64,000 nt of DNA from Fimbriimonadaceae bacterium. GTDB taxonomy: Bacteria > Armatimonadota > Fimbriimonadia > Fimbriimonadales > Fimbriimonadaceae. Of this stretch, positions 1 through 64,000 are shown one piece after another. Under the pieces are notes generated by a model. It did no database searches. It saw nothing but the letters and a program-made list of their open reading frames with translations, and had not been told where the DNA came from. Each line of letters starts with the position of its first letter. Within the stretch, counting starts at the first letter, position 1. The stretch spans positions 924,218 through 988,217 of the forward strand of contig CP075365.1 of NCBI GenBank assembly GCA_019454125.1. The letters are read 5' to 3'. A program made the translations under genes and the position numbers.

Positions 1-1755
1 GCTCAAGCCTTGGACGTTCATATCGTGTAGAAAACCTGGAAAGATCGGACTGATGCTACTGTAACCGTAGTCCAGAACAAGCCGAAGCCGACGTTGCATG
101 GGATGGGCAGAGAGCAACGCGAAGTAATCGTTCTTATAAGTTTGAACTGCTCCGGTAGCGACATCGATAAGTCCGAGTTCGTCACTATCGACCCGCTGGA
201 ACTCTTCTCTATAGAATGCGGCTTCGATCTTACGTTCTAGGTTCTGCGGAATATAGCCCCCGGCGCCGTCGAACGCTTCCATAAGGGTCAACCTCGCGTT
301 TCCAGGCAGTTTCCGAACATTGACCGCGGCGACAGCTTGGGCGGCCCGAATGTAGTGTCGCGCGATGGGCACGGGGGAACCGCGAAGGTCGATTACATTG
401 CATCCCGTGCTCAATAAACTCGCAATGATTGAGCGCTTGATCATCCGCGAACTGCGAGAAGAGTCTCTGGTTGTGACGACGTTTCCGCGAGGGGGAAGAA
501 CGGTTCCGAGGGCGAGACCGAAGCGTGTGGCGAACTCAGGTGTGATCTCGATGTTGCTGATCCCGGCTACGCCGAGATCGCGAAAGAGGGAGCCGCGCCA
601 GCGATTCCCGTACACCAACGACATCGTGAGGGTCGAGCCCCGCTCGACGAGCTTGTCCGGCCAAACCTTTATGCGTGGCCTTATCGTACAGCCGACGTCA
701 ATGAGACAGCGGTCGCCAATGACGGCTTCCTCTTGAATCTGCGACTCTCGTTTTATCGTGACACGTGAGCAGATGGTAGCGGACTTGACTTTAACGTCCA
801 TCCCCAAGTAGGAAGAATCCCAGACGACGCTGCGTTCGACAACCGCACCTTCTTCGACCAAAGTATTGTCCCCCAAAACCGAGTAGGGACCGACTTGAGC
901 ACGTCTCTTTATCCGCGAGTTTCTCCCGACACAGATCGGCGGGACAAGTTGGGTCTCGTCGTCGATGACCGTGCCCTCGCCTATCCAGACCCCTGGGTGG
1001 AGTTCCTCCCCAACCGGCTTGATCCCGATGCTGCCGCTCAAGACCTGTTGTTGGGCGTCCATGTACTGCGCAATAGTGCCGACATCGCACCAATAGTCGT
1101 CCATGATGTAACCATAGAGTGGCGCTCCCATTTCCAACAGGCGTGGGAATATGTCGCGGCTCCAGTCACAGTTGGTATCCGGAAGAAGATGCTGGAAGAT
1201 CTCTGGTTCCAGAATATAGATACCGGTGTTTACGGTGTCGCTAAAGACGTCCGACCACGCCGGTTTTTCCAGGAACCTCTTTATTCTTCCACCGGGTTCT
1301 GTTATAACGATGCCAAATTCTAGAGGGTTAGGGACATGGGTGAGGACGATAGTTGCGAGGGCCCCCGTTTGTTTATGGTGTAAAGCTGCCTTAGTCAGGT
1401 CGCAATCGGTTAATGCGTCTCCAGAAATGACGAAGAAAGAGCCATCTTCGAGTAGGGGTTGAGCCAGCTTTACGCTGCCGGCAGTCCCGAGAGGCATCTC
1501 CTCGGTGACATACGATAAGTTAAGGGCGTAGTCCGTGCCATCCCCAAACTCATTCTCGATCTCGTCGGCGAGATACCAAAGTGTCCCGACCACGTCTGAA
1601 ACCCCGTGAGTCTTGAGGAGCGAAAGGATATGGCCCATGATGGGGCGCCCCGCCACTGGAACCAAAGGTTTGGGACGGTTAGCGGTTAGTGGTCGCAATC
1701 GCGAGCCCTCACCGCCGGCCATAACCACAGCTTTCCTGACAGGGCTTTCCACCAC
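1..1755 (-). CDS. Sugar-phosphate nucleotidyltransferase fused to a phosphomannomutase-like domain (3' end outside window)
   Basis: About 585 residues are visible and the C-terminus lies beyond the left edge. The N-terminus reads [17 protein letters not shown], the nucleotide-binding signature of GlmU/mannose-1-phosphate guanylyltransferases, with [12 protein letters not shown] next. Residues of roughly 5-235 form the transferase domain, about 250-370 a left-handed helix region, and from about 390 an alpha/beta phosphohexomutase-like domain begins ([14 protein letters not shown], then [15 protein letters not shown]). The usual mutase serine motif TASHNP is replaced by [14 protein letters not shown], so mutase activity is doubtful. 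Such fusions are known in cyanobacteria and other phyla and probably make NDP-sugars for surface glycans. The start is one of two adjacent GTG codons (1755 or 1752), 45 bp after the peptidase stop, so it is probably the last gene of the ftsEX operon. Confidence 0.85.
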
Positions 1756-1799
1756 GGATTGATTATCGCCGAGGGCGGGCCAGAGGTCCCACTGGAGGG

Positions 1800-2936
1800 C
1801 TAACGCCCACGGGGGTCTACCGGCACCCCATTGATGCGGACTTCGAAGTGCAGGTGGGGACCGGTTGAGAAGCCGGTGGAGCCGACGGCGGCGATGTGAT
1901 GCCCGGCGGAAACTTTCTGGCCCTCTTGCACAAAGAGCCTCGAGCAGTGGCCATAGAGGGTGGACCGGCCGCCACCGTGGTCGATCACGACCGCGTTGCC
2001 GTAACCGTTGCGCCAACCGGCGGAGATCACAACGCCTGAGCCCGCAGCATAGATCGGGGTGCCGGTGGGGGCAGCGATATCGACCCCGGTATGGAGCCGC
2101 CGAGTGTGGGTGATCGGGTGGATGCGGTAGCCGAAGCCGCTGGTGTGCCGGCCACTCACGGGCGAACGGAAGCCGCCTCGGTACGTTTCAAACCGCCCTT
2201 GGTTTTGAGTCTGGAAAGCAAGGATCTGGGCTTGCAGCTCCTTACTCGTCCTCTCCATCGCGGCGAGTTCGTCTTCGAGCTCGTTGCGTTCGTTGCGCAA
2301 CCGGCCGAGGGCCGTCGCCTTCCTAGCTTTCACCGCGTCAAGTCGAGACTGCTCGGCCGACTGGGTGCTTTCCAGCTTGGCGATCCGCAAGACCTGCGCA
2401 TCCTGCACCTTCTTCTTAGCCGCGACCTGTTCGCACAGGATCTTCACCTCCTCAAAGAGCGCGCGGTCTCGATGTGCGATGCGTTCGAGCAGCGCTTGCC
2501 GGGAGGCGAAATCGGAAAGAGTGCGTGCGCCGATCAGGAGGGATAAGGCCGTCTCATTCGAAGACATGTACATGGAACGGATGCGCCGCGCGGCCATGAT
2601 CCGCTTCTCCTCAAGCTTTACCTCGCCCTGCCGCAGCTGCTCGACGAGCGCGGCTTGTTCTTTCCGCTCTTTCTCAAGCTGGTCGCGAGTGTTCGCCAGG
2701 CTCTCCTCCAGGGTCGTCATCTGGCTGTCGAGCTGACGCAGGTCCTCGGCCACCTGGAACACCTGCTTCTTCTTCTCCTTAAGCTCCGCGCGCACGCCCT
2801 GGGCCTGCTTCTGGACCGAAGAAAGCCGGGTCTTCAGTCCGCGCGACTTGAGTTGGGTGCTTTGGGCGATGGCCGATTCGGGCGAGGTCGCAGCCACCAG
2901 GGCGCCCATTGCGAGCAGGGCAAGGGCCTTCTTCAG
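1800..2936 (-). CDS. Secreted M23/LytM peptidase with coiled coil (EnvC-like)
   Basis: This 378-residue exported protein has an [16 protein letters not shown] signal peptide ending near AIAQ. A long coiled coil follows (about 35-255), then a LytM domain. The zinc ligands are intact: [10 protein letters not shown] (HxxxD) and GPHLHFEV (HxH). It should therefore cut peptidoglycan itself, unlike E. coli EnvC, which is a degenerate activator. The layout matches the hydrolases controlled by FtsEX. The only start that keeps the whole signal peptide is CTG at 2936, which overlaps the ftsX stop as CTGA with GGAGG five bases upstream. The next ATG (residue 10) would cut the signal peptide short. Confidence 0.88.
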
Positions 2937-3829
2937 AGGGGCCTCCGTGTGGGTCTTGCGGTTTCTCGCACGGCGATGGACGAGCAGATCAAGCCATAGG
3001 CGGCACCGGCTGCGGAGAGAAGGATAAGGGCCTGGTTGAGAGGAAAAGGTTGGCCGCCGCCCATGGCGGAGAAGTTTCTGACCACGGTCGACTGCACGAG
3101 GTTGTCCGTCGCCCACAGGATGCCGGCGGCCAGCAAGCCCCCGATCGCCCCTTGGACAAGGCCCTCGATCAGCATTGGCGTCCAAACCATCCCCCGTGTC
3201 GCCCCCACCAGCTGCATGATCCTAATCTCGCGCCGTCGAGCCAGGATCGTAAGCCGTATGGCATTGTAGATCAAGACGCCGCTGGTGAGCAACATGACTC
3301 CGCCAAGGGTCACGCCCAACCATGGCACGGCGCGCATCGCGTTAGAAAGGAAGTCTTGCTCGGCTTTCGCAAATTTTACGCCGTCCTTTTCAACCTCAGG
3401 CAGGGCCTTTAAGGCGGCGACCACGCCATTAAAGTTTGAGATGTCCTTTACGCGGATAACGTAGGAGTTCGGAAGCGGATTATCCTTAAAGAGTCCATTG
3501 ACGTCGACGTTCGGGTTGTCCTTGGCGAACTCGCGCAGGCCGTCTTCGCGCGAGACAAACCTGACCGTTTGTGTGCCTGGGATTGCGAGGATCTTCGCCC
3601 GTAGTGCCCGCGCCTCGCTGGTTGGGATCGAATCCTTAAGGAATATCTTGACCTCGCTCTTATCGCCCAGGCCTTGGACAAAGTGGGCAAGTCCCAGGTA
3701 GGCGTAACCCAGTCCACCGAGCAGAAAGAGCGCCATGGCCGCTGTTGTGATCGCGGCGAAGGTCATCCACGCGTTACGGCGTAGCGCCGTCATCGCTTCA
3801 CCCAGCAAGAACTCTAATCGGTCAAGCAT
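2933..3829 (-). CDS. ftsX: Cell-division protein FtsX
   Basis: This is the 298-residue membrane subunit of the FtsEX division complex. It has the family layout: a short cytoplasmic start, TM1 near residues 22-45, a periplasmic domain of about 120 residues ([11 protein letters not shown] to KFAKAEQDF), then three TMs. [19 protein letters not shown], between TM2 and TM3, is the typical FtsX/MacB loop that contacts the ATPase. It overlaps ftsE by 8 bp upstream and the peptidase by 4 bp downstream, which argues for coupled translation. FtsX probably transmits ATP-driven movement to the coiled coil of the downstream peptidase. Confidence 0.93.
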
Positions 3830-4571
3830 TCTCGACCTCCACGGGCGCCGGGTCTGCGTCGGACGCGCAGTCCGTGGCGCCGGAATCGTCGACGATCAGC
3901 CCTTGCTCCATGGTCACGGTCCGGCGATCGACCATACGCACGATCGGCATGTCGTGGGTCGCAAAAATCACGGTGGTCCCCCGCAAGTTGAGCTGCAAGA
4001 GCAGTTCTGTGATCTCGACGCTCTGCGCCGGGTCGAGGTTGCCGGTGGGCTCGTCGGCGAGCAAAAGGGGCGGATTGTTGATCAGGGCGCGCCCAATGGC
4101 CACCCGCTGCTGCTCGCCCCCGCTTAGCTGCCCTGGGAAAGCGTCGGCTCGGTGCAGCAGGTTCACGCGCTCGAGGATCTCTGGGACCAATTGCCGCACT
4201 TCCCGCCGGGTCTTTCCGACGGCCCGCATCGCATAGCCCAGGTTCTCCCAGACCTTCTTCGTCGGCAACAGCCCAAAATCTTGCGGAACGATCCCCATCT
4301 GGCGCCGAAGGAGAGGCACCTCCGCCGGTCTGACGGTCGCCAGGTCGCGACCGGCGAGCGTCACCGTGCCGGCCGTATGCTCGACCTCGCGCGTGACGGT
4401 CTTAAGCAGGGTGCTCTTGCCACAACCGGTCCGGCCGCAGAGAAATACGAACTCGCCTTTCTCGACCCGGAGCGATACGCCCCTAAGGCCCGTGACCATC
4501 TCGTTGTAGGCGACTTCCACATCCTGGAAGAGGATGTATGCCGCCGCACCCTCCCCATTCGGGTGCCCCAT
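3822..4571 (-). CDS. ftsE: Cell-division ATP-binding protein FtsE
   Basis: This ABC ATPase partners FtsX. Visible motifs are Walker A (GRTGCGKST), the Q-loop ([12 protein letters not shown]), the signature LSGGEQQR, Walker B (LLLADEP) and the switch histidine (FATHD). A C-terminal extension rich in Asp and Ala ([22 protein letters not shown]) is longer than in E. coli FtsE. ATG 4571 gives 249 residues; a TTG at 4592 would add seven. I prefer 4571 because a TAGCAT box lies 7 bp upstream of it, the spacing seen at many other genes in this window. It is the first gene of the minus-strand ftsE-ftsX-peptidase operon. Confidence 0.93.
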
Positions 4572-4578
4572 GCTGTCG

Positions 4579-4584
4579 ATGCTA
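4579..4584 (-). promoter_or_regulatory. Putative -10 box of ftsE (TAGCAT)
   Basis: TAGCAT ends 7 bp before the ATG at 4571. Transcription would begin at or next to the start codon. No good -35 element is seen at 17 bp. Confidence 0.4.
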
Positions 4585-4655
4585 CCTGTCAACGCTTGCC
4601 AGGTCTCCCGGACGTGTGGTCATGTCCAAGAATCAGGACGGGCCAGGACAGGGTG

Positions 4656-4661
4656 TATGCT
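4656..4661 (+). promoter_or_regulatory. Putative -10 box (TATGCT) before the LolA-like gene
   Basis: TATGCT lies 5 bp before ATG 4667, which would give a leaderless transcript. It favours 4667 over the upstream in-frame ATG at 4622. Confidence 0.4.
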
Positions 4662-4666
4662 CGGCT

Positions 4667-5323
4667 ATGCTTTCAGCACTCGTGCTCTTCGCGGTCACGC
4701 CTAGGGACGAAGCGCGCGACCTCTTCCTCAGTGTGCTCGATTCCTATGCAGCCCGAAGCTCCGTGGCGCTCAAGATCGACCACCAGGACTCCAGCGGCCT
4801 CTTTCCGGGACGGTTCGAGCAAGAGCTCAAGTGGAAGAAAGGCCGCCGGTTCACGCTCCTGCTCGTGAAGGGCGAAGGGTCAGACGCGGTGTCGAGCGGC
4901 CTTCCGCCGGATTACTATTGCGACGGGGAGCGTGTCCTCGTCGTCACCTCGAGTGGCGAGAAAGCCGAAGAGCCGATCGAAAGGGAAAACGTGATGCCGG
5001 GCTGGGAGGTCACAGGAGACGTCGTCCTTTCTTGGCTAATGGGCACGGAGAACAAGAAGTACTGGGCCTCTCCACCGGCTGGGATTGAGACGGAGTTCAC
5101 CATGGGCGAAGACCGGGAATGGATGGGAGAGAAGGCAAAAACCATCAATTTCTCCTTCGTCCGGGAAGACCAAAAGTTCGAAAGCGTGTTTTATATCTCG
5201 GAGGATAAAACCCGCTATTTGGGCGCCTCCTACGAACTAAACGGTAAGAAAGCGTGGGTCCACTACAAGGAACAGAAGTTCGACGTCGAACTGCCGGATG
5301 ATCTGGGTGACGGGCCAGGGTAG
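4667..5323 (+). CDS. Secreted LolA-like protein of unknown function
   Basis: About 218 residues with a short signal peptide (MLSALVLFAVTP). The body (LFLSVLDSYAARSSVALKID, then KWKKGRRFTLLLVKGEG and YYCDGERVLVVTSSGEK) has the strand pattern and the size of LolA/LolB-like beta-barrel proteins, which carry lipids or lipoproteins or act as envelope sensors. No catalytic motif is visible. The frame is open from an ATG at 4622; 4667 is chosen for the signal peptide and the -10 box. It stands back to back with ftsE and is followed by the thioesterase gene 1 bp after its stop. Confidence 0.6.
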   Translation: MLSALVLFAVTPRDEARDLFLSVLDSYAARSSVALKIDHQDSSGLFPGRFEQELKWKKGRRFTLLLVKGEGSDAVSSGLPPDYYCDGERVLVVTSSGEKAEEPIERENVMPGWEVTGDVVLSWLMGTENKKYWASPPAGIETEFTMGEDREWMGEKAKTINFSFVREDQKFESVFYISEDKTRYLGASYELNGKKAWVHYKEQKFDVELPDDLGDGPG

Positions 5324-5324
5324 C

Positions 5325-5789
5325 GTGTCGAAGTCTGGGTTGCACGACGAACTTCCGGATTACTTCACGGAAGAGCGGATCCGCGTCCGCTATGGCGAGA
5401 CCGACCAGATGGGCCACGCTTACTATGCCAACTACCTTTATTGGTTTGAGCAAGCGCGCGGGGCCTGGTGCCGAGACCGTGGATTCACCTACAAGAGCTT
5501 GGAGGATATGGGCTATAGGCTGCCTGCTGTAGAGGCTCACTTACGCTATAAGGGTGAAGTCAAGTATGACGACTGGATCGTGGTAAGGGTTTGGATGCCC
5601 GAGATCAAGCGCGCGGCGATGAGGTTTGCGTACCAAGTCTACAACGAGTCGTCAGGGACGGTGGTCACGGAAGGTTACACCTGGCACGTACTCGTGGGAT
5701 CGCAGATGAAGGCTGTCTCGATCCCACCCGAGATCCGCGCGATGTTAGAGCGGGATCCCCGGGCGCATCCCAGGGTCGACCAACCCTAG
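5325..5789 (+). CDS. Acyl-CoA thioesterase, 4-hydroxybenzoyl-CoA thioesterase/YbgC type
   Basis: This hotdog-fold protein of about 154 residues probably hydrolyses acyl-CoA or aryl-CoA thioesters. The signature RYGETDQMGHAYYANYLYWFEQAR contains the catalytic Asp of the 4HBT family. The rest (AHLRYKGEVKYDDWIVVRVWM, TVVTEGYTWHVLV) matches the hotdog strands. GTG 5325 follows directly after the preceding stop. An ATG at 5298 would overlap that gene and add nine residues. Its 3' end overlaps the convergent racemase gene by 45 bp. The substrate cannot be told from sequence. Confidence 0.82.
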   Translation: MSKSGLHDELPDYFTEERIRVRYGETDQMGHAYYANYLYWFEQARGAWCRDRGFTYKSLEDMGYRLPAVEAHLRYKGEVKYDDWIVVRVWMPEIKRAAMRFAYQVYNESSGTVVTEGYTWHVLVGSQMKAVSIPPEIRAMLERDPRAHPRVDQP

Positions 5790-6731
5790 GGACGAGTTCA
5801 GACGAAAGCCGTGCCGGAACGGGTCTTCGGGATCCAGATTGATTCGCGTTTCCGCCGTGACGAAGGCACGGCCCCGAATATAGGGCGTCACCTGGTTCTC
5901 GCCCGCCGGCTCATACCAAGCCTCGAAAACGCTCCCTGAAATGCCCTCTTGGCGCCATACCTCACCGGGGAGCAGGTCGCCCCGCGCGGCGAGGCAGGCG
6001 AGCTTCGCGGACGTCCCGGTTCCGCAGGGCGAGCGGTCGAAGGCGCCGCCCGGGCAAAGCACAAAGTTCTGCGCGCTGAGGGTGCTGTCGCTCGGCGCAC
6101 CGAAAAGGGCGATGTGGTCGATGACTTCACCCTCTGGGCCGGTCAGCCCCGCGCGCGAAAGGGCCGCCCGCACCCCGAGGCTGAACTCGTGAAGGTCGTG
6201 AACGTTGATCGAGCCGAGGTGGTGGTCCGTATGGTCCGTGAGGAAGAACCAGTTGCCCCCATAGGCCAAGTCCCCCAGGACCGGGCGGTCGTGACTTGTG
6301 TCGACGACCACGCTCTGTTGATAGCAATAGGAGGGCACGTTTTTCACTTCGACCCTGGAATCGTCGAGCAGATCGACCGTGACTCGGCCCGCCGGCGTGT
6401 GAAACGTGTGCCGGCCAGGAGCGATCTGTCCGAGGAAGCGGAGGCTCTCGACCACGCCAATGAGACCATGGCCGCACATGCCGAGGTAGCCCACGTTGTT
6501 GAAGAAGACGACGTCGTAGCCGGGTTCCGCGGACTCCGTCGGGGTCACGACCGCCCCAACCGCCACGTCGCTGCCGCGCGGCTCAAGGCAAAGCGTGCGA
6601 CGGAGCCAATCGTGAGAACGGCTCAGCTCGTTCCGTATCTGGATGGCGTCGCCTGCCAAGCCCAGATGGTCGCCGAAAACCATTCTCGTAGGCTCGCCGC
6701 CCGTGTGGCTGTCGACAACGTCGATGCGCAT
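5745..6731 (-). CDS. Proline racemase / 4-hydroxyproline epimerase family enzyme
   Basis: 328 residues, the usual family length. Both catalytic cysteines are present: C86 in NNVGYLGMCGHGL and C236 in DRSPCGTGTSAKLA. The two-cysteine pair indicates racemase or epimerase chemistry; trans-3-hydroxyproline dehydratases have Thr at the second place. MRIDVVDSHTGGEPTR is the typical N-terminus. The substrate is probably proline or 4-hydroxyproline. No hydroxyproline-catabolism genes are adjacent. A TAAACT box lies 10 bp upstream of the ATG. The last 45 bp overlap the thioesterase gene tail to tail. Confidence 0.88.
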   Translation of the reverse strand: MRIDVVDSHTGGEPTRMVFGDHLGLAGDAIQIRNELSRSHDWLRRTLCLEPRGSDVAVGAVVTPTESAEPGYDVVFFNNVGYLGMCGHGLIGVVESLRFLGQIAPGRHTFHTPAGRVTVDLLDDSRVEVKNVPSYCYQQSVVVDTSHDRPVLGDLAYGGNWFFLTDHTDHHLGSINVHDLHEFSLGVRAALSRAGLTGPEGEVIDHIALFGAPSDSTLSAQNFVLCPGGAFDRSPCGTGTSAKLACLAARGDLLPGEVWRQEGISGSVFEAWYEPAGENQVTPYIRGRAFVTAETRINLDPEDPFRHGFRLNSSLGLVDPGMRPGIPL

Positions 6732-6741
6732 AAGAAGGGCC

Positions 6742-6747
6742 AGTTTA
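6742..6747 (-). promoter_or_regulatory. Putative -10 box (TAAACT) of the racemase gene
   Basis: TAAACT ends 10 bp before ATG 6731. The spacing leaves a leader of only a few bases or none. Confidence 0.4.
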
Positions 6748-6811
6748 CGCTTCGCCTGGGATTCTTGGAGGCAGTTACTGGCCCTATATCGCTCGAATCG
6801 TTACCAGCTTC

Positions 6812-7354
6812 TTACTTTTCTGGGACGAACTTGAGGACCTGGCCGTTAAGGCAGTAGCGCAAGCCGCTGGGCGGAGGCCCGTCTTCGAACACATGGCCAA
6901 GGTGACCGTCGCACCGCGCGCAAAGGATCTCTGTCCTCACCATGCCGAAGCCCTTATCGCTCTTGTACCAAAGGGCGTCTTTGGTGATGGGTTCGAAGAA
7001 AGAGGGCCAGCCGCTGCCCGAATCGAACTTTTCCGTGTTCCGAAAGAGGGGCAGGTCACACCCCACGCAGTGGTAGACGCCGGGGCCTTTGCTCTCTAAG
7101 TTCACGCCGCAGAACGCCGGCTCCGTGCCCTTGGCACGGAGTATTCGGTACTGCTCGGGGGTAAGTCGCTTGCGCCACTCTTCGTCCGAGAGCACGAGCT
7201 TGTCTTCGCGCTTCGGGCTTTCCTGGTTCAAATTGACGATTTCCTGCTGCATCTTGGTTTTTACCTGCGACTTCGGGAGGGTGGCGTAGCCAGCCGCGAA
7301 AACTCCTGCGATTGTTGCTAATGCGAAAAGGGGCGCCGTGAGTTTCATCTCCAA
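6812..7354 (-). CDS. msrB: Peptide-methionine (R)-S-oxide reductase, exported
   Basis: MsrB repairs oxidised methionine (R isomer) in proteins. The 180 residues start with a hydrophobic segment (LTAPLFALATIAGVFAAGYA), so the enzyme is secreted or membrane-anchored. Zinc cysteines are C96/C99 (CVGC) and C145/C148 (CARC). The catalytic cysteine is C168 in RYCLN, and SGSGWPSF and GHLGHVF are also conserved. C82 is in a place where some family members keep a resolving cysteine. ATG 7354 or ATG 7348 could be the start; TGGAG precedes the second. The gene is divergent from the lipid kinase. Confidence 0.93.
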   Translation of the reverse strand: MEMKLTAPLFALATIAGVFAAGYATLPKSQVKTKMQQEIVNLNQESPKREDKLVLSDEEWRKRLTPEQYRILRAKGTEPAFCGVNLESKGPGVYHCVGCDLPLFRNTEKFDSGSGWPSFFEPITKDALWYKSDKGFGMVRTEILCARCDGHLGHVFEDGPPPSGLRYCLNGQVLKFVPEK

Positions 7355-7461
7355 TGGCAGGGAACGCAGTTCGGATGGGGCGAGTTCCGCGCGGTTCTGG
7401 GACCGGTCCGGCGCCTATGTCCCGAGGTTGTCTTCCCGAGCCGATCAGACTGAGGGCGGCG

Positions 7462-8358
7462 ATGGGACTGAAAGCGTTCATTAACTCGCGGTCCCGGAGA
7501 GGCCACGTGGCCAAAGGCGAGGTTGCCTCTGCCGCCGCTGACTTCGGTCTTGCACTGGAGACGTGCGAAGCGGTCGTGGACCTCAAGGAGCTGGCGGCCG
7601 GTTTGCGCGCCGCGATCGCCGAGAAGGATCCATATGTCTTCGTTGGCGGCGGGGACGGAACGCTGGGGTTCGCCGCACAGATCCTTAAGAATTCCGGCAC
7701 GGCCCTTGCGGTCGTTCCCCTCGGTACGGGAAACGCCTTCGCCCAAGACCTAGAGCTGCCGGTCGACGTCCGAGCGGCCGTGCAGGTGGCGGCCACCGGA
7801 ACCCCACAACCGGTGGACGTCGGCGTGATCGAAGGTCGGACCTTCGTCAACTTCATAAGTTGCGGTCTGCCCGTAGCGATCGCGGACTCCTTGGACAGCA
7901 GGCAGAAGCGGACGATAGGGCGACTCGCATACGTGAGCGCGTTCTTCCGCGCCCTGCGAGAAATGCGCCCGTTCGACGCGACCATCGAGCTCAATAGCGA
8001 GTCCGTGACGTTCGAAACGATCCTGGTGGTCGCAGGGGTCGGGCGGCGGCACGCGGGCCCTTTCGTTGTTGCCCCAGACGCGCAACGCAACGACGGACAG
8101 TTCACAATATATGCGATCACGGGCTCCGGGAGGGGACAACTCTTGCGGCTGTTCTTGGCCCTATTGATCGACCGGCACACCGAACTGCCAGACGTGTTCC
8201 ACGGCCGAACGGAAAACTTCAAGTTCAAGACGAGCCGCCCAAAGCGAGTGGCGGTCGACGGCGAGCCCGTGGTAAAGACGCCGGTGGAAGCCCGGATCGA
8301 GCCGGGCGCACTTTTAGTCATGCAACCCGTCCCGCGACAAGAGGAAGAACCGATATGA
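7462..8358 (+). CDS. Diacylglycerol/lipid kinase family protein
   Basis: 298 residues from ATG 7462. The DAGK catalytic signature VGGGDGTLG lies near residues 61-69, with VVPLGTGNAFAQDL as the second nucleotide loop. The family phosphorylates diacylglycerol, sphingosine-like or undecaprenol-type lipids at the membrane. The C-terminal half has the beta-sandwich pattern ending KRVAVDGEPVVKTPVEARI. The open frame extends up to 7354, but the upstream part is low in conserved features. The stop overlaps the ATG of the next gene (ATGA), so the two are probably co-translated. Confidence 0.85.
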   Translation: MGLKAFINSRSRRGHVAKGEVASAAADFGLALETCEAVVDLKELAAGLRAAIAEKDPYVFVGGGDGTLGFAAQILKNSGTALAVVPLGTGNAFAQDLELPVDVRAAVQVAATGTPQPVDVGVIEGRTFVNFISCGLPVAIADSLDSRQKRTIGRLAYVSAFFRALREMRPFDATIELNSESVTFETILVVAGVGRRHAGPFVVAPDAQRNDGQFTIYAITGSGRGQLLRLFLALLIDRHTELPDVFHGRTENFKFKTSRPKRVAVDGEPVVKTPVEARIEPGALLVMQPVPRQEEEPI

Positions 8359-9518
8359 GTGGCACACCGGTGGTTCGCCTGAAGCGCGGGAAGGAAAGAA
8401 AGGTCCGCAATTTCTACCCGTGGATCCAGCGCGGGGAGTGCCGTGCTGAAGGCGTCGCCGATGGGGAAGTCGCGGACCTGGTGGACGCAGACGGCGACTT
8501 TCTTGCGAGAGGCACCTACAACTCCCAGAGCAGGTTCCTGTTCCGGGTCTTGAGCCTCGACAAGGCGGAAAGGATCGACGAGGCCTTCTTCTTCGGCCGG
8601 ATCCAGGAGGCTGAGCGGAAGCGAAAGGAACTCATCACGGGCACGGACTCCTACCGCCTCGTTTTCGGCGAGGCCGACGGACTCTCCGGGCTCATAGTGG
8701 ACCGCTATGTCGACCAGCTTATCGTGCAAGTCCGCTCTCTCGGCATGGAGCGGTTGAAGCCCCTCTGGATGCCGGCGCTGCAGGCCGCGACGGGGGCCAG
8801 GGGTGCATACGAGCGGAGCGAGATGGCGGGCCGTGCGGAGGAAGGGCTCGAACCGGTCGCAGGCTTGCTCTTCGGCGAAGTCCCCGAATCCATCCCGATC
8901 ATCGAGAACGGGCTTCGCTATATCGTTCCGCTGAAGGAGGGCCTGAAGACCGGCTTTTATCTTGACCAACGAGAAACGCGGCGCCAGTTCCGCGAGGCGG
9001 TGCAGCCAGGTCAAAAGGTGCTGGATGCGTTCTGCTATTCCGGCTCCTTTGCCCTGAACGCGGCCAAGGCGGGAGCCTTGGCCTATGGCGTAGACATCCA
9101 TACCGCGGCCATTGAGTCCGCCCGCGAACATGCCACGACCAACGGCCTTGAAGCCGTCTTCGTCGAAGCCAACGTGTTCGACTGGCTCAAAGCGGACACC
9201 CTCGGGCCTTACGACTGGATCGTGCTCGATCCCCCTGCCATCGCCAAGACCGAGTCGAAGAGGAACTCGCTCAAATGGGCGATCTGGCGGCTCGTGCACG
9301 ACGCCCTTCCGATACTGAAGCCGGGTGGGCGTATGATCGTCTGCAACTGCTCGTACCAGCTCTCGCTGACGGAGACGGTCGAGACCTGCCGCCTCGCGGG
9401 GAGCGACCGGGGTCGTCAACTCTATTTTGAGCGCGTCACGCTCCAGGACCTCGACCACCCCGCCCCGATCCACTTCCCTGAAGCCCTCTATCTGAAGTGC
9501 GTTTGGCTCCGCGGGTGA
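8355..9518 (+). CDS. rlmI: Class I rRNA cytosine-5 methyltransferase, RlmI family
   Basis: 387 residues: an N-terminal PUA-like domain (VVRLKRGKERKVRNFYPWIQRGE), a central EEHEE region (LVFGEADGLSGLIVDRY), and a Rossmann methyltransferase domain. SAM motif I is VLDAFCYSGSFALNAAKAGA and the catalytic-region DPP motif is IVLDPPAIAK; the late CNCS supplies the expected cysteine. RlmI makes m5C1962 in 23S rRNA. It overlaps the lipid kinase gene by 4 bp. It ends 2 bp from the convergent radical SAM gene, with no obvious terminator between. Confidence 0.85.
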   Translation: MSGTPVVRLKRGKERKVRNFYPWIQRGECRAEGVADGEVADLVDADGDFLARGTYNSQSRFLFRVLSLDKAERIDEAFFFGRIQEAERKRKELITGTDSYRLVFGEADGLSGLIVDRYVDQLIVQVRSLGMERLKPLWMPALQAATGARGAYERSEMAGRAEEGLEPVAGLLFGEVPESIPIIENGLRYIVPLKEGLKTGFYLDQRETRRQFREAVQPGQKVLDAFCYSGSFALNAAKAGALAYGVDIHTAAIESAREHATTNGLEAVFVEANVFDWLKADTLGPYDWIVLDPPAIAKTESKRNSLKWAIWRLVHDALPILKPGGRMIVCNCSYQLSLTETVETCRLAGSDRGRQLYFERVTLQDLDHPAPIHFPEALYLKCVWLRG

Positions 9519-9520
9519 CG

Positions 9521-10375
9521 TCATGCAGCCCTTCGGGCCTCCTCCCAAGTTCGCAGGTTCGGCAAGAGCCGCTGTAGGGTCAGAATCGTGTTGCGGGCCC
9601 GCTCGGCGGTCCAGCCGTCTTCTTCGGCAAGGGCGAGGGCCCCTGGGCGGGTGCCCGAGGCGAACTTCCTCGTGCCCACGTGGAACGTGCCGGCTGTGAC
9701 CTTGTCTGCCCCGGTCGCCCGGAGCATCTCGGCGAACCGCTCGGGGTTCCGCACGGGGAGGACCGGGGAAATGCTGAGACCCGTTTGGATCCCCGCCTGC
9801 TTGAGCATCGTGATCGCGGCGAGCCGCCGCTCGATGCTGGCGCAACTGGGCTCATAGCGCCTGCGCACCTCGTCGTCGTCAGTGGTCACGGTCATGTTCA
9901 CTCGAATATCCGTGAACTTGCGGAACAGGTCTATGTCTCGCTCTACAAGCGGCGACCTGGTCTGGACGACCACTTTCGGCTGCGGGGCGACCTGGACCAT
10001 TTCCTCAAGAAGCGACCGCGTCAACCTCAGCCGGGCCTCCAACGGCTGGTAACAGTCTGTGACCGAACCCAAGAGGATCTTCGCGCCGGGCAATAGGTGC
10101 CGCTCCCGCCGCAAAGTCCCGAGAGCGTTGCGCTTCACCTCGACCCACTTGCCCCATTCCTCCGCCTTCAAATCGTCGCTGACGAAGAACGCGGCATAGC
10201 AATAGCTGCAAGCAAAGGCGCAACCGACGTAGGGATTGAGGCTGTAGTCGAACGAGTCGATCCGCCCGGTGGCCGGGTGCAAAATCTTCCCGACCCAACG
10301 GTTCGAGACGCTGACCGCGTTAGTCGAAGGCAGTTCGGAAGATTCCTCGACTATCTCCAGGACGAATTGACTCAC
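9521..10375 (-). CDS. Radical SAM protein, spore-photoproduct-lyase-like (COG1533)
   Basis: 284 residues. The iron-sulfur site is GCAFACSYCYA (CxxxCxxC), near residue 52. NPYVGCAFACSYCYA and the later TRSPLVERDIDLF belong to the SplB-related 'DNA repair photolyase' group of radical SAM proteins, whose substrates are mostly unknown. The family commonly keeps SVTDCYQPLE as a conserved block, seen here. The start is GTG 10375 with a perfect TATAAT 6 bp upstream, which implies a leaderless mRNA. A true photolyase role is only a guess. Confidence 0.82.
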   Translation of the reverse strand: MSQFVLEIVEESSELPSTNAVSVSNRWVGKILHPATGRIDSFDYSLNPYVGCAFACSYCYAAFFVSDDLKAEEWGKWVEVKRNALGTLRRERHLLPGAKILLGSVTDCYQPLEARLRLTRSLLEEMVQVAPQPKVVVQTRSPLVERDIDLFRKFTDIRVNMTVTTDDDEVRRRYEPSCASIERRLAAITMLKQAGIQTGLSISPVLPVRNPERFAEMLRATGADKVTAGTFHVGTRKFASGTRPGALALAEEDGWTAERARNTILTLQRLLPNLRTWEEARRAA

Positions 10376-10381
10376 GTAGAC

Positions 10382-10387
10382 ATTATA
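10382..10387 (-). promoter_or_regulatory. Perfect -10 box TATAAT next to a start codon
   Basis: TATAAT lies 6 bp before GTG 10375. It is the clearest example of the leaderless arrangement in this window. Confidence 0.55.
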
Positions 10388-10460
10388 GGAGAACTAGTAG
10401 ACAAAGAAGGGCTATAGTCCCAAAAATCACGCAGACACGCCGATTCTGACACCGGGGCGG

Positions 10461-10466
10461 TAAATT
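10461..10466 (+). promoter_or_regulatory. Putative -10 box (TAAATT) before the hydrolase gene
   Basis: TAAATT ends 7 bp before GTG 10474. It overlaps the alternative TTG start at 10465 and so argues against that start. Confidence 0.35.
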
Positions 10467-10473
10467 GAACGCC

Positions 10474-11427
10474 GTGACGAGCTTGTTCTGCGCGCTTCTC
10501 GCGCTCGGGGCCCCCGCCCAGGAGGCGATCTCTTCCCCGGGCCACGGTCATGGCGCATACGTTGAGACTGCCGACGGCCGGCTCTACTATGAGAAGAGCG
10601 GTGAGGGCCCGGTCGTGGTATTAGTCGCGGGAGGGCCGGGATCCGGGCACTCCAGCTTCCACGGCTATTTCGACCGTGAATTGAAGGGCCGCACGGTGGT
10701 CTTCTTCGACAACATCGGCCGGGGGCGGTCAGATCGGCTGAAGGACGCGAGCGGCTACACGGTGGAACGTGACGCGGAAGACATCGAGGCTTTGCGCAGG
10801 CACCTAGGGGTCGAGCGGATAACCGTCATCGGACACTCGTATGGAGGCATGCCGGCGATCGCCTATGCCGTCAAGTACCCACAGCACCTTGACCGCCTGG
10901 TGCTCTCCGACACCCTTCACAGTGCGAACGGGTTCCAGCAGAACATCGATTCCTGCAACGCGGTCGCCCAGCGCCAATCTCCCGAAAAATGGGCGAAGCT
11001 CATGGAGATGCGAAAACGGGGGGTGAAGAGCAGCGCGGACGAATACACCGACCTCTATGGGCCGTGCCTCGAAGGGGTCTACACCTACGACGACACGAGA
11101 CCTCCGGTCTTCTTCGACTCGGGCGACCCCCAGGACCGGTTCAACCCAGAGGTCTACCTGGCGATGCTCGGCGACGATCCTGAGTGGAAAGTCGCCGGCA
11201 CCATGAAGCGGTTCGACCCGCGTGGCCGCCTCAAGGACTTGAGGGTGCCGACGCTCATCTGCGTGGGACGGCACGACCAGGTCGCGATTCCCAGGGTGGC
11301 CTACGAGATGCACAAACTGATTCCCGGTTCGAGGCTCCACGTGTTCGAAAAGAGCGGCCACTGGCCCTGGCTCGAGGAGAAGCAAATCTACTTTGAGGTG
11401 GTCAATGGGTTTTTGGGCCAGTCGTAA
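10474..11427 (+). CDS. Secreted alpha/beta-hydrolase, proline-iminopeptidase-like
   Basis: About 317 residues with a signal peptide ([16 protein letters not shown]). The oxyanion-hole region is [12 protein letters not shown], the nucleophile elbow is GHSYGG, the acid is in GRHDQV and the histidine in SGHWPW: a full Ser-Asp-His triad. The HGGPG-like loop and [11 protein letters not shown] resemble proline iminopeptidases (family S33), but other hydrolases share this pattern. GTG 10474 is preferred over TTG 10465 because of the TAAATT box. It stands alone, divergent from the radical SAM gene and upstream of the ribosomal operon. Confidence 0.8.
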
Positions 11428-11472
11428 AGGGGACAGGTGGAGTCCCCGGAGACCTAAGGACGGGCCAGGTTC

Positions 11473-11481
11473 TGGTATAGT
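11473..11481 (+). promoter_or_regulatory. Extended -10 promoter of the ribosomal operon (TGG-TATAGT)
   Basis: TGGTATAGT is an extended -10 element (TGn plus TATAGT). It would start transcription near 11488, about 60 bases before rpmJ, leaving a normal leader for this highly expressed operon. Confidence 0.45.
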
Positions 11482-11548
11482 CGCAGATCGCGCTGGGCAT
11501 AGCGACGTTTTTGTCGGCTCTGGCGCTCCCAGTAGGAACACCGAACTT

Positions 11549-11662
11549 ATGAAGGTACGCGCGAGCGTGAAGAAGATCTGCGACAAGTGCAAGATCATTA
11601 AGCGGGCGGGAGTCGTCCGCGTGATCTGCATTAACCCCAAGCACAAGCAGAGGCAGGGGTAA
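11549..11662 (+). CDS. rpmJ: Ribosomal protein L36
   Basis: 37 residues, zinc-ribbon type: C11, C14, C27 and H32 are all present ([22 protein letters not shown]). It is a structural protein of the large subunit. The in-frame sequence upstream is open but not protein-like; ATG 11549 gives the exact family length. rpsM starts 8 bp after the stop. infA, usually just upstream, is not here. Confidence 0.96.
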
Positions 11663-11670
11663 GGAGGGGT

Positions 11671-12048
11671 ATGGCACGTATCTCCGGCGTCGACCTTCCG
11701 CGCGACAAGGGCGCCTACTACGGCATCCAAAGCATCTTCGGCATCGGCCCCTATCGCGCCAACGCGATCTTGCAGCAGACGGGGATCGACCCGCGCAAGA
11801 AGGTGCGCGACCTCACCGACGAAGAGGTGGGCCGCCTGCGCAACCTGATCGAGCAGGATTACGAGGTGGAGGGCGACCTTCGCCGCGAGATTTATTCGAA
11901 CATCCGCCGCCTGATCGAGATCGGCTGCTACCGCGGGCTGAGGCACCGCCGCGGCCTGCCGACGCGCGGCCAGAACACCCGCCGCAACGCCCGCACCCGA
12001 AAGGGCAAGGCCAAGACCGTCGCCGGGAAGAAGAAGGCTAAGAAGTAA
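11671..12048 (+). CDS. rpsM: Ribosomal protein S13
   Basis: 125 residues. [29 protein letters not shown] and the basic [24 protein letters not shown] tail are diagnostic of S13, which contacts tRNA and L5 at the head of the small subunit. GAGG lies upstream of ATG 11671. The stop overlaps the rpsK start (TAATG). Confidence 0.97.
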
Positions 12049-12440
12049 TGGCAAGGAAGCCCACGACCCGCGGGAAGCAAAAGGACAAGCGCCAGGTCGC
12101 CCACGGCCACGCCTATATCCACTCGTCGTTCAACAATACGATCGTCACGATCACGGACCCCCAAGGCAACGCCTTGTGCTGGGCGAGCAGCGGCCACGTC
12201 GGCTTCAAAGGAAGCCGGAAGGGCACGCCGTTCGCCGCGCAGCTCAGCGCGGAAAAGTGCGCCAACAAGGCTAAGGACCATGGCATGGAGAGCGTCGACG
12301 TCTATGTCAGCGGCCCCGGCGGAGGACGCGAGACCGCGATCCGCTCGCTGAACGCCACTGGGTTGGAAGTCCGCTCGATCCGCGACATCACCAAGGTTCC
12401 ACACAACGGGTGCCGGCCCCCCAAGAAGCGCCGGGTCTAA
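12048..12440 (+). CDS. rpsK: Ribosomal protein S11
   Basis: 130 residues. [22 protein letters not shown] and the C-terminal [14 protein letters not shown] are diagnostic of S11, part of the platform of the small subunit. The gene overlaps rpsM by one base. rpoA starts 6 bp after it; rpsD, usual at this point, is missing. Confidence 0.97.
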
Positions 12441-12446
12441 CGACAC

Positions 12447-13433
12447 ATGCCGTTTATCCAGACCCTCGATATCAACCAAGAGTACGCGAAGTTCGTCCTC
12501 GAGCCGCTTGAACGCGGCTATGGGCAGACGATCGGCAACGCCCTGCGCCGGGTGCTGCTGAGCAGTATCCAGGGCGCGGCCGTCACGGCGATCAAAGTCG
12601 ACAAGGTCTTCCACGAGTTCGCCCCGATCCCGGGCGTAAAGGAAGACACCAACGAGCTTCTGCTGAACCTGAAAGACCTCGCCATCCGATGGCAGTTCGA
12701 AGGGGCGCCGCCGGAAGAAGGCGTCATCCGCCTCGACGTCAAAGGCCCCGGCCGGGTCACGGGTGCAGACGTCGAGTGCCCGCCTGGACTCAGCGTCGTC
12801 AACCCCGAGGCCTATATCGCGACGATCAGCGACCCGAAGGCGAACCTCACCGCGGAGTTCTACATCGGCTGGGGCACCGGTTATGTCCTGCCCGAGCGGC
12901 ACGAGCGCTATAAGGGCGTGATCGGGATCATCCCCACGGGCAGCCAGTACACGCCCGTGAGGAAGGTCAACTATACGGTCGAACCGACCCGCGTGGGAAT
13001 GCGGACCGACTATGAGAGGCTCGTGCTCGAAGTCTGGACCAACGGAGCTTGCGCACCGAACGACGCCGTCACCCAGGCCGCGCACATCCTCGACAAATAT
13101 TTCCGCATGTTCTTCGAGCTCGGCAATGCCGGCTTGGACGTGCTCATCGGCGCCGAGGAAGACCTCGCGCCGGAACTCGCCAATGTTCCCGAACTCAAGA
13201 TCGAGGAGCTTGATTTCAGCCAGCGCACGTTCAACTGCCTGCGCCGCGCCGGGATCTTGACGCTCCGCCAGCTTGCCGCTGTGAACGAGGTCGACCTGAC
13301 CTCGATCCGAGGCTTCGGCAAGAAGTCGCTCAACGAGGTCCGGGACAAACTCCAGGAACACGGGATCGAGTTGAAAGCGGCCAAAGGCGGCTTCATCAAC
13401 CTCGACCTTCTCGACGACGAGGACGATTTCTAA
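12447..13433 (+). CDS. rpoA: RNA polymerase alpha subunit
   Basis: 328 residues. The N-terminal assembly domain (about 1-230) shows LEPLERGYGQTIGNALRRVLLSS. The C-terminal domain (about 255-310) shows FNCLRRAGILTLRQLAAVNE and RGFGKKSLNEVRDKLQEHG, the part that binds UP elements and activators. The linker and the acidic tail (LDLLDDEDDF) are typical. The gene sits in the ribosomal operon between rpsK and rplQ. Confidence 0.98.
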   Translation: MPFIQTLDINQEYAKFVLEPLERGYGQTIGNALRRVLLSSIQGAAVTAIKVDKVFHEFAPIPGVKEDTNELLLNLKDLAIRWQFEGAPPEEGVIRLDVKGPGRVTGADVECPPGLSVVNPEAYIATISDPKANLTAEFYIGWGTGYVLPERHERYKGVIGIIPTGSQYTPVRKVNYTVEPTRVGMRTDYERLVLEVWTNGACAPNDAVTQAAHILDKYFRMFFELGNAGLDVLIGAEEDLAPELANVPELKIEELDFSQRTFNCLRRAGILTLRQLAAVNEVDLTSIRGFGKKSLNEVRDKLQEHGIELKAAKGGFINLDLLDDEDDF

Positions 13434-13448
13434 GGGACTCACGGAAAA

Positions 13449-13898
13449 ATGCGACACAAGGTTGATCGACGAAAGCTCGGGTTGCCGAGCGACCAGCGCC
13501 GCGCGCTTCTGACGAACCTGGCCCGCCAGTTCGTCCGGGTCGGGTATGTCCACACGACCATGGGCCGCGCCAAAGAGCTTCGGCGCATCGTCGAGCGCCT
13601 CATCACGATCGGAAAGGAAGACACGCTCCACGCCCGACGAAAGGCGCGGCAGATCCTCGTCGGCCACAGCCGCTCCAGCGCGATGCCGGAAGAATTGCTG
13701 GGCAAGACCGAGGCCGAGAAGCTGGAGTTCATGAAGGCCAACAGCCTGATCAACGGGGAGGATCTCGTCAACCACCTTTTCCGGAACGTCTCGCCACTTT
13801 ACAAAGACCGGCCCGGCGGCTACACCCGCCTGACCCGGACCGGAACGCGAAGGGGCGACGCCGCCGAAACGGCCGTCCTGGAACTTGTCCGGGACTGA
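13449..13898 (+). CDS. rplQ: Ribosomal protein L17
   Basis: 149 residues. MRHKVDRRKLGLPSDQRRAL is the diagnostic N-terminus of L17, and GGYTRLTRTGTRRGDAAETAVLEL the conserved C-terminus. A middle insertion (residues about 75-105, VGHSRSSAMPEELLGKTEAE) makes it longer than the E. coli protein. Its last 14 bp overlap the truA start. Confidence 0.97.
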   Translation: MRHKVDRRKLGLPSDQRRALLTNLARQFVRVGYVHTTMGRAKELRRIVERLITIGKEDTLHARRKARQILVGHSRSSAMPEELLGKTEAEKLEFMKANSLINGEDLVNHLFRNVSPLYKDRPGGYTRLTRTGTRRGDAAETAVLELVRD

Positions 13899-14688
13899 CA
13901 GAAAAAGAATAAAGCTCGTCGTCGCGTACGACGGGGCCGATTTCTGCGGCTGGGCGCCGCAGCGTGGACGGAGGACCGTCCACGGCACATTGACAGAAGC
14001 AGTGCGCCGGATTACCGGCGAGGAGACTGAGGTGACGGGAGCGAGCCGCACGGACGCCGGAGCCCACGCAAAGGGCGCCGTTTGCCATTTCGACGCGCCG
14101 TCCAGCATTCCCGCGCGGAACCTGCCGCGGGCGCTGAACGATCTGCTTCCGACCGACATCGCGGTGACCCAGGCACGGGACGTGCCGCGGGAGTTCCACG
14201 CGAGACATTGGGCAGTGGACCGGTGGTACCGCTACCGCATCCTTTGCGGGCCGCGCGATCCGCACCGGGCCAGGTATGTGTTCCACCATGGGCGCGAGCT
14301 TGAACTGGAGCCCATGATCGTAGCGGCCGGAAAGCTTGTGGGACAGCACGACTTTCTCGCCTTCACCCAGGAGTTGGAGCCGGGGGAGAACACCGTGCGG
14401 ACGCTGAAGAGCCTGCTGGTCCGCCGCGTGCGCGACGAAGTCTGGGTCGATGTCGTCGGGATCGCCTTCGCGAGGGGAATGATGCGACGCATCTCGGGAA
14501 TGCTTTGGGAGATCGGCCGAGGGCGGCGCGGACTGGACTCAGTCCCGAGACTGCTCGCCGCGCGGCAGAGCGGGGACGCCGAGCACCGACCGAAAGTCTT
14601 GCCAGCCTCCGGGCTCTGCCTCATGAAAGTTTCATATGGAAAAAGACCCCGCGACCAGCGGGGACGGTTTGAAGAACGAGAAGATTAG
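13885..14688 (+). CDS. truA: tRNA pseudouridine(38-40) synthase
   Basis: 267 residues. The catalytic aspartate is D57 in GASRTDAGAHA. LVVAYDGADFCGWAPQ and FARGMMRRISGMLWEIGRG are further TruA blocks. The enzyme makes pseudouridine in the anticodon arm of tRNAs. The start is TTG 13885 inside the end of rplQ; no later start keeps the first beta-strand. The basic, acidic-ended tail (KRPRDQRGRFEERED) is extra. The rplQ-truA-rplM-rpsI order is common in bacteria. Confidence 0.93.
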   Translation: MSGTDRKRIKLVVAYDGADFCGWAPQRGRRTVHGTLTEAVRRITGEETEVTGASRTDAGAHAKGAVCHFDAPSSIPARNLPRALNDLLPTDIAVTQARDVPREFHARHWAVDRWYRYRILCGPRDPHRARYVFHHGRELELEPMIVAAGKLVGQHDFLAFTQELEPGENTVRTLKSLLVRRVRDEVWVDVVGIAFARGMMRRISGMLWEIGRGRRGLDSVPRLLAARQSGDAEHRPKVLPASGLCLMKVSYGKRPRDQRGRFEERED

Positions 14689-14710
14689 GAAAGGAAGATA
14701 AGGAAAGGCA

Positions 14711-15151
14711 ATGAATAGGACATACACGGCGAAGCCGTCGACCATAGAGCGCAAGTGGTACGTCGTAGACGCCACGGGCGTCCCGATCGGTCGTCTGGCG
14801 TCACAGGTGGCACAGGTTCTGCGCGGAAAGCACAAGCCCACGTTCACCTATAACATGGACTGTGGCGACTTCGTCGTGGTGACCAATGCGGAGAAGGCGG
14901 TCTGGACTGGTTCCAAGGGCAAGGAACTGATCTATTGGCACACCATGTACCCGGGCGGAATCCGCAATATGAGCCGCGAGGACTACCTCGAAAAGAAACC
15001 CGCAGAGCTCCTTGAAAAAGTGATCTGGGGCATGTTGCCCAAGACGAAGCTTGGAAAGGCGACCTACAAGAAGTTGAAGGTCTACGTCGGCCCGGACCAT
15101 CCGCACGCGGCGCAGAACCCTGAGCCCCTCAACATAACCCAGCAACCATGA
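14711..15151 (+). CDS. rplM: Ribosomal protein L13
   Basis: 146 residues. [43 protein letters not shown] and [21 protein letters not shown] are diagnostic of L13, an early assembly protein of the large subunit. GGAAAGG precedes the ATG. The stop overlaps the rpsI ATG (ATGA). Confidence 0.97.
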
Positions 15152-15543
15152 GCAAGAAAGCGCTTTCCTACGGAACGGGCCGCCGCAAATGCGCCATCGC
15201 CCGTGTTTGGCTCGAGCCGGGAGACGGTCAGATCATGATTAACGACCGCGAGTTCGATGCCTACCTCTGTCGGCCTGTCCTAGAAATCCTCGTGAAGAGC
15301 CCGTTGAACCATCTTGAGATGGATGGTCGGTTCAATGTTCGTGCGAAGGTCCGCGGTGGTGGCGTCACGGGTCAGGCCGGCGCTGTCCGCCTTGGCATCG
15401 CCCGCGCGCTCCTGTCCTACGACGAGAGCCTTCGGCCGAACCTGCGATCCGGCGGTTTCCTCACCCGGGACGCCCGAGTCAAGGAACGAAAGAAGTACGG
15501 CCGCAAGAAGGCGCGGCGCGGCTTCCAGTTCGTCAAGCGTTAA
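15148..15543 (+). CDS. rpsI: Ribosomal protein S9
   Basis: 131 residues. [37 protein letters not shown] and the [17 protein letters not shown] tail are diagnostic of S9; the final lysine-arginine pair reaches the decoding-site tRNA. It is the last gene of the operon and is followed by two hairpins. Confidence 0.97.
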
Positions 15544-15551
15544 GAAAGGGT

Positions 15552-15614
15552 CGGGCGTTTCGCCCGTCAGCAGGGTCGGTGCCTGCCAAGCAGATTTGGC
15601 AGGCACCTTTCTTT
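15552..15614 (+). terminator. Rho-independent terminator after rpsI
   Basis: A small hairpin (CGGGCG/CGCCCG, 15552-15566) comes first. A 12-bp stem follows (GGTGCCTGCCAA, 15578-15589, with TTGGCAGGCACC, 15596-15607), a 6-base loop and TTTCTTT. It closes the ribosomal operon. Confidence 0.85.
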
Positions 15615-15616
15615 GC

Positions 15617-16123
15617 TCAGTTCGCGATCACGGAGTGGGGCGCGCGGACCACCAGGTCGCCGCGACCGACCAAACCCCGAGTGGAATATTGAAACTCGCG
15701 GCTCGTAAACGTGACCGCGAACGTGTCGGGATCCCCGACCCCGAACACTCGTCGGTCTTGGACGCGGACCGAGTAAGTCCCTTCGAACCGGCGCAGGCCC
15801 GAGTTCGTGTTGACGACGGCGACAGCCGGGCCGGTGAACTCTGCCACAAGGGTCCGGCTGTTGATGGCAAGGCGCATGGCGCGACCTTCGATTTGGACGG
15901 GGCCGGACTCCGACCGGCCGCGATAGGCCAGGTTGCCCTGGACGAGCTCCGTCCCTTCGCGGACGAAGCGGGCGACCGTGAACATGAATTCGCCGGTGGC
16001 CTCGCGGTTCGCGTTCACGAGAACTCCCGCGCCCCGAGCCCCTTCGATGAACCTGTCTTGGGCTGGCGCGACGACAGCCGCAGCGAGCACGGCCGAAGCG
16101 AATGCAGTTTTGAGAAATGTCAT
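15617..16123 (-). CDS. Secreted protein of unknown function
   Basis: 168 residues with a clear signal peptide (MTFLKTAFASAVLAAAVVAPAQ). The mature part is short beta-strands (GEFMFTVARFVREG, QIEGRAMRLAINSRTLVAEF, FEGTYSVRVQDRRVFG, DTFAVTFTS). I recognise no family. It resembles small secreted beta-sandwich proteins. GGAGA lies about 10 bp upstream of the ATG, so this gene uses a normal ribosome site. It is convergent with the ribosomal operon and divergent from gap. Confidence 0.65.
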   Translation of the reverse strand: MTFLKTAFASAVLAAAVVAPAQDRFIEGARGAGVLVNANREATGEFMFTVARFVREGTELVQGNLAYRGRSESGPVQIEGRAMRLAINSRTLVAEFTGPAVAVVNTNSGLRRFEGTYSVRVQDRRVFGVGDPDTFAVTFTSREFQYSTRGLVGRGDLVVRAPHSVIAN

Positions 16124-16196
16124 TTGCGTCTCCGCGGCACCGTAGCCAAGCGCCGCAATAGGCCCAGACGCACGGCGGCCCGTATTGTTCGGTCAG

Positions 16197-16223
16197 CCGA
16201 GCCAAAGGCGGCTCGGTTAAAAT
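16197..16223 (+). promoter_or_regulatory. gap promoter region: inverted repeat abutting a -10 box
   Basis: CCGAGCC (16197-16203) and GGCTCGG (16210-16216) form an inverted repeat with a 6-base centre. It is followed at once by TAAAAT (16218-16223), 9 bp before ATG 16233. The repeat covers the place where a regulator would block or replace the -35 region. Confidence 0.45.
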
Positions 16224-16232
16224 GGGGTTGGT

Positions 16233-17243
16233 ATGGCGGTCAGGGTCGGCATCAACGGATTCGGCAGGATTGGACGGATTTCGCTACGGGCGATCATCGA
16301 GAGGTACCGGGACGACATCGAGGTCGTAGCCTTGAACGACCTGACCGAAGTCACCACGAACGCCTATTTGTTCCAGCACGACTCGGTTTACGGCAACTAT
16401 CGCGGCGACGTCACCTTCGACGACGATTCGATCCAGGTGGCCGGTTACGACATCAGCGTCTTCAAGGAGAAGGATCCGGCTTCGATCCCCTGGGACAAGG
16501 TGGGCGTCGATATCGTCGTGGAGTCCACCGGGGTCTTCACGGACGCGACCAAAGCGGCCGCGCACCGCGAACGTGGCGTCAAGAAGGTCATCATCTCGGC
16601 GCCCGCGAAGAACGAGGACGCGACCCTCTTGTTGGGCGTGAACGAAGACGTCTACGACCCCGCGAAGCACCACGTCGTCTCCAACGCAAGTTGCACGACG
16701 AACGGCCTTGCACCGGTAGCCAAGGTCCTGCACGACAAGTTCGGCGTGCAAAAGGGGCTCCTGACAACGGTCCACGCCTACACGAACTCGCAGGCGCTCG
16801 TGGACACGGTCAAGAAAGACCTCCGCGATTCGCGGTCGGGCGCGCTCAACGTGGTACCGTCCTCCACTGGAGCGGCGAAGGCCGTCGGCCTCGTGATCCC
16901 GGAGCTCAAGGGCAGGTTTACGGGAATGGCGTTCCGCGTTCCTGTGCCCACCGTCTCGGTCGTCGACTTTACCGCGCTGCTTAGCCGGGCCGTCTCGGTC
17001 GAGGAGATCAATGCGGCCATGAAGGAATATGCCGAGGGCAAGATGAAGGGCATCTTGCGGTACACCGAGGAGCAGCTGGTCTCCAGCGACTTGCAAGGAG
17101 ACCCGCACAGCTCCATCTTCAGCGCGGCCGATACCATTGCCCTGGAGGACATGGTCAAGTGCGTGGCATGGTACGACAACGAGTGGGGTTATTCCTGCCG
17201 CATCGCGGACCTCATTAAGTTCATGGCGAACAAGGGCCTATAA
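16233..17243 (+). CDS. gap: Glyceraldehyde-3-phosphate dehydrogenase
   Basis: 336 residues. The Rossmann start is RVGINGFGRIGR, the catalytic cysteine C154 is in SNASCTTN and the base H181 in TVHAYT. LNDLTE carries the Asp that favours NAD. The enzyme makes 1,3-bisphosphoglycerate in glycolysis. The downstream membrane protein gene starts 22 bp after the stop. An inverted repeat and TAAAAT lie directly upstream. Confidence 0.97.
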   Translation: MAVRVGINGFGRIGRISLRAIIERYRDDIEVVALNDLTEVTTNAYLFQHDSVYGNYRGDVTFDDDSIQVAGYDISVFKEKDPASIPWDKVGVDIVVESTGVFTDATKAAAHRERGVKKVIISAPAKNEDATLLLGVNEDVYDPAKHHVVSNASCTTNGLAPVAKVLHDKFGVQKGLLTTVHAYTNSQALVDTVKKDLRDSRSGALNVVPSSTGAAKAVGLVIPELKGRFTGMAFRVPVPTVSVVDFTALLSRAVSVEEINAAMKEYAEGKMKGILRYTEEQLVSSDLQGDPHSSIFSAADTIALEDMVKCVAWYDNEWGYSCRIADLIKFMANKGL

Positions 17244-17265
17244 AAGCCAGGACGCAAAGGAGCCA

Positions 17266-17739
17266 GTGCCTTTCGAGCCACTCCAGACTGACGAGCCTTT
17301 GACCGAGCCGGCCAAGAAGATGGCCGATTTTGAGGGCAGCCTCATGAAGGGTTGCTCGACGATCGGCCTCGGCAGCTTCATCACCTACGGGCTTACGGTC
17401 TGGCCCTGGCTCACCTTTCCCGAGTACAAAGTTCAGGGTTTGCTCGAGATCGCCCTGGCCGGGTGTCTTCCTGCCGTTGTTTTCGGCATCATCGCGACCA
17501 GGAAGTTCGGCTTGGCCGGTGCCAGCGGCTTCTTCGGCGGGGGCATGGCTTCGGCGGTGTTCATGTATCTGAGACTCCAAAGCACCATGCTGGGCCGTTT
17601 TTCTGAGCGACTCCCGGCGCCCGAGTACCCGGAGAGGTGGGCTTGGATCGTGCCCCTAGCCTGGTTTTTGGCGGTGGCGGCCATCGCCGCCCTCTTCCTT
17701 CCCGCCAGGCATGAAGGAAACGATCCGCCAAGTGGCTGA
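17266..17739 (+). CDS. Four-helix membrane protein of unknown function
   Basis: About 157 residues. A hydrophilic start (PFEPLQTDEPLTEPAKKMADFEG) is followed by about four membrane helices: GLGSFITYGLTVWPWL, LLEIALAGCLPAVVFGIIA, GLAGASGFFGGGMASAVFMYL and WAWIVPLAWFLAVAAIAALFL. No family was recognised. GTG 17266 is preceded by AAGGAG at short spacing; an ATG at MADFEG is the alternative. It probably shares a transcript with gap. Confidence 0.6.
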   Translation: MPFEPLQTDEPLTEPAKKMADFEGSLMKGCSTIGLGSFITYGLTVWPWLTFPEYKVQGLLEIALAGCLPAVVFGIIATRKFGLAGASGFFGGGMASAVFMYLRLQSTMLGRFSERLPAPEYPERWAWIVPLAWFLAVAAIAALFLPARHEGNDPPSG

Positions 17740-17777
17740 AGGGGTGTGAGACCGGGCTCGACTGCCCGACAATTCCC

Positions 17778-18200
17778 TTGGAGTCTGCGATCTTGGCGTA
17801 CGGAAGCTCCCATCTCGACACCTACCGAAAGACCGCGATCGAAGGGGCAACCCCTCTCGGCCTCGTGGTGATGCTTTACGACGGCGCATTCCGTTTCATT
17901 GAAGCTGGCCGACAGGCCATGCGGAAGGAGGATGCCTTTGCCCAGAACCAGGCCTTGCAAAAGGCCCAGAAAATTGTCAGCGAACTGATGGCCTGCTTGG
18001 ACATGGAGAAGGGCGGTGAAGTCGCCCAGAACCTGTTCGCCCTCTACGCCTTTTGTTACGACCGGCTCGTGATGGCGAACATTGAGCGGCGCGAAGAGGC
18101 CCTGGACGAGACCGTCCATGTGCTGAGCCAGCTGCGCGAGGCCTGGAGCGAGCTTGATCTGCAGACGCGAAAGGGAGGGCTTGAGCAACGTGCCGCTTGA
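17778..18200 (+). CDS. fliS: Flagellar secretion chaperone FliS
   Basis: 140 residues, all helical. YGSSHLDTYRKTAIEGATPLG followed by LVVMLYDGAFRFIEAG is the FliS signature; the family consensus is Y-x-ASPxxLxxMLYDGA. FliS binds the C-terminus of flagellin in the cytoplasm and prevents early polymerisation. The start is TTG 17778 or TTG 17793. It overlaps the fliT-like gene and no flagellin or fliD is nearby. Confidence 0.85.
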   Translation: MESAILAYGSSHLDTYRKTAIEGATPLGLVVMLYDGAFRFIEAGRQAMRKEDAFAQNQALQKAQKIVSELMACLDMEKGGEVAQNLFALYAFCYDRLVMANIERREEALDETVHVLSQLREAWSELDLQTRKGGLEQRAA

Positions 18201-18498
18201 AAAATCGGGCGCCGAGAGACTGCTCCTCCTTACGCACGAGCTTGAGATTGCTTGGCGAAACGGCGACTTGGACGCGGTCGAAGACCTGCTGACCCAGCGC
18301 GGGGAGACGATCGAGAGCCTTGCCAACTCCGAGGCTGTCAAGATCGAAGTCGTTGCTGCCGCCACCGCGAAAGGGAATGAGTTGATCGAGACATGGAGCC
18401 AGGAAAAAGCGGCCCTCACGGAAAAGGCGGAGAGACAGCGCAAGACTCGGACCGCCCGAAAGGCTTACAAAGGCGAGGCCCCGAAGAAGGCCGCCTGA
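18190..18498 (+). CDS. fliT: FliT-like flagellar chaperone
   Basis: About 102 residues, helical and charged (ERLLLLTHELEIAWRNGDLDAVEDLLTQRGETI). Size, helical pattern and position directly after fliS fit FliT, the chaperone of the filament cap FliD; the sequence family is loose. The tail is rich in Lys and Ala (KAYKGEAPKKAA). GTG 18190 has GGGAGG at good spacing; TTG 18181 is also possible. The gene overlaps fliS by 11 bp. Confidence 0.6.
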   Translation: MPLEKSGAERLLLLTHELEIAWRNGDLDAVEDLLTQRGETIESLANSEAVKIEVVAAATAKGNELIETWSQEKAALTEKAERQRKTRTARKAYKGEAPKKAA

Positions 18499-18505
18499 AA
18501 ACGAA

Positions 18506-18540
18506 AGAAGACGCCGGCCCGACTTAGGCTGGCGTCTTCT
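18506..18540 (+). terminator. Hairpin terminator after fliST
   Basis: A 14-bp stem (18506-18519 with 18527-18540, one wobble pair) with loop CGACTTA, followed by TCGACTTG. The T-tract is weak. Confidence 0.65.
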
Positions 18541-18559
18541 TCGACTTGTCCCGCGTTAG

Positions 18560-18587
18560 CCCCCCTCCCCAAGCTTGGGGAGGGGGG
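18560..18587. repeat. 28-bp perfect palindrome centred on AAGCTT, copy 1
   Basis: The arms are C-rich and G-rich (CCCCTCCCC / GGGGAGGGG plus two more pairs) around AAGCTT. The look is that of REP/REPIN-type intergenic elements. Confidence 0.7.
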
Positions 18588-18754
18588 ATCCGGGCTCCCC
18601 CTCGCCTTTCCGAGGGAGAGGGGGGCTGGGGGGTGAGGGATGCTCAGCCACCGACGCGCCGCAAAGTCACTTTGACCAGACGCGATCTCTCCGAAGTCGC
18701 CTGACCGCGTCCGCAAAGAAGCGGGTGGTTTAGAAGCCGCTTCCCCTCCCCCGG

Positions 18755-18778
18755 CCCCTCCCCAAGCTTGGGGAGGGG
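18755..18778. repeat. 24-bp perfect palindrome centred on AAGCTT, copy 2
   Basis: Same core as copy 1: CCCCTCCCC, AAGCTT, GGGGAGGGG. It lies just past the 3' end of the secreted-protein gene on the minus strand. Confidence 0.7.
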
Positions 18779-18816
18779 GGCGCTATCACCCGAAACCGAG
18801 GGCCTGGTCGGCCCCG

Positions 18817-20847
18817 TTATCGGGTGACTTCGACCTGAACGGTGTCCGCGCGCATCCGGAACGGAGTCGGGCTCGCGCCGTTGCGCCGCACAGGGTCGTG
18901 GACCCGGTACTGCACCTTCATCCGCTTGGACGAGATGTAGTTTTTCGCCGTGCCGACCAACTGGATCTTGTAGTCCGCCGACGTGCCCGTCGTGGTGAAG
19001 GACTTGATAAAGTCCCATTTCTTTGTCGCGTAGTTCCAGAGGAACACGGTGCCGGTCGGGTTCTTGCCGGGGACGTTGAAAGCGCGAAGGTAGACATTGA
19101 TGTCCTTGGCCTCCGCGGCGCTGTAGGGCGAGTCGTAGGAGAGCTCGACGCGCACGTACTGGCTCCGGTCGGGCCGCTGGAAGGAGTCCACCTGGTAGGT
19201 GTTCCCATCACCCTCGCGGAGCGAGGCCAGGGTGCCGCTCGCCAGCGTTCCCTCGAAGATGCGCACGTTGTCCGGCCGAGCGAAGTCCGCATTGTTGATG
19301 CCGCCCGCGGGAGCAAGGTTCCAGCGATGGATGACCGTGCCCCAACCGCGCGGGTTATTCACCTGCGCGTTGCCCCAGAACGTCTTTCCATCGACCGGGT
19401 CGATCGAGACGGAGTAATAGTCGCCCCACCGGGAGCCGTTCTGCTGGAGGCCGGAACTGGTGGCAACTTGAATGGGCGCGGCCATGGTGCCGAGCGGGTC
19501 GCTCGCGCGCCGCCCGGTGACAAGCACGTCGGCAGAGACGCTCGCGCTGCTGCGAGTGAAGATCATGCCGATCTCGCCGAACTTGTTGATGCCGATACCC
19601 GGCTGATAGGCGTGGACGCCGTTGCCGAACCCAATTACGCCGCTTTGGCGCACGCTGGGGCGCTGGCCCGAATCCGGCCAGCCCGCCATTCGGAACTCGT
19701 ACCAGGAAACCGCGGCCTCGTTCTTGGTCGCGGAAAGGGTGGTCGTATGGGCCGCCACGAGGGATCCGTTGTTGTAGCCAGCGTCGACGATGCGGCCGGA
19801 GAGTGTGTCCTGGCGTCGGCCGCCCGCGCTCGGCGCGCCGCCGACGAACCGGTAGTTGGGCACGTTCAAGAACGTGTAGACCAGCTCCGGGGTGTCCGAA
19901 CCGATGCCGCGGAAGGCATAGGCGCGGATCTGGGTGGAGGAAGTGAAGTCGATGGAGGCGCCATAGATGCGCGGATCCGTGGTATCGACCGAGCGGGCCC
20001 ACTGGATGGTGAAGGTTTCGTTATCGACCCACCGGCTGACGGTGACGGGCCCGCCGTTGATCAGCTCGTTCTTATTGAGGAGCTGGGCTTGCACGAACGT
20101 CTCGCCCTCGTCGAAGGCGAACATGTTGCCGCTCACCGCGATCGCGTCCTTGTTGAAGCCGAAACCGGGATAGTCGAGCCAGAACTTGTTGTTGTCGACC
20201 TCGAGCAGGTCGTCGATTCGGTACCGGTTCCAGCGGCCGTTCGGGTTCTCGTCGTCCGAACAGGCGATCAGGTAATGGCTTTCCACCGCGCCGAAGTCGA
20301 CGTCGAGGACGATCACGAAGAACCGCTTCGAGCTCGAATCGTAGAAGACCTTCGGGTCGAAGAGGTAGTTGCTCGCGCCGAGACCTGCGAAGAAAGCGTC
20401 GAACGTCTGCTGGAACTCAAGCGCGCCGGAGCGATTGAAGAAGGCGATGCTGGAGTTCACGACCTGCACGACGTGCGTGCTGCTCACCGCGATCTGCGGG
20501 TCCGGCGGGTACCAGCCGAGCTGGTCCATGCCGGGGAACGACTTCAGGCCCCGCGCCCTGGAATCACTCAGCGCCGTGCCCGGCACCAGGTTGTTCGGCG
20601 TTCCCGGCTTGAGCACCCTTCGGCTGTCCGGGTTCATAGGCGGGAAGGGCGGCTGCTTGATCTGCTTGAGGACCTGGGGGCGGAACGTCAGCGTATCGAC
20701 CACCGAAGCAGGTGCGGTCCGCTTCTGATCAAAGCGCTCGATCTTTTTGTAGTTCTGCGCACCAGCCAACATCGCTACGCACAGCAGGCTGGCAATACCG
20801 ATGGCGCGACTCACCGGGAGGACGATTCTATGATGCATGGCCATCAC
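18817..20847 (-). CDS. Large secreted protein, propeller-like body plus C-terminal domain
   Basis: 676 residues (a little shorter if ATG 20844 or 20838 is used; GAGAG precedes them). Signal peptide to about residue 30 (GIASLLCVAMLAGAQ). The body carries repeated blades with WYPPDPQIAVSSTHVVQVVN, DPKVFYDSSSKRFFVIVLD and SRWGDYYSVSIDP, the same blocks as in three other proteins of this window. The last 150 residues (VRIFEGTLASGTLASLREGD to the end) are a diverged copy of the C-terminal domain found at 42-50 kb. Function unknown; an extracellular binding or adhesion role is inference. Confidence 0.8.
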   Translation of the reverse strand: MMAMHHRIVLPVSRAIGIASLLCVAMLAGAQNYKKIERFDQKRTAPASVVDTLTFRPQVLKQIKQPPFPPMNPDSRRVLKPGTPNNLVPGTALSDSRARGLKSFPGMDQLGWYPPDPQIAVSSTHVVQVVNSSIAFFNRSGALEFQQTFDAFFAGLGASNYLFDPKVFYDSSSKRFFVIVLDVDFGAVESHYLIACSDDENPNGRWNRYRIDDLLEVDNNKFWLDYPGFGFNKDAIAVSGNMFAFDEGETFVQAQLLNKNELINGGPVTVSRWVDNETFTIQWARSVDTTDPRIYGASIDFTSSTQIRAYAFRGIGSDTPELVYTFLNVPNYRFVGGAPSAGGRRQDTLSGRIVDAGYNNGSLVAAHTTTLSATKNEAAVSWYEFRMAGWPDSGQRPSVRQSGVIGFGNGVHAYQPGIGINKFGEIGMIFTRSSASVSADVLVTGRRASDPLGTMAAPIQVATSSGLQQNGSRWGDYYSVSIDPVDGKTFWGNAQVNNPRGWGTVIHRWNLAPAGGINNADFARPDNVRIFEGTLASGTLASLREGDGNTYQVDSFQRPDRSQYVRVELSYDSPYSAAEAKDINVYLRAFNVPGKNPTGTVFLWNYATKKWDFIKSFTTTGTSADYKIQLVGTAKNYISSKRMKVQYRVHDPVRRNGASPTPFRMRADTVQVEVTR

Positions 20848-21059
20848 TCTCTTTGAAGTAGTACGGGCCCGAAACCAAAAAGGAAACGGGTACGACTTCT
20901 CTTCCTAGTTTATACCCCCTTGCAGGAGCAAATCTCCAAGCTTGGGCGAATCTTTACGCCGTGAAGGCGGGCGTGGCCCCCGACGGCGGTGCATTCCGCC
21001 GTCGAGCGCCCAAGCCCTCCCGCCGCAGCGATGCTCGGCTACTTTCCAGGGGTAAGCCT
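20848..21059. other. Intergenic region with hairpin and promoter-like sequence
   Basis: A 9-bp stem with a 6-base loop (CGACGGCGG, 20981-20989, with CCGCCGTCG, 20996-21004) could end the gene at 21060, but no T-tract follows. On the minus strand GGGTATAAAC near 20920 is a likely -10 box for the 18817-20847 gene, giving a leader of about 70 bases. Confidence 0.4.
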
Positions 21060-22577
21060 TTAGAGGTCCCAGTAAGCGATCGCGGTTGTCCAATCCCCGT
21101 TCGCATCGACCGTTTGCCCCGTGCCCCAGAATCGAGCGGCGGCGCCAGGGTCCACGGTCACGCTGAAGTAATCGCCCCACCGGCTGTCCGGGTTCCTGGG
21201 CCCGCGGGCGCTCACGCCGAAACGTTGAAGGGGCCCCATCGAGTTCAAGGGGTCCGTGTCTTTCCTGGAGCAATAGTAGAGGTCGGGGTTCACGCTCCCG
21301 GAGGTCCGGGTCAGGACGATCGAGATCGCGTTCTTCCCGTTCTTCACGATCGCCGGGACGCACAGGCTGTTCGGCGCGGAGAGGGTCACGTTCCCGGACT
21401 GGCGGCGACGGACGGTGCCGGAAGCGGGCCATTGGTCAGGCGAGAACTCGTACCAGCGGACCATCGTGCGGTTGTCGTTGGCGCTCACTTTGACCGTGTG
21501 CGCGCACAGAAGGGTGTTGCCGCGGACGGCCGCGTCCATCAGGCGATCCGCGACCGGGTCGATCAGACTCCCCGTCCGAGTCGGCAACTTGCCCGTGAAC
21601 GTGACGTAAGACGGGATCGTCACTAGCGTCTGATCCATCTTGGGCGAAGAGGTCCCGACGTTGCTCCAAGCGAGAACGGCCATTCGACTCGTCGAATAGA
21701 GCGCTGCGCCAAAGATGCGCGCCGTCGTGTTCTCGAGGGTGCGGGCCGCTTGGATCGTGTAGACGTCGTCGTGGACGAAGATGCTGTAGGAGACCGTCTG
21801 CCCGGCAAGGAACGGCGCCTTCGGGAACACGTACGACCGGGCAAAGCTGTCATTGCCGCTGAACTGGAAGAAGTTGCCCGTGATGACAAGCCCGTCCTTG
21901 TTGTGTCCGACCGTCGGATAATCCATCCAGTAAGGAGAGCCGTTCCGGACGACGCGGGTGTTGACCCGGTACTTCGTCCAGCCGCCTGTTGGGTTTGAAG
22001 AGTCGCTGACCGCGATCAGCAAGCCGCTGTTCTGGGGGGAATCGCGGTACTCGATCGCGACCACGAAGAACCGTTTTGAGTGGAAGTCATAGATCACGCG
22101 GGGGTCGAAGACGAAGTCGGTCTGCGCCACGCCCTTGAAGAAGCCCACGTTGTCCAGCGACTGCTGGAACACCTTGACGCCGGCCTTCGTGTAAAACGCG
22201 ATCTCGGTGTTCACGACCTGGATCAGGTGGGCGGGGCCGCACGCCAAGTGGGGGTCCGGAGGGTTCGACCCGTTGTAACTCACGCCGGGGAAGTACTTGC
22301 CGAAGGTCGCCCTCGTGTCGTTGGCCACGATGCGCTCTTCAGGCACGAACTCCGAGACCGGGATGGGCCTCGGCATCTTCGGGTTCTCGGGGCGGATCGC
22401 CCGCTGGAAGACCGAACGGTTGATCTGTGGGAAGAAAGTCTCGGTCGTGTCCGCCACCGGCTGGCTCACTCCGGTCTCGACCGGCACCTGGGTCGGGCGC
22501 GAGGCTGGATCTTGGGCCCGCGCGAAGCAGGCGAGGGCCACGCCGAGAAGGACCAGAGGTCTCACGTTCGGTGTCAT
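21060..22577 (-). CDS. Large secreted propeller-like protein, paralogue without the C-terminal domain
   Basis: 505 residues from ATG 22577, with a signal peptide (VRPLVLLGVALACFARAQ). It shares the paralogue blocks: GSNPPDPHLACGPAHLIQVVN, DPRVIYDFHSKRFFVVAIEY, MVRWYEFSPDQWPASG and SRWGDYFSVTVDP. It stops soon after the last blade (AIAYWDL), so the C-terminal domain of the others is absent. ATG 22586 is also in frame but overlaps a TAAGAT box. It lies head to tail with the 18817 gene and is divergent from prfB. Confidence 0.8.
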   Translation of the reverse strand: MTPNVRPLVLLGVALACFARAQDPASRPTQVPVETGVSQPVADTTETFFPQINRSVFQRAIRPENPKMPRPIPVSEFVPEERIVANDTRATFGKYFPGVSYNGSNPPDPHLACGPAHLIQVVNTEIAFYTKAGVKVFQQSLDNVGFFKGVAQTDFVFDPRVIYDFHSKRFFVVAIEYRDSPQNSGLLIAVSDSSNPTGGWTKYRVNTRVVRNGSPYWMDYPTVGHNKDGLVITGNFFQFSGNDSFARSYVFPKAPFLAGQTVSYSIFVHDDVYTIQAARTLENTTARIFGAALYSTSRMAVLAWSNVGTSSPKMDQTLVTIPSYVTFTGKLPTRTGSLIDPVADRLMDAAVRGNTLLCAHTVKVSANDNRTMVRWYEFSPDQWPASGTVRRRQSGNVTLSAPNSLCVPAIVKNGKNAISIVLTRTSGSVNPDLYYCSRKDTDPLNSMGPLQRFGVSARGPRNPDSRWGDYFSVTVDPGAAARFWGTGQTVDANGDWTTAIAYWDL

Positions 22578-22584
22578 GCTAGCC

Positions 22585-22590
22585 ATCTTA
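22585..22590 (-). promoter_or_regulatory. Putative -10 box (TAAGAT)
   Basis: TAAGAT lies 7 bp before ATG 22577 and overlaps the alternative ATG 22586. Confidence 0.4.
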
Positions 22591-22637
22591 CGCCCATTCG
22601 GACGCGCGAGTCCAGGTAACGTTAGAAAGTGCTGACC

Positions 22638-23745
22638 ATGGAACAGCAAGAAGCGCTGTCGAGAGCCCGTGGGCGCCTTGACTCTATTCGGGGGCATCTT
22701 TGACCTCGATCAACTTAAATCCGAGATTTCAAGACTAGAAGCTCGTCGCGACCAGCCCGACTTCTGGAACGATTCCAAGTCCGCCGAAAAAGACCTCCGC
22801 AAGATTAAGCGCCTGCAGGGGCGCATCGATCCTTTCGAGGCGCTGGACAAGCGCGAGCGGGACATCGCCGAGTATTACGAGATGCTCGCCGAGGTGCCCG
22901 ACGAGGGCCTGCAGAAAGAGGCCGACACGGCGGCCCAGCAGTTCCTCAAGGATTTGGACGCCTACGAACTTGCCACCCTTCTCGCAGGCGAGCACGACGA
23001 TCGCAACGCCCTCATCGAGATCAACGCCGGAGCGGGCGGCAGCGAGGCTTGCGACTGGGCGTCGATCCTCTTCCGCATGTACACCCGCTGGGCGGAGCGG
23101 CGCGGCTACAAGGTCGAGATGTTGAACGAAACGCCGGGCGACGTCACCGGGTACCGGAACGTCGGCTTCAGCGTCACGGGCGAGAACGCCTACGGCTATC
23201 TGAAGAGCGAGAACGGCGTGCACCGGCTCGTCCGCATCTCTCCCTTCGACGCGGCCAGCCGGCGCCACACGTCGTTCTGCAAGGTCGAGGTCTTGCCGGA
23301 GACGGACGAGACCGAGGTCGACATCAATATGGACGACATCAAGGTGGACACCTTGCGCGCGGGCGGTGCGGGGGGACAGCACGTCAACAAGACTGAGAGC
23401 GCCGTCCGGCTCACGCACGTGCCGACCGGCATCGTCGTGCTCTGCCAGAACGAGCGCAGCCAGCACAAGAACCGTGCGAGCGCGTTGAAGGTCTTGGCCG
23501 CGCGTCTGGCCGAGGTCACACGCGCGGCCGATAAGTCCAAGATCGACGCGTTGCGGGGGGATAGCGGGCCTGCAGAGTGGGGCCGGCAGATCCGCAGCTA
23601 TGTGATGCAGCCCTACACCATGGTCAAGGACCACCGAACCGGACACGAGACCGGGAACGTCACAGGAGTGCTAGACGGCGAACTGGACGGGTTTATGGAA
23701 GCGTTCCTAAAGCAACCGCCCGACAACGACGCGTTCATCGAATAG
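22638..23745 (+). CDS. prfB: Peptide chain release factor 2, with programmed +1 frameshift
   Basis: RF2 reads UAA and UGA stops and releases the peptide. The gene starts at ATG 22638. After 21 codons the ribosome meets CTT TGA (22698-22703) and must shift +1 to GAC. The internal GGGGG just upstream matches the E. coli stimulator, and the peptide there (RGHL-D) matches E. coli RGYLD. The product is 368 residues. Visible motifs are the GGQ loop ([20 protein letters not shown]) and the RF2 tripeptide region (the [13 protein letters not shown] part). A GTG at 22669 in the main frame would bypass the shift but lose the conserved N-terminus. Confidence 0.95.
22698..22704 (+). promoter_or_regulatory. 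Programmed +1 frameshift site CTTTGAC in prfB
   Basis: CTT TGA C, preceded by a GGGGG Shine-Dalgarno-like stimulator at 22690-22694. RF2 shortage favours the shift, so RF2 regulates itself. Confidence 0.93.
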
Positions 23746-23754
23746 CCCAAGCCT

Positions 23755-25305
23755 GTGGTCAGCGTCTTCCTCGCCCTTTTGATGGGTGGCAACCAGGTGT
23801 TGCCGCCCGCAGCCCTCTCCTCCGGAGCGCTCCGCGCCGCCGAGCAGGTCTCGGCGCTCTCCCATGAGGGAGACTTCGCGCAAGCGGAGGCCGTGCTGGG
23901 ACGGATGCCCCGCCTTCAGTTCAGCCTTGAGTACGACGATTCCGCCGTCGCCAAGGCGGACAGGCCCTACTTCGCGGCGGCGAAAGACCGGGCGTTCCAA
24001 GCGTGGAAGACCTACCTCACGAGGCTGGAACTGGTGGAGGCCAAGGTGCCGCACGTCCGGGTGTCCTTCGCGGAGACCTTGCCGGGGGCCGAGGGGGCGG
24101 CGCTTCCCGCCGGGGCCGTTTGTTTCGAGTCGTTCAATCCGGACGAGCCCTGCGTAGACGTCGTCATCGCCCTGCACCGCGAGACCTCGAAGACGCCGAT
24201 CGACGCTGCCCAGGTGGAGAACGAGGTGCTTTACGCCATAGGGCGCTATCTCGGCGTCCCGAGCGGGCCCATGCCGGGCGGGGCGATGGACCGCACCGAC
24301 GAGATGCGCAGCGGGCCTGCGCGTCTCGCCCCGGTCGAGGCGAAGCTCGCGAGTGAGAACGTGCGCTTCACGTCCGTGCTGGAAGCGAAGGTCAAGAAGA
24401 AGGAAGCCGTCAATGTCGCCTTCGGCGAGCTCTTCGCGAACCCGATGCAGGTTCGTTTGGACGCGCCCGACGGCAGCTTCGAGGTCGTGAACCGGGGCGA
24501 TGCGCCCTTGCGGGTCTTGGCGGTCTCGCGGAGCGAAGACTTGGCCGTGAGCCAGCCGGACTTGGTCGAGCCGGGGGCAAGCAAGCTGGTGCAGGTCCGC
24601 GCCGAGGAAGGCGCCTTCGCGGGGCCTTTCCGGGCGCAGGTGGACCTCTATGCGAACGACCTGGAGAAGCCGGTGCAGACGATCGAGGTGGTCCGGGCGG
24701 CGGGGCCGCGCTACGAGTTCCGGACGGTCGGGGGCGACCGGGTCGTCGTGGGTCGAGACGGAGTCCAAGCAGAGCTCCTCCTCAGCTTTGATCGAGGGCG
24801 CGAGCTCAAGGTCGACCGGGCCCAGGCGACCGACGACACCCCCGTCGACGTTTTTCCTTGGGCGCTCGACCCCGAGCCCCAAAGCGGCCAAATGGCGGTC
24901 GGATACCGGCTGGTCGCGCACCTGGAACCCTTTGTCGGCGAAAAGACGGTCACCGTCACCGCCTCGATATCGGACCCTGCCCTCCCCACCCTTTCGCGGA
25001 AATTCACCGCCATCGGTGGATCGTTCGCAAGGCCTTCGTCGACAAGCCTTGCCGCGCTTGCGGGCCAACGCGAGACCGTAATAGTCGTCGCCTCCGCCCT
25101 GTCAGAGTTCGAGGTGACAGGGGTCACGAGCGACCTGGAAGACGTCGAGGTTTCGTTCGCCCGGTTCCGGGGTAACGAGTTTCGTATCCGCGCGAGGCTG
25201 AAAACCGATCACGCCATGCCGATCGGATCGGGGGCGGTCAGGATCAAGACGAACGATCCGGAAAGGCCGGAGATCACGGTTCTTGTTAAGGGCCAAAACG
25301 AGTGA
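23755..25305 (+). CDS. Secreted protein with DUF1573-like beta domains
   Basis: 516 residues from GTG 23755, 10 bp after prfB. A weak signal peptide (VSVFLALLMGGNQVLPPAA) leads into a helical domain (about 20-200). At least two Ig-like domains of the DUF1573 type follow: FEVVNRGDAPLRVLAVSRSED to LYANDLEKPVQTIEV, and a last one ending VRIKTNDPERPEITVLVKG. Such domains sit outside the cell and are common in Bacteroidetes and Planctomycetes. No catalytic motif was seen. Confidence 0.7.
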   Translation: MVSVFLALLMGGNQVLPPAALSSGALRAAEQVSALSHEGDFAQAEAVLGRMPRLQFSLEYDDSAVAKADRPYFAAAKDRAFQAWKTYLTRLELVEAKVPHVRVSFAETLPGAEGAALPAGAVCFESFNPDEPCVDVVIALHRETSKTPIDAAQVENEVLYAIGRYLGVPSGPMPGGAMDRTDEMRSGPARLAPVEAKLASENVRFTSVLEAKVKKKEAVNVAFGELFANPMQVRLDAPDGSFEVVNRGDAPLRVLAVSRSEDLAVSQPDLVEPGASKLVQVRAEEGAFAGPFRAQVDLYANDLEKPVQTIEVVRAAGPRYEFRTVGGDRVVVGRDGVQAELLLSFDRGRELKVDRAQATDDTPVDVFPWALDPEPQSGQMAVGYRLVAHLEPFVGEKTVTVTASISDPALPTLSRKFTAIGGSFARPSSTSLAALAGQRETVIVVASALSEFEVTGVTSDLEDVEVSFARFRGNEFRIRARLKTDHAMPIGSGAVRIKTNDPERPEITVLVKGQNE

Positions 25306-25327
25306 AGCGGCTCCCCTGTCCTTTAAG

Positions 25328-25350
25328 GGCGTGCGACCCGGGAGCACGCC
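25328..25350 (+). terminator. Weak hairpin after the DUF1573-like gene
   Basis: GGCGTGC (25328-25334) pairs with GCACGCC (25344-25350) around a 9-base loop. CGCTTTTGG follows closely. Confidence 0.4.
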
Positions 25351-25374
25351 GCCGCTTTTGGAGTTCTGGGGGGT

Positions 25375-25383
25375 TGGGGATAA
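25375..25383 (-). promoter_or_regulatory. DnaA-box-like 9-mer
   Basis: The minus strand reads TTATCCCCA, one mismatch from the consensus TTATCCACA. It lies about 200 bp upstream of the DnaA-like gene. A single box is weak evidence. Confidence 0.3.
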
Positions 25384-25575
25384 CGTGGGGAAAGCTTTGG
25401 TCCCCAGTTCGAACGATACTTCGGGAACCTGCGGATGCCCTTTTTGTACAGGTCGGTGAGTCTGGAGAGTAGATTTCCGCCGGGCGTCCCGGGTCTTGAT
25501 TCCCCTCGTCCGTTTACCGGAAACTCGCTCGTATCAGCCGCACAGGGTCACCAGCCCGGGCGCGAATCATCGAAA

Positions 25576-26577
25576 ATGTTTGCCGAAGTAAGCACTCCGA
25601 TTGACCGTCATCGAGCGACTCGACTCTCCACAGTCCTTTCCGCGCCGCCCGGTCGCGGCCTGCAATTCTTCGCCGCGCTGCCCACAAATATTAAGGCGAT
25701 AGAAGCGGCTCTCATGTTCGCCCACGGGCACAAGTCGCACGTCGTCCTGACCGGCCCCTCCGGATGGGGCAAGTCCCAACTGCTGGAGGTCTCGCGCGAC
25801 ATCCTGCGGTCACAGGGCGTGCCGTGCGAATCGACCACCGCCATCGCCTGGTCGCAGCACCAGGGAGGCGGCGACCGTCGCGAGGCGCTCGTCCTGGAAG
25901 ACGTCCAGGACGTGCTCATTCATTCGCGCTTGCGGCACCAGTTCCGCCAAGGCCTGGAAAGGCGGGTCCGCACGGGCCGCCGCACCCTGCTTAGCATCAC
26001 CGACGCCCGCCCGGCCAGCATCGCAAACGCTCTATTGCCGGCAGCCCGAAGCTGGGTGGTCGGCACGGTCGCCGAACCCTCGCCGGAGGAGCGGGCCTTG
26101 GTCGTGCGGCAGATCGCGGCCAGCCTGAACGTCGCAATGGGCCGCTCGGTCGAGCGCCTCTTAGCCCGACACGTCCATGGCAACGGCCACTCGCTGATCG
26201 GCGCGATCCAGCGGCTGAAACTCGTCAAGCCAGACTGGAGCGACACGATGGACGTGGCCCAGGCTTGCGGCGTCTTGGCGCCCTACTTGATGGGCCAAGA
26301 CGGCTGGGATCCCCGCGACAAGGTGTTCGAAGCGGTCTCGAGCACATGGTCCAGCAACTTCACGAACCTCGGTGTGACCCCCGTGGACGTCTGTTGCCAC
26401 CTGATGCTTTGCGACCTGGGGCTGAGCGAGCGTGAGGTTTCCGCATTTTTAGCAGTCACGCCAAGTGAGGCCTACGGGCGATCAAGGTTGGTAAGCTCCG
26501 CAATGCAAGACCCGGCCATTTCTCGCGCTGTCGCTGCCTGCAGAAGTGCCGTATTGTTGGGGTTTGAAGACGCTTAG
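25576..26577 (+). CDS. DnaA/Hda-like AAA+ ATPase
   Basis: 333 residues from ATG 25576; the frame is open to an ATG at 25435, but that part looks non-conserved. Walker A is LTGPSGWGKSQ, Walker B LVLEDVQDV and the sensor-1 strand LLSITDARP, spaced as in the DnaA AAA+ domain. The C-terminal 90 residues are helical, about the size of DnaA domain IV, but without its DHSTV signature. DnaA domain I is absent. It is probably a DnaA paralogue of the Hda/regulatory type, not the main initiator. Confidence 0.6.
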   Translation: MFAEVSTPIDRHRATRLSTVLSAPPGRGLQFFAALPTNIKAIEAALMFAHGHKSHVVLTGPSGWGKSQLLEVSRDILRSQGVPCESTTAIAWSQHQGGGDRREALVLEDVQDVLIHSRLRHQFRQGLERRVRTGRRTLLSITDARPASIANALLPAARSWVVGTVAEPSPEERALVVRQIAASLNVAMGRSVERLLARHVHGNGHSLIGAIQRLKLVKPDWSDTMDVAQACGVLAPYLMGQDGWDPRDKVFEAVSSTWSSNFTNLGVTPVDVCCHLMLCDLGLSEREVSAFLAVTPSEAYGRSRLVSSAMQDPAISRAVAACRSAVLLGFEDA

Positions 26578-26671
26578 GGCACCTACTGGAGCACATATTG
26601 CACCCGAAATCCGTCATACCACGGCGGTAAACGGCGGCCGGAACCTCGGGTCCCGGTCGTCTCGCAACACC

Positions 26672-27892
26672 ATGACGACGGTTCGGGATTTGAGCCTCGT
26701 CCGGGTCGCTTTTGACCCCTGGACGACGGCTAGCAACGCCTTGCGCGAGCTCGAAAGGAACGGGCTGGCGTTGGCGGCCGTTGTCGACCGAGGCGTGCCC
26801 CTCGGACTCCTGACTCGGGAAAGGGCGGCGGCCTCGGCCCCCGACGTCCCTGTCCGAACCCTTGTCCAGCCGGACTTCGTCGTGATCGACGCGGACACGA
26901 GCGTGCGAAGCGCCGCCGCGACCCTGGTGGACGTCGGCGCGGAAGTGGCGGTCGTTACGGAAGGGGGCCGGTTCCTGGGAGCGATGACGGCCCTCGTCCT
27001 GCTGGCCGAGCTGGGGCAGTCTTACGATCCCCTCACCGGCCTCTCCTGGGGCGACCGTCTGCGGGAATGGGGAGTCGCGAACTTGGAGGCGGGCCGAGAG
27101 GTCACCCTTCTTTTTTTCGACCTCAACGATTTCGGCGCTTACAACAAACGCCACGGCCACGTCATAGGCGACCGCATCGTCCAGGCGATGGCGCGGCTCC
27201 TGGATGACTACACCGACCCCGAGCTCGACGTGCTCGTCCGCTATGCCGGGGACGAGTTCGTCATCGGCTCGACACGTCCGCGCGCCGACCTGGAAGAGAT
27301 GGCGGAGGCCTTGCGCAGCAAGACTCTGCGGGTCGAAGGCATCCAGGAGTCTGTCCAGTACAGCCTGGGCGTGAGCGGAGGCAAGCGCACCCGCGAACGG
27401 GACCGCACCCACTTCGCCTCGACGATCGATAACTTGATCAACTTGGCCAGCCAAGATTGTATCGCCCACAAGCCCCAGCGGGCCCGAAACGGAGGGTCGG
27501 AAGAGACCCCGGCCCACTTGCACGTACAATCCGTCGAATTCGGCGATGCGGGGCGTGAGTCCGTTCTGGTTGCCTTGGGTCGAGGGGAGGAGAGCGTGAC
27601 CTCGCGCCGTCCCGTGGCCAGGCGGGAGACGCTGAGCGCGGTGGCCCAAGCTTGCGCTGATGGCATCGCCCGGTTCATGCCCGGCCTCCACCTTCAGCCC
27701 TTGGACATCGCGGTCTATCGGGACATAGACGGCGACCAGACCTTGACCCTGGTCTGCGATTGGACGTGGCGCGACGCTTCAGGCACGCTTCGGGGATCCA
27801 GCAACGTCGCTGGAAGCGTGCTCCGATCCGTCGCGGAAGCCATGACGTCCGTTGCGATCCGGCTCCAAGCCGAAGGGTTCGGCGGCACTTAG
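26672..27892 (+). CDS. CBS-pair diguanylate cyclase (GGDEF domain)
   Basis: 406 residues from ATG 26672. A CBS-like pair occupies residues about 1-120 (NGLALAAVVDRGVPLGLLTRE, then VDVGAEVAVVTEGGRFLGAMT). The GGDEF domain (about 125-280) has the metal site LFFDLNDFGAYNKRHGHVIGD and the active loop RYAGDEFVIG (AGDEF, an accepted variant). It should make cyclic di-GMP from GTP, with the CBS pair perhaps sensing a nucleotide. The last 115 residues (ETLSAVAQACADGIARFMPG to the end) are of unknown type. Confidence 0.82.
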   Translation: MTTVRDLSLVRVAFDPWTTASNALRELERNGLALAAVVDRGVPLGLLTRERAAASAPDVPVRTLVQPDFVVIDADTSVRSAAATLVDVGAEVAVVTEGGRFLGAMTALVLLAELGQSYDPLTGLSWGDRLREWGVANLEAGREVTLLFFDLNDFGAYNKRHGHVIGDRIVQAMARLLDDYTDPELDVLVRYAGDEFVIGSTRPRADLEEMAEALRSKTLRVEGIQESVQYSLGVSGGKRTRERDRTHFASTIDNLINLASQDCIAHKPQRARNGGSEETPAHLHVQSVEFGDAGRESVLVALGRGEESVTSRRPVARRETLSAVAQACADGIARFMPGLHLQPLDIAVYRDIDGDQTLTLVCDWTWRDASGTLRGSSNVAGSVLRSVAEAMTSVAIRLQAEGFGGT

Positions 27893-27960
27893 TCCAGTCG
27901 CTGGGCATATCCCCGTTTTGCGCCACCAAACGCCGGCCTCACGGCGTAACAAATAGAGGC

Positions 27961-29616
27961 ATGGACCCTGAAACGAGTCGCGCCCTGACGCTCCTTGCGC
28001 GGCTCAGCGAATCGATCCCGGCGGAGGACGCCAAGGCAAAGAACTACGTCGACGCCCTACGTGTCGAACTCGAGAACAGTGTTCGCGAGGCGGGCGAGAA
28101 GGATAAAGCCCTCGAAGCGTATTCCGAGGCGTACGAGAAGCTGACGGCGCCCGCCAACCGGGTCGGCGCGTTCCTGCGTTCGATCGATGGCGGCCTTGTG
28201 GTCGTTGCCCTGGGCGAGACCGAGTACGTGACCAACATCGACCCCAAGGTCGAGGTCGAAAAGCTGGTGCCTGGCACCCGGGTGCGTCTGAACGATGCCT
28301 ACGCCGTCGTCGGTGTGCTGCCGGACCACCAGGTCGGTCCCGTGACCCGGGTCTCCGAAGTGCTGGCCGACGGCCGGCTCCGGGTCGGTGCGGACGCCCA
28401 GAACCAGCAGGGACGGCTCATTGAGGCGTCCCAAGCGATCCAAGGAGCCGAGATCAAGGAAGGGGACGAGGTCCGGCTAGATGCCTCGGGCCGGCTCGCC
28501 ACCGAGCACTTCGCCCGGCGGGAGGCACGGGACTACCTTGTCGAGGAAATCCCGGAGATCCCGTGGAGCCAGGTCGGTGGTCAAGAAGAAGCCATCACAT
28601 TGATCCGCGAAACCATCGAGAATCCGCTTCTTTATCCGGAGTTGTACGCTAAATACAACAAGAAACCTGTTAAAGGTGTGCTTCTTTATGGCCCTCCGGG
28701 CTGTGGTAAGACCCTAATCGGTAAGGCTACCGCCTATAACTTGGCCAAAGAGTACTCCAAGAGGCTCGACCATCCCGTAAAAGAGTGCTTTATGCACATC
28801 AGTGGGCCCAAGATCCTTAACATGTGGCTGGGCGAGACTGAGCGGATGGTCCGCGAGATCTTCGCGGCCGCCCGGGCGCGCGCGAAAGAAGGCCAACTTG
28901 TCGTGATCTTTATCGACGAGGCGGAGTCGATCCTGCGCACGAGGTCAAGCGGCCGCTGGTTAAATATCAGCAACACCGTCGTGCCTCAGTTTTGCGCAGA
29001 GATGGACGGTATGGTCGAGTTGGAGAACGTTGTCATCATCATAACTTCGAACCGTCCCGACTACATCGATCCTGCTGTGTTGCGTCCAGAGCGAATTGAT
29101 CGAAAGGTGAAGGTCAAGCGTCCTGGATTAGAAGAGAGTAAAGACATCTTCGGGATTTACCTGAACGAGGCTCTGCCCCTTGACCAAGACTTCGTCCGCG
29201 ACAATGGCGGTGCCGAGCCAGCGCGGAAGGCAATGGTAGAGGACTCTATTGAGTTCCTCTGGCGTTCGACGAAAGAGACCGAGTTCGTGCGGGTGTCGCT
29301 TAAAAACGGAAACTCTGACACGCTTTACTGGCGAGACTTCGTCAGCGGAGCGCTCCTGAAATCGGTCGTCGACCGGGCAAAGGACAGTGCGATCCGACGG
29401 GCTATCGCCAGCCCCTCGTGCGACACGGGAATCACCGACGACGACCTTAAGGAAGCGATCAAGGCCGAGTTTCGGGAGAATGAGATCTTTCCGAAGAACG
29501 ATTCGCTCGATGATTGGCTCAAACTCCTTGACCTGGAACCAGAGGCGGTGGTCAGCGTCCGCCCGGTGCGAACGAGCGCCGAGCCTCGTGACACATTTGG
29601 TCGAAGGATCGTTTAG
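27961..29616 (+). CDS. arc: Proteasome-associated ATPase ARC/Mpa
   Basis: 551 residues, the full ARC/Mpa layout. An N-terminal coiled coil (about 25-70) is followed by two OB domains (about 75-190), then one AAA+ domain with Walker A GPPGCGKT, pore loop GPKILNMWLGETER and Walker B VIFIDEAES, and arginines in RPERIDRKVKVKRP. Mpa unfolds Pup-tagged proteins for the 20S proteasome. The C-terminus here is DTFGRRIV, without the GQYL-type tail that docks Mpa on the proteasome. pup, dop, pafA and prcBA are not in the window. GC content drops from about 65% to 40-53% after 28,570, inside the gene. Confidence 0.93.
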   Translation: MDPETSRALTLLARLSESIPAEDAKAKNYVDALRVELENSVREAGEKDKALEAYSEAYEKLTAPANRVGAFLRSIDGGLVVVALGETEYVTNIDPKVEVEKLVPGTRVRLNDAYAVVGVLPDHQVGPVTRVSEVLADGRLRVGADAQNQQGRLIEASQAIQGAEIKEGDEVRLDASGRLATEHFARREARDYLVEEIPEIPWSQVGGQEEAITLIRETIENPLLYPELYAKYNKKPVKGVLLYGPPGCGKTLIGKATAYNLAKEYSKRLDHPVKECFMHISGPKILNMWLGETERMVREIFAAARARAKEGQLVVIFIDEAESILRTRSSGRWLNISNTVVPQFCAEMDGMVELENVVIIITSNRPDYIDPAVLRPERIDRKVKVKRPGLEESKDIFGIYLNEALPLDQDFVRDNGGAEPARKAMVEDSIEFLWRSTKETEFVRVSLKNGNSDTLYWRDFVSGALLKSVVDRAKDSAIRRAIASPSCDTGITDDDLKEAIKAEFRENEIFPKNDSLDDWLKLLDLEPEAVVSVRPVRTSAEPRDTFGRRIV

Positions 29617-29617
29617 G

Positions 29618-31630
29618 CTAGAACTTAAGCGATAAAGGAACCACGACTTTCAAGACGAGCTGTCGAGTAAACGTTCGTGAGTTGGGGTCGCCAAGGACGA
29701 CGAAGTACTCGTTGCCCTTTCTCCCAGATAACCGGTAAGAAAGGTACCAGTTCAGGTCGTCACCAGAATTCACGAGTCGGCCGCCAACCGCTTCGTACCT
29801 TCCGATATCGTAGTTAAAGGAAAGGATGTTCTGGCGTCCATAGCCGCGAAACTTGACCACTTGGGTCGCAACATTAAGCTGTAGTCTTCGGACAGGGCGA
29901 TAAGCGATCTGCGCGTTAATGGAGTCATAGGCCTCTCCACCGAACATCCCGTTCGTATATCCTAGAGACCAGCGTCGGTAGCGGTTGCCGTTCGGCCAGC
30001 TGAGGAAGATGGCCCCTAGCCGGTCGGCGGAGCCTTCAAACGTGGAGAAAGAAAACTCCCCGTCGATGCGCAAACGCGAGCGGAGGCTACCTCCGAAATA
30101 GGTGTTGGCAGAACGTCTATACGGGCGGGAATCGAAGTGGTCATAGTACAGGACAGAGGCGCCAAAGTAGTGGTCCTGGATCGGGCCGTGCTGTAAAGGA
30201 GTCTCCCTGGTAAGTCCCATAGAGAAGCCCCTGAAGTCACGCTCCGGCGAAAAGCCGATTCGCGGAAAGAACTCCGGCGTAACTTGGGTGTACTCAAAGT
30301 CGCCCTCCCACCCGTCTGCATTGTAAGTGAACCCTGTCGCATTTCTAGAGCCGGTTTTACGAACCTGGTCGTCTGTAAGTTGGTTATTGATGAAGAGGGT
30401 GACTGCATCGTTAAGACGGTCAAAGTAGTTTAGCTGGTAGGCTCGATTCCGCCGTCCAGGATCTTCATTGCTCACGAACGTGGCAGCGATCGTGTCCCCT
30501 CCGTTTAATTGGCGGTCGACGCTCACGACATGGGCCGCCCTCTTGCCGAAGTCCGCGACGCTTAGGGCGCCGAAACTCGTATTCGCATCAAGCTTTCCGT
30601 ATGCGTTCAAGCCTGCATCGATTTTGCGAATTCTTTGACTCGTAAAAAGCTGTTGGTCGAAGCCCGTTCTGCGAAATTGGGAACCTTCTTGAAAGAAAGG
30701 CCTTGCCTCGGCAACGAGTCGCTCAAAATAGCTGAAGTCAAGAGAAAGAACGCCCTGTTCGACGTTCCGAAAGTCAGGGTTTATCGTTCCGACGAGTTGG
30801 ATTTGGTCTCCGATACCCGTCTTGGCATCCAGCCCAGCGTCCGCGATAAGGGCGGTCTTTTCGTCCAACCCCGCATAAGCGTAAGGAAGCAGCTTGATCT
30901 CACGGCTATCGACGAAGCGGGGAAGGTAGACATTTAGCCACGAAGCGCTTCGCGAGAAGTCTCCCTTCACATAGCGCCATTGGTAAGTGTTCGCCTTGTT
31001 CGTCCTGAACCAGCGAACGTTAAACTTTGCGGTTGTCACCGCCGTTCGGGGACATGTGATCAGGCGCCAAGGAATCTTGGCTTCGCACTGCCAACCATCC
31101 GAAACCTTCGCGCCATAAGCCTCGAATTCTCCAAGCCATTCCGTTTTTGCAGCCCGTCCCCCTGCTAAGGATATTGCCGTCGCGCCAGCTGCGTTTACTC
31201 CGAAGGAATCGGCTGACTGGCCCGTTCCAAACATGTCCAGGTCAAGGAAAAACGAGTCGTTGCCGCTCAGGGAGACGTTTGCACGGTACTCCTCGTCTAT
31301 CACTTTGCGAGGATCGGTGAACGCCTTCGCGGCAAAGTAGACAAAGTTTGAGTCATAGGTGAGCCAGAATACGGCGTCTTCGTTGCTAATCTCACCCGTG
31401 TCCGCGTCACGGAAACCTCTGCCGGTCGGCTCCGCCGGCCATTCGCTATCCAGTAATTTTCCGTCGATGACGGGGGGCCTTTCGACTCTCTTTGCCTCTA
31501 TCGAGGCTTGGGACCCTGGCACCTCCTGCTGCTCCTGCGTGTACCCAAATTGGAGGGTCGCAAGGAAGGCGAGAGCAGCGGCGGCAACGGTTCGGCGTGC
31601 CTGCACTAGGGCCGTTACGCAGTCCGCCAT
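29618..31630 (-). CDS. DUF5916 protein: CBM9-like domain plus outer-membrane barrel
   Basis: 670 residues. After a signal region (ALAFLATLQFGYTQ) comes a CBM9/DOMON-like domain (about 45-235; RPPVIDGKLLDSEW, FWLTYDSNFVYFAAKAF). The rest is alternating aromatic strands (SFYF-type: FLSWPNGNRYRRWSLGYTNG, LSFNYDIGRYEAVGG) ending in a terminal F (PLSLKF), as in outer-membrane barrels. The family is common in Bacteroidetes and Gemmatimonadetes; its job is unknown, possibly glycan binding or uptake. It is convergent with ARC, stops 1 bp apart. Confidence 0.85.
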   Translation of the reverse strand: MADCVTALVQARRTVAAAALAFLATLQFGYTQEQQEVPGSQASIEAKRVERPPVIDGKLLDSEWPAEPTGRGFRDADTGEISNEDAVFWLTYDSNFVYFAAKAFTDPRKVIDEEYRANVSLSGNDSFFLDLDMFGTGQSADSFGVNAAGATAISLAGGRAAKTEWLGEFEAYGAKVSDGWQCEAKIPWRLITCPRTAVTTAKFNVRWFRTNKANTYQWRYVKGDFSRSASWLNVYLPRFVDSREIKLLPYAYAGLDEKTALIADAGLDAKTGIGDQIQLVGTINPDFRNVEQGVLSLDFSYFERLVAEARPFFQEGSQFRRTGFDQQLFTSQRIRKIDAGLNAYGKLDANTSFGALSVADFGKRAAHVVSVDRQLNGGDTIAATFVSNEDPGRRNRAYQLNYFDRLNDAVTLFINNQLTDDQVRKTGSRNATGFTYNADGWEGDFEYTQVTPEFFPRIGFSPERDFRGFSMGLTRETPLQHGPIQDHYFGASVLYYDHFDSRPYRRSANTYFGGSLRSRLRIDGEFSFSTFEGSADRLGAIFLSWPNGNRYRRWSLGYTNGMFGGEAYDSINAQIAYRPVRRLQLNVATQVVKFRGYGRQNILSFNYDIGRYEAVGGRLVNSGDDLNWYLSYRLSGRKGNEYFVVLGDPNSRTFTRQLVLKVVVPLSLKF

Positions 31631-31686
31631 CGGAAAGTTTCGCCCTACCCAAAGTGGTCGCGCCCGACCATAATTAACCGCAACTG

Positions 31687-31977
31687 ATGCTTCGCGTCCT
31701 TCCGGCCGTAATCTGGGTTCTGCTCGGCAGTGCGTTCGCCCTTGGGGGCCTCTCGCACCCCTGCAAGTCGCCCGCTGGTGCGGCCGCCCTTGCGGCCAGC
31801 CGTGCCATCGGACATTCGTCCGGCGGCTTCGCTTCTGTTTGCCGCGAAGAGACAGAGGATGCGGGCGCCAACGGCCTTAGGGGCGGGCAGTCCCAGAACA
31901 CTCTGCCGATTTACGCGGCTACTCGCTTCACCGATTGCATCGTTGTGACGGCTCCGAATCGTGCGGGCCCCCGTTAA
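31687..31977 (+). CDS. Possible small secreted protein
   Basis: 96 residues starting with a signal-peptide-like stretch (MLRVLPAVIWVLLGSAFALGG), followed by small residues and three cysteines. No family was recognised. It lies alone between the DUF5916 gene and secA, with TAATTA about 10 bp before the ATG. It may not be real. Confidence 0.35.
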   Translation: MLRVLPAVIWVLLGSAFALGGLSHPCKSPAGAAALAASRAIGHSSGGFASVCREETEDAGANGLRGGQSQNTLPIYAATRFTDCIVVTAPNRAGPR

Positions 31978-32044
31978 GCACCCCCTCGCGTCTTCTGGCG
32001 ATATCCAGAGGCCCTTCGCTGCTTAACGACTTACAAACACCCCG

Positions 32045-35000
32045 ATGCTTCAATTCCTTAGGAAATTATTCGACACCTCCGACCGCGATGTTAAAGCGGT
32101 CATGCCCGTCATAGAACAGATCAACGAGTTAGAGCCCGGCCTTGAGGCTCTGAGCGATGAGCAGTTGCGCCAAAAGACCGACGAGTTTCGAGATCGGATC
32201 GGGCGTGGAGAAACGCTTGAAAAGTTACTTCCGGAGGCGTTTGCCGTCGTCCGTGAAGCGAGTCGTCGCGTCCTAAACATGCGTCAGTTCGATGTGCAGT
32301 TTGTGGGCGGAACGGTGCTGCACCAGGGTCGGATAGCGGAGATGCGAACCGGGGAAGGTAAGACCCTTGTCGCCGTCGCGCCGATGTACCTCAACGCCCT
32401 GTCCGGCAAGGGCGCACACCTCGTTACGGTTAACGACTACCTAGCCAGACGCGACGCCGTATGGATGGGGCCGATTTATCACTTCTTAGGGATGAGTGTC
32501 GGCATCATCCAAGGACAAGGGGCTGACAGCGACGAACTGGGAGGGAGCTTCATCTACGATCCCAGTTATATCCACGAGGATCCGAGGTACCTGCACTGTC
32601 GCCCGTGCTCGCGCCGTGAGGCATACCTTTGCGATATCACCTACGGGACGAACCACGAGTTTGGCTTCGATTACCTTAGGGACAATATGGCCTTTCAGGT
32701 TGACCAGCTGTCGATGCGCGAACTGAACTTTGCGCTTATCGACGAGGTCGACTCAATCCTTATCGACGAAGCGAGAACGCCGCACATCATCAGCGGCCCG
32801 AGCGTTGAGGACACGAACGTTTACCGCACGGTCGATGCCGTCGTGAGACAAATGCAACCGGAGTTGCACTTTACTCTTGACAAGAAGAACAAGAGCGCTT
32901 CGCTTACCGAAGACGGTATGGACTATGCGGAGGTTGAGCTTGGACTCGACAACATTGCCAGTGATCCCCGCGTGATGCACCACTTGGGCGCTGCGGTAAA
33001 GGCTTATGGCGTCTTCGAGAAGAATGTCGACTATGTCGTTCGCGGTAACGAGGTCGTCATTATCGATGAGAATACAGGACGCCCCATGTTCGGAAGGCGA
33101 TACTCTGACGGTCTCCACCAGGCCCTGGAAGCTAAAGAAAACGTTCCCATTCAGAGAGAGAGCCAAACCGTCGCGGTCATCACGTTCCAGAACCTGTTCC
33201 GCATGTATAACAAGCTTGCTGGAATGACGGGTACCGCGAAAACTGAGGAGGACGAGTTCCGCAAGATTTACGGTTTGGACGTGGTCGTCGTGCCCACGCA
33301 CCGGGACATGATCCGTAAAGACCAGGAGGACGTGGTCTTTAAGTCGATGGACGCAAAAATGCGTGGCATCGCTCGCGAGATCCTCCGGCTTTATTCCAAG
33401 CAACAGCCGGTCTTGGTGGGCACGCGTTCGATCGAAATGTCCGAACAGGTGTCGGCACGATTGACTGCGGATTCTTTGCAGAGGTTGATCCTGACCGACA
33501 GAGCGTTCGACAAAGTCAACAACGACAAGTCCACAACAAAGGACCAGAAGCGGGAAGCGGAAGTGCTTTTCACACAAGACCTCCTCGAAATGGAGTCTTC
33601 TTTGATCACCTCCGTCCTAACGACGTTGGGCTTGCCGAGCAGCGCCACTTCATCGGAAACGATGGAATGGTTCCTCTCGCTACACGACCTTCCGGCTGGC
33701 TCCGCGACATACCTTGAAGAGGCACTTAGACACGGAATTCCGCACAACGTCCTGAACGCTAAGTATCACGAGAAGGAAGCGGCGATCATCAGCGAAGCAG
33801 GTCGCAAAGGGGCTGTGACCATCGCCACAAACATGGCGGGCCGCGGCGTCGACATTCTCTTGGGCGGCCGTGTCGCGGACGAGACGGTTAAGCTGGCCCG
33901 GCAACAGGAGGCTGAGGACGGCGGCGTGGCCAGCGAATACGCTGACACGTTCATGTCCTTCCGGCGCGGAGGCAAGGAAAGAGCGGCGCCACCACTACCG
34001 CTTAACGATACGGAAAGGCGCGAACTTGCCGAAGAGGTGCGGGCGCTGGGCGGCCTCTACATTCTGGGAACGGAACGCCACGAGAGCCGCCGCATCGACA
34101 ACCAGCTGCGCGGCCGCGCTGGCCGCCAGGGTGACCCGGGTGAATCTCGCTTCTTCGTTTCGTTAGAGGACATGCTGTGGCGGATCTTCAATGCCAAGAT
34201 GCTTGAAAATCCGGTGCTCAAGGCCTGGCCACCCATGGAGGAGGTGCGCGCAAAGTTCATCACTGGAATGATCCAGAAGACGCAAGAAAGGATTGAGAAC
34301 CACTTCTTCGAAGCGCGTAAGCACGTGCTTGAATACGACGACGTTCTTAACGCTCAACGCGAGACGATCTACGGCCTGCGGCGAGAGATCCTTCTTGGGA
34401 AGGACTGCGGGAGCGAACTGGACCAAGCCGTGCGTGAAGTCATCCCGTCCGTATGCGATACGGGTTGGGGTGTGGACGAAGAGACAGCCGCGCCAATCTA
34501 CAACTACGAGAAGGTCTATGAACACCTTAACGAAATCTTCCCGCTCATCGACGACATGAGCCTCTCGCAGTTCAAGACACTTGAGCCAGGGCCGGGCATG
34601 GTTCAAGAAGTCATGGCAGTGGCGGACCGATCGCTCAATCGAAAGATGGAGGAGTTCGGCAAGGACTTGACCGGGGAAGTGCAACGGCATGTCATGTTGC
34701 GGGCCGTCAACGACAAGTGGATGGAGCACCTGCAAATGATCGACTACATCCGCGAGGGTATCGGCCTTCGCGGCTATGGACAGGTCGACCCGCTTGTGGC
34801 TTACAAGCGCGAGACGTTCGACCTCTTCAAAGGGACGATGAAGTCGATTCGCGAACAGGCCGTTAAAATGCTTTTCCATGCGCAGGTCCGGGCCGAGCAA
34901 GCCGAGCAACCGCAGATGGCGCGCGTGGAAGAAGACCCGGGGAGCCTCAACGGTAGCGGCGCGGAAACGGCTGCGGCGAGCCAGGTTTCGGCTGTCGCAG

Positions 35001-35134
35001 TTGCCTCTAGAGACTTTGACGAGGACAACTACGACTGGACGAAGGTTGGGCGCAACGACTTGTGCCCGTGTGGCAGCGGCAAGAAGTTTAAGTCTTGCCA
35101 CTATCCGCAACTTCGAGCGAAGGGCGTCCTCTAA
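32045..35134 (+). CDS. secA: Preprotein translocase ATPase SecA
   Basis: 1029 residues. SecA drives export through SecYEG. Walker A is MRTGEGKT (about 100-107); YGTNHEFGFDYLRDNM, VDSILIDEARTP, TGTAKTEEDEF, TNMAGRGVDI and NQLRGRAGRQGD are all present. The C-terminal zinc tail is DLCPCGSGKKFKSCH, used for SecB or lipid binding. Two insertions set it apart: about 33 residues at 157-189 with CRPCSRREAYLC, and about 90 residues at 470-562 inside nucleotide-binding domain 2. GC content is lower than in flanking regions. Confidence 0.97.
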   Translation: MLQFLRKLFDTSDRDVKAVMPVIEQINELEPGLEALSDEQLRQKTDEFRDRIGRGETLEKLLPEAFAVVREASRRVLNMRQFDVQFVGGTVLHQGRIAEMRTGEGKTLVAVAPMYLNALSGKGAHLVTVNDYLARRDAVWMGPIYHFLGMSVGIIQGQGADSDELGGSFIYDPSYIHEDPRYLHCRPCSRREAYLCDITYGTNHEFGFDYLRDNMAFQVDQLSMRELNFALIDEVDSILIDEARTPHIISGPSVEDTNVYRTVDAVVRQMQPELHFTLDKKNKSASLTEDGMDYAEVELGLDNIASDPRVMHHLGAAVKAYGVFEKNVDYVVRGNEVVIIDENTGRPMFGRRYSDGLHQALEAKENVPIQRESQTVAVITFQNLFRMYNKLAGMTGTAKTEEDEFRKIYGLDVVVVPTHRDMIRKDQEDVVFKSMDAKMRGIAREILRLYSKQQPVLVGTRSIEMSEQVSARLTADSLQRLILTDRAFDKVNNDKSTTKDQKREAEVLFTQDLLEMESSLITSVLTTLGLPSSATSSETMEWFLSLHDLPAGSATYLEEALRHGIPHNVLNAKYHEKEAAIISEAGRKGAVTIATNMAGRGVDILLGGRVADETVKLARQQEAEDGGVASEYADTFMSFRRGGKERAAPPLPLNDTERRELAEEVRALGGLYILGTERHESRRIDNQLRGRAGRQGDPGESRFFVSLEDMLWRIFNAKMLENPVLKAWPPMEEVRAKFITGMIQKTQERIENHFFEARKHVLEYDDVLNAQRETIYGLRREILLGKDCGSELDQAVREVIPSVCDTGWGVDEETAAPIYNYEKVYEHLNEIFPLIDDMSLSQFKTLEPGPGMVQEVMAVADRSLNRKMEEFGKDLTGEVQRHVMLRAVNDKWMEHLQMIDYIREGIGLRGYGQVDPLVAYKRETFDLFKGTMKSIREQAVKMLFHAQVRAEQAEQPQMARVEEDPGSLNGSGAETAAASQVSAVAVASRDFDEDNYDWTKVGRNDLCPCGSGKKFKSCHYPQLRAKGVL

Positions 35135-35153
35135 GTCCCGTGCAAACTAAGCA

Positions 35154-35564
35154 ATGATCGTGCCGATCGGGCTCTTGGTCGTTAAGTGCACATTCTGTGC
35201 GCTGTTCGCGATCGCTTTCCTCCAGTCAGGGATCGACAAGGTCTCTGACTGGGCAGGGAACTTAGGCTGGCTGAAAGGCCACTTCGAGAAGACGTTCTTG
35301 GCGAAAAGTATCCCGGCCATGCTCGGAGTGCTGACGGTTATGGAACTGTCGACGGGCCTTGCCTGCGCAGGCTCGTTCTTTGCACTCCTCATGGGCATCG
35401 ATACCGTTTTGCCCGTCTATGCGCTGGCCGGCTGTTGCGCCACGCTTCTTGCGTTGTTCTTCGGGCAAAGAATCGCAAAGGACTATGCAGGAGCTGCCGG
35501 ACTGGTCCCCTATATCCTTGCGGCCGGGTTCGGAACTCTAGTGGTCAGTTTCACGCCCACTTAA
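35154..35564 (+). CDS. DoxX-like four-helix membrane protein
   Basis: 136 residues with four membrane segments (VVKCTFCALFAIAFLQSGIDK, IPAMLGVLTVMELSTGLACAG, LPVYALAGCCATLLALFFG and LVPYILAAGFGTLVV). The pattern FAIAFLQSGIDKVSDW resembles the DoxX/DoxD family, whose members are tied to redox or sulfur metabolism. It starts 20 bp after secA and may share its transcript. Confidence 0.65.
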   Translation: MIVPIGLLVVKCTFCALFAIAFLQSGIDKVSDWAGNLGWLKGHFEKTFLAKSIPAMLGVLTVMELSTGLACAGSFFALLMGIDTVLPVYALAGCCATLLALFFGQRIAKDYAGAAGLVPYILAAGFGTLVVSFTPT

Positions 35565-35585
35565 AGGATAAGTTCGCTAAGACAC

Positions 35586-36587
35586 TTAGCGTCGAGCAGT
35601 GGTTCGGCTCTTCTCGTGAGGGTATCTCTTCTGGAACTGGGCGTTCAGACTGCCAAATGCCTTCGCGGTGCCTGGGAGCAGCGTCACTCTCCCGCCTTTG
35701 ATCGAGGCAGGCAGCATTTCGACCCCTTCGCAGACGCGGTCTCGAAAACGGAGGCGGGCTACCGCGGTATGGGCGGGTAGGGGAGAGACGGCGTTGCCCA
35801 TCGAATAAAGAATGGGTTTGCCCTGGAAGAACTCGTAGGGTTGCAGAACGTGCGGGTGGGCACCGATCACCGCGTCGGCCCCGGCCCGGACGAACGCTCG
35901 GCCCAGTTCCACCTGATAGGGTTTAGGCAAGGTCTTGCGCTCATCGCCCCAGTGCAGCGCGACGATAACGAGGTCCGCCTGCCTCCGTGCGTTTTGAACA
36001 ATCGTTCGGAGCCGCGCTTCTTGCCTTGCGCCCACGGTGCCGCCCAGGTCGAGCGTGGCGATCCCTGCCGTGTCCTGGGTCGCAGGGCCACACTTCCAGA
36101 GCGCCGAGGTCGAGACGAATGCGAGGTAAGAGACGAAGGCGACGCGGGGGCCGTTTGGAGCCTTGAGCACGGCGGCGCGCTCCGCTTCCGCCAGGTTGCG
36201 TCCTGCGCCGCACCACTTCACCTTGTTTTGGTCGAGCAACCGCAGCATCTCGTCGAGCCCTGCCTTGCCGTAGTCCATCGCGTGGTTGTTGGCGAGACTC
36301 ACGACGTCGAAGCCGGCCTCGGCCAAAGGCTTCGCATGACCGGGGTCGGCCTTCAAGACGAACTGGGTGCGGGCTTTCAGCTCGGCCGCGTTCTTCCGGT
36401 TTGTGCTTGTCCGTGCCCGCGTCAGGGGGATCTCCAGGTTCGCATAGGCGATATCAGCCTGGCGAACCACGGGGGCGATCCCTTCAAAAGTCCGGCTGCT
36501 GGGCGTGACGGCGTTGAGCATCACGTCGCCGACGGCCACCATCGACCAGCTTTGGGCCAGCGCTAAGTAGGCGCCGAACACGGTCAT
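35586..36587 (-). CDS. CapA-family metallophosphatase-like protein
   Basis: 333 residues with a short signal region. MVAVGDVMLNA, DIAYANLEIPLT, FDVVSLANNHAMDYGKAGLDEML, LVIVALHWGDE and GADAVIGAHPHVLQPYEFFQGKPILYSMGN are the CapA/PgsA blocks; the Asp, Asn and His residues are metal ligands. The family is linked to poly-gamma-glutamate capsule and other wall work. Start ATG 36587 has TAAAAC 7 bp upstream. No other capsule gene is nearby. Confidence 0.85.
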   Translation of the reverse strand: MTVFGAYLALAQSWSMVAVGDVMLNAVTPSSRTFEGIAPVVRQADIAYANLEIPLTRARTSTNRKNAAELKARTQFVLKADPGHAKPLAEAGFDVVSLANNHAMDYGKAGLDEMLRLLDQNKVKWCGAGRNLAEAERAAVLKAPNGPRVAFVSYLAFVSTSALWKCGPATQDTAGIATLDLGGTVGARQEARLRTIVQNARRQADLVIVALHWGDERKTLPKPYQVELGRAFVRAGADAVIGAHPHVLQPYEFFQGKPILYSMGNAVSPLPAHTAVARLRFRDRVCEGVEMLPASIKGGRVTLLPGTAKAFGSLNAQFQKRYPHEKSRTTARR

Positions 36588-36594
36588 GCGGCAC

Positions 36595-36600
36595 GTTTTA
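36595..36600 (-). promoter_or_regulatory. Putative -10 box (TAAAAC) of the CapA-like gene
   Basis: TAAAAC preceded by TGG, ending 7 bp before ATG 36587. Confidence 0.35.
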
Positions 36601-36657
36601 CCAGCGAGCAGGCTTTCTAAATAGTCACAGAGCCTCGCGAGGGATAGCCACCGCCCC

Positions 36658-36761
36658 TATCCGACGGAGTGTTCGAGGCTGACTGCGAGAAGCTTTTGCG
36701 CCTCGACCGCGAACTCCATCGGAAGCTCGCGGAAGACGTCTTTGCAGGAGCCGCTGACGAT
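36658..36761 (-). pseudogene. Fragment of the 3' end of sufB
   Basis: 36667-36761 matches 39420-39514 at 93 of 95 bases. On the minus strand it reads [18 protein letters not shown] and on to LEHSVG and a stop, the C-terminus of SufB. The last codons differ only silently from the intact gene (TCC/TCG, GTC/GTA) and the stop is TAG, not TAA. The rest of sufB is missing here. Confidence 0.88.
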
Positions 36762-36945
36762 TCTGTCCGCTCCTGCGCTAATCCTGGTCTAGATCGGACT
36801 TTCCACCCGCACGTAGTCCGCTAAGGCCAGCTCAAGGCGCTTGGCCCCCCGTCCCTCTCCCCATCCGTACGCCGCAATTGGGCCAGGCTCTCCCACAAAA
36901 TTCGCCTTCCCCAGCGGGACCTGAGAATTCTCTTGAAACGGGTTC

Positions 36946-37428
36946 GTGGAGTCGTCCCTTACCCCCGTCGTGAAACAGAAAAAGCTGATCGCTCTCGGAA
37001 TCGCGATCCCCGCCGCAGCTATCTGCTGGGCGCTTTTCCGCCCCGAGCTGCTCTTCGTCAACCAGGAAGTAAACGAGAAACTAGCGGTTGACAAGATTCT
37101 CGCCTCGGGAAGCTTTGACTCGTATGCCCACGAGACCAAGGGCACGGCAAAGTTGGTCGAATCGGACGGAACCCACTATCTTCGACTGGACGGCTTCCAC
37201 ACCTCGAACGGCCCCGACGTCCGCGTCTACCTTGTGAAGGATAGCGACGCAGGAAAGGGCGCGAACGCCGGCAACTACGTCGACCTCGGCTCGATCAAGG
37301 GCAACATCGGATCGCAAAACTACAAGATTCCCTCGACGATTAACCCAGGGGAGATCAAGTCGATCGCCATCTGGTGCAAACGGTTCAACGTAGGATTTGG
37401 AGGTGCGACTCTGACGAAGGCTCAATGA
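36946..37428 (+). CDS. DM13-domain membrane-anchored protein
   Basis: 160 residues from GTG 36946 (GTG 36970 possible). A single helix near the N-terminus (LIALGIAIPAAAICWALF) anchors or exports it. The DM13 domain follows: SGSFDSYAHETKGTAKLVES, LRLDGFHTSNGPDVRVYLV and IAIWCKRFNVGFGGATL, with the near-invariant cysteine. DM13 is proposed to act in redox or electron transfer. It is first of three DM13-like genes that precede an ECF sigma gene. Confidence 0.82.
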   Translation: MESSLTPVVKQKKLIALGIAIPAAAICWALFRPELLFVNQEVNEKLAVDKILASGSFDSYAHETKGTAKLVESDGTHYLRLDGFHTSNGPDVRVYLVKDSDAGKGANAGNYVDLGSIKGNIGSQNYKIPSTINPGEIKSIAIWCKRFNVGFGGATLTKAQ

Positions 37429-37473
37429 ATACCACTCTCGCGACTTGACGTCCATCTAGCACGAACGACCCAT

Positions 37474-37878
37474 ATGCACACCACCACGAAATCCTCACTC
37501 GTCCTTCTCGCCTTGACCACGACCCTATCCGCCTTTGCCGCGAACGACATCACGGTGACGAGCGGCAAGTTCCAGGGCTCGACCAGCCTCTCTGGAACCG
37601 CGTCCGTCGTCGAGCGAAACGACAAGCGGTTCCTCGACTTTAAATGGTCCAAGGCCCCCGTCAAGACCGTAAAGTTTCGCCTAGTCAAGAAAGAATCGCT
37701 CTCGACCGGTGCCTTCCCGACCGGCGTGGAGTTTGTCGAACTTGGCACGACGACCACGAGCGTACCCATCTCCAAGTCGCTCGACGTCTGGCTCTACCGC
37801 TCCGTCGCCGCGATCGACGCCAAAGGCAACGTGATCGCTTTCGCCAACCTCCGCTCGGCCCAAGAGAAGGGTCGCTAG
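37474..37878 (+). CDS. Secreted DM13-like protein lacking the cysteine
   Basis: 134 residues with a signal peptide (SSLVLLALTTTLSAFA). The DM13 pattern is visible (SGKFQGSTSLSGTASVVERN, KRFLDFKW, then VWLYRSVAAIDAKGNVIAFANL), but the IWC motif has become VWLYRS, so the redox cysteine is gone. It lies 45 bp after the first DM13 gene. The 10-bp repeat array follows the stop. Confidence 0.65.
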   Translation: MHTTTKSSLVLLALTTTLSAFAANDITVTSGKFQGSTSLSGTASVVERNDKRFLDFKWSKAPVKTVKFRLVKKESLSTGAFPTGVEFVELGTTTTSVPISKSLDVWLYRSVAAIDAKGNVIAFANLRSAQEKGR

Positions 37879-37910
37879 GAGACACCCGCTAAGGGACCCC
37901 CACCAATCCA

Positions 37911-38040
37911 AAACAACCCAAGACAACCCAAACCAACCCGAACCAACCCGAACCAACCCGAACCAACCCGAACCAACCCGAACCAACCCGAACCAACCCG
38001 AACCAACCCGAACCAACCCGAACCAACCCGAACAACCCCA
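37911..38040 (+). repeat. Tandem array of the 10-mer AACCAACCCG
   Basis: Ten perfect, in-register copies fill 37931-38030. Two diverged copies precede them (37911-37930) and one follows (38031-38040). The array ends 5 bp before ATG 38046. The minus strand reads CGGGTTGGTT and is G-quadruplex-prone. The period equals about one DNA turn. The minus-strand reading frames over it code only repeated VRVGSGWFGL and are artefacts. Confidence 0.97.
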
Positions 38041-38045
38041 ACTCA

Positions 38046-38489
38046 ATGAAACTCAACACGATCACCCTCATTGCCGCTGCTGCGACTCTCTTCGCCGCCG
38101 TCCCGTCCGTTAGCTATGCGAGCTCCGTGCTTGCAAGCCCCTCACCGACCGTTTTCGCTCCGTCCTACCACGAGGCCAAGACTTCGATGTTCAAGGGCAT
38201 AGAAGTCAACAAGGGTCACGCCATGCTCGTCCATAAGGAGAACAAGCATTTCTTAAAGGTCAGCGACGACTTCCAGATTCCGAACTCGCCGGCGCCGCAC
38301 TGGCAGGTCGTCGATTCGATGGGCAACACTTACCTGCTCAACCAGCTGAAGATTGTCGGTGAAAAGACGAACCGACAGATCGAACTCCCCGGCTACATCA
38401 AGGACGTCAAGTACGTGCAGATCTGGTGCTCCTTCGCTGAGGTCCTCTTGGGCGAAGCGTCCTTCGCCGAGGCCCAAAAGGTCAACTAA
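38046..38489 (+). CDS. Secreted DM13-like protein downstream of the repeat array
   Basis: 147 residues with a signal peptide (LNTITLIAAAATLFAAVPSVSYA). The DM13-like core is FKGIEVNKGHAMLVHKEN, FLKVSDDFQIPNSPAPHWQVV and VQIWCSFAEVLLGEASF, with the cysteine kept. No Shine-Dalgarno sequence is seen: the bases before the ATG are C- and A-rich repeat. The ECF sigma gene starts 24 bp after the stop. Confidence 0.72.
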   Translation: MKLNTITLIAAAATLFAAVPSVSYASSVLASPSPTVFAPSYHEAKTSMFKGIEVNKGHAMLVHKENKHFLKVSDDFQIPNSPAPHWQVVDSMGNTYLLNQLKIVGEKTNRQIELPGYIKDVKYVQIWCSFAEVLLGEASFAEAQKVN

Positions 38490-38513
38490 GGGCCTAAGAG
38501 CCACCAAGACGCC

Positions 38514-39023
38514 ATGACTAGCATCCTTGACCGTCGCGAATCCTTCGAACAGGTGGCACTTCGCGAGGTCGAGGTCCTCTACCGCGTGGCAAAACGCCTG
38601 ACACTGAACAGTAACGACGCCGAAGACCTTGTCGGCCAGACGATGCTCAACGCAGCGAAAAACTGGCAGGCTTTCGACGGCCGTCATGCGAGGAGTTGGC
38701 TCATTCGGATCCTCCGGAACGAGTGGAACCAGCTCCTACGCAAGAGAAAAGTGCGCCAAGAGGTCGACATGGAGTCGATCTCCGAGCCGAGCGAAGAGGG
38801 CTTCTGGCAGAAGGTCGAAGTCCGACTGGACGTCGAGACGATCCTGGTCGCGCTTGACACGATCGGCGAGGACTACCGCGCCGCGATCACGCTGTGCGAC
38901 GTCGAAGAGATGGACTACGCCGAGGCGGCCATCGCCCTCGACATCCCCCAGGCGACTCTTCGCACGCGGCTCCACCGCGGGCGCAAGCAACTTCAGGCGA
39001 AGTTGGTGAGTCTTAGACCGTAA
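38514..39023 (+). CDS. ECF-type RNA polymerase sigma factor
   Basis: 169 residues. Region 2 is AEDLVGQTMLNAAKNWQAFDGRHARSWL..ILRNEW (about 35-70) and region 4 is YRAAITLCDVEEMDYAEAAIALDIPQATLRTRLHRGRKQL (about 120-165). ECF factors direct polymerase to small stress or envelope regulons. The next gene is a likely zinc-finger anti-sigma factor. The DM13-like genes just upstream are its likely targets, though no matching promoter pair was identified. Confidence 0.9.
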   Translation: MTSILDRRESFEQVALREVEVLYRVAKRLTLNSNDAEDLVGQTMLNAAKNWQAFDGRHARSWLIRILRNEWNQLLRKRKVRQEVDMESISEPSEEGFWQKVEVRLDVETILVALDTIGEDYRAAITLCDVEEMDYAEAAIALDIPQATLRTRLHRGRKQLQAKLVSLRP

Positions 39024-39039
39024 AATAGGAGAAACGCAG

Positions 39040-39291
39040 ATGAGCTTTCACAAGACAGAAGGGCCCCCCTGCCGGCACATGGAGTCGTTGCTCCAGGAAG
39101 TCGCCGATGGCCACGCGAAGGGCTTGCGCCGATGGTACGCGGTCGCCCACGCCACCCGGTGCGTCCGCTGCGGCTCGTTTCTACAGCGCCTCAGCCTTTC
39201 GCTGCAGGTTCTCAGGGCCGCAAAGCAGTCTTCCGGCGACCCCGAGGCCGTCGATCGCCTGAGCGCAAAGATCCGTTCCCTCTCCAGCTAG
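39040..39291 (+). CDS. Putative soluble zinc-finger anti-sigma factor
   Basis: 83 residues. HATRCVRCG is an HxxxCxxC motif and CRH lies 30 residues earlier, as in ZAS-type anti-sigma factors. There is no membrane helix, so it would sense a cytoplasmic signal, perhaps thiol oxidation or zinc loss. AGGAG lies 8 bp before ATG 39040, a proper ribosome site. The pairing with the ECF gene 16 bp upstream is the main argument. Confidence 0.72.
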   Translation: MSFHKTEGPPCRHMESLLQEVADGHAKGLRRWYAVAHATRCVRCGSFLQRLSLSLQVLRAAKQSSGDPEAVDRLSAKIRSLSS

Positions 39292-39409
39292 CAACGAGTT
39301 TCGCTCTTCCCGAAGCGCGAGTTCGAGTAAGACGCTTTCGACCGGTACGCCCCAGCTAACTTGGAACGTATCAATCGCCATTGCGGCCAGCGCCTGGAGA
39401 ATAGTGCCC

Positions 39410-40963
39410 TTATCCTACCGAGTGCTCGAGGCTGACTGCGAGAAGCTTTTGCGCCTCGACCGCGAACTCCATCGGAAGCTCGCGGAAGACGTCTTTGCAG
39501 AAGCCGCTGACGATCATGTTGACCGCGTCCTCCTCGCTGATGCCTCGCTGGGCGAGGTAGAAGAGCTGGTCTTCGCCAATCTTGGACGTGGTCGCCTCGT
39601 GCTCCATCTTGGCCGTGTTGTTCTTGACCTCGATGTACGGGAACGTGTGGGCGCCGCAACGGTCGCCCATAAGCATGGAGTCGCACACGCTGTAGTTGCG
39701 GGCGCCGTCCGCACCGGCGTTGATCTTCACCAAGCCCCGGTAGGTGTTCTGGCCGTTCCCGGCGCTGATCCCCTTCGACACGATGGTCGACCGGGTGCGC
39801 TTGCCGATATGGATCATCTTGGTGCCCGTATCGGCCTGCTGCTTGTTGGCGGTCAGGGCGACGCTGTAAAACTCGCCCACGCTGTCGTCACCTTTTAGGA
39901 TCACGCTGGGGTACTTCCAGGTGATGGCGCTGCCGGTCTCGACCTGCGTCCACGTGATCTTGGCCCCGCTTTCGCGGCAGATGCCCCGCTTTGTGACGAA
40001 GTTGAAGATGCCGCCCTTGCCGGTGTGGGGGTCGCCCGGGTACCAGTTCTGGACGGTCGAATACTTAATGGTGGCGTCCTTAAGCGCAACGAGCTCGACC
40101 ACGGCGGCGTGGAGTTGGTTCTCATCGCGGCGGGGGGCGGTGCAGCCCTCGAGGTAGCTCACATAAGCGCCCTCTTCGGCGATGATGAGGGTGCGCTCGA
40201 ACTGGCCGGTGTTCTCGGCGTTGATGCGGAAATATGTGGAGAGCTCCATCGGGCAGCGCGTGTTCTTCGGAATGAACACGAACGAGCCGTCGCTGAAGAC
40301 GGCGCTGTTCAGGGTCGCGAAGTAGTTGTCGCTGTAAGGGACGACGGAGCCGAGGTACTCCCGGATGAGCTCGGGGTAATCGCGGATGGCCTCACTGATC
40401 GAGCAGAAAAGCACTCCCGCCTTCTTAAGCTCTTCCTTGAACGTCGTGACTACTGAGACGGAGTCGAACACGGCGTCGATGGCAACGCCGCCGCTAGGCG
40501 GTTGGCCGTTGGCGGTTGGCTGTCCAGCGGCGTGGGCCTCGGCCGCGCCCCGCACGTTCAGCAAGATCTCTTGCTCACGCAGCGGGATGCCCAGCTTCTC
40601 AAACGTGCGGACCAGTTCCGGGTCAGCCTCGTCGATCGAGTTCAAGACCGGCTTCTTTTTCGGCGCGGAGTAGTAGCTGATGGACTGGAGGTCGGGGAGC
40701 TCGTAGCCCACGTTCGGCCACTTCGGATAGGGCATGGTGGCGAGGTGCCGGAACGCCTTCAGCCGCCATTCCAGCATCCAATCGGGCTCGCCTTTCTTGG
40801 CGCTGATGAAGCGGACGGTGTCTTCGCTGAGGCCGGGCGGAAGGGTGTCCGCCTCGACGTCGCTGACGAATCCCCACTGGTACTCCCGCTCGGCGACGTG
40901 CTCTAGAAGGGCGTCGTCGTCCATTCCCTCGGTTTGCTTGTCCAGATGGTCAGAGATCGCCAT
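39410..40963 (-). CDS. sufB: Fe-S cluster assembly scaffold SufB
   Basis: 517 residues, slightly longer than usual (about 470-480). SufB is the scaffold for iron-sulfur cluster assembly. Conserved blocks: [75 protein letters not shown] and [21 protein letters not shown]. An Ala/Pro/Gly-rich insertion ([21 protein letters not shown], about 147-167) is encoded by repetitive DNA. sufC and sufD are not adjacent. TATAGT lies 10 bp before the ATG. A 95-bp copy of its 3' end lies 2.7 kb away. Confidence 0.96.
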
Positions 40964-40973
40964 AGTCCCTGCT

Positions 40974-40979
40974 ACTATA
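40974..40979 (-). promoter_or_regulatory. -10 box of sufB (TATAGT)
   Basis: TATAGT ends 10 bp before ATG 40963. The short leader contains AGGGA, so it may work with or without a ribosome site. Confidence 0.45.
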
Positions 40980-41120
40980 CGCGCCCCTGCGTCAAACCTC
41001 CCGGAAGTTGAGCCTAAATGTCGGTCGGAGACGGCCGCAGGGCCTACAGCTCATTACGGGGCCAGACCGTTTATCGGCGTTTCTATTCTTACGGGCTGCA
41101 TAGGGCCCAGGAAAAAGTTA

Positions 41121-42275
41121 ATGCTGAAGAAAGGTTGGCCACTGGCCCTTATCGCGTTCCTCATCGCCGGATGCGGCGAGGGCTCCGGCCCCATCGCAAA
41201 GGGGGATGCAAAGCGAGCAGAGCCCAAGACGGTGGCGGTAGCGAAGCAGGACATCGTCGGATACGAGTTTTTTGACGGTGAGCTCATGACGCCTCCGGAC
41301 GCTCAAGCGGTCATTACCTCCCCCTACGACACGCGCGTCGAAGAGGTCGTCTCAGCCGTTGGCAACCCGGTGAACCGGGGAGAGACACTCATCAAGCTCC
41401 AGATCCCGGGGGTCGACTCGGCAAAGGCGAACGCCAAGGCAGGCGCCGCGTCGGCCGAAGCGGCGTATGAAGCCGAGAGGGCGCAAGTGTCACAGCCACT
41501 TCGGGATGCTCGAAAGCACCTTGAGGAAGCCCGGGCGAACGAGAAGGCGGGGCGCGATGCGGCCGCGGCGGGCGAGACAGTGGACCTCGAGGCCCTGACG
41601 GTGGAGCGCAAGGCCGCGGAATCCGAAGTCGCCCGGCTCCAGGCGGAAGTCAATGCGACCCTACAGCCGAGCAAGTCGGCCGTCCGTGCCGCCCAAACCG
41701 ACCTAGAATTGGCCAAAGAGGCTGAGGAGAAGGGAATTCTTCGATCGCCGATCGGAGGCTACATCGTCGCAATGGATGCCAAGCCCGGTCTCGACGCGAA
41801 AGCAAAACAGGTTCTCGCGACCGTCGTGAATCCCAGCCAGCTCAGGGTCAAGGGCAAAGTCCCTCCCGAGATGAAGGACATGGTCAAGGAAGGCACCGAC
41901 GTCGTCGTAACGATGGTGGGTGCAGAAAAGCCCCTGCTCGGCCGCGTGCTTTCGGTTTCCGTCCTCCCTCCTGTGGGCGACAGTGGAACGAGCCCGGGCT
42001 ACGAAGCGGTGATCCGTTTCCGGGATATCAAGGGCGCGATAAGTCCGAGTAAGGTCACGGGCATCGGCGTGAAAACAGGAACGGCAGACGACGTCCTTGT
42101 CGTTCCGGTCGGCGCTATCCACAATAAGGACGGCGAAAAGTACGTCGAGGTCAAGCGAGGCAACGACTGGGTCAGCACGCCCGTCGAGACCGGATTGTCA
42201 GACGGCGCCCTCATTGAGGTCAAGATGGGCCTCAAGGAAGGCGACATGGTTCGCTTCTTCCCAGAGACCGAGTGA
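41121..42275 (+). CDS. Membrane-fusion (HlyD/RND adaptor-like) lipoprotein
   Basis: 384 residues. The lipobox IAGC near residue 18 makes it a lipoprotein. A biotinyl-lipoyl-like part (AVITSPYDTRVEEVVSAVGNPVNRGETLIKLQ) encloses a long helical hairpin rich in Ala and Glu (about 95-215). It then continues with GILRSPIGGYIVAMDAKPGLDAKA and beta-barrel strands. This is the layout of periplasmic adaptors of efflux systems. No pump or outer-membrane channel gene is adjacent, so the substrate is unknown. AGGA precedes the ATG. It is divergent from sufB. Confidence 0.82.
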   Translation: MLKKGWPLALIAFLIAGCGEGSGPIAKGDAKRAEPKTVAVAKQDIVGYEFFDGELMTPPDAQAVITSPYDTRVEEVVSAVGNPVNRGETLIKLQIPGVDSAKANAKAGAASAEAAYEAERAQVSQPLRDARKHLEEARANEKAGRDAAAAGETVDLEALTVERKAAESEVARLQAEVNATLQPSKSAVRAAQTDLELAKEAEEKGILRSPIGGYIVAMDAKPGLDAKAKQVLATVVNPSQLRVKGKVPPEMKDMVKEGTDVVVTMVGAEKPLLGRVLSVSVLPPVGDSGTSPGYEAVIRFRDIKGAISPSKVTGIGVKTGTADDVLVVPVGAIHNKDGEKYVEVKRGNDWVSTPVETGLSDGALIEVKMGLKEGDMVRFFPETE

Positions 42276-42282
42276 AACGAAT

Positions 42283-42315
42283 CCGGGGGCCAGCGATAAC
42301 GCCGGCCCCCGGTTT
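42283..42315 (+). terminator. Strong hairpin terminator after the adaptor gene
   Basis: CCGGGGGCC (42283-42291) pairs with GGCCCCCGG (42304-42312), extended inside by GCG/CGC, then TTTG. It may also stop the convergent gene that ends at 42327. Confidence 0.8.
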
Positions 42316-42326
42316 GTGGACCTCGA

Positions 42327-43670
42327 CTAGTTGCTGATCGTCCACGCGACCATGTCGGTCTCGTGGCACCAGTTGATGACGGCCGCGGGGCCGGTCTGGC
42401 GAATGGTGTAGCGGCAGCGGACGGCGCCGGCCGGGCCGACGTAACGCGCCAGGCTGCCGGTGGCGGTCAATTCGCGCTTCGTCATGACCGTATTGATCGC
42501 GTCGGACCGAACGTCGGTGGCGTCCCAGTTGTTCGTCACGAAGTTAAAGAGCTCGATCGTCTGGCGGAACGAGCCGGTGTGGAACATGCGGCTCGTGACC
42601 GACGTCTTGAGCGCGCTCGGGGAGGCCGTCGGCGATGTGCTGTTCACCTCGACGTTGACGGGCGGCTCTGCGAGGTTCTGCACGATGAACTTGCAGACGC
42701 GCAGCGAGTTGTTGTCCTCGGTCTGCAGGCTCTGAAGGTTGCCGGCGTCGACACGGCCGCGGCGGACCGTGAAGCTCTCCGGCTTGACCACGACCTCCGA
42801 CGATCCCGGGATCGTCACGTACTGCACGCCCGGAATGTTGCCGAAGTTCACTTGGCGCGGATCGCCCAGGTTGTCGCCGCCGCCAATGCCCGGCAGAACC
42901 TGGTTCGAAAGGAAGTCGAACCCATCGTTGAAGACGAAGACGCACAACCGGATGTCCCCGGTCGGGCTGCCCAGTTGGGTGAGCGGGATCTTCAGCTCGA
43001 TGCCGGTGGTCACCGCGTCGGTGACCGCCGTGTTCATCGTCCCGAGTCCGTCGGTCGCACCCGCGATGTTCGAGTTGTTGATCGTGCCGGCGACGCCGTT
43101 CGGGTTGTTGCCGCCCGTGAGCGTGCCGTTGCTGCCCGGCGTGGTGGAGCCGACATAGTAGGCGGTGCCACCGTTGGCGACCGTTTCAACCTGCGAAAAG
43201 TTGACGAAGACGCCGACCGGCGAACCCCCCGCGACAAAGCCCATCCAGCTGTCCGCCGCAAAACCGGCGTCGAACGTGAGGCCGTTCCCCGAGCCGTCGT
43301 CGCCGAACAGTTGGAAGCGGTTGAAGTCGACGTCCGGCAGACCGGCGGGCAAGCGGTTGTAACCTCCCGTCTTGTGGTCGAAGAAGAGCGAGACCTTGTT
43401 GTACACGCCGTTGTCCGCACCGACGTTGCCGCCGATGAAAAGGTAAAGGTCGGTCGCAGTCCGCACGTAGTAAACGTTATCGGCCTCTGAGCCGTTGGCG
43501 AAGTCGATCAGGCCCAAGTTGTTGTCGCCAAAGGCGGTCTGGGTGTCCTGGGCAGACGCCTTGACATAAACGGCGTCCCGCTGCCCATCGATCGTTGGAA
43601 TTTGGGCGAAGGCAGCGCCGCAAACCGTGAGGGCCAGCGACGCTATGAGAATGCGAGGAAAGTTGACCAT
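42327..43670 (-). CDS. Secreted two-domain protein A (CBM9/DOMON-like plus shared C-terminal domain)
   Basis: 447 residues. Signal peptide LIASLALTVCGAAFA. The N-terminal domain (about 23-290) begins PTIDGQRDAVYVKASAQDTQT and has VRTATDLYLFIGGNV, a CBM9/DOMON-like sugar- or haem-binding fold by pattern. The last 155 residues (FTVRRGRVDAGNLQSLQTED to WCHETDMVAWTIS) are the domain shared with the next three genes. It is the tandem paralogue of 43881-45191. A TGAATACGAATTC box lies 57 bp upstream of the start. Confidence 0.8.
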   Translation of the reverse strand: MVNFPRILIASLALTVCGAAFAQIPTIDGQRDAVYVKASAQDTQTAFGDNNLGLIDFANGSEADNVYYVRTATDLYLFIGGNVGADNGVYNKVSLFFDHKTGGYNRLPAGLPDVDFNRFQLFGDDGSGNGLTFDAGFAADSWMGFVAGGSPVGVFVNFSQVETVANGGTAYYVGSTTPGSNGTLTGGNNPNGVAGTINNSNIAGATDGLGTMNTAVTDAVTTGIELKIPLTQLGSPTGDIRLCVFVFNDGFDFLSNQVLPGIGGGDNLGDPRQVNFGNIPGVQYVTIPGSSEVVVKPESFTVRRGRVDAGNLQSLQTEDNNSLRVCKFIVQNLAEPPVNVEVNSTSPTASPSALKTSVTSRMFHTGSFRQTIELFNFVTNNWDATDVRSDAINTVMTKRELTATGSLARYVGPAGAVRCRYTIRQTGPAAVINWCHETDMVAWTISN

Positions 43671-43726
43671 ATGTTCTCCACTCTGAGGTTTTAAGGATTC
43701 TGGGAACCCGTCGCCTTACCGGCTTA

Positions 43727-43739
43727 TGAATACGAATTC
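43727..43739. promoter_or_regulatory. Shared box TGAATACGAATTC upstream of protein A
   Basis: Identical 13-mer at the same distance (56-57 bp) before both protein A and protein B starts. The core is GAAT-ACGA-ATTC, an inverted repeat. Confidence 0.55.
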
Positions 43740-43814
43740 CCATGGTGACGATACAACACTGGCCGCAAGAAAGAAAACCCTACCGGCAATTTCCAGCAGA
43801 GATATTTGCTGGTT

Positions 43815-43860
43815 CTTAATAAAAAGCGGCGCGCCCAGGGAGAATCCTGAGCGCGCCGCC
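43815..43860 (-). terminator. Rho-independent terminator after protein B
   Basis: On the minus strand a 9-bp GC stem (GCGGCGCGC/GCGCGCCGC, 43826-43859), extended by inner pairs, is followed by TTTTTATT. Confidence 0.88.
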
Positions 43861-43880
43861 CGCCTTGACGGGGTCGCCTT

Positions 43881-45191
43881 TTACCGACCGACCGTGAAGT
43901 CGATGCTGTCCACTTCGTGGCACCAGAGGCTGGCGCCGGCAGGACCGGTCTGCTTGACGGTGTAGCGCATCAGCAATCGGCCACCGGAGACGAACCGAGC
44001 GTAGGGCCCGCCTGCAACGACCGTCCGGTCGCTGAACGAGGTGTTGACCGGGAACTCGGCACGGTTCACCCAAGCGCCGGCAGTGAAGTCGCGCAGCTCA
44101 AGGGCAACGCGGAAAGAGCCAGTGGTCTGCATTCGATTGCGATAGTGCATCTCCAGGCTCGAAGGGTTGCTCACTGTAGTCGGCGCGCCCACTTCCACGT
44201 TGACCGGGTCAACGGACTGGTTCGGCACGATGAACTTGCAGACGCGGAGCACGTTGCCGTCCGATTGGGCAAGGCTCGCCACGTTGCCCGCGTCGAGTCG
44301 GCCCAGGCGGATCACGAAGTTGTCCGGCACGGCTTTCTCAGCCGCGGCCGGAACCGTGAACCATTGCTCGCCATTGATCGCGGAGAAGTCCGCCAAGCGC
44401 GGTTCGGCAAGGTTGTCACCGCCATTGAGGCCGCTCAAGACCTGGTTGGACAGGTAATCGTGGCCGCCGCCGTTCACGAAGATGCAAAGCTTGATCGGAC
44501 CGGTCGGGTTGCCGATCGCAGCCAGCGGGATCCTGAATTCCATGCCCGTGGTGACGCCCGCGCCGTTGCCCGGGTCGATCCCGTTGCCGCCCGGCACGCC
44601 GGCCGTGTTGGAGTTGTCCAGGGTCGCTTCGATCCCGAACGGGTTGGTGCCGCCATTGAGCGTGCCGTTACCCTGCACTCCCATGCCGAGGTAGTAACCG
44701 ACGCCGCCGTTCGCGACAGCCTTGACCTCGCTGTAGTTTGCGTAGAGCTCAAGCGGGCTGTTGCCGCAGGTCAAGCCAAGCCAGTAGTCCGCCGCAAGGG
44801 CCGTGTCGAAGGTCAGGCCGTTGCCGGTGCCATCGTCGCTCATGCGGTTCAAGGCGCCGAAGTCCACGTCCGGATAGTCGCCCGTCAGCCTCGTGTGCCC
44901 GCCGGCGATGCTGTCGATGAAGATCTCAAGCTTGTTAAAATTGCTCTCCAGGTTGCCGCCGACCAGGATGTAGAGGTCCGTGGCCGTCCGGTAGACGTAG
45001 CAGTTGTCGAGCTCGCTGCCGTTCGCGAAGTCGGGAAGTCCGAGGTTGCTGTCGCCGAACTGGGTCTGCGTATTTTGTACGACTATCGGGCTGCCGTAGA
45101 CAGGGTCGGCGATCCCGTCCACAGTCTGCGCAACGGCGAGCCCACAGGCTGCCATGAGCGCGGTGGTGAAAATGCCTTTTGTCAGTTTCAT
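43881..45191 (-). CDS. Secreted two-domain protein B, paralogue of A
   Basis: 436 residues from ATG 45191, preceded by GAGGAGAAG. Signal peptide GIFTTALMAACGLAVAQ. The N-terminal domain (TVDGIADPVYGSPIVVQNTQT, VYRTATDLYILVGGNL) and the C-terminal domain (FVIRLGRLDAGNVASLAQSD to LWCHEVDSIDFTVG) both match protein A, so the pair arose by tandem duplication. The C-terminal domain keeps a cysteine in VCKFIV and in WCHE in both. Function unknown. Confidence 0.8.
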   Translation of the reverse strand: MKLTKGIFTTALMAACGLAVAQTVDGIADPVYGSPIVVQNTQTQFGDSNLGLPDFANGSELDNCYVYRTATDLYILVGGNLESNFNKLEIFIDSIAGGHTRLTGDYPDVDFGALNRMSDDGTGNGLTFDTALAADYWLGLTCGNSPLELYANYSEVKAVANGGVGYYLGMGVQGNGTLNGGTNPFGIEATLDNSNTAGVPGGNGIDPGNGAGVTTGMEFRIPLAAIGNPTGPIKLCIFVNGGGHDYLSNQVLSGLNGGDNLAEPRLADFSAINGEQWFTVPAAAEKAVPDNFVIRLGRLDAGNVASLAQSDGNVLRVCKFIVPNQSVDPVNVEVGAPTTVSNPSSLEMHYRNRMQTTGSFRVALELRDFTAGAWVNRAEFPVNTSFSDRTVVAGGPYARFVSGGRLLMRYTVKQTGPAGASLWCHEVDSIDFTVGR

Positions 45192-45243
45192 GTCTCTTCT
45201 CCTCATTGAGTCCGTCATGCGAGGCGGAAGCTACTGCTCCTGC

Positions 45244-45271
45244 CTGTGAATACGAATTCACAGTTAGTATA
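45244..45271 (-). promoter_or_regulatory. Promoter of protein B with palindrome near the start site
   Basis: TATACT (45271-45266) is a good -10 box, with TTGCCA at 45296-45291 as a possible -35 (spacer 19). The 20-bp palindrome CTGTGAATACGAATTCACAG (45244-45263) covers the expected start of the transcript. It could be an operator or a 5' hairpin. Confidence 0.55.
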
Positions 45272-45355
45272 CGGCACAAATCACCCTGAGTGGCAAGTGC
45301 ATCTGCCCGCAGGTGTGCGAGATTTCCACCAGCCCCGCAAAGCTGCTGGAGAGAC

Positions 45356-45390
45356 AAAAAGAAGGCCGCCCCCGCTAGAGGGGCGGCCTT
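45356..45390 (-). terminator. Rho-independent terminator after protein C
   Basis: An 11-bp stem (AAGGCCGCCCC, 45362-45372, with GGGGCGGCCTT, 45380-45390), followed on the minus strand by CTTTTTG. Confidence 0.85.
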
Positions 45391-45412
45391 TGGCCTTCTG
45401 TCGAGCCAGGCG

Positions 45413-47785
45413 TTACTGGCCGACGGTCCAGACCGCGCGGTCTGTGAGCTGGCACCAGATGCTGGCGCCGGCAGGGCCGGTCTGCTTGATGCGGTATCGC
45501 GCGCGCAGGGCGTTCCCGCCCCCGACGTAGCGGCCCAAGGAACCGGTTCCGTTCAGAGTGCGCTCAGTGAACGTCGTGCCGACGGCGTCGGTGCGGACGT
45601 CGGTCGCATCGAACGAGTTCGTCTGCCAGTTGTACATGTCCAGGATCTGGCTGAACGAGCCCGTAGTGTCCATCCTGGAAAGGACGGTGAAGCTCAGCGA
45701 GGTCGGGTTGCTTCCCGGCGCCGTGCCGTCGATTTCGACGTTGATCGGTTCGACGAACTGGTTCGGCACGATGAACTTGCACACGACGAGCGAGTCGCCG
45801 TCACGCCCCGCAAGGCTCTGGACGTTGCCGGAGGCGAGGCGGCCCAGGCGGACCGTGAAGCTGCCCGGCGCGACTTCGACGTTCGAGCCGCCCGTCACGG
45901 TGAGGACGGCGTTGCCGGTCGCCGTCTGGCGGTCCGGGTTGGTCAGGGTCAGGTTGCGAGTGCCGGTGGCGGCGTTCGCCGCGACCGTGACGTTCAGTAC
46001 GACCTGGGTCGGGTTGCTGTGGTTGAACGTGATGCTGTTGACGGTGACGCCCGTGCCGCTGAAGAGCGCTTCGAGGCGCTGCGGGAAGCTGGCGTCGTTG
46101 TCGTAGTACTCACGGCCGTTGGAGCCGTCGCCGGTCACCGTGATGTTGGTCGTCTGGCCCTGGGCCACCGAGTTCGGAGCGAGGCTGACGATCGGGCACG
46201 GAGCCGGAGCCTTCAGTTCGGCCCAGCGGGTGGACCACACGCCGGCGGAGGCCACCGTCTCCTGGATCGTCCAGACGGTCTGGTCGTCCGCGGGGTCCAC
46301 GAAGGTTCCAGAATAGTCGCCCCAGCGGCCAGCGTTATAGCCGGCCGTGCTCTGGAAGTACGTTTCCGGGGCGCCGGTCTGGCCGAGCGGGGCACCAAAC
46401 AAGCGGCCCGCATGGATCGCGCGGATGAACGTCGAGGAGTTGGCGCTGTTCGCGCCGATGGCGAGGTGGCCCTGGCCCGTCATGGCGCAGCTGCCCATCC
46501 AGTAGTACTGGAAGCCGCTGCTGGCCGGGTCGAAGAGGGTGCCGGCCTGGCGAAGGGTCGGCGTGGCGTTCGTAAGGTTGACGAGCTCGTACCAGCGCAT
46601 GCCGACACGGGTCGCGCCGACGCCGCCGTTGGCGTTCCCGTTTTGGTCGCAGTTCGTCGCGTGGGCGCATGTGAGCGTCCACGTGTTCGTCTTTCGGTTC
46701 AGGCGGATCTGGGCGTGGAAGATGCGGTCGCCGAGGCTCGGCTGGCTACCGCCGTTGCTCGGGATGTTGCCCGGGACTGACGTCGCCGGCACGTTGATCA
46801 CGATGTTGCCGGAGATCGAGGGAACGTTGTTCGACCAGCTAAGCTTGCGCATAACGAGCTGGCCTGTCGCGCCCTGGTTAGGGCCGATGATGTAAGACTC
46901 CGGCGCGTTCGGATCCGGATTGTCCACACCGCGAGGCGAAAACGGAGCGGTGCCGCTGGTGCCGCCAGTCGTGAACCGGAACCCCGTCACAAGCCCAGAG
47001 CCAACCAGGTTGGCCTTGGGGATGACCGTCACGGCCGTTCCGAGGAACGCGGAAAGGCTCGTGTTGAACGTGTTCTCGCCGACGATGACGCCGTACCGGT
47101 CGACGCCGCAAGACTCATAGTCCGAGAAGGCGCCCGGAACCTGGTAGTACCAGAACGTGAAGTTCGACTGGTTCGTGATCGTCGGCCCGTTCGAAACGGC
47201 GAGGCAAATGCGGTTCGGGGCGTTGAAGGTGATCGCGACGATGTACCACTTCTGGCTCAGCGGGTCGTACGTGGCCCGCGGGTCGATCGCGTCGGACCCG
47301 CCGCCGACCGACGAGAAGAACGCCTGAGAGGTGATTCGTGGCCCCAGGTTTCCGTCCTTGTCGCGCCAGTTGATCATGCCGTTCACGAACGTGCAGACCT
47401 GGGTGGGGCCGATCGAGCCGAAGCTGTCCGGAGGGGTGTACTGCGTGGCGGGCTCACCAACGAAGCTGCGGCCGAGGGTCTGCGGCGCCAAGGGGCCGCT
47501 CGCCGGGCCCTCGTCCATCGGGTACCGGTTGCCCGGCAGGGCTTCCTTCGCCAGAGGCAGGTTCTCGCGACCGAGTTCCTGTTCTTCCGTTCGCTTCGGA
47601 ACGATGAAGCCTGCGTAAGTGGGATTGTCGAGGCGGGCCAGCTCTTCAATGCTGAACGTGTAGCCGCCTTGGAGCTGGATAGGCGTGCCTTCGGTGTAAC
47701 CCTTGGGCGCTTGCGCGGGCGATATTGATGTAAGGACCGCCGCGAAAAGCAACGGACGGCAAAGGCGAGTGAGTGTCAAATGCAT
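45413..47785 (-). CDS. Secreted protein C: propeller-like, IPT/TIG-like and shared C-terminal domain
   Basis: 790 residues. Signal peptide LLFAAVLTSISPAQA. The body (about 100-535) has the paralogue blocks YTPPDSFGSIGPTQVCTFVNG, DPRATYDPLSQKWYIVAITF and GRWGDYSGTFVDPADDQTVW. An IPT/TIG-like domain follows (about 535-635; SLAPNSVAQGQTTNITVTG to VLTVTGG). The last 155 residues are the shared C-terminal domain. ATG 47785 touches its GGAG; TTG 47779 has better spacing. Likely an extracellular adhesion or binding protein (inference). Confidence 0.8.
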   Translation of the reverse strand: MHLTLTRLCRPLLFAAVLTSISPAQAPKGYTEGTPIQLQGGYTFSIEELARLDNPTYAGFIVPKRTEEQELGRENLPLAKEALPGNRYPMDEGPASGPLAPQTLGRSFVGEPATQYTPPDSFGSIGPTQVCTFVNGMINWRDKDGNLGPRITSQAFFSSVGGGSDAIDPRATYDPLSQKWYIVAITFNAPNRICLAVSNGPTITNQSNFTFWYYQVPGAFSDYESCGVDRYGVIVGENTFNTSLSAFLGTAVTVIPKANLVGSGLVTGFRFTTGGTSGTAPFSPRGVDNPDPNAPESYIIGPNQGATGQLVMRKLSWSNNVPSISGNIVINVPATSVPGNIPSNGGSQPSLGDRIFHAQIRLNRKTNTWTLTCAHATNCDQNGNANGGVGATRVGMRWYELVNLTNATPTLRQAGTLFDPASSGFQYYWMGSCAMTGQGHLAIGANSANSSTFIRAIHAGRLFGAPLGQTGAPETYFQSTAGYNAGRWGDYSGTFVDPADDQTVWTIQETVASAGVWSTRWAELKAPAPCPIVSLAPNSVAQGQTTNITVTGDGSNGREYYDNDASFPQRLEALFSGTGVTVNSITFNHSNPTQVVLNVTVAANAATGTRNLTLTNPDRQTATGNAVLTVTGGSNVEVAPGSFTVRLGRLASGNVQSLAGRDGDSLVVCKFIVPNQFVEPINVEIDGTAPGSNPTSLSFTVLSRMDTTGSFSQILDMYNWQTNSFDATDVRTDAVGTTFTERTLNGTGSLGRYVGGGNALRARYRIKQTGPAGASIWCQLTDRAVWTVGQ

Positions 47786-47856
47786 CTCCTAGGTGGGGGC
47801 AACGGCTCGTTAAGGCACGAAGCACGCCAATTTGGAAGATACCGTCCCAATCTGTC

Positions 47857-47890
47857 AAAAAAAATCTCTGCCAGACAATCTGGCAGAGAT
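47857..47890 (-). terminator. Rho-independent terminator after protein D
   Basis: A perfect 12-bp stem (ATCTCTGCCAGA, 47864-47875, with TCTGGCAGAGAT, 47879-47890), a 3-base loop and a run of T on the minus strand. Confidence 0.92.
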
Positions 47891-47944
47891 GCGGGTTTTT
47901 TGGCCAACCCGCCTGAGGGCGGGCTGGCCGTTCGCGGTCACGCC

Positions 47945-50356
47945 TTAAGGCGTGTAGATCCACTTGGCCTGGTCAGCCTGGTGGCACCAGATGCTGGCGC
48001 CGGCCGGGCCGGTCTGCTTGATGCGGTACCGGGCGCGGACGGCGTTTCCGGCCGAGAAGTAGCGGCCCAAGTTGCCGGTCGCGGTGAGCGTCCGGGTCGC
48101 ATAGGTCGTGTTGATCGAGTCCGTGCGGACGTCGTTCGAGTCGAACGCGTTCGTCTGGAAGTCGTACAGGTCGAGCGTCTGGCTAAAGGCGCCTGTCGTG
48201 TCCATCTTCGCGACCATCTCGAACTTCAGGTCGGTCGGGTTGTTGCCCGGGGCCGTGCCGTTGACTTCGACGTTGATCGGTTCGACGAACTGGTTCGGGA
48301 CGATGAACTTGCAGACCTTCAGGGCGTCGCCATCGACGTTGGCCAAGCTGGCAACGTTGCCCGAATCCAGGCGGCCGAGACGGACGGTGAAGGAGTTCGG
48401 GGCGATCGCGACCGCGCCGCCGCCCGCGGTGACGGTGAAGACACCGGTTCCCACAGTGGCCTGGCGGTCAGGGTTGGTGATCGTCAAGTCGCGGGCGCCG
48501 AGGGCGGCACCGTTGTCGACGGTCACGTTCAACACGACCTGGGTCGGGTTGTTGTGGTCGAACGAGATGCTGTTGACCGTGACGCCCGCACCGCTGAAGG
48601 CGGCTTCAAGGCGCTGCGGATAAGAAGCGTCCGTATCGTAGTACTCCTGGCCGTTGCCGGAGCTGCCTGTCACGGTGACGTTCGCCGTCTGCCCTTGCTG
48701 AAGGCTGTTCGGGGAAACGGTCGTGATCGGACAAGGCGCCGGCGCCAAGAGCTGGGCCCAGCGGACGCCCCAGGTATCGGCAGAACGGACGATTTCCTGG
48801 ACGGTCCAGATGGTCTGGTCGTCGTTCGGGTCGACGAAGGTGCCCGAGTAGTCGCCCCAGCGCTGCACGCCACTGAACGGGTCAATGTAGCGGGCCGTGC
48901 TCTGGAAGTAAACGGTGGGAGTGCGGGTCGTGCCCAGCGTGTCGTTGAAGAGGCGGCCGGAGTAGACGCCCTGGACGTACGTGGCCGAGTTGGAGCCGCT
49001 ATAGCCGAAGGCCATGTGGCCCTGGCCCGTCATGACCCCGCTGCCCATCCAGTAGTGGATCGGCGTGCCGCCCGGGTCGACGATCGAGCCGGCCTGGCGG
49101 AGCGTCGGCGTGGGCTGGGTCAGGTCGACGAGCTCGTACCATCGCATTCCCATGCGGTCACCACCGGCGACACCGGTGCTGGTCATGCGGAAGTGGTGGG
49201 CCGTGACCAGCGTCCATATGCCCGTCTTGCGGTTCTTGCGGATCTGGGCGTGGAACAGGCGGTCGGAGACCGAGCTGAGCAGGCGGGACGTGTCCCGCGT
49301 GGGGACGTTGATCGGTGTGGAAGTCGACGGCGTGCTGATGATGATGTTGCCGCTGATGGAGGGTGTGGTGCCGCTCCAGCTCAGCTTGCGCATCACCAAC
49401 TGGCTGAAGTTCGAGTTGCTGACGCCGATGATGTAGGACTCGGGGGCGTTCGGATCCGGGTTGTCGACGCCGCGGGGCGAGTCGACGCCTTGACCACCGC
49501 TCGAAGACGTGTTGAACCGGAAACCGGTGATCAGGCCGCCCGCGCCAAGGTTGGCGAGCGGGAAGATGGTCACGTTCGTGCCGAGGTACTGGGTGAGGCC
49601 CGTGTTGAACGTGTTCTCACCGACCATGACCGAGTACTTGTCGACGCCGAGCGACGGGTAGTCGCAGAACGCGCTGGGCACCTGGTAGTAGTACTGGGTG
49701 AAGTCCGCCTGGGCCGTGATCGTCGGGCCGTTCGAAACGGCCAGGATGATGCGGTTCGGCGAATTGACCGTGATCGCGACGACGTACCACTTCTGCGTGA
49801 TCGGGTCGAACGTCACGCGAGGGTCGGAGGTGCCGAACGAAGTGCCGCCGACCAGGTTGAAGAAGGTGTCGAGGTTGATCGAGACCTGGATCGTGCCGGT
49901 GCGGCTGCGCCAGTTGATGCGGCCGTTCACGGCCGTGCAGACCTGGCTGGGGCCGATCGCGCCGAACGAGTCGGGCGGGTAGAAGCCCGTCGCGCCCTGG
50001 CCCTCAAAGTTGGCGCCAACGGTTTGCGGGGTGAACGGAAGTCCGTGGCTCTTACCGTTTTGGCTCAGCGGGAACGAGCCGCCAGGAAGGGCGTCGGGGT
50101 TCTGTTGCAGGTTCGAGCGGTCGCGACCTTTGACCTCCGTCTCCTTGATGATCCGGGCGACCTTGTTCAAGAAGGGATATTCGCGGTCGGCGCGGATCAA
50201 GTCCGCGACAGAGACCTTACCGGCATTGACAATCGTGATTTTTTCGCCGAGCGTATAGCCAGGCTTTAGGTTCTGTGCCGTGCCAAGCGTCGCCAAGCTG
50301 AGTGCAGCGACCAAGAACACGCTTCTAGTTCGGATTTTTCCGAGCGGGATCGGCAT
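47945..50356 (-). CDS. Secreted protein D, close paralogue of C
   Basis: 803 residues from ATG 50356, where the signal peptide begins (IRTRSVFLVAALSLATLGTAQ). The frame is open further up to 50473, but that part is not signal-like. It matches protein C along its length: YPPDSFGAIGPSQVCTAVNG, DPRVTFDPITQKWYVVAITV, RWGDYSGTFVDPNDDQTIW, the TIG-like PNSLQQGQTANVTVTGSSG and the shared C-terminal domain. C and D are an ancient tandem pair; D has its own strong terminator. Confidence 0.82.
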   Translation of the reverse strand: MPIPLGKIRTRSVFLVAALSLATLGTAQNLKPGYTLGEKITIVNAGKVSVADLIRADREYPFLNKVARIIKETEVKGRDRSNLQQNPDALPGGSFPLSQNGKSHGLPFTPQTVGANFEGQGATGFYPPDSFGAIGPSQVCTAVNGRINWRSRTGTIQVSINLDTFFNLVGGTSFGTSDPRVTFDPITQKWYVVAITVNSPNRIILAVSNGPTITAQADFTQYYYQVPSAFCDYPSLGVDKYSVMVGENTFNTGLTQYLGTNVTIFPLANLGAGGLITGFRFNTSSSGGQGVDSPRGVDNPDPNAPESYIIGVSNSNFSQLVMRKLSWSGTTPSISGNIIISTPSTSTPINVPTRDTSRLLSSVSDRLFHAQIRKNRKTGIWTLVTAHHFRMTSTGVAGGDRMGMRWYELVDLTQPTPTLRQAGSIVDPGGTPIHYWMGSGVMTGQGHMAFGYSGSNSATYVQGVYSGRLFNDTLGTTRTPTVYFQSTARYIDPFSGVQRWGDYSGTFVDPNDDQTIWTVQEIVRSADTWGVRWAQLLAPAPCPITTVSPNSLQQGQTANVTVTGSSGNGQEYYDTDASYPQRLEAAFSGAGVTVNSISFDHNNPTQVVLNVTVDNGAALGARDLTITNPDRQATVGTGVFTVTAGGGAVAIAPNSFTVRLGRLDSGNVASLANVDGDALKVCKFIVPNQFVEPINVEVNGTAPGNNPTDLKFEMVAKMDTTGAFSQTLDLYDFQTNAFDSNDVRTDSINTTYATRTLTATGNLGRYFSAGNAVRARYRIKQTGPAGASIWCHQADQAKWIYTP

Positions 50357-50601
50357 AGTAAGTTTCCAGTCCTCCCCACCCTTATCGTCAGGCGACAGGG
50401 CGCAGCCTTTAAGGTAGGGCGGCAGCAAGGGGCCGCCATAACGACCACCTCCAGGCCAAAGGTAATCTACCATTTAAGAGGCTGGGATTCACTTGAATTC
50501 TCACAACCCCAGCAACGATGCTGTGGGACCTTTAGCCGCATCCGTCCCTTGGCACGTCGACGGGCCCCGCTGATCGCCCGGGTCGGATAGAATCGGGCGG
50601 A
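50357..50601. other. Divergent control region between protein D and nuoG
   Basis: No gene is seen in these 245 bp. On the minus strand GAGAATTCAAGTGAAT (around 50490) faintly resembles the GAATTC box of proteins A and B. TAGAAT near 50588 serves nuoG. Confidence 0.35.
50588..50593 (+). promoter_or_regulatory. -10 box of nuoG (TAGAAT)
   Basis: TAGAAT ends 8 bp before ATG 50602, implying leaderless or near-leaderless mRNA for the operon's first gene. Confidence 0.45.
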
Positions 50602-52779
50602 ATGGCAGGCGCGAACCAAGGACAGACCGTGAAGCTCACGATCAACGACGTCGAAATCGACGTGCCTCAAGGCGAGTTGATCGTTGAATCGGTCAAGCGG
50701 CTTGGACTTGAGATCCCGATTTTCTGCTACCACCCCCGGATGAAGCCCGTGGGAATGTGCCGCATGTGCCTCGTCGAAGTCGGCTTCAAACAACCGGACG
50801 GGTCGGTCCGCAAGATGCCCAAGCCCCAAGCGGGGTGCACCCTGCCTGCAAGCGAGGGGATGGTCGTCTATACCGACACCGAACTTATCCACAACGACCG
50901 AAGGGGCGTCCTCGAGTTTCTCCTGGCCAACCATCCTTTGGACTGCCCGATCTGCGACAGGGGCGGTGAGTGCCCGCTGCAGAACAACACCTTGGCCTAT
51001 GGCCCTTCCACCAGCCGCTTCATCGAGTTGAAGCGCCACCTGCCCAAGGCCTTCCCGCTCTCCAAGTACGTCACCCTGGACTTGGAGCGGTGCATCCAGT
51101 GCGGCCGTTGCGTCCGCTTCACCGAGGAGATCAGTGGCGACCACGACCTCGCCTTCCGCTTCCGCGGCGCAGAGATGCAGCCGAGCACCTTCCAGTTGAC
51201 GGAGTTCGAGAGCAAGTTCAGCGGGAACGTGATCGAAATTTGCCCGGTCGGCGCTTTGACCTCCGCCCGTTACCGGTTCCGCGCCCGCCCTTGGGACCTG
51301 GAAACCGCGCCGTCGGTCTGCACCCAGTGCTCCAACGGGTGCAACACCTGGTTCGACCACCGCGTCGGCCGCTTCGTGCGCGTCAACGCGCGCACGAACG
51401 AAGCCGTGAACGAGGATTGGACGTGCGACCGTGGCAAGTTCGGCCACGACAACTACAACTCGCCGGGACGCCTCACCACCCCGCTCGTGCGCCAAGGGGA
51501 GGGCCTCGCCGAAACGGGCTGGTCCGAAGCGTATGAAGCGCTCTTCCAAGGCTTCGAGCCCGGTGGAGCGGAAGTGGCCGGTCTCGTCGGGCCTGAAGTC
51601 TCGAACGAGGCCCTCTTCCTCTTCGCCAACCTCTTCCGAACCGCTTTCAAATCCCCGAACCTGGACTACCGATGGCGGCAGAACCTCGTGCCGGCGGGCC
51701 AGTCCGTCTCGGCCCGCTTGGGCGTCGAGCCCGTGCAGGGCCGCATCGCCGACCTTGAAACGGCCGGGTCGATCCTCGTCTTTGGGACGTCGCTGGCCGA
51801 CGAACTCCCGATCGCCTACCTGCGCGTCCGCAAGGCGGCCACCCACCACGGCGCCAAAGTCGTGGTCGCCACCGACCGCCCGACCGAGGTCGAACGGTTC
51901 GCAACAGTCACCTTGCACTACCGGCCGGGCACCGGCGCCACCCTCGCGGCCGGTCTGCTCGCACAGTTGGTCAAAGACGGCCGTGCCGAATTCCCGCCCG
52001 CGACCCGCGACGAACTCGCCAAGTTCGACGCCGCCCGGGTCGAGAACGAGACCGGGGTCTCGCAAGGCGGCTTGCGCGCCGCCGCGGCCCTCCTGCCAGG
52101 CGCGCGCGTCCTCACGAGCCACGCGCTCTATAACTTCCCGGACGCCGCCAGCGTGATGGAGCACTTGGCCGGGATGGCCATGGCCACCGGCGGCCGCTTC
52201 GATTGCTGGGCCACCGGCGCGAACGACCAAGGCGCTGAGGAACTCGGCGTGCGGCCGGACGCAGTGCCGGGCGCGACCGGCCTGGATACGCGGGCCGTCC
52301 TCGAAGGCTGCGCCACGGGCCGCATCAAGGCGCTCTGGCTCTTTGGCGCGGACCCCTTCGTTTTGCACCCGGACCAAGACCTGGTCCGCCGTGCCCTGGA
52401 GACTGTGCCGTTCCTGGCCTATGCCGGCTCGCTCACAAACGAGGCCGTGCACTACGCCAGCGTCGTCCTCCCCATGGCGCTGCCCGCCGAGGCGGAAGGG
52501 ACGTTCACGAACTGCGAGCGCCGCGTCCAACTGGTCCGGCCCGCGGTGCCGCCGCCGGGGCTCGCCAAGCCCGCCTGGCGCATCGTGAGCGAGTGCCTGC
52601 TCCGCGCCACGGACCAAACCCCGTTCTTTAACCCGGCAGAAGTGCTGACCAAAATTGCGGAAACGGTGCCCGCGTTCGCGGGGATCGGTGCGGATTCCCT
52701 GGCCGGCGAAGGCTTCTTGCTCGGCGCGCGGTCCGGTGCGTCCCACGCCGAGGCCGTCGGGGTAGGACAAGGCGCCTGA
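50602..52779 (+). CDS. nuoG: NADH-quinone oxidoreductase subunit G
   Basis: 725 residues. NuoG carries the iron-sulfur chain in the peripheral arm of complex I. Clusters visible: [2Fe-2S] at C42, C53, C56 and C79; the His-Cys [4Fe-4S] in HPLDCPICDRGGECPLQ; a further one in CIQCGRCVRF with EICPVGAL; and the extra N7 ligands CTQCSNGC with a later TCDRG, which only some bacteria keep. The rest is a molybdopterin-oxidoreductase-like domain without its cofactor loop. The stop lies 21 bp before nuoH. Confidence 0.96.
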   Translation: MAGANQGQTVKLTINDVEIDVPQGELIVESVKRLGLEIPIFCYHPRMKPVGMCRMCLVEVGFKQPDGSVRKMPKPQAGCTLPASEGMVVYTDTELIHNDRRGVLEFLLANHPLDCPICDRGGECPLQNNTLAYGPSTSRFIELKRHLPKAFPLSKYVTLDLERCIQCGRCVRFTEEISGDHDLAFRFRGAEMQPSTFQLTEFESKFSGNVIEICPVGALTSARYRFRARPWDLETAPSVCTQCSNGCNTWFDHRVGRFVRVNARTNEAVNEDWTCDRGKFGHDNYNSPGRLTTPLVRQGEGLAETGWSEAYEALFQGFEPGGAEVAGLVGPEVSNEALFLFANLFRTAFKSPNLDYRWRQNLVPAGQSVSARLGVEPVQGRIADLETAGSILVFGTSLADELPIAYLRVRKAATHHGAKVVVATDRPTEVERFATVTLHYRPGTGATLAAGLLAQLVKDGRAEFPPATRDELAKFDAARVENETGVSQGGLRAAAALLPGARVLTSHALYNFPDAASVMEHLAGMAMATGGRFDCWATGANDQGAEELGVRPDAVPGATGLDTRAVLEGCATGRIKALWLFGADPFVLHPDQDLVRRALETVPFLAYAGSLTNEAVHYASVVLPMALPAEAEGTFTNCERRVQLVRPAVPPPGLAKPAWRIVSECLLRATDQTPFFNPAEVLTKIAETVPAFAGIGADSLAGEGFLLGARSGASHAEAVGVGQGA

Positions 52780-52787
52780 CCTCCGGG

Positions 52788-52793
52788 TAAAGT
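52788..52793 (+). promoter_or_regulatory. Putative internal -10 box before nuoH (TAAAGT)
   Basis: TAAAGT ends 7 bp before TTG 52801, in the only sizeable gap of the operon. Confidence 0.3.
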
Positions 52794-52800
52794 CCCCGCG

Positions 52801-54192
52801 TTGAATCTGCCGGCTTACGTTGAGGCACTGTCGCAAGGAGGCTCCGGTCCCCTCGGTATCCCTGGCCCCTTCTACCTGGCTATTTTGCGGGTGCTTATCC
52901 TGGTCGGCGCCACACTCACGCTCGTTCCTGGGCTCATTTGGTTCGAGCGAAGGCTCCTTTCCTGGATGCAGGACCGCCAAGGCCCGAACCGAACGGGGAC
53001 CATCACCTTCGGCACCTCGTTCCTGGGCATTCCGATTCCCAAGGGCCTGCAGGGGCGAAAGATCCAAACGTTCGGGCTCTTGCAGCCCATCGCCGACGGT
53101 CTGAAGCTCTTCCTCAAGGAAGACATCACCCCCGCCAACATTGACCGCAAGGTTTATTTCATAGCCCCGTTCGTCGCGCTCTTTCCCGCCTTCACGCTCG
53201 GGGGCACGCTCCCCTGGGGAGCGACCCACCTGCCGTTCTCGGCGGTGGCGGGCGGCCTTTACAGCCATCTCACCCCGGTCGCCGACGTCGAGATCGGCCT
53301 GCTCTTCGTTCTCGCCATCTCCAGCCTCGGCGTCTATGGCGTCGTCCTCGCCGGCTATGCGAGCAACAACAAGTACTCGCTGATGGGCGGCCTGCGCGCG
53401 TCGGCGCAGCTCATAAGTTATGAACTGGGCATGGGGGTCTCCCTCGCGTGCATCGCGATGGCGGTCGGTTCGCTCAAGATGTCCGAGATCGTCCGCGCGC
53501 AAGAAGGCCCCCTTTGGGGCGCGTTCCCGGTCGTGCAAAACTGGTTCGTCTTCACACCGTTCGGCTTCGTAAGCTTTGTGGTCTTCTTGGTCTGCATGAT
53601 CGCGGAGACCAACCGCGCGCCCTTCGACCTTCCCGAAGCTGAGAACGAACTCATCGCCGGCTACCACACCGAGTACAGTTCCATGAAGTTCGCGGTTTTC
53701 TTCATGGGTGAATACGCCGCGATGTTCATCTTTAGCGGCATTCTTTCCGCAGTCTTCCTTGGCGGCTATAACCTGATGCCTTTCCGGTGGGAATACCTTG
53801 CGGAAGCGGTGCCGGCAGCCCGCGGATTCTTCCAGAACATGGCGTGGGCGAACTACTGGCTCGGACCCCTAAGTTTCGTCGCAAAGTGCGCGGCGGGCAT
53901 CGCGCTTTACATCTGGATCCGCGCCACCTTGCCGCGGCTTCGCTATGACCAACTGATGAACCTGGGTTGGAAGACCTTGCTGCCCGTCGCAGTGGCAAAC
54001 TTTATCATCGTCGGGATCTGGGTCGTCTGCACAGAATTGTACGGTGCGGCGGGCGGATGGGCGGCCGTCCTCGCCGCTTTTGTCGTGGTCGCTATCCTCT
54101 ATACCAACGTCGTCGCCGCCGTGCAGAAGGCCGCGCCGGCCTCCGCCGGGCCGCGCCGCTCGATCCGGCTCGTTAAACCGGAGGGCAGATGA
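52801..54192 (+). CDS. nuoH: NADH-quinone oxidoreductase subunit H
   Basis: 463 residues from TTG 52801, longer than typical NuoH (about 320-350). This subunit forms the quinone-binding junction. Conserved parts: ERRLLSWMQDRQGPNR, LLQPIADGLKLFLKEDI, ASNNKYSLMGGLRASAQLISYEL, AETNRAPFDLPEAENELIAGYHTEYS and KFAVFFMGEYA. Extra length lies in the loop after LPWGATHLPF, around MPFRWEYLAEAVPAARGFF and in two added C-terminal helices. The stop overlaps nuoJ (ATGA). Confidence 0.96.
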   Translation: MNLPAYVEALSQGGSGPLGIPGPFYLAILRVLILVGATLTLVPGLIWFERRLLSWMQDRQGPNRTGTITFGTSFLGIPIPKGLQGRKIQTFGLLQPIADGLKLFLKEDITPANIDRKVYFIAPFVALFPAFTLGGTLPWGATHLPFSAVAGGLYSHLTPVADVEIGLLFVLAISSLGVYGVVLAGYASNNKYSLMGGLRASAQLISYELGMGVSLACIAMAVGSLKMSEIVRAQEGPLWGAFPVVQNWFVFTPFGFVSFVVFLVCMIAETNRAPFDLPEAENELIAGYHTEYSSMKFAVFFMGEYAAMFIFSGILSAVFLGGYNLMPFRWEYLAEAVPAARGFFQNMAWANYWLGPLSFVAKCAAGIALYIWIRATLPRLRYDQLMNLGWKTLLPVAVANFIIVGIWVVCTELYGAAGGWAAVLAAFVVVAILYTNVVAAVQKAAPASAGPRRSIRLVKPEGR

Positions 54193-54701
54193 ACGCGGGC
54201 AAAGTAGTCTTCTTCATCCTCGCGGCGGTCGCGCTGCTCTCCGCCCTGGGATTGGTCGCGTTCGGCAAAAACCCGGTGCGCGCCGCGATCATGCTTGTCC
54301 TCAATTTCTTTACGCTGGCGATCATGTACTTTTCGCTAGGCGCGCAGCTACTGGGCATCACGCAGATCATGGTCTATGCGGGAGCGATCATGGTGCTATT
54401 CCTCTTCGTCATCATGGTTTTGCAGAACCAAGGTGCGATGGAGCGGATCGAGGAAAAGACGCGTGACCGCAAAGGAATCCTCGCGCTCTTGGGGGCGCTG
54501 GCCCTTTGGCTTATCGTCCATGTTGGCGTGATCGTCCCTATCTCGACTTCAAGGGGCTCGCGCGTCGCGGACGATTATGGGTCGCCCCAAGCGATCGGCA
54601 CCATCTTGTTCACGACGTATGCCTGGCCCTTCCTCGTTGCGAGCGTGCTACTCCTAGTCGGAATCGTCGGCTCGATCTTGCTGGCTAAGAGGAGGCTATA
54701 A
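54189..54701 (+). CDS. nuoJ: NADH-quinone oxidoreductase subunit J
   Basis: 170 residues with five membrane helices. NPVRAAIMLVLNFFTLAIMYFSLGAQLLG and QIMVYAGAIMVLFLFVIM (the pi-bulge helix) are diagnostic. It overlaps nuoH by 4 bp, and nuoI, which normally stands between H and J, is absent. GC content falls from about 62% to 50% within this gene. Confidence 0.95.
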   Translation: MNAGKVVFFILAAVALLSALGLVAFGKNPVRAAIMLVLNFFTLAIMYFSLGAQLLGITQIMVYAGAIMVLFLFVIMVLQNQGAMERIEEKTRDRKGILALLGALALWLIVHVGVIVPISTSRGSRVADDYGSPQAIGTILFTTYAWPFLVASVLLLVGIVGSILLAKRRL

Positions 54702-54702
54702 G

Positions 54703-55053
54703 TTGATCGCTTTTCAAGTCCCTGTCGGATATTGGCTCTCGCTCGCGGTCGCGATGTTTGCGATCGGTTCTGCCGGCGTTGTCATCCACCGGAACCCGGT
54801 CGTGGTCTTCATGTGCATCGAACTCATGCTGAACTCGACAAACCTCGCGTTCCTGACAATGGCCCGGTATCAGATAACGGCTAACCAGACCGACACGCTT
54901 GCGACCCAATCTTCGATGCACGGGCAGATGATGGTGATCTTCGTTATGGCCGTCGCCGCGGCGGAAGTCGCCGTCGGACTAGGCATTATCATGGCAATAT
55001 TCCGTCAAAGAAACCAGGCGGACGTGGACGATATGAGCACAATGAGGCTGTAA
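54703..55053 (+). CDS. nuoK: NADH-quinone oxidoreductase subunit K
   Basis: 116 residues from TTG 54703, one base after nuoJ. Three helices; FMCIELMLNSTNLAF holds the glutamate of the proton path and VAAAEVAVGLGIIMAIFRQR the second. The tail (NQADVDDMSTMRL) is short. The TTG keeps the first helix whole. Confidence 0.95.
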   Translation: MIAFQVPVGYWLSLAVAMFAIGSAGVVIHRNPVVVFMCIELMLNSTNLAFLTMARYQITANQTDTLATQSSMHGQMMVIFVMAVAAAEVAVGLGIIMAIFRQRNQADVDDMSTMRL

Positions 55054-55057
55054 CGGA

Positions 55058-57232
55058 ATGAGCCCGGATTTCTCGAACGTCTCGCTCGTCATCTTATTCC
55101 CGTTCTTGGGCTTCCTCGTCCAAGCACTGTTCGGTAAGGCGATCATAGACACCTTGGGCACGAAGATCGGCCGAACGGTCTGCGGAGCGCTCGCCGTGCT
55201 TCCGATCTTCGCCTCGTTCCTTATCGGTTTGGGCCTCACCGGCCAGCTCGCAAACTTGGGGGAAGAAAGCCGATCCGCGATCGTTACTTTCTTTGATTGG
55301 ATAACCCTTAAGAGTATCAGTATCCCATTTGAGCTTCGCGTCGACCCCTTGTCGATGACGATGGTGCTCATCATCACGGGAATCGGCTCGCTCATCCATC
55401 TCTACGCGATGGGTTACATGTCCGATGAGCGCGACTACGCGCGGTTCTTCACGTACATGAACCTCTTCGTGACGGCGATGCTGATCCTGGTGTTAGGGAA
55501 CAACTTGGTCCTAACCTTTATGGGTTGGGAAGGGGTCGGCCTCTGTTCCTACCTGTTGATCGGCTTCTGGTACAAGGACGTCGCGAACAGCAAAGCCGCC
55601 AACAAAGCGTTTATCGTTAACCGGATCGGCGACTGGGGCTTTACGCTCGGCATGTTCGGAATCGTCGTCCTTATGGCGGCGAACCGCGGTTCGCTCGGAA
55701 TCACGGACTCTCGCTGGTTAAGTTTCGACATCATCCTGCCATATGCGCACCAGATTCTGGAGAACCACCCAGCTTGGGCCACTGGGATCGCCTTGCTCTT
55801 GTTCGTAGGCGCTATGGGCAAGTCCGCCCAGTATCCTTTGGCCATATGGCTGCCCGACGCGATGGCGGGCCCGACCCCAGTCTCCGCACTCATCCACGCG
55901 GCGACAATGGTCACTTCAGGTATCTATCTGCTCACAAGAATGAGCGAATGGTTTGTGGCTTCGCCACTTGCCATGGCCGTCGTTGCCGGAGTCGGCGCGC
56001 TCACCGCCCTTATCGGTGCCATCACCGCTTTCGGACAGACCGACATCAAGAAAGTCCTCGCTTATTCTACGGTTTCGCAGCTGGGCTACATGTTCATCGG
56101 TTGTGGCGTTGGCGCGTTCTATGCCGGCATGTTCCACGTTGTCACCCACGCCTTCTTCAAAGCACTTTTGTTCCTTGGTGCAGGCGCGGTCATCCACGCC
56201 ATGGCCCACGACCAAGACATGCGTAATTATGGTGGCCTATGGAAGAAGGTTCCGATCACCTTTTGGACCATGGTGGCCGGCTGGGGCGCGATCGCCGGCA
56301 TCCCCTGGCTCTTTAGTGGTTTTTGGTCGAAGGAAGCGATTCTTGGTACGGCCGTTAATTCGGAAAACCCGTATGGTTTCGCCGGACTCACGGTCGGTGC
56401 CTGGGCGGGATGGGTCGGCTTCGGCGTCGCTTTTCTCACTGCCTGCTACATGACAAGGATGATGATCCTGACCTTCGCCGGAAAGGAGCAAAGGTGGAGG
56501 ATTGCGCACGCGGTCGAGCACGCGCACGATGACCATGGTCACGCACACGCCGCCGACCACCATGAAGATCATGCAGGGCACGAACTCTCCCCGATCTTCT
56601 TCGCCTCTACAGCGGAAGCAGAGGCGGAACAGCTTGCCTTGCAGGAAGACCACCATCACCACCTTGACGAGCACCACGAGCCGCACGAGGTGCCCCCGGT
56701 CATGTGGATGCCGCTCGTGGTCCTAGCCATTTTCTCGCTGGGTTGGTTCGGCTACTTGCTCTACGAATCGCCGCAGTTTTCGCTCGAACACTGGCTTGGT
56801 TTCGCCCATGGACATGGTGAAGAGGGCCACCACGGCCCGGTTTCCCACACCACGTTACTGTTGATTTCTGCCGTCACATCCCTCGGCGGCATCGCCCTCG
56901 CCTTCGCGCTTTATTGGAAGAAACTTCCCGAGCGGGAAGGCTGGGACATGGCCAAGTGGAACCCGGTGCAAAGGTTCGTCGGTGGAAGGGGAATCGACAT
57001 CACTGGGTTTTCATTGTCCGTCGGCAATATGCTGGGCAGTTTGAGCAAAGCCTTCGACGCGACGATCGACTTCGTGGTGAATGGGGTCGGCATGGTTTCT
57101 AAAGGCCTTGGAGGCGTCGGGCGCTTAGTCCAAACGGGTTATGTCCGAGCCTATGCTTTGCTGATGCAGATAGGCGTTATCCTGCTGGTGGGGTACGTCA
57201 TCTTAACGATCATGATGCGAGGAATGCAGTAG
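55058..57232 (+). CDS. nuoL: NADH-quinone oxidoreductase subunit L
   Basis: 724 residues, the antiporter-like subunit with the lateral helix. FELRVDPLSMTMVLIITGIGSLIHLYAMGYM, GWEGVGLCSYLLIGFW, PLAIWLPDAMAGPTPVSALIHAATMVTSG and KVLAYSTVSQLGYM are diagnostic. A His/Asp/Glu-rich loop (about residues 482-545, e.g. HDDHGHAHAADHHEDHAGH and EDHHHHLDEHHEPHE) stands between late helices, with a second short His cluster near 585. Such loops occur in other NuoL proteins; whether they bind metal is unknown. Confidence 0.96.
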   Translation: MSPDFSNVSLVILFPFLGFLVQALFGKAIIDTLGTKIGRTVCGALAVLPIFASFLIGLGLTGQLANLGEESRSAIVTFFDWITLKSISIPFELRVDPLSMTMVLIITGIGSLIHLYAMGYMSDERDYARFFTYMNLFVTAMLILVLGNNLVLTFMGWEGVGLCSYLLIGFWYKDVANSKAANKAFIVNRIGDWGFTLGMFGIVVLMAANRGSLGITDSRWLSFDIILPYAHQILENHPAWATGIALLLFVGAMGKSAQYPLAIWLPDAMAGPTPVSALIHAATMVTSGIYLLTRMSEWFVASPLAMAVVAGVGALTALIGAITAFGQTDIKKVLAYSTVSQLGYMFIGCGVGAFYAGMFHVVTHAFFKALLFLGAGAVIHAMAHDQDMRNYGGLWKKVPITFWTMVAGWGAIAGIPWLFSGFWSKEAILGTAVNSENPYGFAGLTVGAWAGWVGFGVAFLTACYMTRMMILTFAGKEQRWRIAHAVEHAHDDHGHAHAADHHEDHAGHELSPIFFASTAEAEAEQLALQEDHHHHLDEHHEPHEVPPVMWMPLVVLAIFSLGWFGYLLYESPQFSLEHWLGFAHGHGEEGHHGPVSHTTLLLISAVTSLGGIALAFALYWKKLPEREGWDMAKWNPVQRFVGGRGIDITGFSLSVGNMLGSLSKAFDATIDFVVNGVGMVSKGLGGVGRLVQTGYVRAYALLMQIGVILLVGYVILTIMMRGMQ

Positions 57233-57236
57233 GCTC

Positions 57237-58967
57237 ATGGTGACGCAACCGACCGGCTTCGGACTGATAAGTCTCTTGCTCCTTGTTCCCTTGTTGGGCG
57301 CGCTAGCCATTTCGTTCGTCCCAGAACAATTCAAGGGTGGGATCAAGGCCGGCGCGATGGTCACGAGTCTTCTGACCTTCTTCGTCAGCATAGGCGTGCT
57401 TGTGCAGTTCGATTCGAACACGTTCCACTTTCAAATGGTGGAGTTCGTGCCGTGGATCGACCAATTGGGCATCCACTACCGGGTCGGCATCGACGGCATC
57501 TCGATCTGGCTTGTCGTCCTCACGACGTTCTTAAACGTGATTGCGGTTTGGTTCAGTACATACATCGAGCAACGCGTCAAGGCATATTTCGTCATGATGA
57601 TGCTCTTGCTGACGGCAATGCTTGGTGTTTTCGTTAGCCTCGATCTCATCCTGTTCTACACCTTCTTCGAGGCTTCGCTGATCCCCATGGCCGTTATGAT
57701 CTGGATTTGGGGCGGGGCGAACCGCAACTATGCGGCCACAAAATTCTTCGTTTACACCTTCGCCGCATCGATTTTTATGCTCGTCGGCATGATCGCGATG
57801 GCCCAACTTGCCGCCAAGGCGACAGGCGTCTTAACGTTCGACATGGTCGCCCTTCAAAGCTTGGTCGCAAACGGCAAACTTTGGACCGGCGCGATGCAGA
57901 TGCAACCCTTGATCTTCTGGTCGTTCGTGATCGCCTTTATGGTCAAGTGTCCGATGTTCCCGTTCCACACTTGGCTGCCGGACGCGCACACCGAGGCGCC
58001 GACCGCCGGCTCCATCATCCTTGCCGGCGTGCTCCTCAAGATGGGCACCTACGGCTTCCTGCGGCTGACTTTCCCCTTCTTCCCAGAGGCTACCGTGGCT
58101 GCGGTGCCGATCATCGTCGGGCTCGGCGTGGTCGGGATCTTGTACGGCGCGATCGTCGCGGCGATGCAGCCGGACGTGAAGAAACTGGTCGCCTACTCCT
58201 CCGTCGCCCACATGGGCTTCGTCGTCATCGGGCTGTTCTCCCTTAACCATTCGGGCGTCATGGGCGGCGCCTACCAACAGCTCAGCCACGGCATTTCTAC
58301 GGGTGCCTTGTTCCTGTTGATCGGCCTGCTTTACGAGCGGATCCATACGCGGCTCTTCGCAGACATGGGCGGCCTCAAGGCGCGCATGCCGATCTACTCG
58401 GCGCTCTTTCTCATCACGATGTTGTCATCGGTCGGCCTCCCGGGCTTGAACGGCTTCGTCGGCGAGTTCCTCGCCATGCTCGGCCTCTTCGAGTCGAGCG
58501 CGGCAAACCTTTTCGGGCTGAACCTAGCGCTGCCGGCGCTGGCCGGCATCGGGGTCATCCTCGCCGCCGTGTACCTGCTTTGGATGTTCCAGAAGGTCTT
58601 CTACGGCAAGGTGACCAACCCGATGCTCGAGCGTATCCGCGACATCAAGGGTTGGGAGATCGCGATGGTCGGCTGCCTCGTCGTCTTCATGGTCTGGGGC
58701 GGGCTCTATCCGAACACGTTCTTGAAGCCGATGGAGCGCGCGATCCAGGCGGCCCGCCTGATGGCCGTCAACCCGCCCGGCCAGCGCCCGGATTGGGCGG
58801 ACCCCAGCATGGAGATCGACGCCTCCGGCGACTTGGTCAGGATCATCCCGCGGTCGCCGGACAACCCAGACGCCGAGCCGATCATCGTGAGCGTCATCGC
58901 CCCGGCGAACTATCACAACGACCTAGCCCCAGAAGAGCGAAACCCCGTCCGCGAAGCGAGGCGATAG
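57237..58967 (+). CDS. nuoM: NADH-quinone oxidoreductase subunit M
   Basis: 576 residues, the second antiporter-like subunit. YRVGIDGISIWLVVLTTFLNV, YTFFEASLIPMAVMIWIWGG, MFPFHTWLPDAHTEAPTAGS and KKLVAYSSVAHMGFVVIG are diagnostic. A hydrophilic tail of about 60 residues (AVNPPGQRPDWADPSMEIDA to REARR) is longer than usual. nuoN does not follow. Base composition changes abruptly near 57,960, from about 45-52% to over 70% GC, inside the gene. Confidence 0.96.
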   Translation: MVTQPTGFGLISLLLLVPLLGALAISFVPEQFKGGIKAGAMVTSLLTFFVSIGVLVQFDSNTFHFQMVEFVPWIDQLGIHYRVGIDGISIWLVVLTTFLNVIAVWFSTYIEQRVKAYFVMMMLLLTAMLGVFVSLDLILFYTFFEASLIPMAVMIWIWGGANRNYAATKFFVYTFAASIFMLVGMIAMAQLAAKATGVLTFDMVALQSLVANGKLWTGAMQMQPLIFWSFVIAFMVKCPMFPFHTWLPDAHTEAPTAGSIILAGVLLKMGTYGFLRLTFPFFPEATVAAVPIIVGLGVVGILYGAIVAAMQPDVKKLVAYSSVAHMGFVVIGLFSLNHSGVMGGAYQQLSHGISTGALFLLIGLLYERIHTRLFADMGGLKARMPIYSALFLITMLSSVGLPGLNGFVGEFLAMLGLFESSAANLFGLNLALPALAGIGVILAAVYLLWMFQKVFYGKVTNPMLERIRDIKGWEIAMVGCLVVFMVWGGLYPNTFLKPMERAIQAARLMAVNPPGQRPDWADPSMEIDASGDLVRIIPRSPDNPDAEPIIVSVIAPANYHNDLAPEERNPVREARR

Positions 58968-59015
58968 AGCCTAGGCCCGCACCCGGCAAAGCCCGCAAAA
59001 TCCGGCCGCGCTTGG

Positions 59016-59021
59016 TATCCT
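59016..59021 (+). promoter_or_regulatory. Putative -10 box of ndk (TATCCT)
   Basis: TATCCT ends 10 bp before ATG 59032. TTGG precedes it. Confidence 0.35.
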
Positions 59022-59031
59022 GCCGCAGTCC

Positions 59032-59448
59032 ATGGAGCAGACCACTCTCGTCCTTATCAAGCCTGGTGGAGTCCAGCGCAACCTCATCGGTGAGATCACC
59101 CGACGCATCGAAGCGCGACAGCTGAAGGTGACCGGCCTTCGGCTCATGCGCGCGGACCGGGCGATCGTCGAAGAGCACTACGCAGAGCACCGCGAGCGCC
59201 CGTTCTTCAAGGACGTCTGCGACTATCTCACGAGCGGCCCGGTGGTCGCGATGGCCGTGCAAGGCACGAACGCGGTGAAGGCGATCCGCGCGATGATGGG
59301 CGCGACGAACCCGCTGGAGGCCGAGCCGGGCACGATCCGCGGCGATTTCGCCCTCACGATCGAAGACAACTTGACCCACAGTAGCAGCGACGAGTCCGCG
59401 GCAAGCCGCGAACTCGCCCTATGGTTCCCGGAAGGAACGGTCGGTTAA
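59032..59448 (+). CDS. ndk: Nucleoside diphosphate kinase
   Basis: 138 residues. NDK balances NTP pools by phosphate transfer through a histidine. The catalytic H116 is in NLTHSSSDESAASRE. TLVLIKPGGVQRNLIGEI is the N-terminal signature with Gly in place of the common Asp (KPDGV). Length is normal. The stop overlaps the convergent regulator gene by 4 bp. Confidence 0.95.
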   Translation: MEQTTLVLIKPGGVQRNLIGEITRRIEARQLKVTGLRLMRADRAIVEEHYAEHRERPFFKDVCDYLTSGPVVAMAVQGTNAVKAIRAMMGATNPLEAEPGTIRGDFALTIEDNLTHSSSDESAASRELALWFPEGTVG

Positions 59449-60074
59449 GCAGCGAAGACGTTGCTTCGGGCCACGTTCAACGCCCGCCCATGGACGAGCG
59501 CCAGGACGTGGCCCGTTTTCACAAGGCTGATGTCGAGGTGGACCACCTCGTCAGCCCCGCACTTGCGGAAGAGAGCCTGCACGTAGCGGGAGTTCCCGTC
59601 ATTGATGGTGGCGTGGACCTCGTCCATGATGCGCGTGGCGAGCTTTACGCCAAAGGCGTTGTGCAGCGCGTGTCCGCCGAAGCCGACGCTGAACTGCTTG
59701 CTCGCTTGTTCGGTGAAAGCGACGATCCCGTCGCGGCTTAGGACAAGGGCGGAGACAGGCAGGCTCCCAAAGGGCGAAGCCCCCGACCTGCCCGCACCAT
59801 CAGGTTGAAAGGTGCCGTTCCGATCTGGATCCAGCGTGCAGAGAACGAGAGAGCCGATGACGGCACTCAAGGAATCCACGACCTCCGACCGCGCGAACGC
59901 GGCAGAAAGCGCAGACCGATTCGTGAGCCCCGTCTTCAGCCGAATTCGGCTCCAATAGGTGCCGAGTGTGCCAGATTTAATTTGCAGCCGGTCACATATG
60001 AGCCGGTCGCTTAATCCTTGGCAAGCCAAGGTGAGAATCGCAGATTCTCGTGTTGATAGTAAAGCAGTACGCAT
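59445..60074 (-). CDS. LuxR-type regulator with N-terminal DNA-binding domain
   Basis: 209 residues. LSTRESAILTLACQGLSDRLICDRLQIKSGTLGTYWSRIRLKTG (about 7-50) is a GerE/LuxR helix-turn-helix, placed first, the reverse of most LuxR proteins. The second half (VSALVLSRDGIVAFTEQASKQF to HVLALVHGR) has a PAS-like strand and helix pattern. It may respond to a small ligand. It lies downstream of the sugar ABC genes on the same strand (62 bp away) and may regulate them. Confidence 0.7.
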   Translation of the reverse strand: MRTALLSTRESAILTLACQGLSDRLICDRLQIKSGTLGTYWSRIRLKTGLTNRSALSAAFARSEVVDSLSAVIGSLVLCTLDPDRNGTFQPDGAGRSGASPFGSLPVSALVLSRDGIVAFTEQASKQFSVGFGGHALHNAFGVKLATRIMDEVHATINDGNSRYVQALFRKCGADEVVHLDISLVKTGHVLALVHGRALNVARSNVFAA

Positions 60075-60136
60075 GATGTTCCAAGGCGAATGATGTGGCG
60101 GACGTTGAAATCCGCAAAGAATACGACGCCAAGTTC

Positions 60137-61417
60137 CTACCCGTTTTGTTCATTTCGCTGGAGATTTTTTGCAAACGCCCGTTGCGCGAGGGCAAAGACC
60201 AGCGCGACTGGAAGCACGGCCAGAGTCGTCATCGCCATCATCACCCCAGCATTTGCCCCCTGCTCTGAACTCGCGAGCTGGAGCGCATAGCTCACCGGCA
60301 TTTTTCCCGGAGAATTGATATAGATCAATGGCCCGGAAAAGTCGCTCCACGAAGTAACAAACGTCCAAACTGCCACGACGCCGAGGGCCGGTACCGCCTG
60401 CGGGAGTGAGACGCTCGCGAAGATTCGCAGAGGGCCTGCACCGTCCAGGCGCGCGGCCTCCTCAGTTTGCGCAGGAAGCGTCGAGAAGAACCGCGTGAGA
60501 AGAAAAACAGAAAACGCGCTCCCAAAGAACTCGGGCAGCCACAGCGGCACGAGGGAGTCCACGAACCCAAGGTTTCGCCAGAGGAGGAATTTGGGCACCA
60601 TCGTGACCGCGCCAGGCAGCATCAAAGTTGCGAGCAAGAGCCCGAAGAGCACCGACCGTCCCGGGAACCGGAACCGAGCGAAACCATAGGCGACGATAGC
60701 CGAGCTCAAGGTCGCCCCGAAGACGCGCAGGCTGACGAGCCAGAGCGTATTGCGAAGGGGGGCCAAACCCCATTCAGCCTCCGGCGGGAGCGCCCTCACA
60801 GCCGAGCGATAGCTCTCGAACGTGTGATCCCAAGCCGGTGCGAGCGTGTGCCCCCCAAGGCTCACCACGACCATCCATAAAGTAGGCAGTGCGAAGAGGG
60901 CGCACACTCCGAGCACCGCGAGGCCGCGGCCCCACGCCTCCTCCCCTCGCGAGGATGAAGGTCGGAGCAGGGCCAGCACAACAAGGGCGAGGCCGCCGGC
61001 GGCGCTTCCGGAGACCGGCCATGCCCCCAAGAGCCAAGCGCCCTGCTCGCCCGAAATCCCTGCGCCAATGAGGAAGAGCGCGGCAATCGTTGCCGCGAGC
61101 CAGGCACGCCGCACCTTCGTGCCGTATTCGGGCGACGTTTTGCCCGCTGCCCACGCGAACGAGGCGAGATGCACTGCATAGGCGCCCGTCACGAGCCCTG
61201 CCCAAGCCGTCCAAGGGAGGACGGGCCAAGCGACCGGGACGACCGGCCGCGGCAAGACGGGCCGGTCCGCGAAGGCGAGCGCAGCGAGCAAGAGCGCGCC
61301 CGCCGCCGCGCGCACACCCGGGACGCTCCGGCGTACGAAAAAACTCCAGAGTGCGAAAACGGTCGCCGCCCACCCGGCAAGATCCGCCACGGCGGACATC
61401 AAGCTCAAAAAGGTCAT
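60137..61417 (-). CDS. Sugar ABC transporter permease, MalG type, with extra N-terminal helices
   Basis: 426 residues from ATG 61417, overlapping the upstream gene (ATGA). MalG-type permeases have about 280 residues and six helices. Here about 150 residues with four or five further helices precede them (LSLMSAVADLAGWAATVFALWSF and so on). The permease part has EEAARLDGAGPLRIFASVSLPQAVPAL, the EAA loop that contacts the ATPase. No ATPase gene is adjacent, so a shared MsmX-like ATPase elsewhere is likely. Confidence 0.85.
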   Translation of the reverse strand: MTFLSLMSAVADLAGWAATVFALWSFFVRRSVPGVRAAAGALLLAALAFADRPVLPRPVVPVAWPVLPWTAWAGLVTGAYAVHLASFAWAAGKTSPEYGTKVRRAWLAATIAALFLIGAGISGEQGAWLLGAWPVSGSAAGGLALVVLALLRPSSSRGEEAWGRGLAVLGVCALFALPTLWMVVVSLGGHTLAPAWDHTFESYRSAVRALPPEAEWGLAPLRNTLWLVSLRVFGATLSSAIVAYGFARFRFPGRSVLFGLLLATLMLPGAVTMVPKFLLWRNLGFVDSLVPLWLPEFFGSAFSVFLLTRFFSTLPAQTEEAARLDGAGPLRIFASVSLPQAVPALGVVAVWTFVTSWSDFSGPLIYINSPGKMPVSYALQLASSEQGANAGVMMAMTTLAVLPVALVFALAQRAFAKNLQRNEQNG

Positions 61418-63762
61418 GCCCCGCCTCGGTCGCCACTCCAAAGGCGGGCGATCGCGAACTGGGCGAGGGTCGCGAGCGCGGCGACGACGAACACGACCCA
61501 AGCTAGCGCACTCGCGTAGCCCAGCCGTAGCTCGGCAAACCCGGACACGAACACCTGGTAAACGGGGAAGAGCAGCGAATCGCCCGGCCCCGCCCCCGCC
61601 CCGGTCGCGACATACGCAGTATCGAACGTCTGGAGCGCCCCGATGACGCCCGCGACCGCCGTGAAGGCAAGGATGGGCGCCAGATGGGGAAGAGTGACGG
61701 CCCGGAACCGGGCGCCGGGGCCGGCGCCATCGATCTCGGCAGCGTCCTGCAGGTCGCGCGGCACCCGGCGCAGCCCGGCGAGGAAGACAAGCGCGCCCGA
61801 GCCCGCGCCCCAAAGGCCAAGCGCCACCAGGGCCGGCTTCGCCCACTCGGCGGAGGCGAACCAGCCGGGCGGGGGAAGCGACTTGCCAAAGACCGCGGTC
61901 CAGGTGGCGTTGACAGCCCCGATAGCGGGATCGGGGTGGAAGAGCCACAGCCAAAGGATGGTCGTGGCGACTGCGGGCAAGATGCTGGGCAGCCCCACCA
62001 CCCAACGCACCGCACCGCCGAAACGCGAGGCCCAGTCCATCACCAAGGCGAGCCCAAGCGAGGCGAAGACGCTGAGCGGCACGCCGACCCCCACCAGGTA
62101 AGCGACGTTGCCGAAGGCGTGTGCAGTGCGCTCGCGGTCGGGCCCGAAGAGCTCTCGATAGTTGGCGAGGCCGATCCAGCGCGGGGGTTCCACGCCGTTC
62201 CACAAGGTCGTGCTCAGGACGAGCGAGGCCACTAGGGGCCCGATCGTGAACAGGATCGCGCCGACCAGCCAAGGGGCGACCAGGAGAAGCCCCCAGCGGG
62301 CCTCCCAGCGACCGAGCGGGCCGAGCCTGCGCCAGCCAAGCCCACAGGCCGTGAGCGCGGCAAGCGCGACGGCGGTGCTGCCGAGCACGACCGGCGCGCG
62401 CAGGTCCGCACGGGGGGCCCTCGCGAGCCGCGCGCGTTCATCGAGCGCGCCTTGGATCTGGGCTTGCGCGTCCGCCAGGGCTTCGGTCGCGTTCCGCTTC
62501 CCGGCGAGGAACGCCTCCGTCGCCCGGTTCTGCTCTTGCCAGATCGTCTGGCCGATCGCCGAGCGCGGGCGCGAAGCAGCCACCGCCAGGAGCTGGAAAT
62601 GAGTCTGGACCGCGGAAGCCGTGCGAGCGTCCTTCGGGTTGAACTCCGCCAGGGCCTCCCGGTTCGAAGGGATGTGGGCGCTGGGACGCGGATAGGTGGG
62701 CAGGCCGCGCGCGGCGTCGCTCGCCATTTGTGCCCGCCGCTCGATGCCGCGCCCCTCGGTGCTGGTCGCAAACTTGATGTAATCCCAGGCGGCTTCCCGG
62801 TGTCGGGCCCCGCGCGGGATGCAGTAGGCAAAGCCGCCCACCCAAGTCCGCGCCTGGCCAGACTTCGCGTCGGCGGGCATGGGCGGCGGAGCGACGCCGA
62901 AGTCAAGGTCGGGGGCTGCGAGGAGAAGCCGTCGGAGCGACCAGTCCCCATCGATCTTCATCGCGACCTGGCCCCGCGAGAATGCGTCCGCCGGGGACGC
63001 GCCGGAAGTCACGGAGAGCGTCCGCGAAGCCTCGTAACCTCCGGCGAGCCCGTAAGCCTCCCCCATGAATTCCAGCGCCGCGCGTGACCGCTCGTTCTGG
63101 AGGACGCATCGCTCGCCGTCCAGGACCGGCGCCTGCTTCTGCAACGCGAAGAGCGCGAAGTACGAGTTGCCGACCAGCGGCAGGAACCCGTACCGGCCCT
63201 TGCCCGTGAGAAGGCGACTGACGGCAAGCGTCTCGTCCCAAGTCGCGGGGGGGCGGTCCGGCAGGCCCGCTTCGCGGAAGCGGGACCTGTTCCAATAAAG
63301 CGCGCGCGTGTCGCACTGGATCGGCACCCCGTAGAGCTCACCGTCCCAGCTGGCCTCGTCCCAAGCCGCCGGAACGTAGTCCTCGCGCCGGGGGGCGGCA
63401 GGGTCGGGCCTGTCGCGCGCGACAAGGCTTTCGAGGGACTCGAAGGCCCCTCTGCTCGCCCAGTCCGCCACTGAGAATCGGTCTTGGTAGACCACGTCCG
63501 GGGGATCGCCCGCGAGCAGGGAAGTCATGAGTTTCTGGGGGTTCATGCCCCCCAGTCCCATACCGAGGACTTCGATCTTGATGTTCGGATTGCGGCGCTC
63601 AAATTCGCGCACGACCTCGGCCTGCCCCACGTCGTCCAGCCCCAGGTTCAAGCCCCACACGCGCACGACCGTGCGGCTGGGCTCCTGCCTCTGGCACGCC
63701 GGACCAGACAGAAAGAGGGCAGCGAGGAAAATTGCGCGCCCAAGGCACTTAATCGCAGCCAA
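61414..63762 (-). CDS. Fused sugar-binding lipoprotein and MalF-type permease
   Basis: 782 residues from TTG 63762. The N-terminus has a lipobox (LSGPACQRQ). Residues about 30-440 are a family 1 solute-binding protein (VVRVWGLNLGLDDVGQAEVVREFERRNPNIKIEV, PATWDETLAVSRLLTG, WVGGFAYCIPRGARHREAAWDYIKF). A membrane helix (VVLGSTAVALAALTACGLGW) then crosses to a basic cytoplasmic stretch. Six MalF-type helices follow, with the EAA-loop AAEIDGAGPGARFRAVTLPHLAP. Binding protein and permease are normally separate. The extra helix makes the topology work, which argues for a real fusion. Confidence 0.88.
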   Translation of the reverse strand: MAAIKCLGRAIFLAALFLSGPACQRQEPSRTVVRVWGLNLGLDDVGQAEVVREFERRNPNIKIEVLGMGLGGMNPQKLMTSLLAGDPPDVVYQDRFSVADWASRGAFESLESLVARDRPDPAAPRREDYVPAAWDEASWDGELYGVPIQCDTRALYWNRSRFREAGLPDRPPATWDETLAVSRLLTGKGRYGFLPLVGNSYFALFALQKQAPVLDGERCVLQNERSRAALEFMGEAYGLAGGYEASRTLSVTSGASPADAFSRGQVAMKIDGDWSLRRLLLAAPDLDFGVAPPPMPADAKSGQARTWVGGFAYCIPRGARHREAAWDYIKFATSTEGRGIERRAQMASDAARGLPTYPRPSAHIPSNREALAEFNPKDARTASAVQTHFQLLAVAASRPRSAIGQTIWQEQNRATEAFLAGKRNATEALADAQAQIQGALDERARLARAPRADLRAPVVLGSTAVALAALTACGLGWRRLGPLGRWEARWGLLLVAPWLVGAILFTIGPLVASLVLSTTLWNGVEPPRWIGLANYRELFGPDRERTAHAFGNVAYLVGVGVPLSVFASLGLALVMDWASRFGGAVRWVVGLPSILPAVATTILWLWLFHPDPAIGAVNATWTAVFGKSLPPPGWFASAEWAKPALVALGLWGAGSGALVFLAGLRRVPRDLQDAAEIDGAGPGARFRAVTLPHLAPILAFTAVAGVIGALQTFDTAYVATGAGAGPGDSLLFPVYQVFVSGFAELRLGYASALAWVVFVVAALATLAQFAIARLWSGDRGGA

Positions 63763-63768
63763 CCCGTG

Positions 63769-63774
63769 TATAAT
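63769..63774 (+). promoter_or_regulatory. Perfect -10 box TATAAT, shared by divergent genes
   Basis: On the plus strand TATAAT would start an RNA near 63,781, just before the riboswitch. On the minus strand the same bases read AATTATACA, a likely -10 for the fused transporter gene whose TTG is 4-6 bp away. Confidence 0.6.
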
Positions 63775-63779
63775 TCCCT

Positions 63780-63961
63780 GTGACGGCGACCCGTTGCCGT
63801 CGATTCCAAGGCCTAATACCAGTTTACTGGTAGCGGGGGACCCGGTTCCGGGGTGAATCGTCCACTGTGACGAAGGGTGGTTCTTGGCCCTAACCCGTCA
63901 GCTAACCTCGTCGGCCGATGCAAGGATCAGGCGCGATCGCGCCTGGAGGAGGAGTTAGCTG
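63780..63961 (+). ncRNA. Cyclic di-AMP riboswitch (ydaO/yuaA class)
   Basis: The conserved blocks are present in order: GGGGGACCCGG, CCGGGGTGAATCG, then TAACCCGTCAGCTAACCTCG and GGCCGA. These match the ydaO-yuaA family, which binds c-di-AMP and controls wall hydrolases and potassium or osmolyte transporters. A perfect palindrome (CAGGCGCGATCGCGCCTG, 63928-63945) and GGAGGAGG follow. CAGCTAAC (63899-63906, conserved in the aptamer) can also pair with GTTAGCTG (63954-63961), a likely expression platform. The controlled gene lies beyond the right edge. The exact 5' and 3' ends are approximate. Confidence 0.88.
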
Positions 63962-64000
63962 GATCGCGTCTCGACTAAAAACCGTAAGCGCTCGCACAAC
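63959..64000 (+). CDS. Possible first codons of the riboswitch-controlled gene (partial)
   Basis: After GGAGGAGG, a CTG at 63959 opens the frame LDRVSTKNRKRSHN, basic like the start of a signal peptide, up to the window edge. A CTG start is unusual but also seems to be used at 2936. No ATG, GTG or TTG in this frame is visible. Confidence 0.3.
   Translation, partial: MDRVSTKNRKRSHN

Follow-up and report, generated by a model that had tools for sequence, protein, structure and literature searches.

A conserved ECF sigma factor operon with exported DM13 proteins in the Fimbriimonadales: a candidate envelope oxidation response

Introduction

DM13 domains occur in both bacteria and animals, and their chemistry is predicted only. 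Among bacterial DM13 proteins we found one that has been studied functionally, SaeP of the SaePQRS locus of Staphylococcus aureus. It is a surface lipoprotein complexed with SaeQ and the kinase SaeS, and the system to which it belongs reacts to respiratory state (PMC7189620). There the DM13 protein is genetically tied to a two-component regulatory system with a DoxX partner. In the eukaryotic Knickkopf family, a tandem DM13 (PMC4140639) is found in an exported and anchored protein that also has a DOMON domain and acts in the cuticle; Knickkopf itself is an organizer of the insect cuticle.

Two further groups of systems are close to the locus described here by virtue of their regulators. In the disulfide stress systems SigR/RsrA and SigH/RshA, an ECF sigma factor lies beside a small soluble anti-sigma factor of the ZAS type. 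Of the soluble anti-sigma factors of class I, about 72% have a zinc motif; the zinc site can be purely structural, as in the ZAS protein RsiW (PMC7406223). The ECF16 systems that respond to hypochlorite, SigF/NrsF-MrpX and BcrS/AbcS-BcrXQP, are autoregulated and place an exported methionine-rich protein under the control of an ECF sigma factor and its anti-sigma factor; their operon includes MsrPQ. Exported methionine-rich proteins under ECF control act as hypochlorite scavengers, and the ECF16 promoter reads (T/C)GTAAC-N17-CGAA (PMC8315932).

Here, we analyze a 64,000-nucleotide stretch of the chromosome of a Fimbriimonadaceae bacterium (the window), in which five genes, called A to E below, encode three exported proteins of the DM13 type, an ECF sigma factor and a small soluble protein. 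The unit shares with SigR/RsrA and SigH/RshA the juxtaposition of sigma factor and soluble ZAS protein, and the spacing of the zinc ligands in E is identical to that of RsrA. It differs from both in carrying exported DM13 proteins, in its promoter (GGAAC-N17-CNTT), in showing no wider regulon in our search, and in that E has the three cysteines of the zinc site only. Like the ECF16 systems it is probably autoregulated by an ECF sigma factor with an anti-sigma factor, and in the relatives, though not in this genome's copy, it includes an exported protein with a methionine-rich arm; its promoter is another one, and the arm is joined to a DM13 domain. The resemblance to SaePQRS lies in the genetic link between a DM13 surface protein and a regulator; however, the regulator in the unit is an ECF/ZAS pair, and a tandem DM13 anchored by a transmembrane helix is found where SaePQRS has a lipoprotein. 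The tandem arrangement in an exported, anchored protein recalls Knickkopf, but no DOMON-type partner accompanies it. We found no description of the A–E unit in the literature that was searched, as the first-pass annotation of this DNA had supposed.

Results

The operon and its conservation

All five open reading frames were found at the positions first assigned to them, on the forward strand, with a single correction. Gene A, a membrane-anchored DM13 protein, most likely begins at the GTG codon at 36970 (36970–37428) and not at 36946 as had been annotated, because its relatives begin there and because the −10 element of the promoter lies between the two positions. It is followed by B (37474–37878), an exported and degenerate DM13 protein; C (38046–38489), a secreted protein with a single DM13-like domain; D (38514–39023), the ECF sigma factor; and E (39040–39291), the soluble ZAS-type protein.

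Of the 113 genomes of the order, 24 have a relative of C. When 291 genomes across the phylum were scanned, relatives of C came only from the same family, with the exception of a distant pair of matches from one other family; a contig scan with D returned one distant sigma factor of the Phycisphaerae. The complete series A-B-C-D-E, in the same order and on the same strand, is carried by 17 genomes of 8 genera, all of the same order (G000, G061, G012, G010, G018, G019, G020, G023, G033, G044, G052, G077, G078, G085, G086, G087 and G092, the last with a break in its AB frame close to the end of a contig); the gene order is thus not a peculiarity of one genome. Incomplete versions also occur: G016, G025 and G027 have AB and C without a sigma factor, G034 has C on a separate contig, and the contig of G045 ends after C. 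The genes that flank the unit are not shared, except between close sister genomes, and A–E is therefore regarded as self-contained. Judged by this comparison, A–E is a real, conserved and self-contained ECF/ZAS operon with putative DM13 effectors.

The DM13 proteins

Most of the relatives have A and B fused in one open reading frame of about 290–350 amino acids that encodes a tandem DM13 protein; A and B are two intact genes in G000 and G012 only. A scores 91.6 bits with the DM13 profile PF10517, for which the cut-off is 25; a sequence search of the PDB gave nothing meaningful for it. The protein has an N-terminal transmembrane helix and conserved residues His54 and Cys136; in the alignment of its family this histidine and cysteine are invariant, the Cys, Asn and Asp are retained in 24/24 members, and an SNGPD motif is conserved.

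B and C have N-termini that resemble signal peptides, as judged by reading of the sequence and by hydropathy. Taken singly, B of this genome has no Pfam DM13 match, and C scores 16 bits, under the cut-off of 25. Their relatives are more informative: 8 of 22 relatives of B match DM13 at E ≤ 0.1, four of them above the Pfam cut-off (32–39 bits), and 16 of 24 relatives of C match it weakly (best E 4e-4). At the level of family profiles, hhalign aligned B with A at 98.3% probability (E 1e-12) and C with A at 96% (E 4e-8); controls with shuffled columns gave 1% or less. The assignment of both proteins to DM13, which had been made from the single sequences, is thus upheld for the families. So is the contrast in their cysteines: the DM13 cysteine is found in 24/24 A, in 24/24 C, where it follows a Trp or Tyr, and in 0/24 B. 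These profile matches and the state of the cysteine identify B as a degenerate and C as a divergent homologue of DM13. B is present wherever A can be read in the unit.

Several other DM13 arrangements were encountered. In G081 (L226, 2296–5190) a tandem DM13 protein with a cysteine in both domains is accompanied by an ECF sigma factor, a zf-HC2 protein and a lactonase-type beta-propeller; its tandem is likely an intermediate toward the cysteine-less B. At L228 (254–1351, reverse strand) a TMEM175-like potassium-channel domain is joined to a C-terminal DM13 (PF06736 and PF10517). G129, from a different family of the phylum, encodes a secreted DM13 protein whose arm is rich in methionine and lysine, followed by an anchored DM13 protein (L225, 539–1816); the contig has no sigma pair.

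Predicted folds and the methionine-rich arm

A structural model of the B domain (37540–37875) had a pLDDT of 84. Foldseek returned no match with E under 0.001, and the matches listed by VIA-align were Cu,Zn-SOD and its chaperone, with Z up to 9.7 over 101 residues. The mature part of B contains neither histidine nor cysteine; a SOD-like function was dropped, and we read the likeness as a common barrel topology, which may be informative on the DM13 fold at large. The model of C (pLDDT 64) retrieved generic beta-sandwiches only.

A distinctive trait of the C family lies ahead of its domain. In the relatives, methionine makes up 20.8% overall of the 24 residues before it and 2.3% of the remainder of C, and these arms often include histidine. 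In G017 and G024, two near-identical genomes, an MsrB gene (SelR, 1.5e-48) adjoins the unit on the opposite strand. None of the 24 genomes with C has PF00174, the periplasmic MsrP family, which is present in 18 of the other 89 (p 0.012, a value that ignores kinship), whereas the ECF16 operon includes MsrPQ.

The composition of these proteins invites another reading, namely that the unit serves the handling of copper or soft metals in the envelope: the Met/His arm and cysteine of C and the histidine and cysteine of A would bind Cu(I)/Cu(II), and the ZAS protein would sense thiol stress induced by metal. The frequent histidines of the arms, the invariant residues of A and the SOD-like barrel of B all agree with such a role, but the domain with that barrel lacks both histidine and cysteine once mature, the neighborhood of the unit has no conserved copper gene, be it for a transporter, an oxidase or a chaperone, and CusF matched a single relative of C, weakly (E 0.047). 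We consider copper handling unlikely.

The sigma factor and its partner

D is an ECF sigma factor, as had been annotated: PF04542, PF08281 and TIGR02937 (74 bits, above its cut-off) all match, it has sigma70 regions 2 and 4 only, and its best relatives in the PDB are SigE and SigH of Mycobacterium tuberculosis. E has 83 residues and no membrane helix. The soluble HxxxCxxC protein first noted beside the sigma factor proves to be a ZAS-type anti-sigma factor (C11...H37xxxC41xxC44), and the pattern C-x25-H-x3-C-x2-C is invariant in 18/18 members of its family; the numbering of the four ligands equals that of the zinc ligands of RsrA (PMC4960319). With an Hx3Cx2C motif, a fourth ligand upstream and a position directly after the ECF gene, E has the attributes of ZAS class I. 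Taken alone, E of this genome falls below the curated anti-sigma cut-offs (NF052368, 14.9 bits against 50); in the family, the NCBIfam model antisigmaE is matched by 14 of 18 members (best 2e-6), the RsrA and ChrR models match more weakly, and the anti-sigma factor DdvA is matched in the PDB (E 0.0046). Redox sensing by E is likely, and no more than that, because the zinc site of some ZAS proteins is purely structural.

The solubility of E also bears on whether the anchored DM13 proteins could be envelope sensors or matrix proteins, with redox chemistry secondary. The complex of SaeP with a kinase and the tandem DM13 of the cuticle protein Knickkopf provide precedents, and the retention of B despite its lack of cysteine fits such a role. 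Yet the soluble E has no membrane contact through which an outside signal could be relayed to D, and the genes next to the unit include no conserved one of the SaeQ/DoxX type; a sensory or structural role appears improbable to us. A small hydrophobic DoxX-like open reading frame does follow secA in the window (35154–35564); it was rejected as a SaeQ-like partner, having no Pfam match and no conserved place in the unit.

D–E pairs also occur with no DM13 gene beside them, in G046, G015, G030, G057, G009, G021, G066 and others, and the neighbors of these stand-alone pairs are varied, with no theme in common. The tree of the sigma genes is poorly resolved, module-linked and stand-alone members being intermixed in it. 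In G017 and G024, the place of D–E after AB-C is taken by a non-orthologous pair of an ECF sigma factor and a zf-HC2 protein, which shows that sigma/anti-sigma pairs are exchanged around the same effector genes.

A promoter at the first gene

A common promoter motif before the DM13 genes, sought after the first-pass annotation, is present ahead of the first gene of the operon. In 23/23 readable loci an element of the GGAAC/GAAAC/GGATG type lies between −32 and −36 relative to the first start codon. The strict form of the motif occurs in 14/23 loci as compared with 1.4% of 500 control starts (Fisher p 8e-17; the loci are partly related and hence not independent), and the loose form in 23/23 as compared with 3%; the control starts come from the same loci, and the strict figure is to be preferred, the loose pattern having been set post hoc. 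In 18 of 20 nonredundant loci a TT is found 19 nt after the GGAAC-type element, which gives the consensus GGAAC-N17-CNTT. In this genome the −35 element is TTGAAAC (36933–36939) and the −10 element CCTT (36957–36960), both on the forward strand, and the start codon is only 9 nt past the latter. Since this distance leaves few untranslated bases, we infer that the operon mRNA is leaderless or nearly so.

The fixed position of the promoter at the first gene implies autoregulation by the sigma factor, and on these grounds A–E would be a single autoregulated operon. The promoter is kept at L075, L076 and L078, where no sigma gene is linked. Similar GGAAC-type/CATT motifs, recognized by eye upstream of the stand-alone D genes at L082, L087, L091 and L092, are consistent with autoregulation. 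A search with the promoter pattern covered eight genomes; in the one studied here it revealed no excess (5 occurrences against 7 for the reversed-pattern control), and the regulon therefore yields no functional hint. An element resembling TTTGAACCTAAA, in either orientation, lies some 50–100 nt before AB at L062, L064, L066, L069, L071 and L081, and reversed at L076, L077 and L078.

The stand-alone D–E pairs could be taken to mean that this is an ordinary autoregulated ECF operon with a larger regulon elsewhere, to which the DM13 genes are incidental neighbors. The strictly collinear order in 17 genomes whose flanks are not conserved, a promoter located at AB and not at D, and the occurrence of DM13 genes close to three distinct types of ECF/ZAS pair make this, in our judgment, a very improbable account.

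Peculiarities of this genome's copy

The copy in the window departs from its relatives in three ways: the split of A and B, shared with G012; the loss of the methionine-rich arm of C, which retains one methionine in that stretch; and an array of about 14 copies of a 10-bp tandem repeat (37902–38042, forward strand) in the spacer between B and C. This spacer is 167 nt long, compared with mostly 26–60 nt in the relatives, which often have an AGGAAA-type ribosome-binding site there; C of this genome has the array in its place. The array had at first been counted as a member of the unit. None was seen in the relatives, and it was discarded both as a member and as a regulatory or functional part.

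The unit is flanked by two copies of the 3′ end of sufB, the only two in the genome, both on the reverse strand: a duplicate of 114 nt (36653–36766, 94% identical) and its counterpart in the intact gene (39406–39519). G061 and G012 have sufB well away from the unit or on another contig. Given this flanking duplicate and the separation in the two relatives, the duplication is likely the scar of the unit's arrival at the end of sufB or of a local rearrangement around it.

Discussion

The operon, its conservation, its promoter, the zinc-ligand pattern of E and the homology of the DM13 proteins are established by comparison of sequences, which gives the regulatory side of the model good support. 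The first-pass annotation had suggested an envelope redox stress or electron-transfer system; of that proposal, the conserved unit with its own ECF sigma factor, the zinc/thiol partner and the common promoter are upheld, and redox stress as the signal and electron transfer by the proteins stand as predictions. The best reading, in our opinion, is an autoregulated operon that responds to the oxidation of thiols or methionines in the envelope, and we give it about an even chance of being correct. In the unstressed cell the predicted zinc-binding E would hold D. Oxidation of its zinc-thiol site, or loss of the zinc, would be the presumed signal that releases D, and the free sigma factor would then transcribe its own operon from the GGAAC-N17-CNTT promoter at the first start codon. 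The products would go to the envelope: AB, the anchored tandem DM13 protein (two separate proteins in this genome), and the secreted C. Together they would most likely buffer, repair or relay the oxidation of thiols and methionines outside the membrane.

A more specific form of this reading can be offered only tentatively, and we rather doubt it. The unit would then represent a new class of self-contained operon for the defense of the envelope against oxidants, in which an RsrA-like E with D, a leaderless promoter, AB and the C with its methionine arm act as a sacrificial or relay system of thiols and methionines.

In this operon DM13 is linked with an anti-sigma factor of the zinc-thiol type, with a promoter of defined form and with a methionine-rich arm, which provides a concrete setting in which the domain can be tested; both the oxidant or metal that induces the operon and the role of the invariant cysteine are accessible there. 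Should the oxidant-defense class prove true, it would give DM13 its first defined physiological role in free-living bacteria.

Follow-up and report, generated by a model that had tools for sequence, protein, structure and literature searches.

Described counterparts of the domain reported here include C-terminal tails of exported proteins. Dockerin-like tails (Pfam accession PF00404) are short calcium-binding-type repeats. PEP-CTERM tails combine a short motif, a transmembrane helix, and a basic tail (PMC1569441). Published T9SS cargo domains are compact 3+4 Ig-like sandwiches (PMC11285876). The surfaces of Armatimonadota are almost unstudied.

We analyzed a 64,000-nucleotide window of a Fimbriimonadaceae genome (GenBank assembly GCA_019454125.1, contig CP075365.1, positions 924,218 to 988,217), in which an initial annotation had proposed that five secreted proteins end in a common domain. 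Four minus-strand ORFs within 42327–50473 encode proteins of 447, 445, 790, and 842 amino acids. The 447-amino-acid protein (42327–43670) consists of a signal-peptide-like start, an N-terminal part, and the C-terminal domain, and the 445-amino-acid protein (43881–45218) is its paralogue, with 52% identity between the N-terminal parts. The 790-amino-acid protein (45413–47785) joins a signal-peptide-like start, a long N-terminal part, and an IPT/Ig-like segment to the domain. This architecture recurs in the 842-amino-acid protein (47945–50473); position 50356, where the initial annotation had ended this group, is an internal ATG of the frame and its likely start. A fifth minus-strand gene (18817–20847), recognized by its ORF and a leave-one-out profile, encodes a 676-amino-acid exported protein with a diverged copy.

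The C-termini of all five proteins align end to end as one homologous domain of ~150 residues, as had been proposed. On the minus strand, the copies lie at 42333–42791 (447-amino-acid protein; profile positions 3–153 of 154, E 1.2e-64), 43887–44339 (445-amino-acid protein; 2–153 of 154, E 2.6e-57), 45419–45877 (790-amino-acid protein; 3–153 of 154, E 1e-61), and 47951–48409 (842-amino-acid protein; 3–153 of 154, E 5.7e-65; the copy whose structure we predicted), the first stopping 1–3 residues short of the stop codon. The remote fifth copy, at 18820–19284, reached only E 0.18 in a single-sequence genome search, and a profile built without it aligned it at 67 bits (E 2e-19), where 1000 shuffled versions of its own sequence scored at most 10 bits.

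Naming of the N-terminal parts fared less evenly. The proposed TIG-like segment of the 790-amino-acid protein corresponds to a match to quinohemoprotein-amine-dehydrogenase domain III, an Ig/IPT-like domain, just below the Pfam cut-off (E 9e-4; E 0.11 in the 842-amino-acid protein), while the "CBM9/DOMON-like" label for the 447- and 445-amino-acid proteins found no Pfam match for a part whose predicted model has a pLDDT of 34. A pattern scan, which is no proof of function, places a terminator-like minus-strand stem-loop behind each of the four genes (42283–42312, 43824–43861, 45362–45390, and 47864–47890, following the 447-, 445-, 790-, and 842-amino-acid genes, respectively), which points to each gene being its own unit and not part of a single operon.

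The predicted wider occurrence was borne out, and the observation holds and exceeds what the initial annotation reported. A profile search of the source genome (2.65 Mb) returned 34 clear copies and ~44 in total, and 90 of 291 Armatimonadota genomes contain carriers. Matches in a named-genome scan with a profile from a closer alignment subset were confined to Fimbriimonadaceae, Chthonomonadaceae, and other Armatimonadota metagenome-assembled genomes, and a search of plasmid records gave no match. Many genomes hold just one to five copies, which is odd for a general anchoring system, although distant copies are undercounted by a profile trained on one genome. Across the phylum, the stop codon lies within a few residues of the domain in 119 of the 121 distinct copies, so the prediction that the domain is always C-terminal holds for all except two copies from relatives (L111 and L112) that are followed by a dockerin-like tail. 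Apart from this pair, we found no tandem or internal copies among the 121. The position of the domain in L111 and L112 is not that of a terminal signal and counts against a retention role.

Within the source genome, the domain forms the C-terminus of exported proteins that include subtilases, a GDSL hydrolase, propellers, and sialidase-like and PQQ proteins; examples of Pfam and NCBIfam partner matches are Peptidase_S8, GDSL lipase, Sortilin-Vps10, BNR, PQQ_2, SGL/NHL, PKD, and choice-of-anchor B. All 34 clear carriers have signal-peptide-like starts, and none has a hydrophobic tail (maximal 18-residue hydropathy below 0.8 within the last 45 residues). One protein (376163) comprises a signal peptide and the domain and nothing else, and the domain may thus also work by itself. 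Single copies at the C-terminus of many unrelated exported partners are a trait of the general class of C-terminal anchoring and sorting domains. The genome encodes one exosortase and 39 PEP-CTERM proteins, with the PF07589 tails on genes other than the domain carriers. We rejected exosortase as the route for the carriers, which lack a hydrophobic tail and PEP motif.

The strongest evidence on function comes from the partner choice-of-anchor B (NCBIfam accession TIGR04312), represented in the source genome by two carriers above cut-off (8e-107 and 2e-88) and a third paralogue at 130293. Proteins of this family end in the domain in most Fimbriimonadales loci, in a PEP-CTERM tail in L132 and L147, and in a dockerin-like tail in L133, L134, and L148; no match to the domain was obtained in the genomes from which L133, L134, and L147 derive. 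On the domain tree, choice-of-anchor B copies need nine label changes, at least five of them forced by well-supported branches, which indicates that the tail was exchanged repeatedly on this family. Since known tails occupy the place of the domain, it is itself probably a new type of tail for attachment or targeting to the cell surface. The anchoring or sorting role proposed in the initial annotation thus gains indirect support from this swap.

A related pattern appears across genera of the order. Of 18 domain-rich genera, just one is rich in dockerins as well, while ten genera rich in dockerins are poor in the domain. Domain and dockerin counts are inversely related (Spearman −0.44), a complementarity that is only modestly significant (one-sided Fisher p 0.02, kinship ignored). 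The whole source genome contained no PF00404 match at E 0.001.

Sequence conservation bears on whether the domain has a common function at all. Nearly invariant over the 121 copies are only G16, G21, D30, and D150, each kept in 94–99% of copies. The longer motifs given in the initial annotation (VCKFIV, NxE[VI], TGSF, GPA, WC) describe a cysteine-containing subgroup but not the domain as a whole. Both cysteines of the C37/C146 pair occur in 36 copies and neither in 85, with no copy holding a single one, and this perfect co-occurrence points to a disulfide that would close the domain in that subgroup. Copies show only 22–68% identity to the first copy, and some paralogue pairs have both halves in common. 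Such deep divergence and such pairs would suit a stable C-terminal cap without a common function, spread by duplication and fusion of genes. We regard this as highly improbable given the four retained residues, the repeated exchange on a single N-terminal family, and the fact that the swap falls at the position of known anchors.

The AlphaFold2 model of the copy in the 842-amino-acid protein (pLDDT 97.1, pTM 0.90) predicts a jelly-roll fold of carbohydrate-binding-module (CBM) type. The best structural match is a domain of a phi812 phage baseplate protein (9eui_D, 9euf_H; Z 14.1, 141 residues, rmsd 2.6), which has 9% identity and no functional link. The matches further include CBM4-2 (Z 11.5, 133–134 residues, rmsd 3.0), and many other CBMs follow it. 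A sequence search of solved structures returned four chance-level matches. The common ligand-binding role in the initial annotation accordingly finds agreement at the level of fold only.

No name for the domain emerged from an NCBIfam scan of 34 members, and a literature search found no description of it. The only named Pfam profile that finds several copies is PF14741 (GH114_assoc), which matches 7 of the 34 at E ≤0.1 (best 8e-5), mainly over the C-terminal half. All eight PF14741 matches in the source genome sit on copies of the domain; one is near the cut-off of 22 bits (23 bits in one scan, 21.9 in another), and the rest fall below it. GH114_assoc is described as N-terminal and associated with GH114, whereas the present domain is C-terminal on many partners, and a Pfam scan of carriers in the source genome detected no GH114 catalytic domain. 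Judged by profile matches, the domain lacks a name of its own and has GH114_assoc as its only named, weakly related kin, which bears on the remark in the initial annotation that it could name no described family.

The fold, this weak kinship to GH114_assoc (GH114 being glycoside hydrolase family 114), and the dockerin-like tail behind the domain in L111 and L112 would also fit an ordinary substrate-targeting CBM for external polymers, its C-terminal place being a lineage habit. We consider this unlikely, as most cargo (subtilases, propellers, choice-of-anchor B, and others) is not recognizably carbohydrate-active, internal copies are confined to that one pair, and the domain swaps with anchor tails.

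The strict C-terminal position, single copy per protein, diverse cargo, and signal peptides could alternatively mark an export signal for a dedicated outer-membrane machine, either T9SS-cargo-like or a folded type II signal, cleaved or kept. T9SS export signals are likewise C-terminal beta-sandwich domains (PMC4804311, PMC11285876). This explanation seems rather doubtful. The two best SprA (TIGR04189) matches in the source genome are short (31.5 and 21 bits, where the cut-off is 200; the better spans 95 of 2319 positions), none of the 34 members matches any T9SS model of NCBIfam at E ≤0.1, and the two non-terminal copies also speak against it. With SprA missing and no sequence match, we rejected T9SS membership. 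The better of the two matches, an SprA-like outer-membrane barrel (genome positions 522677–525424) and the single candidate for partner machinery that we examined, is near-universal in the phylum, dockerin-rich and domain-free genomes included, and was rejected as a specific partner because of its presence in 217 of 291 genomes.

The reading that we favor, at a probability of roughly 50%, is that the domain is a reusable, non-covalent C-terminal surface-retention module of Sec-exported proteins that binds envelope polysaccharide in Armatimonadota and has expanded in Fimbriimonadales. The N-terminal signal peptide seen in the sequences brings the cargo into the periplasm, and its last ~150 residues are confidently predicted to fold as a CBM-like jelly roll. 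The cargo would then cross the outer membrane, possibly via type II secretion, and be held non-covalently on the cell envelope or matrix by binding a shared ligand, for which the CBM-like fold makes a surface polysaccharide the likeliest candidate. The domain would thus do for the same N-terminal domains what a PEP-CTERM/exosortase or dockerin-like tail does in relatives. A bolder version, which we put forward tentatively, is an undescribed sorting system of the whole order, in which a lectin-like folded C-terminal domain with its own receptor or translocon would carry proteins amounting to ~2% of the proteome to the cell surface, alongside exosortase and instead of dockerins.

As a single C-terminal module on dozens of exported proteins, the domain provides a marker for the order's surface proteome and a name for proteins so far annotated as hypothetical. 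It also offers an alternative, open to testing, to attachment by T9SS, PEP-CTERM, or dockerin, and the choice-of-anchor B swap serves as a natural experiment on its role. Comparison with known systems reveals partial parallels in each case. Jelly-roll CBMs (CBM4-2, CBM16, CBM22, and CBM15) resemble the domain model in structure (Z ~10–11.6, 130–136 residues, rmsd ~3) but have 7–12% identity to it, and near-strict C-terminal placement is a feature of the domain. The T9SS cargo domain, too, is a beta-sandwich at the C-terminus of numerous Sec-exported proteins in a diderm phylum (PMC4804311, PMC11285876), whereas the present domain is longer (~150 residues), matches it nowhere in sequence, and is predicted to be a jelly roll rather than a 3+4 Ig-like fold, although the structural aligner does not exclude unlisted folds. 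Dockerin-like tails, like the domain, are C-terminal and in related bacteria are joined to the same N-terminal family; their distribution over genera is mostly complementary to that of the domain, and they are unrelated to it in sequence. PEP-CTERM/exosortase systems likewise equip diverse exported proteins with a common tail, tens of times in a genome and mostly in single-gene units; the domain differs in being folded, without PEP motif, transmembrane helix, or basic tail, and the two coexist here on different proteins.

Four minus-strand open reading frames between 42 and 50 kb of the window, and a fifth at 18817-20847 (-) encoding a 676-residue exported protein, exist as the initial annotation described, and the C-termini of all five proteins are unnamed by both Pfam and NCBIfam. 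A single-sequence search of the source genome (2,652,248 bases in one contig, the window being 924218-988217) with one copy of their shared C-terminal domain gave 34 hits; all but one had E < 1e-3, the exception being the 18817-20847 copy (E 0.18). A leave-one-out profile test recovered all 34; this copy was again the weakest (E 2e-19, 67 bits), with 1000 shuffled controls scoring at most 10 bits, and the proposed alignment with the other C-termini therefore holds. A profile of the 34 copies matched 44 genome places, diverged copies included. One diverged profile match (genome 276799-277242, plus strand) contains an in-frame TAG, which may mark a paralogue in decay or stem from an assembly error.

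The expectation of many more carriers in the phylum was borne out, as 90 of 291 Armatimonadota genomes contain a match at E 1e-5 or better. At least 13 matches per genome occur in many members of the same family and throughout the eight members of a sister family, and genomes of other Armatimonadota classes have one or two. Named records with the domain come from Fimbriimonadaceae, Chthonomonadaceae and unclassified Armatimonadota MAGs.

Among the 34 own-genome copies, the domain ends 0-11 residues before the stop codon in all except the 18817-20847 copy, for which the pairwise match ends 26 residues short of the stop and the profile match reaches position 154. Heuristic predictions identified a signal-peptide-like N-terminal stretch in all 34 carriers and a hydrophobic tail in none of them. 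The domain follows Peptidase_S8 in two carriers (and in more among the diverged copies), and further partners include GDSL hydrolase, Sortilin-Vps10 and BNR propellers, PQQ_2, SGL/NHL, PKD, LamG-like and choice-of-anchor B domains. A protein at genome 376163-376600 (-) consists of a signal peptide and the domain with nothing else; it is encoded close to two prepilin-like proteins starting FTLIELLVVIAIIAILAAILFPVF. Across 121 distinct Armatimonadota copies with complete 3' ends, the domain is the protein end in 119, so the claim that it is always C-terminal fails only for two proteins (L111 and L112), in which about 58 residues of a dockerin-like repeat (GDVNGDGxVDDADLL) follow. These two tails terminate in GQGC or GSGC, and both proteins belong to a family rich in dockerin-like tails.

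We found no description of the domain in a literature search. The claim that it has no existing name stands as regards Pfam and NCBIfam assignments but is qualified by weak matches of PF14741 (GH114_assoc) to 7 of the 34 copies. An own-genome search with PF14741 hit eight places, all on domain copies, one of them above the cut-off at 23 bits (21.9 bits for the same protein alone). Judging from these sequence matches, we read the domain as a remote homologue of this little-studied family rather than a member.

An AlphaFold2 model from 34 sequences (pLDDT 97.1, pTM 0.90) is nearly all beta and predicts a jelly-roll fold. Foldseek and VIA-align 2 grouped it with jelly-roll carbohydrate-binding modules (CBM4-2 at Z 11.5, others at Z 9.7-11); a domain of a phage baseplate protein matched at Z 14.1. 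The modelled likeness to carbohydrate-binding modules is one of fold and does not point to function. G16, G21, D30 and D150 are near-invariant in the 121 copies, and D30 and D150 could, as a guess, form a calcium site. C37 and C146 occur together in 36 copies, are both absent from 85 and never occur singly, the pattern expected of a disulfide between them.

'Choice-of-anchor' is the NCBI term for N-terminal domains that occur with alternative C-terminal anchors. In two clear carriers the N-terminal part is choice-of-anchor B (TIGR04312; E 8e-107 and 2e-88), and a third own-genome TIGR04312 protein has a diverged domain tail. Among 30 Armatimonadota TIGR04312 loci, the same place is occupied by PEP-CTERM (L132, L147), dockerin-like repeats (L133, L134, L148) or, in most others, the domain; searches for the domain in the source genomes of L133, L134 and L147 gave no matches. 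On a tree of the 121 copies, whose bootstrap is not fully settled, the choice-of-anchor B copies require nine label changes (five forced by well-supported branches) versus an average of 19.6 in shuffles; the tail has thus in part descended together with its partner and in part been swapped. The own-genome choice-of-anchor B copy L022 was unlabelled, yet lies within the same cluster.

Of 47 genera of the order, 18 are domain-rich, and g30 alone of these is also dockerin-rich; the domain is scarce in ten further genera rich in dockerins (Spearman -0.44; one-sided Fisher p 0.02). Because the counts are lower bounds and phylogeny is not controlled, this complementarity is supporting evidence only. 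PEP-CTERM is common in domain-rich and dockerin-rich genera alike. The 2.65 Mb source genome encodes 39 PEP-CTERM tails, on genes other than the domain carriers, and one exosortase (genome 1186659-1187417, L103:8450-9439, plus strand; PF09721, E 3e-48).

Homology, terminal position, range of partners and the exchange of tails are established by these data, and the fold and the disulfide are predicted; for the carriers we infer a surface location, a ligand and an outer-membrane route. Fimbriimonas ginsengisoli is reported to have LPS genes and type II secretion (PMC4072686), so that transport by Sec followed by type II secretion is possible. A T9SS-like reading was tried and does not hold for either machinery or sequence. 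Two large outer-membrane-barrel-like proteins, both on the minus strand, contain a short SprA-like stretch (TIGR04189): one at genome 522677-525424 (L109:4678-7425; E 2e-8), near-universal in Armatimonadota and without a Pfam name, and one at 1753503-1756994 (L110:1504-4995; E 4.5e-5). The first of these, the sole barrel candidate, was rejected as a specific partner since it is not confined to domain-rich genomes. Directly upstream of the first barrel gene is what appears by eye to be a CsaB-type polysaccharide pyruvyl transferase (L109:7211-8281, minus strand), adjoining a multi-spanning membrane protein and a protein of rhomboid-like type; the arrangement hints at envelope polysaccharide attachment.

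Within window positions 42283-47890, a terminator-like hairpin lies behind each of the four tandem domain genes, which are thus probably separate transcription units. Single-gene units have been reported for PEP-CTERM proteins (PMC1569441), and a hairpin per gene is as expected of such units. C-terminal anchoring tails are known as a kind; the domain described here is a new family among them, with an unusual folded form resembling carbohydrate-binding modules.
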